This document shows positions 1 through 36,722 of a stretch of 36,722 nt of DNA, one piece after another. The position numbers and the translations under genes are program-made. The DNA is from Fermentimonas sp. Lineage in GTDB: Bacteria > Bacteroidota > Bacteroidia > Bacteroidales > Dysgonomonadaceae. Where the stretch lies: positions 1-36,722 of the forward strand of contig JAQVXD010000025.1 of the NCBI GenBank assembly GCA_028709385.1, written 5' to 3'. How positions within the stretch are numbered: the stretch's first letter is position 1; every line of letters starts with the position of its first letter. The notes under the pieces are model-generated. The model saw only the letters and a list, made by a program, of their open reading frames with translations, was not told the origin of the DNA and searched no databases.

Positions 1-118
1 TCTCCTGCATTCGGGCAACGCTCTGACTGTTTAACTCCTTAAGAAGCCACATCCCTTCGTCGGCATTAGCAACTAAAGTCAAACAAAATATCACTATCGA
101 TAAAAAAACTTTTCTCAT
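1..118 (-). CDS. S46-family dipeptidyl-peptidase, N-terminus only (partial)
   Basis: Only the first 39 codons are present; the gene continues beyond the left edge. The translation begins MRKVFLSIVIFCLTLVANA, a clean signal peptide, followed by DEGMWLLKELN. A mature N-terminus of the form (A)DEGMWLL is a hallmark of the S46 serine dipeptidyl-peptidases DPP7 and DPP11, which act in the periplasm of Bacteroidales and release dipeptides from peptides for use as carbon and nitrogen source. The catalytic Ser, His and Asp lie outside the window, so DPP7 cannot be told from DPP11. It lies 75 bases downstream of the flippase gene on the same strand. Family call is from the N-terminal signature only. 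Confidence 0.75.
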   Translation of the reverse strand, partial: MRKVFLSIVIFCLTLVANADEGMWLLKELNSQSVARMQE

Positions 119-193
119 AATAAATAGTTCATTCTTTGTTTTATATTATTAATATTTATGTTTTTGATTAAAATCATTATTCATTAAGTCTTA

Positions 194-1690
194 TCATTGA
201 TTAAAATACTTACCGATAACTGGCCAGTTCTTTAGTGGTAACTCCTTTTTTATTACTACAAGCAAATAAACAAATATCAATACAGCGCTTATTAATAATC
301 TTATCCATAAGTTTTCAACAAACCGGTATGAAAATGTAATTCCGCCAAAAAGAATCAAAGCCAGCAGGAAGAAAGACCCTGCCGATTTTAGGTTATATGG
401 TATCGGGTAATTCTTCTGTCCCAGAAAATATGAAATAACCATCATAACAAGATTAGCAAAAAAGGAGGCCCATGCACAAGCCATATAGCTGTATATTGGA
501 ATAAAGATAACGTTAATTGCAATTGTGATGACGAAACCGAATAGTGAAATATATGCACCCCACTTAGTCTGATCAGTCAGTTTATACCACAATGAGAGAT
601 TAAAGTAAACACCAAAAAACAGTTCTCCCAGAAGTACAATTGGAACAACTTTCAACCCTACATGATACTCTTGAGGCAATAGAAATTTAACAATATCAAT
701 AAAACCGATTGTAATCAGAAATATGAGAAGTCCGAAGATAATGAAGTATTTAGTTGCATCACTAAACGACTGTCTCTCATCCGGATTACCCTTACTCCTG
801 GCGAAGATAAACGGTTCAAAGGCATAACGAAACGCTTGTGTGAACATCACCATTATAACAGCAATCTTAAAGTTCTGTCCATAAATTCCCAGCTCGGTAA
901 AAGCATTTGCGCTATCAGGATATAACCAGGGGAAAACTATCTTGTCAACCGTCTGATTCAAAATACCTGCAATCCCAAGTATCAGTATGGGAAATGAATA
1001 CTTCAGCATCTGACGTAAAAGCTGTTTATCGAAACTGAACTTAATCCTCAGTTCCGGTGACACCATAAGAAACTGTATTACAGAAGCTGTAAGATTTGAT
1101 ATAAGTATATAATCAACACCATTATTTATATCAAACCAAGAAAATACATCCGGAAATCTTGTTTGCAACCACGGGCAGGCAAGAAAAAAGAATAAATTGA
1201 AAAGTATTGTCAGAACAACATTTATAATCTTTATTGAGGCAAAACGAATGGGTCTGTTCTTGAATCTCAGTTTGGCAAACGGTATTGTTCCTATAACATC
1301 AACGCACAGAATGATTATCAGCAAAAGCAGCCAATGCGGCTTCATTGTTGTTCCGCCTAAAGCAACGGCTATGGGTTTGAGGAAAACCAGCGATATAAAA
1401 AAGAAAATCAGTGTAGTAGAAAATATACTGATAAAGGTTGTTGAAAAAACCTTATTCGGATCCTTCTCCTTATTGGCGAATCTGAAGAAGCCTGTTTCCA
1501 TCCCGTAGGTAAGAATTACCTGCAACAGTGCCACCCAGGCATAAAAGTTGGTCAGTACCCCTATATCAGAAATTCTTGGCAATGCAAAAGCCCAGTAAAG
1601 TGACAGAAGCCAACTGAGTAGTTTAGGCAGAACGCTGCCAACACCATAGAAAATGGTTTCTTTAGCTAAATTTTTCATTCCGCCTGCCAT
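194..1690 (-). CDS. Polysaccharide/lipopolysaccharide flippase (Wzx/MATE-like, MOP superfamily)
   Basis: A 498-residue, strongly hydrophobic protein with about a dozen predicted membrane segments spread over its whole length. It begins MAGGMKNLAKETIFYGVGS, and the pattern of a short start followed by KxLAKxTxxYG is typical of Bacteroidetes oligosaccharide flippases, which move lipid-linked sugar units across the inner membrane for O-antigen, capsule or exopolysaccharide. Met1 is kept as the start because homologues often carry such a four-residue prefix; Met5 (position 1678) is the alternative. No glycosyltransferase genes flank it, so its glycan is unknown. It is divergent from glyQS, and a plausible promoter lies at 1740-1747. 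Could also be a transporter of another lipid-linked substrate. Confidence 0.8.
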   Translation of the reverse strand: MAGGMKNLAKETIFYGVGSVLPKLLSWLLSLYWAFALPRISDIGVLTNFYAWVALLQVILTYGMETGFFRFANKEKDPNKVFSTTFISIFSTTLIFFFISLVFLKPIAVALGGTTMKPHWLLLLIIILCVDVIGTIPFAKLRFKNRPIRFASIKIINVVLTILFNLFFFLACPWLQTRFPDVFSWFDINNGVDYILISNLTASVIQFLMVSPELRIKFSFDKQLLRQMLKYSFPILILGIAGILNQTVDKIVFPWLYPDSANAFTELGIYGQNFKIAVIMVMFTQAFRYAFEPFIFARSKGNPDERQSFSDATKYFIIFGLLIFLITIGFIDIVKFLLPQEYHVGLKVVPIVLLGELFFGVYFNLSLWYKLTDQTKWGAYISLFGFVITIAINVIFIPIYSYMACAWASFFANLVMMVISYFLGQKNYPIPYNLKSAGSFFLLALILFGGITFSYRFVENLWIRLLISAVLIFVYLLVVIKKELPLKNWPVIGKYFNQ

Positions 1691-1739
1691 AAATGCCGAA
1701 TTATTCTGAGATTTGAAGATTGATAGTCATATATGCATG

Positions 1740-1747
1740 CAAAAATA
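1740..1747 (-). promoter_or_regulatory. Possible -7 element for the flippase gene
   Basis: Read on the minus strand this is TATTTTTG, a full match to the Bacteroidetes -7 consensus TAnnTTTG, about 50 bases upstream of the flippase start. No good -33 TTTG is seen at 19-21 bases further upstream, so the call is weak. Confidence 0.3.
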
Positions 1748-1833
1748 CAATTTTTCCTCTAAGACATCACCTGGAAGGCATTCAATTATTTATCTTTAAG
1801 AAGAATGATTGTCAAATTATCGAAAAAAACCCT

Positions 1834-1841
1834 TTACTTTG
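1834..1841 (+). promoter_or_regulatory. Possible -7 element for glyQS
   Basis: TTACTTTG matches TAnnTTTG at all but one position and lies 27 bases before the glyQS ATG. ATTG at 1808-1811 could be a degenerate -33 box with a 22-base spacer. Confidence 0.3.
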
Positions 1842-1867
1842 TGAGTTGAAACAGATAATTATTACAC

Positions 1868-3415
1868 ATGGCACAACAAGAAGAGGTATTTAAAAAAATA
1901 ATATCACACAGTAAAGAATATGGGTTTGTATTCCCCTCAAGTGAAATTTATGATGGTTTAAGTGCAGTTTATGACTACGGTCAGAACGGAGTTGAACTAA
2001 AAAACAATTTAAAAAAATATTGGTGGGACAGTATGGTTCTGCTGCATGAGAATGTTGTAGGTATTGATTCCGCAATTTTTATGCACCCCACAATATGGAA
2101 AGCTTCGGGGCATGTGGATGCTTTTAACGACCCACTGATAGACAATAAAGACAGCAAGAAACGCTACCGTGCCGATGTACTTATTGAAGATTACCTGGCA
2201 AAGCTGGATGATAAAATAGATAAAGAGGTTCAGAAAGCTGCAAAACGTTTTGGTGATACTTTTGATGAAAAGATGTATCGGGAAACAAATCCCCGCGTTC
2301 TTGAAAATCAGCAGAAACGTGACGAAATTCATACACGATTTGCTAAAGCGCTGAATGATAATAATCTTGAAGAATTACGACAAGTAATTATCGACTGTGA
2401 GATTGCTTGTCCGATTAGCGGCACAAGAAACTGGACGGAGGTGAGACAGTTCAACCTGATGTTCTCCACTGAAATGGGAGCAACTTCTGAAGGAGCTATG
2501 AAGGTTTATCTTCGTCCCGAATCTGCTCAGGGTATATTTGTTAATTTCCTGAATGTTCAGAAAACAGGACGCATGAAGGTTCCTTTTGGCATTGCGCAGA
2601 TTGGTAAAGCCTTCCGTAACGAAATTGTTGCACGTCAGTTTATCTTCCGTATGCGCGAGTTTGAGCAGATGGAAATGCAGTTCTTTGTAGTTCCCGGAGA
2701 AGAACTAGAGTGGTTTGAACACTGGAAGAAATTAAGAATGGAGTGGCATCAGGCACTTGGATTCGGTGCTGAAAAATATCGCTTTCATGATCATGATAAA
2801 CTGGCACATTATGCTAACGCGGCTACAGATATTGAGTTCGATATGCCATTTGGTTTCAAGGAGGTAGAGGGAATTCACTCGAGAACAGACTTCGACCTAA
2901 GCCAGCATGAGAAATTCTCAGGCAAAAAGTTGCAGTACTTTGATCCTGAACTTAATAAATCATACACTCCTTATGTTGTTGAAACATCTATTGGCGTTGA
3001 CCGAATGTTCCTGTCAATTCTGGCGGGCTCTTATTGCGAAGAGACTCTTGAAAGCGGCGAAACCCGTGTGGTAATGAAGTTTCCGGCTGAACTGGCACCT
3101 GTGAAACTGGCGATATTGCCTTTGGTAAGAAAAGACGGACTGCCCGAGAAAGCCCGCCAGATAATGGATGATCTTAAGTTCAGTTTCTCCTGCCAGTATG
3201 ACGAGAAAGACAGTATTGGTAAGCGTTACCGTCGTCACGATGCCATCGGTACACCTTTCTGTGCTACCATCGACCATCAGACACTTGAGGATAACACTGT
3301 TACAGTACGTTACCGCGACTCCATGGAACAGGAAAGGGTTGCTATCGATTCACTTCAGAGAATAATCTCTGAAAAAACTGATATGAAGAATCTGTTGAAA
3401 AAACTTTCTGTTTAA
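1868..3415 (+). CDS. glyQS: Glycine--tRNA ligase (single-chain, eukaryote/archaeal-like type)
   Basis: Class II aminoacyl-tRNA synthetase that charges tRNA-Gly with glycine in the cytoplasm. At 515 residues it has the length of the homodimeric single-chain enzyme, not the alpha2beta2 GlyQ/GlyS type. The N-terminus shows the family opening SHSKEYGFVFPSSEIYDG and the insert GHVDAFNDP. The class II core follows: RPESAQGIFVNF, motif 2 around FRNEI and FRMREFEQM, and motif 3 with SIGVDRMFL near residue 377. The C-terminal anticodon-binding domain runs from about residue 405, starting APVKLAILPLVRKDG. The FKBP lipoprotein gene follows after 18 bases, so the two are probably co-transcribed. No T-box leader is visible. 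Very confident. Confidence 0.97.
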   Translation: MAQQEEVFKKIISHSKEYGFVFPSSEIYDGLSAVYDYGQNGVELKNNLKKYWWDSMVLLHENVVGIDSAIFMHPTIWKASGHVDAFNDPLIDNKDSKKRYRADVLIEDYLAKLDDKIDKEVQKAAKRFGDTFDEKMYRETNPRVLENQQKRDEIHTRFAKALNDNNLEELRQVIIDCEIACPISGTRNWTEVRQFNLMFSTEMGATSEGAMKVYLRPESAQGIFVNFLNVQKTGRMKVPFGIAQIGKAFRNEIVARQFIFRMREFEQMEMQFFVVPGEELEWFEHWKKLRMEWHQALGFGAEKYRFHDHDKLAHYANAATDIEFDMPFGFKEVEGIHSRTDFDLSQHEKFSGKKLQYFDPELNKSYTPYVVETSIGVDRMFLSILAGSYCEETLESGETRVVMKFPAELAPVKLAILPLVRKDGLPEKARQIMDDLKFSFSCQYDEKDSIGKRYRRHDAIGTPFCATIDHQTLEDNTVTVRYRDSMEQERVAIDSLQRIISEKTDMKNLLKKLSV

Positions 3416-3433
3416 AACATAAAAACCACAACA

Positions 3434-3976
3434 ATGAAATTAAAACTATCATTATTCCTCAGCCTGTTTGCAATAATACTGCTTTATTCTTGTGATAAAG
3501 AAGAGACTTTTGACGACAGGTGGAAACTGGACAACGAAGCTCAGTTCGCCAAAATATCCTCCAGTTCAGAGTATACAAAAATAAACTCCGCTTCCGGAAG
3601 AGGTTATATAATGTACAAGGTGCTTGAGTCCGGTGAAAGCGAAAATAGTCCATATTTTACTGATGTAGTCAGAGTACGCTATACGGGATGGTATAAAATT
3701 GATTGGGCAAAAGCCGATAAATACAATGATGACAAGGGTAATGTTATAACCAATAAGAAAGTCTTCGATACTACTTCTTTGAGCAATGCTCCCAGAAGTT
3801 TCAAAGTAAACGGGGTTGTAGATGGTTTTTCAACCGCACTTCAGCATATGAAAGAGGGTGATAAATGGGAAATCTGGATACCATCAGATCTAGCTTACGG
3901 TGATACCGGATCAGGAGATATACCCGGATACACCACACTTGTATTTGAGATCGAATTGGTGGAAATAGTTGAATAA
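3434..3976 (+). CDS. FKBP-type peptidyl-prolyl isomerase lipoprotein
   Basis: A 180-residue protein starting MKLKLSLFLSLFAII with a lipobox ending at Cys20 (LLYSC), so it is a predicted lipoprotein. From about residue 80 it carries an FKBP domain: DVVRVRYTGW, then KVFDTT, then a GFSTALQHMKEGDKWEIWIP stretch, then AYGDTGSG and a final TTLVFEIELVEI strand. These are the usual landmarks of the FKBP fold that catalyses cis-trans isomerisation of prolyl bonds during envelope protein folding. A 14-residue insertion (about residues 96-110) lies between the first strands. It follows glyQS by 18 bases and is closed by the terminator at 4014-4057. Confidence 0.9.
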   Translation: MKLKLSLFLSLFAIILLYSCDKEETFDDRWKLDNEAQFAKISSSSEYTKINSASGRGYIMYKVLESGESENSPYFTDVVRVRYTGWYKIDWAKADKYNDDKGNVITNKKVFDTTSLSNAPRSFKVNGVVDGFSTALQHMKEGDKWEIWIPSDLAYGDTGSGDIPGYTTLVFEIELVEIVE

Positions 3977-4013
3977 TCAATAGATAGTTGATTAATTTGA
4001 CGTGACAACGTTC

Positions 4014-4057
4014 AAAACAAAAAAGGAAACTACGACTGAAGTTTCCTTTTTTGTTTT
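4014..4057. terminator. Bidirectional intrinsic terminator between FKBP gene and dacB
   Basis: A perfect 18-base-pair hairpin: left arm 4014-4031, 8-base loop 4032-4039, right arm 4040-4057. The core is GGAAACT/AGTTTCC and both outer arms are A/T-rich, giving a T tract on either strand. It sits between convergent genes and can stop transcription from both sides. Confidence 0.88.
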
Positions 4058-4089
4058 ATTTTATAATTCACTTTTATAAAGTTCAGCCT

Positions 4090-5529
4090 TTATAAACTCA
4101 ACAAAAACTGTTCAATAATCGCTCTCACCTGAGCATTTGTTCCATTGAATTTATTTACCATAATTGCAAAAGCATATTTTTTATTGCCATCCGACAAGTA
4201 TCCCGCATAACACTGCACACCGCCAATACTGCCGCTTTTAGCTACGATCTTCCCGGTATATTTTGTATTTCGCATAAAACCCCTGAGCGTTCCATCCTGC
4301 CCTGATTTTGGTAAAGAGCTGATAAAAGCTTCACTGTACTTGCTATCATTATGCATATATATCAGCAAATCTGTAAGGAACTTCGGACTTACTGCATTCT
4401 GTGGAGCCAGACCGCTTCCGTCATGCATTTGAAGTGATATATTTTCAATACCTTTAGTTTTCCAGAATTCACCTGTATATTCAATTCCTGCATCAAGGGC
4501 ATTCTCATAAATATCACTCTTCACATTTCTGCCAACTGTGCGAATCAGATGCTCCGCATAGTGATTGTTACTCTCCACATTAACCTCTCTTACGATCTCG
4601 TACAGTGGCCGTGATAATTGGGTGAATACCGACTGCCCAACTTTATATGCAGGTTGAGCTTTCAAAGGAGAACACATTCCTGCTAAATAATCCTCTCTTG
4701 CAGTTTTCACTTCACCCACTTTATAGCCCGCTTTTCTAAGATGATCGGCTAAAGTTTCTCCTAATAGCAACCCGGGATCAGGTATATCTCCTTTTATGCT
4801 GAATGAAGTTCTTCCACCCGGAATATCACCTCTTAATGCCCTGTCGTATGAAAACGGAGCACCGTAGATATATCCGTTATCGCGACCTGTATTGTTAAGT
4901 TTGAGCTCGTTCCGGAAAGTCAAACCTTTTATTTGTGGTTCAGTTCTAACTATTACCGGACAACTTTTTTTATCGACCGTATTAAAAAACAGGCGGTAAC
5001 TGTTGTCAAATATACTTATTCCATATGAACCCGATGCATAATAATTGCCAAGATCAATCCATGTCCATTCGGGTGAAACACCCTCATATCCAAACAAATT
5101 ATCCACAATATACAATGAGTAGCTACGATCTTTAGAAAGTGATTTATTAAGTAACTGTAAGCTATTCACAAAGAATCCATTGGGGTTTTCACTAAACACC
5201 TCACTGCCTAAAGTGGGATCTCCCGCCCCTATTACCAATATTCGCGACGGATCGTTAGCATCAAACGCAACCTCCGTTCTGTATCTGTAATTATCACCTA
5301 AAGTCTCAATGGCTGTGGCAGTTGTAACCAATTTTAATACCGAAGCCGGAGTAAGCGATTTCTCAGCATTATGCGAGACAATGCTCCTGCCTGAAGAAAT
5401 ATCCACTACAGAAATACCAACAGAAGCATGTTTTAATATGGGATTATTTGTAAACTGCTGTACTGCCGGTTGTGAGAATGCGATGCAACTAACCAAAATT
5501 AATATTGTCGTATTTAATGTTTTCAGCAT
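4090..5529 (-). CDS. dacB: D-alanyl-D-alanine carboxypeptidase/endopeptidase (PBP4, peptidase S13)
   Basis: Periplasmic penicillin-binding protein that removes the terminal D-Ala of peptidoglycan stem peptides and/or cuts D-Ala-mDAP cross-links. The 479-residue sequence has a hydrophobic leader (residues 1-19). The active-site motifs are in the right order and spacing for class C PBPs: SxxK as SVLK with the nucleophile Ser63 and Lys66, SxN as S320-N-N322, and KTG-like KSG at 431-433. The long stretch between motifs 1 and 2 is the domain insertion typical of DacB. Cys15 in LVSC could be a weak lipobox. It lies 84 bases downstream of the polysaccharide deacetylase-like gene on the same strand, consistent with cell-wall work. 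Confidence 0.93.
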   Translation of the reverse strand: MLKTLNTTILILVSCIAFSQPAVQQFTNNPILKHASVGISVVDISSGRSIVSHNAEKSLTPASVLKLVTTATAIETLGDNYRYRTEVAFDANDPSRILVIGAGDPTLGSEVFSENPNGFFVNSLQLLNKSLSKDRSYSLYIVDNLFGYEGVSPEWTWIDLGNYYASGSYGISIFDNSYRLFFNTVDKKSCPVIVRTEPQIKGLTFRNELKLNNTGRDNGYIYGAPFSYDRALRGDIPGGRTSFSIKGDIPDPGLLLGETLADHLRKAGYKVGEVKTAREDYLAGMCSPLKAQPAYKVGQSVFTQLSRPLYEIVREVNVESNNHYAEHLIRTVGRNVKSDIYENALDAGIEYTGEFWKTKGIENISLQMHDGSGLAPQNAVSPKFLTDLLIYMHNDSKYSEAFISSLPKSGQDGTLRGFMRNTKYTGKIVAKSGSIGGVQCYAGYLSDGNKKYAFAIMVNKFNGTNAQVRAIIEQFLLSL

Positions 5530-5613
5530 AGTTAATTATTTAAGTAGTTTTTTGTAAACTATTTTATTTCAACACTCACTATTTTAACAGAAGATTAATC
5601 AGCATTTTATCAT

Positions 5614-6429
5614 TTACTTTTTGTGTTCTCCAAGCAGTTCGTCAAGTCTTACAAAACTGTAACCTCTGTTTTTCAGTTCAGTTATCAAATCATCCAACCG
5701 ATCATAAAGTTTATCCGTGCGCTTGGGATCTGTACCGATATGTATCAGAAGGATAAAACCGTCTAGTCCGTTTTCATCCTGCTCTTCATACCTGAGAATA
5801 TTATTATAAATCGCTTCAGAAGAGAGATAGTTATTCATTTCAGGCGTCGTATAATCAGCATTAGAAGTTGTTCCCGGAGTAAAATTCACAATCACTACTC
5901 CCATATTTTTTGCCCATTCACTAATTTCTTTGTTATACCATTCGTAAGGTGGCATAAAATATCGTGGCGATTCAACAGATAAGCCAATTTTCTCCATTGC
6001 CAGATAGTTATCTTTCAAATCTTCCTCAAACTGAATCCTGGTAACAAGTGTAGAATCGCGTTTTGTCCAGTCGGCATACAGCAGATGCCTGTCTGAATGT
6101 GGTGCCAAATAATGACCTGACTCCTGAAGCCGTATAGAAAACTCGGGGTACTTTCTGTAAAAATCACCCGTTAGAAAAAATGCACCCTTAACATCATACA
6201 TTTTCAGAGTGTGCATAATAGTTTCTGCACCATCCGCAAACTCATGCCCTGTGAAAACCAGAGAAAGCTGTTTCTTTTCTCTGTCACCCCTATTTATTCC
6301 ACCCTCAACCATAGTTTTTTTATCATTTGAATCTAAATAGTCAATTTGACTAACTTTATTGGAGAAATTATATGAGTAGACTACTGAGGTGAAAAGTGAC
6401 AGAATAAGGGTAAATAAAATATTTTTCAT
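5614..6429 (-). CDS. Polysaccharide deacetylase-like (NodB/CE4-fold) secreted protein
   Basis: A 271-residue protein with a signal peptide (residues 1-19) and a NodB-type domain. Motif 1 is FTGHEFADG (residues 59-67), motif 2 is HSDRH (His111, His115), motif 3 is MPPYEWYN (159-166), and motif 5 is LLIHIG (228-232). His111, His115 and Asp66 would be the metal ligands. The usual catalytic-base Asp of the FDDG motif is Ala65 here, while an unusual GHE precedes it. From memory, this variant resembles deacetylase modules found attached to GH9 enzymes in Bacteroidetes. Expected role is removal of acetyl groups from a glycan or peptidoglycan; the substrate is unknown. Upstream of dacB on the same strand. 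Confidence 0.82.
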   Translation of the reverse strand: MKNILFTLILSLFTSVVYSYNFSNKVSQIDYLDSNDKKTMVEGGINRGDREKKQLSLVFTGHEFADGAETIMHTLKMYDVKGAFFLTGDFYRKYPEFSIRLQESGHYLAPHSDRHLLYADWTKRDSTLVTRIQFEEDLKDNYLAMEKIGLSVESPRYFMPPYEWYNKEISEWAKNMGVVIVNFTPGTTSNADYTTPEMNNYLSSEAIYNNILRYEEQDENGLDGFILLIHIGTDPKRTDKLYDRLDDLITELKNRGYSFVRLDELLGEHKK

Positions 6430-6449
6430 ACAGCTGATTTTAATAATTA

Positions 6450-6457
6450 CAAATATA
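6450..6457 (-). promoter_or_regulatory. Possible -7 element for the deacetylase-like gene
   Basis: On the minus strand this reads TATATTTG, a match to TAnnTTTG, about 21 bases upstream of the ATG. No matching -33 box is at the normal distance. Confidence 0.28.
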
Positions 6458-6513
6458 ACAATTAATAATTAATAGGGTATTTACAATAAAAGGACTTTAC
6501 AATATCCATACTA

Positions 6514-6535
6514 AGTCCGTACATAGTCCGTACAT
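6514..6535. repeat. Tandem 11-base direct repeat (two copies)
   Basis: AGTCCGTACAT occurs twice back to back (6514-6524 and 6525-6535). It lies in the 295-base gene-free stretch 6430-6724, in which I see only this repeat, a weak promoter and the terminator at 6671-6700. Confidence 0.7.
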
Positions 6536-6670
6536 AGCTTATATAAATATGAAGTTGATACGAAAAAGGTACGTCTTATGTATATCCAGGCTTTGGGCAA
6601 AATAAGGACAATTCACATAGAAACAATTATATTGCCTGATCCAAAAAAAACTATTACTTTGAAATTGGTA

Positions 6671-6700
6671 TAAAAAAACCTGCATAAGTAAATATGCAGG
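6671..6700 (-). terminator. Intrinsic terminator of the first barrel gene
   Basis: Hairpin CCTGCATA (6679-6686), loop of 6 bases, TATGCAGG (6693-6700). On the minus strand it is followed by a run of T from the A tract at 6672-6678. It lies just past the stop of the gene at 6725-7318. Confidence 0.8.
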
Positions 6701-6724
6701 GTCTTATTAAGAATAAAAAAATAT

Positions 6725-7318
6725 TTAAAACTTATATCCTATGGAAAGGTATGCATTTTGATTTTTCACGCTACTTCCTTCACTAAACTCATCGATCATA
6801 ACATCCACAAGCCCCATATCCCAGCCAATGTCCAGAAGTATGGCTCCAAATTCTGCACCAACACCAATACCTAAACCGGCATCAAATCTCTCGAAAAGAC
6901 CCTCATCGCCAAATGTATCCATCTCACCACCATTAGTCATTTTTCCTCCTATACCGTATGCTGCATAAGGTCCACCGTGAAAAACAATACGGGTTCCCGG
7001 AGAAACATCTAGTTTATAAGCATAGTGTACCGGCAATTGTAAATACATTGCATTTACTGTCGTGTTATCTATTTCATCATCCATTTTAAACCCTTTGGTT
7101 GTAAAGAAAATTCCCGTTTGAATAGCTGAGTTGTATGAAAACTCATAATCTGCCAATATACCAGCATGAAAACCTATCTTGGCGTTATTGTCTGTTACGT
7201 CCTCACCATATACATTCGACAAATTAACGCCTCCTTTGACACCTAAATTCACCTGCGCACTAACAGAAGTTACTGTTGCAATTATCACAAAAACAAGAAA
7301 CAATCTTTTTGTTTTCAT
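6725..7318 (-). CDS. Outer-membrane beta-barrel protein (porin-like), paralogue 1
   Basis: A 197-residue protein with a signal peptide ending in SVSA before Gln22, then NLGVKGGVNLSN, the standard opening of small Bacteroidetes outer-membrane beta-barrel proteins of the OmpA/OprF-like N-terminal type. Alternating hydrophobic residues and glycine-rich turns continue to a C-terminus ending in the aromatic residue Phe (IGYKF), as expected for BAM recognition. It is closely related to the next gene upstream: the stretch MYLQLPVHYAYKLDVSPGTR (residues 91-110) is identical in both. It has its own terminator and likely its own promoter. Function is not known; proteins of this kind are usually small channels or structural barrels. 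Confidence 0.82.
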   Translation of the reverse strand: MKTKRLFLVFVIIATVTSVSAQVNLGVKGGVNLSNVYGEDVTDNNAKIGFHAGILADYEFSYNSAIQTGIFFTTKGFKMDDEIDNTTVNAMYLQLPVHYAYKLDVSPGTRIVFHGGPYAAYGIGGKMTNGGEMDTFGDEGLFERFDAGLGIGVGAEFGAILLDIGWDMGLVDVMIDEFSEGSSVKNQNAYLSIGYKF

Positions 7319-7436
7319 AATTATTAAAATTTAAACATATTAAATAACCCAATCAAAACTTTATCTTCCTTATAACAATATTATTGAATTTTTGTTGCTT
7401 CACTATTAATCTATTACAGTTGATTTTAATTAATAA

Positions 7437-7470
7437 AAACGCCCTGCAATAAGAACTTTGCAGGGCGTTT
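7437..7470 (-). terminator. Intrinsic terminator of the second barrel gene
   Basis: A 13-base-pair GC-rich hairpin: AAACGCCCTGCAA (7437-7449) with its complement at 7458-7470 and an 8-base loop. On the minus strand it runs into a T-rich tail. It separates the two barrel genes. Confidence 0.87.
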
Positions 7471-7491
7471 ATTTAGATATTTAATCTCTGT

Positions 7492-8100
7492 TTAAAACTT
7501 ATATCCTAAAGAAAGGTATGCGTTTTGATTTTTGACATTACTATCATTGGCGTTTGAAATATTCACCAGTCCAAAATCCCATCCTAAATCCACGAGTATT
7601 GGACCGAATTCAGCTCCAACGCCAAGACCAACTCCTGCATCAAAGGGTTTGTACTGGAAGTCTCCGTCACCAAATATTTTATCAACTTCTAAAGATCCCG
7701 ACTCTCCAACATCCAACTTCCTGCTTCCACCTACTCCGTAAGCTGCATAAGGACCTGCATGAAAAACTACCCTTGTTCCCGGGGATACATCAAGTTTATA
7801 AGCATAATGTACAGGTAGTTGTAGATACATAAGGTTTTCTGTATAATCCAAATTTTCAGAATCATACTTAAACCCCTTAGTTGTGAAAAATAATCCTGTT
7901 TGAATTGCTGAGTTGTAAGAAAAGTCGATATCGGCAAGTAAACCTACATTGAATCCGATCTTAATGTTTTCATTGGTAACTTCGTCACCATATAAATTAG
8001 ACATGTTTACGCCACCTTTAATACCAAGGCTTACCTGAGCACTCACGGCTGTTACCATAGCAAACATTGTAAGTAGCAGCATTAATCTGTTTTTTTTCAT
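7492..8100 (-). CDS. Outer-membrane beta-barrel protein (porin-like), paralogue 2
   Basis: A 202-residue protein built like its neighbour: signal peptide ending AVSA before Gln22, then SLGIKGGVNMSN, glycine- and aromatic-rich strands, and a C-terminal LSLGYKF. The pair shares long identical blocks, including NSAIQTG, FFTTKGFK and PVHYAYKLDVSPGTR, and differs mainly in loops around residues 80-90 and 128-150, the regions likely to be surface loops. This is a tandem duplication with loop divergence. A short hairpin in its 5' leader (8137-8156) may affect expression. No specific function can be given. Confidence 0.82.
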   Translation of the reverse strand: MKKNRLMLLLTMFAMVTAVSAQVSLGIKGGVNMSNLYGDEVTNENIKIGFNVGLLADIDFSYNSAIQTGLFFTTKGFKYDSENLDYTENLMYLQLPVHYAYKLDVSPGTRVVFHAGPYAAYGVGGSRKLDVGESGSLEVDKIFGDGDFQYKPFDAGVGLGVGAEFGPILVDLGWDFGLVNISNANDSNVKNQNAYLSLGYKF

Positions 8101-8136
8101 AATTAAAATAGTTAGTTAATTTAGTCAGTTTGTTAC

Positions 8137-8156
8137 TTTGAAGATTAGTCTTCAAA
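8137..8156 (-). promoter_or_regulatory. Short perfect hairpin in the leader of barrel gene 2
   Basis: TTTGAAGA (8137-8144), tetraloop TTAG, TCTTCAAA (8149-8156), 37 bases upstream of the ATG. There is no T tract after it on the minus strand, so it is more likely an operator or a 5' leader structure than a terminator. Confidence 0.4.
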
Positions 8157-8303
8157 AACAGCTTTAAAACGCCTTCAAAGGTTTTTTGTTCAAAAAATTG
8201 AGAAATCCTGTTTAAATGTGGAGAAATTTTAGCTAACAAAAGCTTGAGTATTTCAACTAATTATTAGTATTTCAACAAATTATTGTGAAACAATATTTTA
8301 ATA

Positions 8304-9569
8304 TTACAGATATACAAGTTCGAATTCGGGAGAATTGAAAATTTCGTTAGCCATATCTTTTACCTGTGTGGAAGTCACCTCATTAATTTTTGAAAACAGA
8401 ACCTCCATTGGTGAATAGCGATTGAAATGAAGAAAACTTTTTGCCATAGCAAGTGCGTTGGTTTCATTATTTTCAGCAGCAATACCCATCTGCCCCATCA
8501 GCTGACGTTTTGCTACAGATAATTGCATCGGAGTTAATTCCTTCTCCATTAACCTTTTCAACTCTTTCTGAATTAATTTTTTACATTTATCTCTGTTTTT
8601 AGGATCACAGGCATAGTATATTGATAAAAAGCCGGTATCAGTATATAGAGTGTGGTTAGATTCAACATTGTACACAAGTCCATGCTTCTCCCTTAAAGAA
8701 CTGTTCAGTCTGCTGTTCATGCTCCCCCCGCCAAGTATACTGTTCAGCAGATACAATACATACTTCTGAGGATTGTACATGTTCATTGTACTCCATCCAA
8801 GTACAACATGTGACTGAGCCGTATTCTTCCGGATTACACTTGATGAGGGGTTAAGATTATCGGGTGTTGCACGATTTTTAATATCGGTTTTTGTAATTTT
8901 GTCAACCTCCTTTTTAATGTTAAAGTTCTTCTCAGCCTGACTTACAACTTTCGCAAAAGGAGTTTTACCAAAAGAGAAGAGTACCATGTTATCTAGATGA
9001 TACTGCCTTTTTACAAAACTACGGATATTGTCAGTGTTGAACTTACCAAGTGTATCCTTTTCGCCTAAAATATAATGCCCGATTTCATGTCCTTGGAACA
9101 TAAGGTTTTCGAAGTCATCAAATATCAGGTCGGCAGGCGAATCGTCATACGAATTTATTTCATCCAGAATTACCTCACGCTCTTTGTTAATCTGTATATC
9201 GGAGAACTCTGAATTAAAAATAATATCACTAAGCAACTCCATGGCACGGGGAAAATGTTCCTGTAAGAAAGTAGCATAAATGAACGTCTCCTCCTTAGTT
9301 GTATAAGCATTCAGATCCCCGCCTACATTTTCCATCCTGTTCATGATATGGTGGGCTTTGCGGTGTTTTGTGCCCTTAAACAACATATGCTCAACAAAAT
9401 GAGCCATACCATATTCAGAGGGGAACTCGTCACGTGTACCAGTATTTACAACAATACCACAGTAAGATATTTCCGATGGAAATTGACGATGAATAATGCG
9501 TAGTCCGTTATCTAACTTATAACTGTTTACAGTGCTCATTATGCCTATTTTCTCAAAATGTTTCTTCAT
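8304..9569 (-). CDS. M16-family zinc metallopeptidase (processing-peptidase-like)
   Basis: A 421-residue single-unit M16 protease. The inverted zinc motif HxxEH is present as H57-F-V-E60-H61, followed about 76 residues later by Glu137 in EVILDEINSYDD, the third zinc ligand expected for active members. The second half has the inactive-lobe features, including GGGSMNSRLNSSLREKHGLVY (split around residue 280), which helps form the substrate chamber. There is no signal peptide, so it is probably cytoplasmic. Met1 was kept; Met11 (position 9539), which begins STVNSYKLDNGL, is a reasonable alternative start. It is 21 bases downstream of the AlkD-like gene and probably shares its transcript. Substrate is unknown. 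Confidence 0.92.
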   Translation of the reverse strand: MKKHFEKIGIMSTVNSYKLDNGLRIIHRQFPSEISYCGIVVNTGTRDEFPSEYGMAHFVEHMLFKGTKHRKAHHIMNRMENVGGDLNAYTTKEETFIYATFLQEHFPRAMELLSDIIFNSEFSDIQINKEREVILDEINSYDDSPADLIFDDFENLMFQGHEIGHYILGEKDTLGKFNTDNIRSFVKRQYHLDNMVLFSFGKTPFAKVVSQAEKNFNIKKEVDKITKTDIKNRATPDNLNPSSSVIRKNTAQSHVVLGWSTMNMYNPQKYVLYLLNSILGGGSMNSRLNSSLREKHGLVYNVESNHTLYTDTGFLSIYYACDPKNRDKCKKLIQKELKRLMEKELTPMQLSVAKRQLMGQMGIAAENNETNALAMAKSFLHFNRYSPMEVLFSKINEVTSTQVKDMANEIFNSPEFELVYL

Positions 9570-9590
9570 TTAAAATTTTATCCTTTCTAC

Positions 9591-10313
9591 CTATTCCTCT
9601 TTTTTATTCTTCTTGTGGTTTAAATAATACTTCCTCAGATCTTCGGGTAATATTTCAATAGAGTATATGAGCATTGTCCGCGGCATCTGTGTATTATACT
9701 CATCAAGAAAATCTGTCAGTACAGCTTCATCTCTTTTACCTGCTTCCCGCAACATCCATCCGCAGGCTTTATGAATAAGATCATGCTTATGTGTTAGAAA
9801 CTTTTCCGACAATTTCAATATATCATTGAAATCATTATTACGTATAAAAGTTAATGTTGAAACAATAGCTATTCGCTGATCCCACAGCAATTCACTATCA
9901 GCCAGACGATACAAAAGTGAGCGATCTTCTCTGTTCTTCAACCACTCGCCGACTATCTTATAAGATGATGCATCCACAAGATCCCAGTTGTTAATACGAT
10001 TGGTATGAGCCAGATAAAAATTCAGTATCTCATATTTTGCTATTTCACTAGCTTTTTTAAATTGTTCGGTAAGGATTACCAACGCACACAATCTGCATTC
10101 ATGCATTTCATCATCGAGCAGTTTCTTATTTTCAGATAAAGGTAACTCCGGATACTGCTTTGCCACACTTCTTGTTTCAGGAACTGTGCATCCGATAAAC
10201 ATATCACCATAGCCATACTGACCTTTGGCAGTTTTAAAGAAATAAGAAGAATGATGTGCTTTTTCGGGGTTACCGAAAGCGATGAGTTTATTTTTAATTT
10301 CTATAGCAGACAT
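9591..10313 (-). CDS. DNA alkylation repair protein (AlkD-like HEAT-repeat glycosylase)
   Basis: A 240-residue all-helical protein of the AlkC/AlkD family. These HEAT-like repeat proteins excise alkylated bases such as N3- and N7-methyl purines without flipping the base. The key helix reads NNWDLVDASS (Trp110, Asp111, Asp114), matching the Trp/Asp region that supplies the catalytic Asp in AlkD. A second tryptophan-containing helix, ACGWMLREAGKRD, is also typical. The very C-terminus is lysine-rich (HKKNKKEE). The gene likely starts from the promoter at 10327-10358 and is followed closely by the M16 peptidase gene; no functional link between them is obvious. DNA repair activity is inferred from family membership. 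Confidence 0.88.
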   Translation of the reverse strand: MSAIEIKNKLIAFGNPEKAHHSSYFFKTAKGQYGYGDMFIGCTVPETRSVAKQYPELPLSENKKLLDDEMHECRLCALVILTEQFKKASEIAKYEILNFYLAHTNRINNWDLVDASSYKIVGEWLKNREDRSLLYRLADSELLWDQRIAIVSTLTFIRNNDFNDILKLSEKFLTHKHDLIHKACGWMLREAGKRDEAVLTDFLDEYNTQMPRTMLIYSIEILPEDLRKYYLNHKKNKKEE

Positions 10314-10326
10314 AGTTACAAAACTC

Positions 10327-10358
10327 CAAAATTACAGAATTTATTAAAATGAAACAGA
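10327..10358 (-). promoter_or_regulatory. Promoter upstream of the AlkD-like gene
   Basis: On the minus strand, TAATTTTG (10334 to 10327) fits the -7 consensus exactly, and TCTG (10358 to 10355) fits three of four bases of the -33 TTTG with a 20-base spacer. The start codon is about 14 bases downstream of the -7 element, so the leader would be short. Confidence 0.42.
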
Positions 10359-10375
10359 TAATTGTGTCTCAGATT

Positions 10376-11332
10376 TTAATTAACGCGGGAAACAGGATAA
10401 GTTCCTTCATAGAATCCCACGATATTCTGCGCCATCTCTACCGACATCGCAATTCTGTCCTCAAGAGTTTTTGTGCCTGCGTGAGGTGCCAGCAAAACAT
10501 TATCCAGTTCTAAAAGTTCAGGCATTATGTGCGGTTCATTCTCATATACATCTAGACCCGCCGCCCAAATAATGTTTTCTTTTAAAGCCTTTGCCATTGC
10601 TTTCTCATCAACCATATCACCACGGGCAGTATTTATAAAAACAGCAGTAGGCTTCATCATATTAAACTCTCTCTCTCCTATCATTCTGAATGTTTCAGGT
10701 GTTGACGGAGCATTAAGAGAGATAAAATCGGAATTCCGCAGCAGTTCTTCCTTCGAAACATATCGGGCATTATACTGTTTTTCAATTTCTTCTGCCAGCC
10801 TGTTTCTGTTATTGTAAATAATCTGCATACCGGAAGCAACAGCACGTCGTGCCAAAGATTGTCCTATTCGTCCCATTCCAATAATTCCCAGAGTTTTACC
10901 ATAAACAGGAACACCTCCGTCAGCATAAGTTCCCCAGCTTACACCCTCGGGAGTACGAATCTTACGGTCGTAATACCCCACCCTTCGGGCAGCACCAAGA
11001 AGAAGAGCAAAAGCAAACTCGGCGGTTGGTTCTCTCGTGGTGTTAGGTATATTAGTTACAACTATCCCTTTTTTGGTAGCATATTCAACATCAATATTAT
11101 TGAATCCTACACCGAAATTGGAAATCAACCGGAGCTGGGTACCTCTGTCCATAATTTCCTTATCGGTATAAAAACTAAAGTTGGGTACTAAAACATCATA
11201 TTGGGGTATTAGTTCTAAAACTTCTTCTCTTGAAAAAAAAGATTTCTCTTTCGGAAGGGTAATCTCATATTTTCCATCTAATACTGTCAATCCTTCAGGT
11301 TTAAGACGGTATGTAATCAATACTTTCTTCAT
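10376..11332 (-). CDS. D-isomer-specific 2-hydroxyacid dehydrogenase
   Basis: A 318-residue NAD(P)-dependent dehydrogenase. The Rossmann glycine motif is GIIGMGRIG (Gly152, Gly154, Gly157). The catalytic set is complete: Arg237 in NTARGDMVDE, Glu266 in DVYENEP, and His284 in LAPHAGTKT. The substrate-loop region near residues 70-80 reads SNFGVGFNNID. Members reduce 2-keto acids to D-2-hydroxy acids or the reverse (glyoxylate/hydroxypyruvate reductase, 2-ketogluconate reductase, D-lactate dehydrogenase); the NFGVGFNNID pattern resembles the glyoxylate/hydroxypyruvate/2-ketogluconate reductase group, but the exact substrate is unsettled. It is flanked by tRNA genes upstream and by the AlkD-like gene 62 bases downstream. 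Confidence 0.9.
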   Translation of the reverse strand: MKKVLITYRLKPEGLTVLDGKYEITLPKEKSFFSREEVLELIPQYDVLVPNFSFYTDKEIMDRGTQLRLISNFGVGFNNIDVEYATKKGIVVTNIPNTTREPTAEFAFALLLGAARRVGYYDRKIRTPEGVSWGTYADGGVPVYGKTLGIIGMGRIGQSLARRAVASGMQIIYNNRNRLAEEIEKQYNARYVSKEELLRNSDFISLNAPSTPETFRMIGEREFNMMKPTAVFINTARGDMVDEKAMAKALKENIIWAAGLDVYENEPHIMPELLELDNVLLAPHAGTKTLEDRIAMSVEMAQNIVGFYEGTYPVSRVN

Positions 11333-11420
11333 ATTCTGTTAATAAATTTTATTGGGAATAGTTTGTTAACTGTTTTAACGGCAAAACAGATTGATTTGTT
11401 TGTTATCAGATACAATAAAC

Positions 11421-11447
11421 AAAAAAAACGAGCCATCTGACTCGTTT
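11421..11447 (-). terminator. Intrinsic terminator of the tRNA-Asn operon
   Basis: AAACGAG (11426-11432), 8-base loop, CTCGTTT (11441-11447). On the minus strand the hairpin runs into eight T residues. It begins only 6 bases past the 3' end of the second tRNA. Confidence 0.8.
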
Positions 11448-11452
11448 CTCTG

Positions 11453-11526
11453 CTCTTCCTCTTGGACTTGAACCAAGGACCCTCTGATTAACAGTCAGAT
11501 GCTCTAACCGACTGAGCTAAGGAAGA
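11453..11526 (-). tRNA. tRNA-Asn (anticodon GTT), downstream copy
   Basis: 74 bases fold into a full cloverleaf: acceptor stem TCTTCCT/AGGAAGA, D stem GCTC/GAGC, anticodon stem TCTGA/TCAGA around loop CTGTTAA, T stem CTTGG/CCAAG around loop TTCAAGT, discriminator G. The loop gives anticodon GTT for Asn. CCA is not encoded. It differs from its neighbour by one base in the D loop. Confidence 0.95.
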
Positions 11527-11567
11527 ATAATTCACTTTTTAAATTTTATCTTTTCCTGTTTTCTATG

Positions 11568-11641
11568 CTCTTCCTCTTGGACTTGAACCAAGGACCCTCT
11601 GATTAACAGTCAGATGCTCTAACCAACTGAGCTAAGGAAGA
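11568..11641 (-). tRNA. tRNA-Asn (anticodon GTT), promoter-proximal copy
   Basis: Same 74-base cloverleaf as the other copy, with identical stems and anticodon loop CTGTTAA (GTT, Asn). The D loop reads AGTTGG in place of AGTCGG. Transcribed first from the promoter at 11668-11699, with 41 bases between the two tRNAs. Confidence 0.95.
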
Positions 11642-11667
11642 ATATATTGTTTCTTGAAAAAGTGTTG

Positions 11668-11699
11668 CAAAAGTAGCACATTTTTCCGAATGTACCAAT
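11668..11699 (-). promoter_or_regulatory. Promoter of the tRNA-Asn pair
   Basis: On the minus strand, TACTTTTG (11675 to 11668) matches TAnnTTTG, and ATTG (11699 to 11696) matches three of four -33 bases with a 20-base spacer. Transcription would begin about 20 bases before the first tRNA. Confidence 0.55.
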
Positions 11700-11727
11700 A
11701 GTTATTGAAAAAAAATACGTTTGCTTT

Positions 11728-12633
11728 TCAGTGTGGCAACAAGTTCAGAATAGTTTCCACTACTCTATCTTCTGAATCTGACAGGTTTATCCAGTTAATA
11801 CTTTTATCTTTTTTAAACCAGCTGATCTGTTTACGGGCATAATTTCGCGAATGCTGTTTGATTTTATCAATAGCAAAGTCGAGATTGCAGTTTCCGTCAA
11901 AATATTCGAAAAGCTCTTTGTACCCGACAGTATTGAGAGAATTAAGATGTCTCATAGGATAAAAACTCCGTGCTTCGTCAATAAGACCAACTTTTACCAT
12001 CTGATCTACGCGTCTGTTTATTCTGTCGTATAATTCCTCTCTATCCATATTGAAGCCTACCTTTATAATCTTAAAGGGTCGCTCTTTATTAGGATTAGTA
12101 CGCAACGATGAGTATGGCTTCCCTGCCATCAGACACACCTCTAGAGCATGAATAACCCGCTTTGGATTCTTGAGATCAACTTCGGCATAAAAGACGGGAT
12201 CGAGAATTTTTAGCTGCCGGCGTATAGGGTCAAGTCCCTCCTTTTTATATAAATCCTGTAAATCCTTCCTTAGCTTACTGTCGATTGTAGGTATATCATC
12301 AATACCTTTACAAACAGCATCAATGTACATCATTGAACCGCCTGTCATCACGACAACCTCGTGTGTTTTGTGAAGCTCCTGCAGCAATAAAAGAGCATCC
12401 TGCTCATATATACTGGCACTATAATATTCCTCGGGTGAAAGTATTTCGACAAAATGATGTGGTACACGACGCATTTGTACTTCTGTAGGTGCTGCGGTAC
12501 AAACACTCATACCCTTGTAGATCTGCCTTGAGTCGGCAGATAAAACAGGACTGTTTAATTTCTCCGCCACGCTTAAGCTCCACTCAGTTTTACCGACACC
12601 AGTCGGTCCGAGCAATACGAGGAGGATATTCAT
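11728..12633 (-). CDS. miaA: tRNA dimethylallyltransferase
   Basis: Adds a dimethylallyl group to N6 of A37 in tRNAs that read codons starting with U, which stabilises codon pairing. The 301-residue protein has the P-loop GPTGVGKT (residues 9-16), the LSADSRQIYKGM motif that contacts the tRNA and substrate, the PHHFVEILSPEEYYSASIYE region, and MTGGSMMYIDAV. The C-terminal NYARKQISWFKKD is the well-conserved tRNA-binding signature. The start follows directly from the MNILLVLLGPTGVGKT alignment. It is 73 bases downstream of the pRiA4b-like gene on the same strand and may share its promoter. Very confident. Confidence 0.97.
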   Translation of the reverse strand: MNILLVLLGPTGVGKTEWSLSVAEKLNSPVLSADSRQIYKGMSVCTAAPTEVQMRRVPHHFVEILSPEEYYSASIYEQDALLLLQELHKTHEVVVMTGGSMMYIDAVCKGIDDIPTIDSKLRKDLQDLYKKEGLDPIRRQLKILDPVFYAEVDLKNPKRVIHALEVCLMAGKPYSSLRTNPNKERPFKIIKVGFNMDREELYDRINRRVDQMVKVGLIDEARSFYPMRHLNSLNTVGYKELFEYFDGNCNLDFAIDKIKQHSRNYARKQISWFKKDKSINWINLSDSEDRVVETILNLLPH

Positions 12634-12706
12634 TATATTATTACGGATTAGTCAGTATTTAAATTTATCTGATTGGTTTTTATTAAAGTTAGTGCGCCTG
12701 ATTATA

Positions 12707-13270
12707 TTAATAAAGATCACCCGACTCTGTGTCTGAAGAAATATCTAATTCATCCAGTCCGTCAAAACCCTCCTTATCAAGTTCATCTAAATCGAAGTTC
12801 TCATCTCCGTAAAATGATTCTCCCAAATCAAGTGAGACAGCCTCCTGCTTGACTTCCATAATATCCATAATCTGCCTGGGTGCTTCACCTTCAGAAATAG
12901 AACAGAATGGTTTTTTAAGATTCCTGCCCGGTATAATCTCTGAAAGTTCCATGTATAAAGCACGCTCAGTGAGATAATCAAACACGAACATCAGTTTTTG
13001 TTTTTCATCTTCAAGAAAATCGCTTAGGATACACTCTTCCATAATAAAGGAGTCCTCATCAGAATCGGTATCCATTTCCACTAAGGTAATCTCCTGTTTT
13101 TTGCGCCATTTATTATCACTCAGGAAAAATGAAGCCATCTCTTTATCACTATAGCCCGTGCAATCCAAAATTGAACCATATAAATCCAAAAATGTTGCAT
13201 CAGCATCTATCTTAATTTCTCTTTTGAAGTTGTCGACTTCATCTGACAGGATTAAAAACTTGAATATCAT
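12707..13270 (-). CDS. pRiA4b ORF-3-like (IS1096 passenger TnpR-like) protein
   Basis: A 187-residue protein whose first ~120 residues fit the pRiA4b ORF-3-like fold: MIFKFLILSDEVDNFKREI, then ATFLDLYGSILDCTGYSDKEMASFF (split at residue 35), a NKWRKKQEITL strand and KQKLMFVFDYLTERALYMEL. Proteins of this fold are often named after the IS1096 passenger TnpR, but no transposase or terminal repeats are here, so this is a resident gene. The last 60 residues are very acidic, rich in Asp, Glu, Leu and Ser (for example DLDELDKEGFDGLDELD), and probably disordered. The function is not known. It has a clean promoter at 13302-13331 and precedes miaA. Confidence 0.75.
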   Translation of the reverse strand: MIFKFLILSDEVDNFKREIKIDADATFLDLYGSILDCTGYSDKEMASFFLSDNKWRKKQEITLVEMDTDSDEDSFIMEECILSDFLEDEKQKLMFVFDYLTERALYMELSEIIPGRNLKKPFCSISEGEAPRQIMDIMEVKQEAVSLDLGESFYGDENFDLDELDKEGFDGLDELDISSDTESGDLY

Positions 13271-13301
13271 TGTGATCTTTTTTTATGCATTGTTGACGTT
13301 T

Positions 13302-13331
13302 CAAAGGTAATAAAAAGTTTTAAATTCCAAT
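13302..13331 (-). promoter_or_regulatory. Promoter of the pRiA4b-like gene (and possibly miaA)
   Basis: On the minus strand, TACCTTTG (13309 to 13302) is the most typical form of the Bacteroidetes -7 element. ATTG (13331 to 13328) is a three-of-four -33 box at an 18-base spacing. The ATG is 32 bases downstream. Confidence 0.5.
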
Positions 13332-13340
13332 ATCCACCTG

Positions 13341-13353
13341 CCCATTTAATGGG
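13341..13353. promoter_or_regulatory. Short palindrome in a divergent promoter region
   Basis: CCCATT-T-AATGGG (13341-13353) is perfectly symmetric and lies between the divergent genes at 13270 and 13390, just beyond the -33 box of the minus-strand promoter. It may be an operator; 6-base arms also occur by chance. Confidence 0.3.
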
Positions 13354-13389
13354 TGAACCTAATAAGCCGGGAGTTGTTTTATAATTAGT

Positions 13390-13725
13390 ATGATTAATGA
13401 TAAGAAAATGAAACCAAAATATTTACCCATTGATCCGGAACAACTCGAACTTATTGAAGAACAGATAAAAAAAGGAGACATAAGAGTGATTTATTTTGCT
13501 TTTTCGAAAGATCCTGAATTGGAGGAATCCAAAGGTAAAATAGTTAAGATCGACTATAAAAAGGATGAGGGTGATCATCTCCTTTTTGAAAATGGCGATG
13601 AAGTGAGATTAGACAGAATCGTTGTAATTAACGGTATACCGGGTCCTGCTTATGATGAATATGATTCTTATGCACTGGCACCTTTAACCTGTAAGGCAGG
13701 ATATGATGACTCTTATTGTGAGTAA
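13390..13725 (+). CDS. Small hypothetical protein, possible Rof/SH3-like fold
   Basis: A 111-residue protein I cannot assign firmly. It opens with a charged helix (residues 12-29, containing DPEQLELIEEQIKKGDI), then short beta strands: RVIYFAF, GKIVKIDYK, DHLLFENGDEVRLDRIVVING. The last part, xxENGxExRLDRIxxxxG, is like the small barrel of Rof, the Rho-binding antiterminator, and of other SH3-like modulators. The tail has two cysteines (CKAGYDDSYC). Met7 (13408) is an alternative start. It lies 48 bases upstream of rpoN; the rpoN promoter overlaps its stop codon, so it is probably transcribed with but not required for rpoN. Role unknown. Confidence 0.7.
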   Translation: MINDKKMKPKYLPIDPEQLELIEEQIKKGDIRVIYFAFSKDPELEESKGKIVKIDYKKDEGDHLLFENGDEVRLDRIVVINGIPGPAYDEYDSYALAPLTCKAGYDDSYCE

Positions 13726-13746
13726 GTGCAGAAATAATTATCTTTG
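13716..13746 (+). promoter_or_regulatory. Promoter of rpoN; fixes the start codon
   Basis: TATCTTTG (13739-13746) is a perfect TAnnTTTG, with TTGT (13716-13719) as a partial -33 box at a 19-base spacing, overlapping the stop of the preceding gene. The in-frame TTG at 13744 lies inside the -7 element, so translation from it cannot come from this promoter; the ATG at 13774 fits. Confidence 0.55.
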
Positions 13747-13773
13747 CCATCGAAACTATTTGCTATTCCGTAT

Positions 13774-15228
13774 ATGGCACTAAAGCAGCAACAGGAACTT
13801 AAACAGACACAAAGGCTTTCACCTCTGCAGATGCAGGTGATTAAGCTTATTGAGCTTAATAATGTTGAGGTAGAAGACCGGATTAAACAGGAGATTGAAG
13901 AAAATCCGGCTCTTGAAACGACAGAAAATGAACCGGTAGACAGTTCCATAACTGATGATGAATTTTCAGCAGCAGATGATTTAACCCAAGATGATATGAT
14001 TTTGGGTGATTATTTTTCAGATGATGATGTGCCTGATTACCGTATCAACGGTTCACAGAGGAAAAGTGAACCTGACTATTTCGAAATTAGCTATTATGAT
14101 GATAAATCGTTACATGATTTTCTGCAGGAACAAATAGGATTGCTGGATCTGGACTCAGACAGACAGACGATTGCTGAGTACATTGTGGGAAATATTGATG
14201 AAAATGGTTACCTCCAGAGAGATTTGCTTTCAATATCTAATGATTTGCTTTTTCAGCAGCAAATGGAAGTTACCCCTTTACAGCTGGAGGATGTTTTATA
14301 TGAAATACAAGACCTTGACCCTGCGGGTATCGGAGCACGTGATCTTCAGGAATGTTTATTGATTCAATTGAGGCGTGAGAAACCTTCAGAAGAAGTTAAT
14401 CTGGCTATTACTGTCATTTCTGATTATTTCGAAGAGTTTTCCAGAAAGCATTATGATAAAATCATCCGTCAGTTAAACATTACCCAGGATAAACTAAGGG
14501 ATGCTATGGAAGTTATCATTTCTCTTAATCCTAAACCGGGAAATACTTTGGGTGGCACAATGCAGACGGCAATGAACAATATTACTCCCGACTTTATAGT
14601 TGACTCCTATAATGGAGAAGTAACTATTCAGCTTAATAACAGCAATATACCCAGTCTGCGGGTTAACCGAAATTTCTCCGAAATGTTAAAAGGTTACTCT
14701 GATAACAAGACGAGCATGTCGACTGATGATAAACAGGCAATGCTTTTCATGAAGCAGAAAGTGGATTCTGCAAAATGGTTTATCGATGCAGTAAGACAAA
14801 GGCAAAATACTTTACAGCGCACTATGGAAGCTATTGTAAGCATTCAGTATGATTTTTTCCTTACTGAGGATGAGACAAGGCTTAAACCGATGATATTAAA
14901 AGATGTGGCTGAAAGAACAGGATTCGACATTTCGACAATTTCGAGAGTCAGCAACAGTAAATATGTACAGACAAATACAAATATATACCCACTAAAATAT
15001 TTTTTCTCTGAAGCAATGCAAACCGTTGACGGTGAAGATATCTCTTCGAGAGAGGTAAAATCTCTGCTTATGGAAAGTATAGAAAATGAGGATTCTGTCA
15101 AACCGCTTACAGATGACCAGCTTACAAAAATCCTTAACAGCAAAGGTTATGTTATCGCCCGAAGGACAGTTGCAAAATATAGAGAACAATTGAATATTCC
15201 CGTGGCACGTTTGAGAAAAAAACTTTAA
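13774..15228 (+). CDS. rpoN: RNA polymerase sigma-54 factor
   Basis: The alternative sigma factor for -24/-12 promoters, which needs AAA+ activators to open DNA. Counting from the ATG at 13774 it has 484 residues. Region I opens MALKQQQELKQTQRLSPLQM, the glutamine- and leucine-rich segment that contacts activators, and is followed by an acidic region II. The core-binding domain contains DPAGIGARDLQECL. The DNA-binding part has the helix-turn-helix around LKDVAERTGFDISTISRVSN and ends with the RpoN box ARRTVAKYREQL, then LNIPVARLRKKL. The in-frame TTG at 13744 would add ten residues but lies in the promoter. The PAP2-like gene follows after 9 bases. Confidence 0.96.
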   Translation: MALKQQQELKQTQRLSPLQMQVIKLIELNNVEVEDRIKQEIEENPALETTENEPVDSSITDDEFSAADDLTQDDMILGDYFSDDDVPDYRINGSQRKSEPDYFEISYYDDKSLHDFLQEQIGLLDLDSDRQTIAEYIVGNIDENGYLQRDLLSISNDLLFQQQMEVTPLQLEDVLYEIQDLDPAGIGARDLQECLLIQLRREKPSEEVNLAITVISDYFEEFSRKHYDKIIRQLNITQDKLRDAMEVIISLNPKPGNTLGGTMQTAMNNITPDFIVDSYNGEVTIQLNNSNIPSLRVNRNFSEMLKGYSDNKTSMSTDDKQAMLFMKQKVDSAKWFIDAVRQRQNTLQRTMEAIVSIQYDFFLTEDETRLKPMILKDVAERTGFDISTISRVSNSKYVQTNTNIYPLKYFFSEAMQTVDGEDISSREVKSLLMESIENEDSVKPLTDDQLTKILNSKGYVIARRTVAKYREQLNIPVARLRKKL

Positions 15229-15237
15229 CTTTGTCCG

Positions 15238-15846
15238 ATGAAATCGATATCGCATGTAATCTCAACAGTTTTTCAGCCATTATTGATGCCGGCATACAGT
15301 GTATTGCTGCTATTTGCATACACCTATTTTGGTGCAATCTACTCTCACAGATTCTGGCATATTTTTACTCCGGTACTGTTTTTTTCGTTTGTAGTTCCGG
15401 CGATCCTTATTTACATGTTATTTAAGTTTGGGGTAATTTCTGATCTTTCCCTGAAAGTCAGAAAAGAACGTATTTATCCATATTTAATAACACTTATTTC
15501 ATATTCTGCAATGATGGTATATTATTACAGGATGAATATGCCCAACTGGTTTATGATGATTATGGCATCTTCAATTGCCATTATGATTATAGCAATACTT
15601 ATTACTTTTGTGTGGAAAATCAGTGCACATATGTTTGGTATTGGAGGACTAACGGGTGGAGCAATGGCAGTTTGTTATTTCGTGGAACGCTCCAATCCCT
15701 ACATGATGTTTATGGGTTTATTTATTCTGGCAGGATTAATTGGGACATCAAGGCTTATTCTCAAGCGCCATACACTATCGCAGGTTATAGCAGGATTCCT
15801 GCTTGGCTTTTGTGTGTCGTTCTTATTTGTATGGATAGGCTCATGA
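15238..15846 (+). CDS. PAP2-superfamily-like integral membrane protein
   Basis: A 202-residue protein with about six membrane helices. It carries a degenerate form of the PAP2 phosphatase motifs: KVRKERIYP (73-81) in the place of KxxxxxxRP, ISAH (128-131) in the place of PSGH, and SRLILKRHTLSQ (171-182) in the place of SRxxxxxHxxxD. His131 and the nucleophile-type His178 are kept, but the Asp that activates the histidine is Gln182. Active relatives remove phosphate from undecaprenyl diphosphate, phosphatidic acid or lipid A. Whether this one is active is unclear. It begins 9 bases after rpoN, so it is in the same transcript. Confidence 0.78.
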   Translation: MKSISHVISTVFQPLLMPAYSVLLLFAYTYFGAIYSHRFWHIFTPVLFFSFVVPAILIYMLFKFGVISDLSLKVRKERIYPYLITLISYSAMMVYYYRMNMPNWFMMIMASSIAIMIIAILITFVWKISAHMFGIGGLTGGAMAVCYFVERSNPYMMFMGLFILAGLIGTSRLILKRHTLSQVIAGFLLGFCVSFLFVWIGS

Positions 15847-15854
15847 ATTGGGTT

Positions 15855-15885
15855 TTTGTTTTTACATTATTATATAGTACATTTA
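15855..15885 (+). promoter_or_regulatory. Likely promoter of the gcvH-purE-kdsD-DPP III operon
   Basis: A perfect -33 TTTG (15855-15858), a 19-base spacer, then TACATTTA (15878-15885), which matches the -7 consensus in all but the last position. The gcvH ATG lies 35 bases downstream. Confidence 0.45.
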
Positions 15886-15920
15886 CAACATATATTTATT
15901 AAATAAAAAAATAGACTACT

Positions 15921-16301
15921 ATGAATTTTCCTGAAAACTTAAAGTATTCTTCCGATCATGAATGGGTGAGAGTGGAAGGCAATGAAGCTTATGTTGGTAT
16001 TACCGATTTTGCTCAGGAAGAGCTGGGTGATATTGTTTACCTGGATGTTCCTACTGAAGGTGAAACTCTTGAACAGGGAGAGGTGTTTGGCAGTATCGAA
16101 GCAGTAAAAACAGTTTCTGACCTTATGATGCCTGTAAGTGGCGAGGTTTTGGAAATAAACCCTGAACTGGACGATGCCCCTGAACTTGTAAATAAAGAAC
16201 CTTATGGCAAAGGATGGATCATCAAAGTTTCTTTGGAAAACCCTGAAGAGGTTGATGGTTTAATGTCGGCAGCTGATTACAAAGAATTTATAGGAAAATA
16301 A
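15921..16301 (+). CDS. gcvH: Glycine cleavage system H protein
   Basis: The lipoyl carrier protein of the glycine cleavage complex; its lipoylated lysine shuttles the aminomethyl group from P protein to T protein and then to L protein. At 126 residues it has the standard length. It shows [19 protein letters not shown] (residues 24-42), then [12 protein letters not shown] with Lys63 as the lipoylation site, and ends with GWIIKV and a final helix [14 protein letters not shown]. The first gene of a tight four-gene operon; purE starts 4 bases after its stop. Linkage of gcvH to purE is also seen in other Bacteroidales. GcvP and GcvT are not in this window. Confidence 0.97.
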
Positions 16302-16305
16302 TTTT

Positions 16306-16812
16306 ATGAAGCCTATTGTAAGTATCATTATGGGAAGTACATCAGATCTTCCCGTAATGAAAAAAGCAGCCGAGTTTCTTGATGAAATGGAGGTTCCTTT
16401 CGAGATAAATGCATTATCTGCACACAGGACACCCGAAGAGGTTGAAAAGTTTGCCAAAGGTGCTTCAGAAAATGGAATCAAAGTAATAATTGCCGCTGCA
16501 GGTATGGCTGCACATTTGCCGGGTGTAATTGCATCAATGACAACAATACCTGTTATTGGTGTGCCAATCAACGCATCACTGGATGGTGTTGATGCTTTAC
16601 TCTCAATTGTACAGATGCCTCCGGGCATTCCGGTTGCCACTGTTGGTATAAACGGTTCTCTGAATGCAGCAATACTTGCCGTGCAAATGATTGCGACAGG
16701 AGACGTATCATTCCAGAATAAAATGGAAGAGTATAAAGTTTCTCTAAAAAATAAAATTAAAAAAGCCAACGAAGAGCTGGCACAGGTTTCATATAAATAT
16801 AAAACCAATTGA
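16306..16812 (+). CDS. purE: N5-carboxyaminoimidazole ribonucleotide mutase (class I PurE)
   Basis: Moves the carboxyl group of N5-CAIR to give CAIR in purine biosynthesis. The 168-residue protein has the phosphate/ribose-binding GSTSDLPVMKKA (residues 10-21), the catalytic histidine in SAHRTP (His40), then AAAGMAAHLPG (65-75), and SIVQMPPGIPVATVGIN followed by NAAILAVQM. These are the landmarks of the bacterial class I enzyme, which is an octamer of small subunits and works with PurK. It lies 4 bases after gcvH and 10 bases before the SIS-domain gene, so translation is probably coupled. Confidence 0.97.
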   Translation: MKPIVSIIMGSTSDLPVMKKAAEFLDEMEVPFEINALSAHRTPEEVEKFAKGASENGIKVIIAAAGMAAHLPGVIASMTTIPVIGVPINASLDGVDALLSIVQMPPGIPVATVGINGSLNAAILAVQMIATGDVSFQNKMEEYKVSLKNKIKKANEELAQVSYKYKTN

Positions 16813-16822
16813 GGTTTGTAAA

Positions 16823-17455
16823 ATGACGTTCGAAGAAATACAGACAATCCTGAAAAGGGAAACAAACGCAATACTTAATATTCCTATAACCGACCAATAC
16901 GAAAAAGCAATCGATTTGATTGTAGAGTACGTTCATGAAAAACGAGGCAAACTTGTAATAAGCGGTATGGGAAAAGCCGGACAGATAGGACAAAATATCT
17001 CAACAACATTCTGTTCAACTGGAACACCATCAATCTTTTTGCATCCCAGTGAGGCTCAGCATGGAGATCTTGGAGTGCTTCAGGATAATGATTTGCTTCT
17101 GCTCGTAACAAATTCGGGGGAAACACGAGAGATAATTGAGTTAATACAACTTGCCAGAGGTATGTATCAGAACATACCTATAATAGTAATAACCGGTAAT
17201 AAATCAAGCGTTCTTGCAAAAGAGGCTGATGTATTTCTTCTTACCGGAAATCCGAAAGAAGTGTGCCCGCTGGATCTTACGCCTACAACCTCCACAACGG
17301 TTATGACTGTTATGGGAGACATACTGGTTGTTGGCACAATGAATAGAATTAATTTCAGTGCGAGTGAGTACGCTAAAAGACATCATGGAGGTTATCTTGG
17401 AGATAAATCCAGAAATGCGGGAGTTCATGTTAAAGAACTAAATAAAGAAAAATAA
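16823..17455 (+). CDS. kdsD: Arabinose-5-phosphate isomerase, SIS domain only (KdsD/KpsF-like)
   Basis: Interconverts D-ribulose 5-phosphate and D-arabinose 5-phosphate, the first step to Kdo for lipid A core. It has the SIS motifs SGMGKAGQIGQNIS (47-60, with Lys51), HPSEAQHGDLG (74-84), NSGET (97-101), PLDLTPTTSTT and YAKRHHGGYLGD (182-193), the last holding the catalytic-type histidines 186/187. At 210 residues it lacks the pair of CBS domains of E. coli KdsD (328 residues). SIS-only isomerases are known in Bacteroides, so this could well be the main Kdo-pathway enzyme and not a truncated gene; other phosphosugar isomerisation cannot be excluded. Third gene of the gcvH operon. Confidence 0.88.
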   Translation: MTFEEIQTILKRETNAILNIPITDQYEKAIDLIVEYVHEKRGKLVISGMGKAGQIGQNISTTFCSTGTPSIFLHPSEAQHGDLGVLQDNDLLLLVTNSGETREIIELIQLARGMYQNIPIIVITGNKSSVLAKEADVFLLTGNPKEVCPLDLTPTTSTTVMTVMGDILVVGTMNRINFSASEYAKRHHGGYLGDKSRNAGVHVKELNKEK

Positions 17456-17467
17456 AGATACAACTGT

Positions 17468-19528
17468 ATGAAAAAAATAGTTTTTATGCTAACATCACTG
17501 TTACTGCTTGCAGCCTGCAACGGCAATAAAGCAGACACACAGTCGGTAGCCGACGATGGCATCGACTCAACATTTGAATATAAAGTAGATAAGTTTGCAG
17601 ACATTGAAATATTAAGATATCCGGTTCCGGGTTTCAATAGACTGTCACTTGAACAAAAAGAGCTTATCTATTATCTGTCTCAAGCAGCCCTTGAAGGCCG
17701 TGATATTTTATGGGATCAGCATAACCGTTTTAATTTGACTATACGCCGTGTTTGTGAAGGTGTATATGAGAATTATATGGGCAACAAATCTACTGATGAA
17801 TGGAAAATGTTCGAGACCTATCTGAAACAAATCTGGATGGCAAACGGAATTCATCATCACTACTCTGAAGATAAAATCATGCCACAGTTCACACAGGACT
17901 ATTTTGTTTCACTGGTGAAAAGTGTGGATCCGGGAAGAATGCCTTTCCGTGACGGGATGGCAGCAGATGAGACTCTCAGTGAAATAATTCCTGTAATGTT
18001 TGATCCTGCAGTAATGCCAAAAAGAATGAATCAGACACCAGGTGCAGATATTGTACAGACTTCTGCAGTTAATTTCTATGAAGGTGTTACTCAGAAAGAG
18101 GTTGAGGATTTCTACAACACAATGAAAGATCCTAATGATGATACTCCTGTTTCATATGGACTTAACAGCAAGGTAATCAAGGAAAACGGTGTTGTAACCG
18201 AGAAAGTATGGAAACTGGGCGGCATGTATGACAAAGCCATTGAACGAATTATAGGCTGGCTTGAGAAAGCATCTGCTGTTGCAGAAAACGATCATCAAAA
18301 AGATGTAATAAACTCTTTGATTGAGTTTTATAAAACAGGAAGTCTTGAAACTTTTGATGAATACTCTGTTAAATGGGTTACTGACACAACATCTCGTGTT
18401 GATTTTATTAATGGTTTTATTGAAACATATACTGACCCGATGGGACTTAAGGGCAGCTGGGAATCACTGGTTAACTTTAAAAGTATTGAAGCATCAGAAC
18501 GTACAAGGGTTATCAGTGAAAATGCCCAGTGGTTTGAGGATAATTCTCCTATAGACAATCGTTTTAAGAAGGAGGAAGTAAAAGGCGTTTCAGCTAAGGT
18601 TGTCACCGCTGCGATTCTTGGTGGCGATACATATCCTTCTACCCCGATAGGCATAAATCTGCCTAATGCAGATTGGATCAGACGAGATCATGGCTCAAAA
18701 TCAGTTACCATTGATAATATCACTTTTGCTTATGATAAAGCAGCTGAAGGTAACGGATTTAAAGAAGAATTTATGTGGAGTGATAACGAGATAGAGCTTA
18801 CTAAAAAATATGGTACAATGACAGATAATCTGCACACCGACTTGCACGAATGTCTTGGTCACGGTTCAGGTAAACTCCTTCCCGGTGTAAGTACTGATGT
18901 TCTTCAGGCATATGCTTCGCCTCTTGAGGAGACTCGTGCCGACTTGTTTGCTCTCTATTATCTTGCCGACCCAAAACTGGTAGAGTTGGGCCTACTGCCC
19001 GATAACGAGGCTTACAAGGCTGAGTATTATTCATATATTATGAATGGTGCTATGACTCAGTTAACACGTATACAACCGGGAAAAAATATTGAGCAGGCTC
19101 ATATGCGTAACCGTGCTACAATTGCAAACTGGGTAATTGAAAAAGGTAAGGCTGACAGTGTTGTAGTGTTTGAAAAGAAAGATGATAAGACTTACATAGT
19201 AATTAAAGACTATGATAAGCTGCGTGAACTTTTTGGCGAGCTGCTTGCTGAAGTACAGCGTATTAAATCGGAAGGTGATTTTGAAGCGGGTAAAAATTTG
19301 GTTGAAACCTACGGAGTTAAGGTAGATCAGAACCTTCATGCAGAAGTACTTTCCCGCTATGAAGCATTGAATATTGCACCATACAAGGGATTTGTGAATC
19401 CTGTTTACAAACTGGTTACTGATGATAATGGAAAGGTAATTGATGTAACCATTTCGTATGACGAAAACTATGTTGATCAGCAACTTCGTTATTCAAAACA
19501 GTATTCAGTGCTTCCTCTTAAAAACTGA
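17468..19528 (+). CDS. Dipeptidyl-peptidase III, lipoprotein (peptidase family M49)
   Basis: A zinc peptidase that removes dipeptides from the N-terminus of oligopeptides. The 686-residue precursor has a lipoprotein signal with Cys17 (LLLAAC), so it acts in the envelope. Zinc motif one is H460-E-C-L-G-H465 and motif two is E487-E-T-R-A-D492; the five-residue HECLGH spacing is the form seen in Bacteroidetes members, as opposed to the six-residue HELLGH-type spacing of some eukaryotic enzymes. The region HTDLHECLGHGSGKLLPG is well kept. It is the last gene of the gcvH operon (12 bases after kdsD) and is closed by a terminator at 19604-19646. It fits with the S46 peptidase as part of peptide scavenging. 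Confidence 0.93.
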   Translation: MKKIVFMLTSLLLLAACNGNKADTQSVADDGIDSTFEYKVDKFADIEILRYPVPGFNRLSLEQKELIYYLSQAALEGRDILWDQHNRFNLTIRRVCEGVYENYMGNKSTDEWKMFETYLKQIWMANGIHHHYSEDKIMPQFTQDYFVSLVKSVDPGRMPFRDGMAADETLSEIIPVMFDPAVMPKRMNQTPGADIVQTSAVNFYEGVTQKEVEDFYNTMKDPNDDTPVSYGLNSKVIKENGVVTEKVWKLGGMYDKAIERIIGWLEKASAVAENDHQKDVINSLIEFYKTGSLETFDEYSVKWVTDTTSRVDFINGFIETYTDPMGLKGSWESLVNFKSIEASERTRVISENAQWFEDNSPIDNRFKKEEVKGVSAKVVTAAILGGDTYPSTPIGINLPNADWIRRDHGSKSVTIDNITFAYDKAAEGNGFKEEFMWSDNEIELTKKYGTMTDNLHTDLHECLGHGSGKLLPGVSTDVLQAYASPLEETRADLFALYYLADPKLVELGLLPDNEAYKAEYYSYIMNGAMTQLTRIQPGKNIEQAHMRNRATIANWVIEKGKADSVVVFEKKDDKTYIVIKDYDKLRELFGELLAEVQRIKSEGDFEAGKNLVETYGVKVDQNLHAEVLSRYEALNIAPYKGFVNPVYKLVTDDNGKVIDVTISYDENYVDQQLRYSKQYSVLPLKN

Positions 19529-19603
19529 CAATATCCGATATGTGATATTTATATAGCTTAGGGATTTATTGAGCGTACCCTGAGAAATGAATAACTATAA
19601 TTA

Positions 19604-19646
19604 ATAAAAGGGGGTGTTTCACTTATGTGATTCCACCCTCTTTTAT
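19604..19646 (+). terminator. Intrinsic terminator of the gcvH-DPP III operon
   Basis: A 13-base-pair stem with one G-T pair: ATAAAAGGGGGTG (19604-19616) against CACCCTCTTTTAT (19634-19646), with a T-rich right arm. It falls between DPP III and folC and overlaps the in-frame upstream extension of folC. Confidence 0.8.
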
Positions 19647-19715
19647 TTACAGTTAAATTATTACATTTATCCTGTTTTACAAACATACATTTTCTCTGCA
19701 AAATCTTGTTTAAAT

Positions 19716-21002
19716 ATGAATTACAATGAGACTCTGGATTATCTGTACAGGCAGGCACCTGAATATCAACGCGTAGGACACTCAGCATATAAAGAAGGGC
19801 TTGACAATAGTCTGGCTTTAGATGAAATATTTGACCACCCTCACAGGAAATTCAAAACTATACACGTGGGCGGCACAAATGGGAAAGGATCTGTTTCCAA
19901 TCTTCTTGCGGCAATACTTCAGCAATCAGGATACAAAGTAGGGCTATACACTTCTCCTCACCTTATTGATTTCCGTGAACGCATTCGCATTAACGGCGAA
20001 ATGATAGACAGGGATTATGTGACTGACTTTGTGGAAAAATACAAAGAGCAATTTGAGCCAGTTATGCCCTCTTTTTTTGAACTGACAATGGAGATGGCAT
20101 TTTTATATTTTGCAGAACAGCAAGTTGATGTGGCTGTTGTTGAAGTAGGTTTGGGTGGCAGACTCGACAGCACAAACATAATTTCTCCAGATTTAAGCAT
20201 CGTTACAAACATCGGATTAGATCATATCAAATACCTTGGCGATACACTTCCTAAAATTGCAGTAGAAAAAGCAGGTATTATTAAGAAATACACTCCGGTT
20301 GTAATTGGAGAGATTGGTGATATTGAAGTCTCACAGGTTTTTATTGACAAAGCAAAATCTGTAGAAGCACCTATTATATTTGCTGAGCTATTTATGAATA
20401 ATTTCGTTGCTGAAAAAGCTGATAACAAGCTAATATATAAGTCAGATAATTTTCCAAATCTCAGAGGAGAATTAATCGGACCCGCTCAGGAGAATAATGC
20501 AAGGACAGTATTGACAGCTGTTGAGATTCTCACCGAATTAAATTATACTATCCCGAAAGATGCTGTATACAAAGGATTTGAAAATGTAGTTGAGATAACC
20601 GGATTAATGGGTAGATGGCAGGTGCTGAATTCATCTCCAAAAGTTATTTGTGACATAGCACACAATTCACACGGAATACGTTATTTAGCGGAAAGACTGG
20701 AATCTGAAGATTTTAAAACACTTCATTTTATATTTGGTATGGCAAATGATAAGGATACAGATTCTGTTATGAAGTTACTGCCTCAGAGTGCATCTTATTA
20801 TTTCACCAGGGCGTCTGTTGAAAGAGCTCTTGATGAAAAGATACTTGCGGTTCGTGCTGCAGATTACTGGTTGAAAGGTGACACCTACCCTAATGTTTCA
20901 GAAGCAGTGAAAGCAGCAATAAAAAATGCCGATAAAGATGATTTAATCTTCATCGGCGGTAGTTCTTTTATCGTGGCAGATGCACTGCCACTGTTTTTAT
21001 AA
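19716..21002 (+). CDS. folC: Bifunctional folylpolyglutamate synthase/dihydrofolate synthase
   Basis: Adds glutamate to dihydropteroate and to folates. The 428-residue protein has the ATP-binding P-loop in IHVGGTNGKGSVSNLL (about residues 49-64), then TSPHLIDFRERIRING, the VAVVEVGLGGRLDSTN motif, SIVTNIGLDHIKYLGDT, EKAGI, and in the C-terminal domain GLMGRWQVL and DIAHNSHG. These are the Mur-ligase-like signatures of FolC. The reading frame is open back to 19614, but that stretch overlaps the terminator hairpin, is unlike FolC, and ends just before MNYNETLDYLYRQAP, which is where homologues begin; so 19716 is chosen. It converges on a lipoprotein gene with only 7 bases between the stops. Confidence 0.95.
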   Translation: MNYNETLDYLYRQAPEYQRVGHSAYKEGLDNSLALDEIFDHPHRKFKTIHVGGTNGKGSVSNLLAAILQQSGYKVGLYTSPHLIDFRERIRINGEMIDRDYVTDFVEKYKEQFEPVMPSFFELTMEMAFLYFAEQQVDVAVVEVGLGGRLDSTNIISPDLSIVTNIGLDHIKYLGDTLPKIAVEKAGIIKKYTPVVIGEIGDIEVSQVFIDKAKSVEAPIIFAELFMNNFVAEKADNKLIYKSDNFPNLRGELIGPAQENNARTVLTAVEILTELNYTIPKDAVYKGFENVVEITGLMGRWQVLNSSPKVICDIAHNSHGIRYLAERLESEDFKTLHFIFGMANDKDTDSVMKLLPQSASYYFTRASVERALDEKILAVRAADYWLKGDTYPNVSEAVKAAIKNADKDDLIFIGGSSFIVADALPLFL

Positions 21003-21009
21003 TATCAAA

Positions 21010-21477
21010 TTACCATATCATTACAATTCGGAAATTATAATTCTGCCTGGCATTTTGATCTTGAAAACCGTCGGACGGTTCTATACAGAATGTAACTCTG
21101 TTTGTAAGGTGGCTATATTCAAAACTTATCGTTTCAGTAAAATCAATTTGACCGCCTTGACCATCATCTTCAAGAAAACTTCTGATATAGGGAAGTGGCA
21201 CCTGAACCTCATCAACATCCTGAGTTCCGAGGAAAACAAACCCTATAACAGCTCCGCTCTCATAAATAAAATCATCGATATATTCTAATTGTCTGACAGC
21301 TTCCCATCTATTCAGGTTTGAGTTCCAGCTCCATTGTGAAGCAGTTACACTGTGGTTTTCTACATTCCATGATGTTTCTACAAAGTCATCGCTTTTATCA
21401 CTGCAAGATGTCATTATAAAAGCTGTACCCAATAATAATATCCCTGCAAACAACGATATGAATAATTTTCTTTTCAT
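21010..21477 (-). CDS. Hypothetical lipoprotein, paralogue of the next gene
   Basis: A 155-residue predicted lipoprotein: MKRKLFISLFAGILLLG leader with lipobox Cys25 (MTSC). The frame runs 24 codons further upstream but without a signal peptide, so the start at 21477 is chosen. The mature part has SWNVENHSVTASQWSWN, a FIYESGAVIGFVFLG strand, VPLPYIRSF, IDFTETISFEY and the end NYNFRIVMIW. The gene at 21657-22253 has the same order of blocks (NWEIINLTVEQADWVWN, FIYEQGAQLGYVFIG, KLLPYVDTY, VYFTETISVDY, YNFRIVLIW). I do not recognise the family; a single beta-rich domain is likely. It is separated from its paralogue by a terminator. Confidence 0.75.
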   Translation of the reverse strand: MKRKLFISLFAGILLLGTAFIMTSCSDKSDDFVETSWNVENHSVTASQWSWNSNLNRWEAVRQLEYIDDFIYESGAVIGFVFLGTQDVDEVQVPLPYIRSFLEDDGQGGQIDFTETISFEYSHLTNRVTFCIEPSDGFQDQNARQNYNFRIVMIW

Positions 21478-21578
21478 AATTAATAAGTATTGAAAATTGT
21501 TAGTTGAAAGTAAGACCTGTAAAATCATCTTTCGTTTAATATAAAACAATAGTTTTGAAGAATAGTTTTAATAAAAAA

Positions 21579-21621
21579 AGCTACTGCCTATTAAATAATC
21601 AAATATAATCAGGCAGTAGCT
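21579..21621 (-). terminator. Intrinsic terminator after the longer lipoprotein gene
   Basis: AGCTACTGCCT (21579-21589) pairs with AGGCAGTAGCT (21611-21621), 11 base pairs around a 21-base A/T loop. The A tract at 21572-21579 gives a T run on the minus strand. It lies 36 bases beyond the stop of the gene at 21657. Confidence 0.78.
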
Positions 21622-21656
21622 ATTAAATATAGGTGAAAAGTTTACAAATATTTAAA

Positions 21657-22253
21657 TTACCAGATCAAAACTATCCGAAAATTGTATAATTGAGGAGCAT
21701 CCGGATCTTTTGCAAGTTGAGAATCCTTAATAAAAAATGCAACTGTGGAAGGATTTCCAAATTGATAATCAACACTTATTGTTTCGGTAAAATACACGGG
21801 GTTACCAAAATCATCATCCCCTGCATAATATGTATCAACATATGGCAGTAGTTTTTGCACCTCATTTACTCCTTGCTCACCTATAAAAACATAACCCAGC
21901 TGAGCTCCCTGCTCATAAATAAACTCTGTAAGTTCCGGCATATCAAAGATTGCCTCCCATTGCAGCGCATTCTCATTCCATACCCAATCTGCCTGTTCTA
22001 CAGTAAGATTTATGATTTCCCAGTTAGTGAATTCAAGACTGTTGTTGTTTTTGTTAATAGCATCGTCTATTAACTTTTGAATCTCTGTTTGACTTAACCC
22101 GTTAGAAGGGTTTTGATCCCTTAAAGCTTGCTCAATCATTCTTCTGGCTTCAGCTTCAGTTATGTAGTCATCTGGGACTGAACAAGCAAACCCTCCGAAC
22201 AATAGTGAAAATATCACGATTAAGATCAATAATGATTTATACTTATTACTCAT
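21657..22253 (-). CDS. Hypothetical lipoprotein with the same domain plus an N-terminal helix
   Basis: A 198-residue predicted lipoprotein (lipobox GFAC, Cys24). After the lipid anchor there is a charged helical section, residues 30-73, rich in Glu, Arg, Gln and Asn (EAEARRMIEQALRDQN, QTEIQKLIDDAINKNN), which could be a short coiled coil or stalk. From about residue 75 it shares the domain of its neighbour, ending YNFRIVLIW. It starts 6 bases after the DUF937 gene, so those two form an operon. Function not known. The pair looks like a tandem duplication in which one copy gained or lost the stalk. Confidence 0.75.
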   Translation of the reverse strand: MSNKYKSLLILIVIFSLLFGGFACSVPDDYITEAEARRMIEQALRDQNPSNGLSQTEIQKLIDDAINKNNNSLEFTNWEIINLTVEQADWVWNENALQWEAIFDMPELTEFIYEQGAQLGYVFIGEQGVNEVQKLLPYVDTYYAGDDDFGNPVYFTETISVDYQFGNPSTVAFFIKDSQLAKDPDAPQLYNFRIVLIW

Positions 22254-22259
22254 TTTTCA

Positions 22260-22850
22260 CTATCTTTTTTTACCAAACATATCAAGTATATCATCCATTG
22301 CATTGCCATCGCCATCTTTATCAAGTACACCACTTAAAATATCCATTATTCCTCCACCTGAACGGCTTTGTTGACTTCCTCCCATCAAACCGCCTAAAAG
22401 ATCACCCAATCCACCGGCATTAGTACTGGTTTGACGTTTTTCTTTACCTAAATATGCCATAACTATTGGTGCAAGTATTGCAAGAAGAGGGGCAATTTTG
22501 CCAGCACTTACACCTGTTTTCCTGGAAATACCCTGTTCAACTGCTGAGCGTTTATTTCCAAAAACATGTCCCAATATGCCTTCTCCGTCTTCTTGTAATT
22601 CCTGAGTATGACCTTGAAGCATTCCTGAGAGATTATCTAAAAGTGACCCATCATGTTTTGACTCTATGGCTCTGTTAAGACTCTCTGCTCCTTCCTTGGA
22701 TTGGGCATTTCTAGTCATTCCTGCCAAAATAGTAGGAATTGCTGCACTTACTACGCCGGATGCTTCTTTTTCATCCATACCGAACTTACCGGCAACATTC
22801 TTAATTAATGATTGCCCCATAGAGCTGTTTAGTAATTCTGTTATATCCAT
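22260..22850 (-). CDS. DUF937 (YidB-like) family protein
   Basis: A 196-residue protein of the DUF937 family. The N-terminal half is helical (MDITELLNSSMGQSLIKNVA, then EASGVVSAAIPTILAGMTRN), typical of this family. The middle has a hydrophobic, Pro/Ala/Leu-rich stretch (IAPLLAILAPIVMAYLG, about residues 119-135). The C-terminal part is a low-complexity Gly/Leu/Ser run (GGLGDLLGGLMGGSQQS) and then DKDGDGNAMDDILDMF, which looks like a calcium-binding DxDxDG loop. Its molecular role is unknown. First gene of an operon with the lipoprotein that follows 6 bases later, from the promoter at 22896-22925. Confidence 0.85.
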   Translation of the reverse strand: MDITELLNSSMGQSLIKNVAGKFGMDEKEASGVVSAAIPTILAGMTRNAQSKEGAESLNRAIESKHDGSLLDNLSGMLQGHTQELQEDGEGILGHVFGNKRSAVEQGISRKTGVSAGKIAPLLAILAPIVMAYLGKEKRQTSTNAGGLGDLLGGLMGGSQQSRSGGGIMDILSGVLDKDGDGNAMDDILDMFGKKR

Positions 22851-22895
22851 GTGCTTAAAGAGTTAAATTGTTAAACAAAAATGAAGTTTTATTGA

Positions 22896-22925
22896 CAAAT
22901 ATACAATATATAACAACCCAACAAG
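22896..22925 (-). promoter_or_regulatory. Promoter of the DUF937-lipoprotein operon
   Basis: On the minus strand, TATATTTG (22903 to 22896) is a full match to TAnnTTTG, and CTTG (22925 to 22922) fits three of four -33 bases at an 18-base spacing. The ATG is 46 bases downstream. Confidence 0.45.
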
Positions 22926-22966
22926 ATGTTTCGTTCTTCATTTATTTGATTGAGGAAGAAAACCAC

Positions 22967-23005
22967 GACTTAAAGAAGAGTTAACAGGACTTCAAGAAGG
23001 GTTAA
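22967..23005 (+). promoter_or_regulatory. Two direct repeats, 21-base period, upstream of the symporter promoter
   Basis: An 18-base element, GACTTAAAGAAGAGTTAA (22967-22984), recurs with two changes as GACTTCAAGAAGGGTTAA (22988-23005). The starts are 21 bases apart, two turns of the helix, so both would face the same side of DNA. They lie 36 bases before the -33 box of the likely promoter at 23041-23071. This fits an activator binding as a dimer on direct repeats. Apart from this and the two divergent promoters, I see nothing else in the gap 22851-23220. Confidence 0.5.
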
Positions 23006-23040
23006 TTAGTAACTCCAAAAACATTATGTAGCTGCATAAA

Positions 23041-23071
23041 CTTGTACTCAGGAAAAAAACTGTTATTTTTG
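23041..23071 (+). promoter_or_regulatory. Likely promoter of the Na+ symporter gene
   Basis: CTTG (23041-23044, three of four -33 bases), a 19-base spacer, then TATTTTTG (23064-23071), a full match to TAnnTTTG. The ATG is 149 bases further, leaving a long untranslated leader in which I see no clear structure. Confidence 0.42.
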
Positions 23072-23220
23072 TCAGTAACCTGGAATCTTAATAATTAAAC
23101 ATATATTTCAAAAGTAGATTAGTTAATTTTCCATTTAAACTTAATAAAAAACATGAAGTAACCTGTTAGTAAACATAGTTTTTTTGTTGCTTTAATAAAT
23201 ACTTCAGAAAACATTATTTT

Positions 23221-24681
23221 ATGGCAATTCATCCGGTAGATATTTTAATACTATTCATTTTCATATTAGGTACTTTCTTATTTGGTCTTTCTTTTGTTAA
23301 GAAAAATAAGAATGTAAGTGATTATACCAGTGGAGGAGGTAATGTTCCCGGATTTGTAGTAGGGATGTCTATTTTTGCTACCTACGTTAGTAGTATAAGC
23401 TTTCTGGCTTTACCCGGAAATGCATATTCAAGTAACTGGAACTCATTAGTATTTAGTATCTCTATACCATTAGCAATTATTATTGCAGCAAAATATTTTG
23501 TGCCATTTTATAGAAATATTAGTAGTATTTCTGCATATAGCTTTCTGGAAGAAAAATTCGGATACTGGGCCAGAGCATACACAGCAGTGTGCTATTTACT
23601 TACACAAATTGCCAGGATTGGATCGGTTTTATTTTTACTGGCTCTGGCTTTGAACTCAATGCTGGGATGGAGTATACCCTTAATTATCGTTATAACAGGA
23701 GTAATTGTAGTTATATACTCTACATTAGGTGGTATTAAAGCCGTATTGTGGAATGATGCTGTTCAGGCTACTATATTGATATTTGGGGCAATTGTATGCG
23801 CAATTATTCTTATTGTCTCTTTACCGGGAGGATTTAATCAGTTCATATCGGTTGGAAAAGAATTTGATAAATTCTCCCTGGGATCATTAGGCACAGAACT
23901 TAATATGCCAACATTTTGGGTAACATTAATATATGGTTTGTTTATCAATTTGCAAAATTTCGGGATAGATCAGAATTACATTCAGCGATATAAGAGTGCA
24001 AAGAATGATAAGAGTGCAAGATCATCTGCTCTTTTTGGAGGATTGTTATATTTACCTGTTAGTTTCTTATTTTTTGTAATTGGAACTGCTTTGTTTGTAT
24101 ATTATAAATCTCAACCAGAAATATTACCTGAAGGCATTGCCAGCGATCAGGTGTTCCCCTACTTTATTGTACATGGCTTACCGGTTGGAGTTACAGGTAT
24201 GCTAATTGCTTCAATCTTTGCTGCTGGAATGAGTACTCTTTCGACAAGTATAAATAGTTCTGCCACTATTATATTGACAGATTTCTTTGAACATAAAAGG
24301 AAGAAACCTCTAACAGAAAAATCGAGAATGAAGATACTTTACTCGATATCGCTGTTAGTTGGTATTCTTGGAATAGGAATTGGTTTAGCAATGATGTCGG
24401 TTCAAAGTGCTTTAGACGCTTGGTGGAGTATGGCTTCAGTTTTTAGTGGAGGAATGTTAGGACTGTTTCTATTGGGTTACTTTTCAATCAGGTCTAAAAC
24501 CATCAAGAGTTCTCATGCCCTTTTTGGTGTGATTGCCGGAGTTTTATTTATTTCTTGGCTTTCATTAAGTGGTCAAACTATACTTCATAATTATCTAGCC
24601 GTAGTATTAGGTACGATTATTATTTTTATAATAGGTTTTCTTGCCAGGTTTGTTTTTCCAAAAAAACAGAAATCAATTTAA
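23221..24681 (+). CDS. Sodium:solute symporter, SiaT/NanT-like (SSS family)
   Basis: A 486-residue inner-membrane protein with about 13 helices, in the LeuT-fold SSS family that imports solutes with Na+. The first helices resemble the Na+/sialic acid transporter SiaT of Proteus: GGGNVPGFVVGMSIFATYVS (38-57) and SSISFLALPGNAY (57-69), followed by an arginine in TQIARIGSV (Arg132) at the place of the SiaT arginine that holds the sugar carboxylate. The glutamine SiaT uses for substrate appears to be replaced near residue 79. The sodium-site helix reads AAGMSTLSTSINSSATI. Substrate is therefore probably a sugar acid but not certainly Neu5Ac. It precedes the SusC gene by 348 bases on the same strand. 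Confidence 0.85.
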   Translation: MAIHPVDILILFIFILGTFLFGLSFVKKNKNVSDYTSGGGNVPGFVVGMSIFATYVSSISFLALPGNAYSSNWNSLVFSISIPLAIIIAAKYFVPFYRNISSISAYSFLEEKFGYWARAYTAVCYLLTQIARIGSVLFLLALALNSMLGWSIPLIIVITGVIVVIYSTLGGIKAVLWNDAVQATILIFGAIVCAIILIVSLPGGFNQFISVGKEFDKFSLGSLGTELNMPTFWVTLIYGLFINLQNFGIDQNYIQRYKSAKNDKSARSSALFGGLLYLPVSFLFFVIGTALFVYYKSQPEILPEGIASDQVFPYFIVHGLPVGVTGMLIASIFAAGMSTLSTSINSSATIILTDFFEHKRKKPLTEKSRMKILYSISLLVGILGIGIGLAMMSVQSALDAWWSMASVFSGGMLGLFLLGYFSIRSKTIKSSHALFGVIAGVLFISWLSLSGQTILHNYLAVVLGTIIIFIIGFLARFVFPKKQKSI

Positions 24682-25029
24682 AATTACATAATTACTTTTC
24701 TTAACCTATATAGGTAAATTGTATCGTTTCTTATATACATAAGTATAAGTGTACATAATACTATTTTAACATTACAAAATCATTGTTAAATGCCACATTC
24801 AGCATATAAACTACATTATAACTGTAGTTTATAATTAACATAAACAGATCTAATCATGTCAATATTCCATCAATTTTGAATAATATTTGAGTTGTTTAAT
24901 GGTATTTATATATGGAATTTTGCTTTGACTAAAAAGCTCGTAAAACTAAAATAGTCGATCTGTTTTTGATAATATTTAAGGTTTAGCGTAAAATTAATCG
25001 AATATATATTGTAATACTCACTTAATAAT
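24682..25029. other. 348-base gene-free region between symporter and SusC
   Basis: A/T-rich, no open reading frame. It holds the palindrome ACCTATATAGGT (24704-24715), a strong hairpin (24805-24833), and a 9-base inverted repeat, AAACAGATC (24842-24850) with GATCTGTTT (24957-24965). Between those arms is a weak promoter candidate: GTTG (24891-24894), 20 bases, GAATTTTG (24915-24922). No clear terminator with a T tract follows the symporter gene, so read-through into SusC is possible. Confidence 0.6.
24805..24833. repeat. 10-base-pair inverted repeat upstream of SusC
   Basis: TATAAACTAC (24805-24814), 9-base spacer, GTAGTTTATA (24824-24833), perfectly complementary. No T tract follows on either strand, so it is better read as an operator or RNA hairpin than as a terminator. 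Center is about 210 bases before the SusC start. Confidence 0.5.
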
Positions 25030-28000
25030 ATGAATTCTATGGATAATAATTTATTTAAATTCATTCAAACAGGAATATTTCTGTACCTATCTGTTCCGAT
25101 ATTTGCTCAGTTGCAAGTTAGTGGAACAGTGAAAGATAACTACGGAGAATCGCTTCCCGGAGTGACAATATTAGTAAAAGGAACCTCACAAGGAACAGTT
25201 ACCGATATAGACGGAAGTTATTCATTGAGCGTGCCCGGCACTCAGTCGGTTCTAGTATTTTCTTTTGTAGGTATGGAAACTATTGAAGTTAATATAGACG
25301 GAAGATCTGTAGTGGATGTTGAATTAGTATCTTCTTCAATTGCAATTGAAGAAGTTATAGTTACAGCGCTTGGTATTTCTCGTGATAAAAAATCACTTGG
25401 CTATTCTATAGCGGAAGTTAGAGGAGACGAACTTAAGAGAGTTGCACATGAGAATGTTTTAAACTCTCTGGCAGGTCGAGTTGCCGGGGTTGCGATTAAC
25501 TCTACAGGTGGGCCAGGATCATCGGTAAGCATGGTAATACGTGGTGCTACTTCATTAACAGGAGACAATCAGCCTCTATTTGTTGTAGATGGTGTTCCGC
25601 TTAATAACACTTTGAGTAATGTAGGAGGTGTAGGAGACAGAAATAATGTAGACTATGGTAATGCCGTTTCAGATATTAATCCTGAAGATATTGAATCAAT
25701 TTCTGTTTTAAAAGGGCCAAGTGCAGCAGCTCTTTATGGTTCAAGAGCCGGCAATGGTGTAGTTCTGATAACTACTAAGTCTGGCAAGGGTAGTAAAGGC
25801 TTAGGCGTATCAGTAACATCTAATACCGTATTTGAGACCCCCTATAGTTTTGTTAAAACTCACAACATGTTTGCAAACGGACGTCGCCCATATACTCATG
25901 AAAACAGACCCACAACAGGCTTACCATACTATCTGGTTCCAGCAGCAGACTCATATTGGGTTGGTCCCGAATTAGATAAAGGTATGATGGGTTATGTATG
26001 GCCCTATTTTGATGAAAATGGAGATTTAAATCCTCAGGAGTTAGTTTCACACAAGGATAATTACAAGCATTTTTTCAGAACCGCTATAACTTCACAAAAT
26101 GGGGTTTCGCTAACTAACGATACAGAAAAATTAAACTATAGACTATCTTACAACAATATGGCAAACAGAGGTATGATACCTAATAGTGATTTGCAGCGAA
26201 ACTCTGTAAACCTTACCTCATCGTTAAAGGTTGTGAACAAAATAACTGTCAACTCTAGTATAAATTTCACATCATCTGGTGCTGGAAACAGACCTGCTGG
26301 TGATAGAGGAGCAAATCCAATGGAACAGGTTGTTAGAGGAGTAAACCCTTCTGTAGATATCAGAGACTTGAAAAACTATTGGGAACCTGGACAAGAAGGT
26401 TTAATGCAGAGAGGATTATATAATTTAAATGTTCATCCAGATGGAACATATTCTAGAGGTGACATGGTTGATAATCCATATTTCCTGGCAAATGAGGTTA
26501 ATAATGGTTTTAGACGAGACAGGCTGTATGGAAGTGGCCAGATTGAATGGCAAATAAATAATGATTTTGCATTCATGGCAAGATATTCACACGATCAGTT
26601 TCAGGAAAAAAGAGAAACTAAAATGGCACCAAGCTATTCACGTGATGCCAATGGTGTTTATGGAATTTCTAATATATACTCGAGAGAACAAAATGCCGAC
26701 TTCTTATTTTCATACAACAAGCAAAATGAATTCATTAGCATAAATGCTTCTTTAGGGGGCAATTACATGTATCAGTATGCCGAGAACAGCTATGCTAAAA
26801 CAAAAAATAGAGGAGGAGGATTAATTGTACCTGGTGTATATACATTAACAAATATTGCCCCCGATAATCTTGATTATGGATCAAGTTCTTCACAAAAAGG
26901 TATATATAGTTTGTATGGATTGGCTTCATTTGGATTTATAGATGCAATATATTTGGATTTAACGGCAAGAAACGACTGGTCGAGTACCCTCCCCGTAGAG
27001 AATAGATCGTACTTCTATCCGTCTGCTTCGCTTAGTCTTTTAATGAACAATTTGGTTGATATGGGAGACCATGTTTCATTAGCCAAGTTAAGAGGTGGAG
27101 TTGCTATGACGGGTAATGATACTAGCCCTTACAGATTACTATCGGTGATGGGTAACCAAGGAACGTGGGGTAATGAAATACGACTTTCGACCTCTGGCAC
27201 AATGCTTCTTCCCAACCTAAAACCTGAAATTCAAAGATCATGGGAAATTGGTGCTGATATATCTTTTTTCCAAAATAGGTTGAGATTTGATGCTACTTAC
27301 TATATACTTGATAATGAAAATCAAATATTGGGTATTGGACTACCCCCGTCGTCAGGATACAACTCACGCCAGATTAATGCAGGTAAACTTCAGAGTAAAG
27401 GAATAGAACTTACATTGGGTGGCACACCTATTTCTAGGGATGACTGGGAATTAGATTTAAATTTTGTTTTTACAAGAAACAGAACATCTATACTTGAACT
27501 TTCTGAGGGATTTGACTATCATGTATTATGGACAGAAGCTAATGCAGGAGCAGTAACAAGGGTTGGCGAAGAGATAGGACAATTAGTATCTAGAGTTGTC
27601 ACAAGAGTAAACGACCCTTCATCTGAATATCATGGATGGCCATTAAAAAGTGCATCAGGAACTTTAATTAGAGACGACTGGCAAAACTATATGGACCCGG
27701 GTGATAAGACTGCAGTTATCGGTAATTTTAATCCAGATTTTCAAATGGGAATGCAGACATCGCTATCGTATAAGAATTGGCGATTGAATGCAAGTTTTGA
27801 CTGGAGGTATGGTGGACAATTTATCTCTCAAACAATGAGATATATGGAGTCGGATTACCTTACACAAAGATGGATTGACAGAGCACTAAACCTAAACCAT
27901 ATGAGTGGAAGCGAAATAGCGCAATTTTTGAAAGATAACAAAGATAAATATCTCTCACCCGACGGAATGTTTTGGCCTGTAGTGGGTGGACCTACAACGG

Positions 28001-28443
28001 CAACGGGTGGATTTGAGCACACTGAAGATGGTATAACGTTAAACGACGGAATGTTTATACCGGGTGTAGAAGGTTACTACGATGAAAATGGAAAGTTTGT
28101 AATGGTAAAAGAGCAACTGGGTGATTCAGGTACTCCAATAAACAGATGGCAAAATTCATTTGGCTGGGATTATGGACAAACCGCAATGTTTGATTCAGAT
28201 TTCATTAAACTAAGAGAGATATCGCTTACTTACCAAATACCAAAAATTGATATCATAGGTATTAACCAACTTGCTGTTTCGGTATATAGTAGAAATATTA
28301 TGCTGTGGACAAAAGCAAAGATAAATGTTGACCCTGAGACTGCTTTTCAACCAACAGGTTCTTCTTTTATGCAAGGTATTGAAAGATATAATATAACTCC
28401 CTGGTCTATACCATTAGGTATTAAATTAGACGTAACGTTTTAG
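25030..28443 (+). CDS. SusC/RagA-family TonB-linked outer-membrane transporter
   Basis: The outer-membrane barrel of a SusCD pair, which moves glycan or peptide fragments into the periplasm using TonB energy. The 1137-residue precursor has a signal peptide (to about residue 30, IFAQ), a carboxypeptidase-D regulatory-like domain (QVSGTVKDNYGESLPGVTI to VDVELV, residues 33-107), a TonB-box-like EEVIVTALG, then the plug with VMIRGATSL-type motifs and DINPEDIESISVLKGPSAAA, and the 22-strand barrel ending KLDVTF. There is no extra N-terminal signalling (STN) domain, so it does not itself drive an anti-sigma/ECF pair. Met4 (25039) is an alternative start. Its SusD partner begins 38 bases later. Confidence 0.95.
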   Translation: MNSMDNNLFKFIQTGIFLYLSVPIFAQLQVSGTVKDNYGESLPGVTILVKGTSQGTVTDIDGSYSLSVPGTQSVLVFSFVGMETIEVNIDGRSVVDVELVSSSIAIEEVIVTALGISRDKKSLGYSIAEVRGDELKRVAHENVLNSLAGRVAGVAINSTGGPGSSVSMVIRGATSLTGDNQPLFVVDGVPLNNTLSNVGGVGDRNNVDYGNAVSDINPEDIESISVLKGPSAAALYGSRAGNGVVLITTKSGKGSKGLGVSVTSNTVFETPYSFVKTHNMFANGRRPYTHENRPTTGLPYYLVPAADSYWVGPELDKGMMGYVWPYFDENGDLNPQELVSHKDNYKHFFRTAITSQNGVSLTNDTEKLNYRLSYNNMANRGMIPNSDLQRNSVNLTSSLKVVNKITVNSSINFTSSGAGNRPAGDRGANPMEQVVRGVNPSVDIRDLKNYWEPGQEGLMQRGLYNLNVHPDGTYSRGDMVDNPYFLANEVNNGFRRDRLYGSGQIEWQINNDFAFMARYSHDQFQEKRETKMAPSYSRDANGVYGISNIYSREQNADFLFSYNKQNEFISINASLGGNYMYQYAENSYAKTKNRGGGLIVPGVYTLTNIAPDNLDYGSSSSQKGIYSLYGLASFGFIDAIYLDLTARNDWSSTLPVENRSYFYPSASLSLLMNNLVDMGDHVSLAKLRGGVAMTGNDTSPYRLLSVMGNQGTWGNEIRLSTSGTMLLPNLKPEIQRSWEIGADISFFQNRLRFDATYYILDNENQILGIGLPPSSGYNSRQINAGKLQSKGIELTLGGTPISRDDWELDLNFVFTRNRTSILELSEGFDYHVLWTEANAGAVTRVGEEIGQLVSRVVTRVNDPSSEYHGWPLKSASGTLIRDDWQNYMDPGDKTAVIGNFNPDFQMGMQTSLSYKNWRLNASFDWRYGGQFISQTMRYMESDYLTQRWIDRALNLNHMSGSEIAQFLKDNKDKYLSPDGMFWPVVGGPTTATGGFEHTEDGITLNDGMFIPGVEGYYDENGKFVMVKEQLGDSGTPINRWQNSFGWDYGQTAMFDSDFIKLREISLTYQIPKIDIIGINQLAVSVYSRNIMLWTKAKINVDPETAFQPTGSSFMQGIERYNITPWSIPLGIKLDVTF

Positions 28444-28481
28444 TTATTCTGAAATTATTAAACATAAATTCAAAAAAAGAT

Positions 28482-30173
28482 ATGAAAACAATATATAGAA
28501 TAATAATGATGATAGCTGCAGTATCACTCCTATCTTGTGAGGAGTATTTAACCGAGTTGAATGTGAATCCGAATGGAGTAGACCCGGCAATTGTGAATCC
28601 AAACCTTTTGGTTCCTACTGTCATTGTATCAACAGCATACCCTTATCTTGAGATGAACTACAACGGTCATGCCGCAGGTGTAATGCAATATGTACAGTTA
28701 AGTGGCTGGAGCGATCCTTTAAACAACTATGCTTGGAGAGAACAAAGAAATTGGGATAACTTGTACTCAACCCTAAGAGATATAAAACATCTGTATACCA
28801 GGTCTGTTGAAGAAAATATGGAGTTTCATCAAGGATTAGCACTAGTGATTAGAGCTTTTAACTTTGGTTATATTGCCGACACATGGGGTAATGCTCCATA
28901 TAGCGCTGCTCTTAATGCACTTGAAGGTGGACAGGAAGATTATTTCCCTGTCTTTGACTCACAAGAATCTATATACAGAGGCATTATTGAGGAGTTGAAA
29001 ACAGCGAATACCATTTTATCAAAACCCGCTTCTGAATACACCAGTATTAGGGCAAGTTCAGACATTCTGTATAATGGTGACCCCATAAAATGGAGAAAAT
29101 TTGCAAACTCTTTAATGCTGAGATATTATATGAGGGTATCATCAAAACTACCAGAATATGCAAAAACCGGTATTGAAGAAATAATTTCTAATCCAAGTCA
29201 ATTTCCAATATTCACTTCAAATGATGATGATGCAGCAATGGGAATGATTGGGTCATCTAGTGGCGATTCTTGGCCTGCTACTGTAGCTTTTGACGCAAGC
29301 GAAAGCAACTTCGATAGAATACAGCTCTGCGCTGGCTTTAGAGATGTTCTGGTAGATAATAATGATCCAAGGTTAAACGTGTGGTTTAATAAGGTTAGAA
29401 TACCTATAAAGGTGTCAAGTGCCTATGGCGACGATGAAATAGTTGGTGGAGTAAGATATCTGCATCCCGATCATATTGAATCTAACAATATGGTAATATA
29501 CAATAAAGAGACTTGGATTGCCGATACCGAAGCAGGTAAAGTTTTGATTGATACTATGGATTATGTTGGTATTCCTATTGCATTCCGTAGAGGTGACGGA
29601 TCACCATTCAACCTTAATCCTTTTCCAATTCAGGGAGGACCAAATGTTCATAGTTCAGCATTATCAGACATGTACAAAAATGCACAAGGAGGTATGCTAA
29701 AAGCAAGAATGGTTACATATACTGAGGTATGTTTTATACTTGCTGAGGCTGCACAAAAAGGGTGGAATGTGGGTGCTCAAAAGGATTGGTATGAGAAAGG
29801 TATAGAAGCCTCGTTAAACACCTATGGAGTTGGAAGCAGTTTATCATCGTACCTTAACGAAGACGGAGTTGCTTATGATGGTTCGTTAGAGCAGATCATG
29901 ATTCAGAAATGGATTGCCAACTGGACAATTGCTCATGAGTCGTGGTGCGATTGGAGGAGAACTGGCCTGCCAAATTTAGATGTAGGTACGCAGGGGTTAA
30001 GAGCTGCCATGCCTTTAAGATATCAGTATGGAGGTAATGAAATTTCAAGGAATAATGAAAATTACAGAAATGCAATTACCGATTTACAGCAAACCGATTT
30101 TACAGAACAAGATGGAAACGATAGCGCTTGGTCTAAATTCTGGTTATTGCAAGGAACTGGTAAGCCATACTAA
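28482..30173 (+). CDS. SusD/RagB-family outer-membrane lipoprotein (SusD-like_2 type)
   Basis: The surface lipoprotein lid of the SusCD complex. The 563-residue protein has a lipobox with Cys19 (SLLSC) and begins EEYLTELNVNPNGVDPA, the hallmark opening of the SusD-like_2 subgroup. TPR-type helices follow, with LALVIRAFNFGYIADTWGN (split at residue 120), the conserved AxxxR..YF.LVxxWGD-like SusD helix, and later CFILAEAAQKGWN. The C-terminal IAHESWCDWRRTGLPNL is typical of this subgroup. Directly downstream of SusC (38 bases) and followed by a strong hairpin at 30185-30214. The ligand is not deducible from sequence alone. Confidence 0.94.
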   Translation: MKTIYRIIMMIAAVSLLSCEEYLTELNVNPNGVDPAIVNPNLLVPTVIVSTAYPYLEMNYNGHAAGVMQYVQLSGWSDPLNNYAWREQRNWDNLYSTLRDIKHLYTRSVEENMEFHQGLALVIRAFNFGYIADTWGNAPYSAALNALEGGQEDYFPVFDSQESIYRGIIEELKTANTILSKPASEYTSIRASSDILYNGDPIKWRKFANSLMLRYYMRVSSKLPEYAKTGIEEIISNPSQFPIFTSNDDDAAMGMIGSSSGDSWPATVAFDASESNFDRIQLCAGFRDVLVDNNDPRLNVWFNKVRIPIKVSSAYGDDEIVGGVRYLHPDHIESNNMVIYNKETWIADTEAGKVLIDTMDYVGIPIAFRRGDGSPFNLNPFPIQGGPNVHSSALSDMYKNAQGGMLKARMVTYTEVCFILAEAAQKGWNVGAQKDWYEKGIEASLNTYGVGSSLSSYLNEDGVAYDGSLEQIMIQKWIANWTIAHESWCDWRRTGLPNLDVGTQGLRAAMPLRYQYGGNEISRNNENYRNAITDLQQTDFTEQDGNDSAWSKFWLLQGTGKPY

Positions 30174-30184
30174 TAATTTTATCT

Positions 30185-30214
30185 GGGCAGCTAATAATTA
30201 ATAATTAGCTGCCC
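30185..30214 (+). repeat. Strong intercistronic hairpin after the SusD gene
   Basis: GGGCAGCTAAT (30185-30195), 8-base loop, ATTAGCTGCCC (30204-30214), a perfect 11-base-pair GC-topped stem 11 bases after the SusD stop. It is followed by CAATTATTC, not a T tract, so complete termination is unlikely; it may protect the SusCD message or partly reduce downstream transcription. Confidence 0.6.
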
Positions 30215-30243
30215 CAATTATTCAAACAATAAAACAAGTGATT

Positions 30244-32454
30244 ATGAAACTATTAAGACACAGCATTTTAATCTTTATCCTTTTGTTGATTGCCTCACCT
30301 GATGTAGTCTCTGACAACAAAAAGCAAGTTCATGAGGACACCCTTTTTACACAAGATTACAGCATAAAATACTATTTTAATATGCCCGAAGTAAATCTTT
30401 TGAAAGTGGTAACAGACAGAAATGGTAAAATACAAATATTAAGTTCAGAGGGACTAATGCACACAAGTGCAGGTGCATTCCTCTATCCGGGAATAATTGT
30501 AAAAGACAATACAGCTCGTACTTTCAGCAGAAAAGAGTTTGCAGATTTATCTCTTCTGCAAGATCAATTTATCTATCTTGACAATGAGGCTGTATTGAGC
30601 AATGCATGGGCAGGAAAATTATTCTCGAAACATAGCATGCCTGATGCTAAATTATTTGCCATTGCAGATGATTTCACTTCTTTAATTTCATCAGGTAGAA
30701 ATTTGAAGTTGATTAAAGATTCCAAAGAATTATGGCAAGGTACAACTAGTAATAATATTATTGATATTAAGTATGTCCCTGCTACAGGTAAGTTTTGGAT
30801 TCTTACCTCGTCTACTCTACTAAGCCTATCTACAGAAAAGAATGAATTACATACAATTTTTAAAGGCGATGATTTCACTTCATTCGACATTACTTCATCG
30901 GGTAAGAAAGCAATCATTGGAAGCAAAAATGGATATTTTGAAGTTGATAATAATACAGGAAATCAATTAGGAGATAAAAGAAAAGAACTTCCTGTACAAG
31001 AAATAACTGCCGTGAAAGTAATAAACGGCAATGTTTGGTTTGGATCTTCACAAGGAGCATTCATGTTAAGAGAGGATAATAAATTCAACTACTATTACGG
31101 CGAAAGATGGCTCCCAGGAGAAGAGGTTAAAGATATTGCTAAAGGCCCAGAGGGCTCGGTTTTAATTTTAACAGACAGTGGACTTGGTCAGATCTGTTTT
31201 AAAGAAATTACATTGAAAGATAAAGCTAATTTTTTTGAGAAGCAGGTTCGCATTCGTCATATACGAAATGGGTTTAACTCAACATTGAGTGGAATGACGA
31301 GGGGAGATCTTTCAACCGGCTTCCTTTCTGACTCTGATAATGATGGACTTTGGACTTCGATGTATCTAGGTGGTCAGGCATACAGATATGCAGTAACCGG
31401 ATCGGAAGAAGCTTTACAAAACATAATAGAATCTCTGGATGCAATGGAGAGGTTATACACTATTAATCCTATTCCAGGATTTCCTTCACGTTCGTTTGAA
31501 AGGAGTGGATACATAGATGTTCTCTCTGATCCTGAGAGATGGCAACATTCAAATGATCCTGAGTGGGATTGGAAAGCAACCACAAGTAGCGATGAGGCAA
31601 TTGGTCACGCTTTTGTTTTTGGAGTTATTGCCGAATTAATTGAGGTAGATTCAATTCGCAATAAAGCTATAGAATTACTCGATGATATGATGCAACATAT
31701 TGTGGAAAACGATTGGTATTTGATTGATTATGATGGAAAACCTACTACATGGGCTAGATGGAATCCTGAGTATGTAAACGGCTTCCCAACTTCTATAGGC
31801 GACAGGAAGTTAAACAGTTCTAACATTATCTCTATGCTTCAAACTGCCTATTATTTCACTAATAAAGAAATATATAAGGAAAAGGCTTTTGAATTAATGT
31901 ATGACTATGGATATCTTGAAAACTTGATGCGCCCAATGTCTGAAATAGGTAAAGCTCCAGAAGGAGCAGATGAGTGGGCTCACATGCTATCATCTTCGTG
32001 GAATCACTCAGATGATGAGATGTATTTTCTGGGATATTGGGGACTTTATCGTTACGCATTTGACGATAAGCTTAAAAACATGTTTAAGGAGAGTATAATC
32101 GACCACTGGGAGATTGAACGTCCTGAAAAGGATGGTTTATGGAATCTGTTCACCGCTATGGTTAGTGATGAATATGACCTTGATGAAGCCATTTGGTATC
32201 TACAGGAATATCCAATGGATTTGATTAATTGGAGCGTTAAGAACAGTCATAGAAAAGATATAAATACTGTTCCGGAAAACTTCAGAAGGCAAACAATTGA
32301 AGAGGTTCTTCCTCCCGATGAATTACAAATTAGGCGACATAACGCTAATCGATTCGGACTTGATGGTGGATCTAATGGAAGCTCAGAAAATAGTGCCGGA
32401 GATATATGGTTGTTGCCTTACTGGCTAGGAAGATATTTAGAAGTTATAAAGTGA
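30244..32454 (+). CDS. Secreted protein with beta-propeller-like N-terminus and alpha/alpha-toroid-like C-terminus, unknown function
   Basis: 736 residues counted from the ATG at 30244; the in-frame GTG six bases earlier is not favoured. A signal peptide (MKLLRHSILIFILLLIASPD) is present. Residues ~45-330 are short repeated beta segments with phrases such as GKFWILTSSTLL, SSGKKAIIGSKNGYF and NGNVWFGSSQGAF, as in regulator-type beta-propellers. From residue ~335 the sequence is helical with paired aromatic helices: SDSDNDGLWTSMYLGGQAYR (362-381), ATTSSDEAIGHAFVFGVIAE (near 444), TTWARWNPEYVNG (near 500), SSWNHSDDEMYFLGYWGLY (near 583). This resembles six-hairpin (alpha/alpha) glycosidase or lyase folds, but I know no family for it. 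Likely a carbohydrate-active or binding protein of the SusCD locus. Confidence 0.75.
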   Translation: MKLLRHSILIFILLLIASPDVVSDNKKQVHEDTLFTQDYSIKYYFNMPEVNLLKVVTDRNGKIQILSSEGLMHTSAGAFLYPGIIVKDNTARTFSRKEFADLSLLQDQFIYLDNEAVLSNAWAGKLFSKHSMPDAKLFAIADDFTSLISSGRNLKLIKDSKELWQGTTSNNIIDIKYVPATGKFWILTSSTLLSLSTEKNELHTIFKGDDFTSFDITSSGKKAIIGSKNGYFEVDNNTGNQLGDKRKELPVQEITAVKVINGNVWFGSSQGAFMLREDNKFNYYYGERWLPGEEVKDIAKGPEGSVLILTDSGLGQICFKEITLKDKANFFEKQVRIRHIRNGFNSTLSGMTRGDLSTGFLSDSDNDGLWTSMYLGGQAYRYAVTGSEEALQNIIESLDAMERLYTINPIPGFPSRSFERSGYIDVLSDPERWQHSNDPEWDWKATTSSDEAIGHAFVFGVIAELIEVDSIRNKAIELLDDMMQHIVENDWYLIDYDGKPTTWARWNPEYVNGFPTSIGDRKLNSSNIISMLQTAYYFTNKEIYKEKAFELMYDYGYLENLMRPMSEIGKAPEGADEWAHMLSSSWNHSDDEMYFLGYWGLYRYAFDDKLKNMFKESIIDHWEIERPEKDGLWNLFTAMVSDEYDLDEAIWYLQEYPMDLINWSVKNSHRKDINTVPENFRRQTIEEVLPPDELQIRRHNANRFGLDGGSNGSSENSAGDIWLLPYWLGRYLEVIK

Positions 32455-32527
32455 TAAAGTTCTATTTTACCAGCTCTAATTATTTTTAAACATATGTACA
32501 CTATTAAACATTATTACAGTTATTTAT

Positions 32528-34312
32528 ATGAATATAATTGAGTATTACTTAAGGTATATTCTCGTTACAACTTTATCCCTTTTGGTGATTGGTTGCTCTT
32601 CTAATTACTCCGAAGAGGCAGGTAGTGTAGATGAAGTGATGAACAATGTAGTTACAAGATTGTATTCTAGCTTGAACGAAGAAGAACTTCTTACATTAAA
32701 GCAAGAAAACCTTTTATCTTATTTCAGTGTAGAAGAGATTGATATTCTTTCTAAACGACATTGGGTATTTGAAGTAAATAGGCCTGTAGTAGTATCATTA
32801 ATGAGGAGTAAAAGACAAGAGGTGGCACCTTTTTGGCTCGAGAAAAGTGGATTTATAAAGACTGATTTGGAAATAAAGAATGAAAATCAATCTTATGAGA
32901 TTTGGCAAAAAAACTTTGAAGCAGGAAAAATTGAACTTGGTATAAATGGGTTTGAGAATTTCACTTATCACTACTTTGTTTCTATAGAACCTCAGGACAG
33001 TAGCAAAGATCTGGAAATTGTAAGTATAACTCCTGAAAATCAACATATGACGCAATTAGATATTGGAGCATTCACATACCACGATTGGACAGAACTTGTC
33101 CTTGAAGAAGTACCCGAGATTATGAAGGGACAAGTTTTACTAACAACAATACGAGGACGTGGCAAGGAATCACACCTGATTGGTGCATTTAGGAAAACAA
33201 AACATCCATCTTCAGGTATTCCGGATAATGTTTTACTTACATGGAGTTCTGATCCTTCATCCAGTATCGATATACAATGGAGAACCAACACTTATGTTAA
33301 AGAAGGGGAGGTAAAGTATCGAGAAATTAACAGTGATAAAGAGTTGAATGTTTCTGCCGAAAAATATGTAATGGAAGATAGAGAGCTAATTAACGACAGG
33401 TTTATACATAGGTTTTCTGCCAAGATTAATAATTTGAAGTCAGGAAAGAAATACTTATACCTAATAGAGCCAGAAACGGATTGGAACAACGCTCGCCATT
33501 TTACTACAGCAGGTAACAGTGATTCATTTTCTTTTACTTGGGTAGGTGATGTGCATCAAAAAAAAGAGTTTGCTCTACTACATAACAAAGCTGAGGCCGA
33601 ACATCCGAAAACGTCTTTCTATATTATTGCAGGAGATTTGGTAGATGATGGGCTATACAGAAATCAATGGGATGAACTTTTTGAAAATTCGAAAGAGGTC
33701 ATTGATAAAAAGCCTCTTATGAATGTTCCGGGAAATCACGACAACAGGTATGGTCTAGGTGCTAAAATGTATAGAGATATGTTTAGTTACCCAACTAATG
33801 GTCCTGAAGGAATGCCTAAAGAGCAGACATACTCGTTTAACTATAAAAACACCCTCTTTTTAATGCTGGATGCAACTTCACCCATAGTTAAACAGGCTGA
33901 TTGGATAGAGGATCATTTACAAAAAAGTGATGCAACATGGAAAATTGCTGTGTTCCATTTTCCTCCATATAATGGAGATGAGCCTTATTTGAATATTCAA
34001 GAGCATTGGGTACCGATATTTGATAAATATCAAGTAGATATGGTATTTAGTGGTCATTTTCACTATTATATGCGTTCAAAACCTATGAATAATGGAGTTG
34101 TGACGGACTCTTTTAATAAAGGAACAACATATATAATTTCATTAGGAATTCCAGGACGGAGCGTAGATTTGAATAATGAACCATACGCTGCGGTAACAGA
34201 TCAAAATGGATGGTTATATCAACATATAGAAATTGAAGGAAAGAAGTTAAAATATCAATCGGTAAACTATAATGGAAATGTAATAGACAGATTTGAGATA
34301 ATTAAAGAATAG
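32528..34312 (+). CDS. Lipoprotein metallophosphoesterase with PAP-like N-terminal domain
   Basis: A 594-residue lipoprotein (lipobox Cys23, VIGC). Residues ~40-225 are of unknown type. Residues ~230-330 look like the fibronectin-III-like domain of purple acid phosphatases (NVLLTWSSDPSSSIDIQWRT). The C-terminal domain has the calcineurin-type metal motifs: D341-V-H343, G369-D370-L-V-D373, G402-N-H-D405, His477 in VFHFPP, and G509-H510-F-H512. The PAP tyrosine of GDxxY is Asp373 and DxG is DVH, so it is not a true purple enzyme but a DxH-type phosphoesterase or phosphodiesterase. Substrate unknown; in a SusCD locus it may remove phosphate from a glycan. It starts 73 bases after the toroid gene. 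Confidence 0.85.
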   Translation: MNIIEYYLRYILVTTLSLLVIGCSSNYSEEAGSVDEVMNNVVTRLYSSLNEEELLTLKQENLLSYFSVEEIDILSKRHWVFEVNRPVVVSLMRSKRQEVAPFWLEKSGFIKTDLEIKNENQSYEIWQKNFEAGKIELGINGFENFTYHYFVSIEPQDSSKDLEIVSITPENQHMTQLDIGAFTYHDWTELVLEEVPEIMKGQVLLTTIRGRGKESHLIGAFRKTKHPSSGIPDNVLLTWSSDPSSSIDIQWRTNTYVKEGEVKYREINSDKELNVSAEKYVMEDRELINDRFIHRFSAKINNLKSGKKYLYLIEPETDWNNARHFTTAGNSDSFSFTWVGDVHQKKEFALLHNKAEAEHPKTSFYIIAGDLVDDGLYRNQWDELFENSKEVIDKKPLMNVPGNHDNRYGLGAKMYRDMFSYPTNGPEGMPKEQTYSFNYKNTLFLMLDATSPIVKQADWIEDHLQKSDATWKIAVFHFPPYNGDEPYLNIQEHWVPIFDKYQVDMVFSGHFHYYMRSKPMNNGVVTDSFNKGTTYIISLGIPGRSVDLNNEPYAAVTDQNGWLYQHIEIEGKKLKYQSVNYNGNVIDRFEIIKE

Positions 34313-34338
34313 TAATAGAAACGAAACACTAAGTAAAA

Positions 34339-35193
34339 CTAACTTCTAAACTCCTTTCGGTATTCGGAAGGAGTTTTGTTCATTACTTGCTTAAAGTAAT
34401 GATTAAAATTAGCTAGATTATTATAACCCGACTCATAACAAATTTGGGTAATTTGCTTATCTGTTTCTGCAAGAAGTCGTGCGGATATACCAATTCTTAC
34501 TCTCTTTACATATTCCATAAATGTTTGATTGGTTTTCTTTTTAAAAAACCTGCAAAAAGAGCTTGGCTCCATATATACCAAGCTTGCGGCTTCATTTAAA
34601 TTGATTCCGTTTTCAAGATTTTGAAATACATATTCGTATATTTTGTCTATATGCTCCCTGTCTTTTTCGTTGTTTTCTGGTACTGCAGAGGGTAAAGCTA
34701 ACAATTTACGTTCATCAATTGATAGAAGCAGGTTAAATACATTAAGCATTTCAATATACTTTTCGAGCCCCTTCAAACTATTCATTCTTCTTAATGAATC
34801 GGCAGCTTCTGCTGCTATATCTCCAGTAAACTGTATGCCATACTCAGCTTGTTTTAGCAAATTAACTACACCTTCTAATTCGGGGATATTAAAAAAGTCT
34901 GAGACAAGAATATTTTCATAAAAATGAGTCACCACACACTCACCGTGACCATCTGAACCTGGTTCAATAACTTCCCAGCAATGAGAGATATTTGGTCCCA
35001 ACAGCACCATATCACCAGGAGCATAACTTGAAATATTACTGCCAACAATTCTCCTGCCAAAACCAGATGTTATATAATTCAGTTCAAAATTTTTATGAAA
35101 ATGAATCTTGTCAGAGTGTGGATCCATTTTCATCGTTCTTGTTATGAATGAATTGTTGTGAGGTACATCTATTTTCTCGTAAACAAATCGCAT
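34339..35193 (-). CDS. AraC-family transcriptional regulator
   Basis: A 284-residue regulator. The N-terminal half is a cupin-type sensor domain: DKIHFHKNFELNYITSGFG (residues 28-46) and SSYAPGDMVLLGPNISHCW (55-73). The C-terminal ~100 residues hold two helix-turn-helix motifs: NLNEAASLVYMEPSSFCRFF-type first helix pair and QITQICYESGYNNLANFNHYF, followed by TPSEYRKEF, the standard AraC/XylS end. It sits on the minus strand between the metallophosphoesterase and the Asp-box enzyme and diverges from the latter across 153 bases that contain inverted repeats. It is the likely regulator of the locus; the inducer is probably the sugar released by it. Replaces the more usual hybrid two-component or SusR regulator. 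Confidence 0.93.
   Translation of the reverse strand: MRFVYEKIDVPHNNSFITRTMKMDPHSDKIHFHKNFELNYITSGFGRRIVGSNISSYAPGDMVLLGPNISHCWEVIEPGSDGHGECVVTHFYENILVSDFFNIPELEGVVNLLKQAEYGIQFTGDIAAEAADSLRRMNSLKGLEKYIEMLNVFNLLLSIDERKLLALPSAVPENNEKDREHIDKIYEYVFQNLENGINLNEAASLVYMEPSSFCRFFKKKTNQTFMEYVKRVRIGISARLLAETDKQITQICYESGYNNLANFNHYFKQVMNKTPSEYRKEFRS
34348..34376 (+). terminator. Possible terminator for the metallophosphoesterase gene, inside araC
   Basis: AAACTCCTT (34348-34356) pairs with AAGGAGTTT (34368-34376), and further inner pairs make about 13 in all, then TTGTT. It lies 36 bases after the plus-strand stop but also codes for the conserved TPSEYRKEF end of the AraC protein, so its symmetry may be coincidental. 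Confidence 0.35.
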
Positions 35194-35201
35194 AATGCAA
35201 G

Positions 35202-35254
35202 CATTTTAACTGTAAAATGTAAATATAAAAACATTTATTTGATTATAAATCAAA
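35202..35254. promoter_or_regulatory. Two inverted repeats in the araC / Asp-box enzyme divergent region
   Basis: CATTTTA (35202-35208) with TAAAATG (35213-35219), 4-base spacer; and TTTGATT (35238-35244) with AATCAAA (35248-35254), 3-base spacer. Both are perfect, about 35 bases apart, directly upstream of the araC start. They are candidates for operator sites of this or another regulator. The region is A/T-rich, which raises the chance of symmetry. Confidence 0.4.
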
Positions 35255-35280
35255 ATTCAATTAATTTAAACCAATATTCA

Positions 35281-35313
35281 TTTATCTTTTCTCTGTTCAA
35301 ATATTTAAATTTG
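35281..35313 (+). promoter_or_regulatory. Likely promoter of the Asp-box enzyme gene
   Basis: TAAATTTG (35306-35313) is a full match to the -7 consensus, with TTTA (35281-35284) as a three-of-four -33 box at a 21-base spacing. The ATG is 33 bases downstream. Confidence 0.42.
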
Positions 35314-35346
35314 TAATTATAATTATTCCTATAAAAATTAACAAAA

Positions 35347-36393
35347 ATGAAGTTGACTTATTTAATCGGTTTTATGATGTCAATTGTTACTCTTTCAGCA
35401 AACAATGAAGTAAAAAATAAAGATGCAGTTGTGAAGTCTGAATTTATTTACTTGCAGAATGATGTTCCTTTTCCAAGCTGTCATGCCTCAACAATTGTTG
35501 AAACCAATGAGGGAATGGTAGCTGCGTGGTTTGGTGGAACACACGAAAAACACCCTGATGTGGGTATTTGGTTGAGTAGAAACACTGGTGATGAATGGAC
35601 AACACCTATTGAAGTTGCCAATGGCATACAACACTCGGGGTTGCGATATCCTACATGGAACCCAGTACTTTTTAATTATGGAGACGAACTTTTTCTTTTT
35701 TACAAAATTGGCCCATCTCCGCAGAGCTGGTGGGGAGCATTTATGACATCAAATGATAATGGTAAATCATGGTCAAGGTCTATTAGACTTCCAGAAGAAA
35801 TCTTAGGTCCCATAAAAAACAAACCCGAACTTTTAAGCAATGGTGATCTCATATGCCCAACAAGCTCTGAACATAACGGATGGCAAGTGTATATGGAATT
35901 CACTAATGACAGAGGAAAAACATGGGAGCGAACTAATCCAATAAACGACGGAGTAAATACAGTTGCTATTCAACCGAGTATACTTAAACATCCAGGTGGA
36001 AATCTTCAGATATTGTGTAGAAGTATAAACAAAAAGATATTAACTGCCTGGTCTGACGATAATGGCAGAACCTGGAGTAATCTTGAACCAATAGATTTAC
36101 CTAATCCAAATTCAGGCACAGATGCAGTTACGCTGAAAGATGGTAGACACGTTTTAGTTTATAATCATATAGAACCTGATTCTGATTGGGGTAATAGAAA
36201 TATTTTGAATATTGCAGTCTCAAATGATGGCTTGAATTGGGCAGCAGCTGCTTTATTAGAGAATGATGAAGACTCAGATGGTGAATATTCATACCCTGCA
36301 ATTATTCAGTCTAAAGATGGAATGATACACATTACATATACCTGGAATAGGAAAATGATCAAATATGTAGTGATTGATCCTTCAAAAATTTAA
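35347..36393 (+). CDS. Secreted Asp-box (BNR) sialidase-fold enzyme
   Basis: A 348-residue protein with a weak signal peptide (MKLTYLIGFMMSIVTLSA) and a six-bladed sialidase-type propeller. Asp boxes (SxDxGxxW) are at 77-84, 135-142, 186-193, 236-243 and, degenerate, at 292-298. Other conserved parts are FPSCHASTIVE (42-52), AAWFGGTHEKHPDVGIW (59-75), YPTWNPVLF (101-109), GPIKNKPELL (154-163) and EYSYPAI (313-319). Databases often label this family exo-alpha-sialidase, but the FRIP arginine motif of GH33 sialidases is absent; PFPSCHA stands in its place. It therefore probably cleaves a different sugar from a glycan. Followed after 241 bases by a NanA-superfamily aldolase gene. Confidence 0.85.
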   Translation: MKLTYLIGFMMSIVTLSANNEVKNKDAVVKSEFIYLQNDVPFPSCHASTIVETNEGMVAAWFGGTHEKHPDVGIWLSRNTGDEWTTPIEVANGIQHSGLRYPTWNPVLFNYGDELFLFYKIGPSPQSWWGAFMTSNDNGKSWSRSIRLPEEILGPIKNKPELLSNGDLICPTSSEHNGWQVYMEFTNDRGKTWERTNPINDGVNTVAIQPSILKHPGGNLQILCRSINKKILTAWSDDNGRTWSNLEPIDLPNPNSGTDAVTLKDGRHVLVYNHIEPDSDWGNRNILNIAVSNDGLNWAAAALLENDEDSDGEYSYPAIIQSKDGMIHITYTWNRKMIKYVVIDPSKI

Positions 36394-36634
36394 TTTTAAC
36401 TGAAGAATTACAAGAAGATCAAATATTTAATTGAAGAATTAGTATTCATCTTAAATTATCAGAAATTATTTAAACTTTTTTTATGCAATAAAATAATTGC
36501 CAAGAAACTAAAAGCTAGGTCAAAATACAATTGAAACAACCCAAATTTTAAGAAGTAAACATCGCCTACATTATATTCATTTGCATAATGAAACCTATGT
36601 GCAAATAAGAGTATAAATTTATACAATCAGAAAT

Positions 36635-36722
36635 ATGAATACTGAAACTATTTTACACGGAATTATACCCCCTCTTGTTACTCCACTTTTAAACGATAAT
36701 GAGTTAGATGAGGAAGGATTAG
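36635..36722 (+). CDS. Dihydrodipicolinate synthase/N-acetylneuraminate lyase superfamily aldolase (partial)
   Basis: Only the first 29 codons are in the window: MNTETILHGIIPPLVTPL, then LNDNELDEEGL. The pattern GxxPPLVTPLxxxxxLDxxGL is the opening of the class I aldolases of the DapA/NanA superfamily, whose Schiff-base lysine lies later, outside the window. Members cleave sialic acid, 2-keto-3-deoxygluconate and related keto-acids or make dihydrodipicolinate. Its place after the sialidase-fold gene suggests sugar-acid breakdown. No clear -7 element is seen in the 241-base gap before it, so it is probably co-transcribed with that gene. Confidence 0.8.
   Translation, partial: MNTETILHGIIPPLVTPLLNDNELDEEGL

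Follow-up and report, generated by a model that had tools for sequence, protein, structure and literature searches.

This locus raises the question of which sugar acid it serves, and by what route. The window, that is, the whole stretch of DNA analysed, is an entire contig of Fermentimonas sp. (C63, 36,722 bases), and its right edge is the contig end. A sequence-only reading had named eight genes in it and had proposed that together they release, import and cleave a sugar acid; all eight genes were found in place, and the analysis supports a system of this kind. SusC lies next to SusD, and Pfam and NCBIfam searches of the window recognised glycan-active enzymes and a regulator beside them, as in a PUL. 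We suggest that the locus is probably an AraC-controlled PUL for a glycan that contains a 2-keto-3-deoxy ulosonic acid of the Kdo type, with about an even chance that the sugar is Kdo itself. Its features are as follows.

23120..23159, plus strand: AraC-type promoter box before the symporter gene (rank 2 of 73,366 positions, score 18.6; TTTG at 23183-23186)
23221..24681, plus strand: sodium:solute symporter (SSS), 486 aa (PF00474, E 5.8e-44)
24856..24895, plus strand: AraC-type promoter box before SusC (rank 3, score 10.1; TTTG at 24919-24922)
25030..28443, plus strand: SusC outer-membrane transporter, 1137 aa (TIGR04056, E 4.5e-183)
28482..30173, plus strand: SusD-like binding lipoprotein, 563 aa (PF12771, E 4.3e-74)
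30238..32454, plus strand: TOR, a Reg_prop-type propeller with a C-terminal helical domain, 738 aa (family searches given below)
32528..34312, plus strand: purple-acid-phosphatase-like lipoprotein, 594 aa (PF00149, E 3.4e-19; PF16656, E 8.6e-12)
34339..35193, minus strand: AraC-family regulator, 284 aa (PF12833, E 1.4e-21)
35247..35286, plus strand: AraC-type promoter box before the Asp-box gene (rank 6, score 7.8; TTTG at 35310-35313)
35347..36393, plus strand: ASP, an Asp-box (BNR_2) sialidase-fold protein, 348 aa (PF13088, E 1.7e-88)
36517..36556, plus strand: AraC-type promoter box before the aldolase gene (rank 1 of 73,366, score 30.35; TTTG at 36580-36583)
36635..36722, plus strand: DHDPS-superfamily aldolase, first 29 residues, cut by the contig end (complete in relatives)

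The sequence-only reading had pointed further to the right for the whole aldolase and the genes beyond it. The contig stops within that gene, and the remainder was not found elsewhere in the own assembly with PF00701 and a relative's aldolase as queries; it is the relatives that supply the full core. The 29-residue stub has no Pfam match, and 18 of its 21 residues from GIIPP onward are common to the aldolase of Mariniphaga sediminis. A gene-order search showed the order to be conserved in relatives' loci, the core of AraC regulator, aldolase, symporter and ASP being contiguous in Mariniphaga, Maribellus and others, and the window regulator is 70-75% identical to the aldolase-adjoining regulator of these two. 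Eighty loci were fetched, 74 of them with a placeable ASP; the aldolase lies at most three genes from ASP in 15 of the 74, and no aldolase is labelled in the fetched stretch of 58, some of which are short contigs. In three window-like loci with an aldolase (L153, L164 and L165), it is adjoined by a distant second Asp-box protein or fragment, not by ASP. Among 294 genomes of the order, the own genome left out, ASP co-occurs with the aldolase in 12 of the 18 genomes that have the latter (p 6e-10). The six aldolases closest to the window type are found in six of the seven genomes with TOR and in none of the other 287.

A common promoter element joins the genes further. When the 73,366 window positions were scored with a box matrix trained on loci other than the window, the promoters of the aldolase, symporter, SusC and Asp-box genes all fell within the top six, and each of the four boxes is followed by TTTG exactly 23 nt downstream. 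The aldolase box exceeds the maximum over all 200 simulated windows (24.9), whereas the scores of the SusC and Asp-box boxes do not in themselves reach significance (mean of the null maximum 9.9). Five box-plus-TTTG matches, one of them intragenic, were counted in the window (null mean 1.0, maximum 4 in 200), a number that alone is weak support for a regulon; the case is made instead by where the boxes lie, by how high the aldolase site scores and by the exact TTTG spacing. Because the four boxes are among the top six, each with its TTTG at +23, the aldolase, symporter, SusC and Asp-box genes very probably form one regulon, as judged from their sequence. The co-regulation of SusCD with the Asp-box gene, on which the earlier interpretation leaned, finds computational support in the box common to both. 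Boxes without TTTG at +23 occur in L049, upstream of a strand with SusC (score 21.3), and at L164:9792 (score 19.2). A search pattern written from the four window boxes, which therefore match by construction, gave 15 matches in the own genome versus 9 for the reversed control; none of the further 11 was accepted (rescored best -0.7 to 16.9, the highest within a coding ORF). A scan for sigma-70 promoters and terminators gave no signal above chance. The top box-plus-TTTG match outside the window-like loci lies in L062 (score 12.7).

The N-terminal helix of ASP reads as a signal peptide, and its AlphaFold model (pLDDT 92.7) is a six-bladed Asp-box propeller with 844 PDB matches at E <= 0.001. The best 50 of these 844 are mostly sialidases (TM by query length 0.66-0.76), and the first is 5hx0, a protein of unknown function. 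Conservation was read in 104 ASP rows (111 minus 7 duplicates), just 3 of which are of the RG-II type. Four residues are invariant in 104 of 104 rows: Y316, which aligns with the nucleophile Y653 of the sialidase NanB; E67, which aligns with the NanB acid/base D270 in GGTH[DE], in a low-scoring alignment piece; R225, which aligns with what we take, by its numbering, to be an Arg of the NanB triad; and R284, where the NanB alignment needs a four-residue loop shift. The FRIP Arg is absent by the same residue mapping, the corresponding stretch reading SCHAST, as the sequence-only reading had seen, and Q209, again in 104 of 104 rows, stands at the place of the Tyr-activating Glu541. The roles of the catalytic Tyr, Glu and Asp are taken from excerpts of PMC6377674. 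We propose that ASP may be a Kdo-type ketosidase, its catalytic activity being less than certain because of the invariant Gln and the missing FRIP Arg.

That the acid may be Kdo is suggested by the surroundings of related genes, since the trio of Asp-box enzyme, aldolase and symporter is also present in RG-II pectin loci. In G019, one 1534-aa protein combines a GH78 rhamnosidase with an ASP domain, and in G108 the GH78 rhamnosidase and ASP genes overlap. The Dha hydrolase GH143 occurs in all five RG-II-type genomes, in four of them on the ASP contig. Excerpts of the literature give Kdo as a constituent of RG-II side chain C (PMC12168206) and rhamnose as its end (PMC12282258), and name a GH33 Kdo hydrolase for RG-II degradation (PMC11214529). 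With ASP relatives beside or fused to GH78, and with Dha served by a hydrolase of its own in those genomes, Kdo is therefore indicated. The gene combination, suggested earlier to be perhaps undescribed, accordingly has a known parallel in this trio and in that GH33 enzyme.

The aldolase qualifies this picture. The window's own copy ends before the sugar-binding and catalytic motifs, which were read in relatives; the GxxGE, Tyr and catalytic Lys motifs are present in both window-type and RG-II-type aldolases. The sugar-binding motif is G[TS]E[IL] in the window type and GPEE in the RG-II type, and the window type forms a separate clade (support 100/100; RG-II-type clade 89/96), for which reason the sugar may differ from Kdo. 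In NAL the motif is D-E, its Glu binding O8/O9 (excerpts of PMC4016182), and window-type aldolases have I or L at the place of this Glu. The earlier label "NanA/DapA-type" thus holds, from relatives, for the superfamily and fails for the NAL sugar-binding motif.

The symporter was called SiaT-like; its membership of the SSS superfamily stands, and the likeness to SiaT goes beyond the data, TIGR00813, a superfamily model, being the sole NCBIfam pass. It is 71% identical to the aldolase-adjoining symporter of G019, whose genome holds an RG-II-type locus, and groups with RG-II-type symporters, those of five window-like loci lying in a different branch. TOR was described as unassigned, and so it is by Pfam (no match at E 0.01) and NCBIfam (no match); a search of the PDB with the single sequence likewise gave no credible relative. 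Reg_prop is recognised in seven of seven aligned TOR members, in the window's own only at E 0.61. Foldseek matched the propeller to the sensor domains of BT4673/BT4663; as this and the profile search reach the propeller only, and confidence in the model is low (mean pLDDT 68, helical part poorly modelled), an identity by fold was dropped. We propose that TOR may be a glycan-processing enzyme or binder. The phosphatase carries GDVH, GDLVDD, GNHD and GHFH, which we take to be metallophosphoesterase signatures, and what is presumably a lipobox; its gene is the sole basis of the earlier suggestion that the substrate is phosphorylated.

From these parts we infer the following catalytic steps. SusC and SusD would bring a glycan fragment across the outer membrane, to be trimmed by the phosphatase and perhaps also by TOR. 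The exported Asp-box enzyme would cleave the ketosidic bond with Tyr as nucleophile, much as sialidases do, and the symporter may act as the inner-membrane importer of the released acid. In the cytosol, the Schiff-base aldolase would convert the acid to pyruvate and a sugar, which would be D-arabinose if the acid is Kdo. A FucI-family gene is present in the own genome, and FucI-family products can act on D-arabinose.

Other readings bear on the same genes. In nan clusters a symporter, a sialidase and NanA accompany SusCD, and the similar company of SusCD, symporter, sialidase-fold protein and NAL-superfamily aldolase in the window could denote a Neu5Ac locus with a diverged sialidase. However, NanE (PF04131) was not found in the own genome, which is 88% complete, so that absence there is not proof, and was found in 8 of 14 control genomes; on this, on the loss of the FRIP Arg, with Gln for Glu541, and on the I/L of the aldolase motif we rejected the known sialic-acid route, which the sequence-only reading had also set aside, and regard Neu5Ac as most improbable. 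Could ASP instead be a binding or structural protein rather than a glycosidase, with the aldolase acting on KDG or other 2-keto-3-deoxy acids derived from uronates? YagE chains, one of them named a probable KDGal aldolase, follow 4xky as the nearest PDB relatives of the Mariniphaga aldolase, but the constancy of the Tyr, the carboxylate at the acid/base place and the Arg residues of ASP speaks against this, and neither a uronate isomerase nor a dehydratase was recognised by Pfam in the scanned locus proteins; we hold it to be very unlikely.

Two variants stay within the Kdo-type reading. The locus might be a part of RG-II degradation moved off the main RG-II cluster, as the RG-II-type relatives of ASP, aldolase and symporter, the grouping of the window symporter, six GH78 stretches in the own genome and GH143 in the window-type genomes G022 and G176 would allow. 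Yet GH143 (PF24067), present in every RG-II-type genome, was not found in the own genome (88% complete) and is absent from five of the seven window-type genomes searched, Pfam recognised no pectin enzyme in the window locus, and the aldolase clade and motif differ from the RG-II type. Despite G022 and G176, the distribution of GH143 makes RG-II unlikely as the substrate here, and so is this variant; with the aldolase differences and the own genome without GH143, the source glycan is probably not RG-II. Legionaminic and pseudaminic acids are 9-deoxy nonulosonates, and a tail-modified ulosonic acid, such as one of these or Kdn, would suit the YdjC deacetylase-like domains of related loci and the hydrophobic I/L that window-type aldolases have where the Glu would bind the tail. 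Neither an amino-sugar deaminase nor an aminotransferase was recognised by Pfam in the annotated locus proteins, however, and the argument is one of residues only, whereas the link of Kdo via RG-II is direct; we consider this variant unlikely.

Partner genes of related loci include an exo-beta-glucosaminidase-type GH2 whose promoter carries the box as well, and these loci also hold GH92 mannosidases, YdjC deacetylase-like and ceramidase-like proteins, and GDPD. A speculative and rather doubtful idea is that the regulon feeds on dead Gram-negative cells, using their LPS core and lipid A, or on some other Kdo glycan that bears phosphate. Phosphatases would then strip phosphate, ASP would free Kdo or a tail-modified ulosonate for the aldolase to consume, and the GH2, GH92, YdjC-like, ceramidase-like and GDPD proteins of related loci would dismantle the glucosamine, mannose and amide-linked parts. 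Gram-negative cell surfaces constantly contain Kdo, which is also found in some algal walls. We know of no gene assigned to Kdo aldolase (EC 4.1.2.23), and no paper on a Kdo catabolic route was found in the open-access literature searched, partly in excerpt. Were the LPS idea true, Kdo would be catabolised from a source other than pectin, and EC 4.1.2.23 would gain its genes in these aldolases. A regulon with a matching predicted ketosidase, importer and aldolase makes a Kdo route directly testable and provides candidates for Kdo aldolase, and the promoter box can be used to seek the rest of the regulon in other genomes.

Among known systems, the Tannerella nan/NanOU sialic-acid operon (excerpts of PMC3969230) has a SusCD pair in common with the window locus, which differs in the missing NanE and FRIP Arg and, in relatives, in the aldolase motif. 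The nearest proteins to ASP by sequence profile are the GH33 sialidases NanB and NanC of Streptococcus pneumoniae (best E 4e-13), relative to which ASP has lost Arg1 and has Glu for Asp at the acid/base and Gln for Glu at the base. Among solved structures, the one nearest to the locus aldolases is PDB 4xky (E 5e-89 to the Mariniphaga aldolase, 9e-121 to the RG-II-type aldolase of G108), presumably from B. thetaiotaomicron and deposited as dihydrodipicolinate synthase, a name that may be wrong; it carries GPEE and GGAN like the RG-II-type aldolases, unlike the window-type relatives. The Bacteroides RG-II loci, with their GH33 Kdo hydrolase and GH143 Dha hydrolase, resemble the window locus in having relatives of the Asp-box enzyme, the DHDPS-superfamily aldolase and the SSS symporter. 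Unlike them, the window locus has no recognised pectin enzymes, its genome no GH143 that was found, and it has an AraC regulator and box of its own, TOR, a phosphatase and, from relatives, a separate aldolase clade. A Kdo-type task known from pectin breakdown is apparently turned here to a different glycan.

The window makes up all of contig C63 in a 2.83-Mb assembly of 128 contigs that is 88% complete, and the eight genes named in the sequence-only reading are all real. They lie in the following order:

23221-24681, sodium:solute symporter (SSS)
SusC
SusD
30238-32454, TOR, a Reg_prop-type propeller with a C-terminal helical domain
purple-acid-phosphatase-like lipoprotein
minus strand, AraC regulator
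35347-36393, ASP, an Asp-box (BNR_2) sialidase-fold protein
DHDPS-superfamily aldolase, 29 residues present, the remainder cut by the contig end

Two adjacent lipoprotein-like ORFs with similar C-terminal halves were also seen at 21010-22253 on the minus strand, the second having no Pfam match at E 0.01.

GTDB genomes were scanned with ASP as the query, and the best 80 of 154 loci were taken. The search for this gene order in other genomes, as had been suggested, recovered the AraC/aldolase/SSS/ASP grouping in the nearest loci, those of Mariniphaga, Maribellus and another Prolixibacteraceae, where aldolase, SSS and ASP form one run and the AraC gene is divergent; TOR and the phosphatase adjoin this run in two Mariniphaga loci. 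Placement of ASP succeeded for 74 of the 80 loci. Within the fetched stretches an aldolase was at most three genes away in 15, while SSS occurred anywhere in the stretch in 20 and the AraC gene in 9. A hand-picked window-like set of 16 loci or genomes, the window included, is not a random sample because its members were selected for ASP, aldolase or TOR relatives; it contained an AraC gene in 15, SSS in 14, aldolase in 14 (the window fragment uncounted), TOR in 13, a metallophosphatase in 8, GDPD in 6, and SusC and SusD in 5. Three loci (L153, L164 and L165) are incomplete; in them the aldolase or symporter adjoins TOR, a short piece of ASP or a second Asp-box protein of distant kinship. A separate, independent count covered 295 genomes of the order, or 294 once the window's own is set aside: TOR occurred in 7, ASP in 28 and the aldolase in 18. 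The aldolase was present in 6 of 7 TOR genomes versus 12 of 287 others, and the six closest aldolases were confined to TOR genomes (6/7 versus 0/287). ASP and aldolase occurred together in 12 genomes, on the same contig in 8 (2.5 to 26 kb apart) and on separate contigs in 4.

A 40-bp matrix for an AraC-type promoter box was built from aligned AraC-aldolase intergenic regions (ten distinct sequences from twelve other loci), with the window left out of training. When the window was scanned (73,366 positions), the regions upstream of the aldolase, SSS, SusC and ASP ranked 1, 2, 3 and 6, all on the correct strand. The aldolase box scored 30.35, and the best score among 200 simulated windows was 24.9; judged against the same windows, the scores of the SusC and ASP boxes are not significant by themselves. 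Of 200 matrices with permuted columns, 155 placed none of the four regions in the top six, 41 placed one there and 4 placed two, the most seen. The letters TTTG, which form the core of the -7 element in Bacteroidota, lie outside the matrix and occur in the window at a frequency of 0.0071. They stand exactly 23 nt past the box at each of the four sites in the window, in all twelve loci whose box is complete and also in L153; the alignment has no sequence at this position in L165, where scanning does recover box plus TTTG. Among 100 other loci (1.56 Mb), box plus TTTG gave 17 matches scoring above 20, every one in window-like loci. Fourteen precede an aldolase, 12 of which belong to the training alignment (L165 was assigned from the start codon, the script having given the next gene), and three precede unlinked genes on other contigs:

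G022, before a SusC-SusD-TOR-phosphatase run
G176, before a TOR paralogue
G176, before a GH2 of exo-beta-glucosaminidase type

RG-II-type loci, the second group of relatives, gave two lower box matches, in L157 (12.5, without TTTG at +23) and L166 (5.7), and the highest in the remaining loci was 12.7 (L062). On the placement of the boxes, the aldolase-site score and the TTTG spacing, the window locus very probably forms one regulon.

Sialidases are among the solved folds closest to the AlphaFold model of ASP (65 sequences, pLDDT 92.7). In the alignment with NanB given by a profile search, with chain positions converted by an offset of 11 derived from two NanB chains, Q209 corresponds to E541 and R225 to R557, a triad arginine. 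Y316 pairs with the nucleophile Y653 and E67 with the acid/base D270, the roles of Tyr653, Glu541 and Asp270 being those given in PMC6377674. Y316, E67, Q209, R225 and R284 are unchanged in 104 of 104 rows, and the FRIP arginine is missing from ASP. ASP is a sialidase-fold enzyme with an altered carboxylate site and base, and not a standard sialidase. Immediately after ASP, at L027:11112-13226 (by Pfam) and L029:11095-13242 (by homology), a second and distant Asp-box domain is joined to a deacetylase domain of YdjC-like type.

In five genomes (G108, G208, G019, G064 and G282), relatives of ASP and the aldolase share one contig, pectin-type enzymes are present where scanned, and GH143 occurs in all five, in four of them on that contig. 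The GH143 of G108 has 5mqr as its best PDB match (E 2.5e-232), and the same genome encodes a relative (E 2.6e-135) of 6goc, the pectin methylesterase BT1017, together with a GH141 domain and GH28. It also has a GH78 rhamnosidase, the gene for which overlaps that of ASP. In G019 (L156:2729-7333), a single 1534-residue protein combines a GH78 rhamnosidase, the ASP domain and a xylose-isomerase-like TIM barrel. The pectin RG-II contains two ketosidic sugars, Dha and Kdo. Side chain C contains Kdo (PMC12168206) and ends in rhamnose (PMC12282258), the Dha of chain D is removed by GH143 (PMC6811678), and a Kdo hydrolase of family GH33 is named in connection with RG-II (PMC11214529); thus, the rhamnosidase-fused ASP-type enzyme is best read as a Kdo hydrolase.

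G108 carries a second aldolase-symporter pair (L160:2772-8614), followed by an Fe alcohol dehydrogenase, PdxA and a PF07005/PF17042-type kinase, and similar reading frames occur in G208 (L166:16010-19999). This set is a candidate Dha route and would suit a split of Dha into pyruvate plus a four-carbon acid. PDB 4xky, deposited as a dihydrodipicolinate synthase, was the sole PDB match at E 1e-60 to the RG-II-type aldolase of G108 (E 9e-121) and has the GPEE and GGAN motifs of that type (compared with L159:4706-5623 and L027:7444-8364), so that 4xky may be a Kdo-type aldolase.

The window type differs from the RG-II type in several respects. Its aldolases form a separate clade (support 100/100; 89/96 for the RG-II type), with G[TS]E[IL] as the sugar-binding motif, whereas RG-II-type aldolases have GPEE. 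GH143 is present in 5/5 RG-II-type but only 2/7 window-type genomes, and was not found in the window's own 88% complete assembly. That genome has GH78 rhamnosidase genes on contigs other than the window's (C42:36040-44609 and C90:2504-5740). The window's symporter groups with the RG-II type, and another branch occurs in five window-like loci. Window-like loci further contain phosphatases, GDPD, ceramidase-like proteins, GH92, GH2 and YdjC-like domains, one of which is joined to a second Asp-box domain; judged by gene content, a glycan that combines Kdo and glucosamine with phosphate and amide groups would match LPS core and lipid A. The earlier proposal that this is not the known sialic-acid route is borne out. 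The locus is a new form of a known system, probably a ulosonate locus under AraC control and related to the part of RG-II loci that deals with Kdo.
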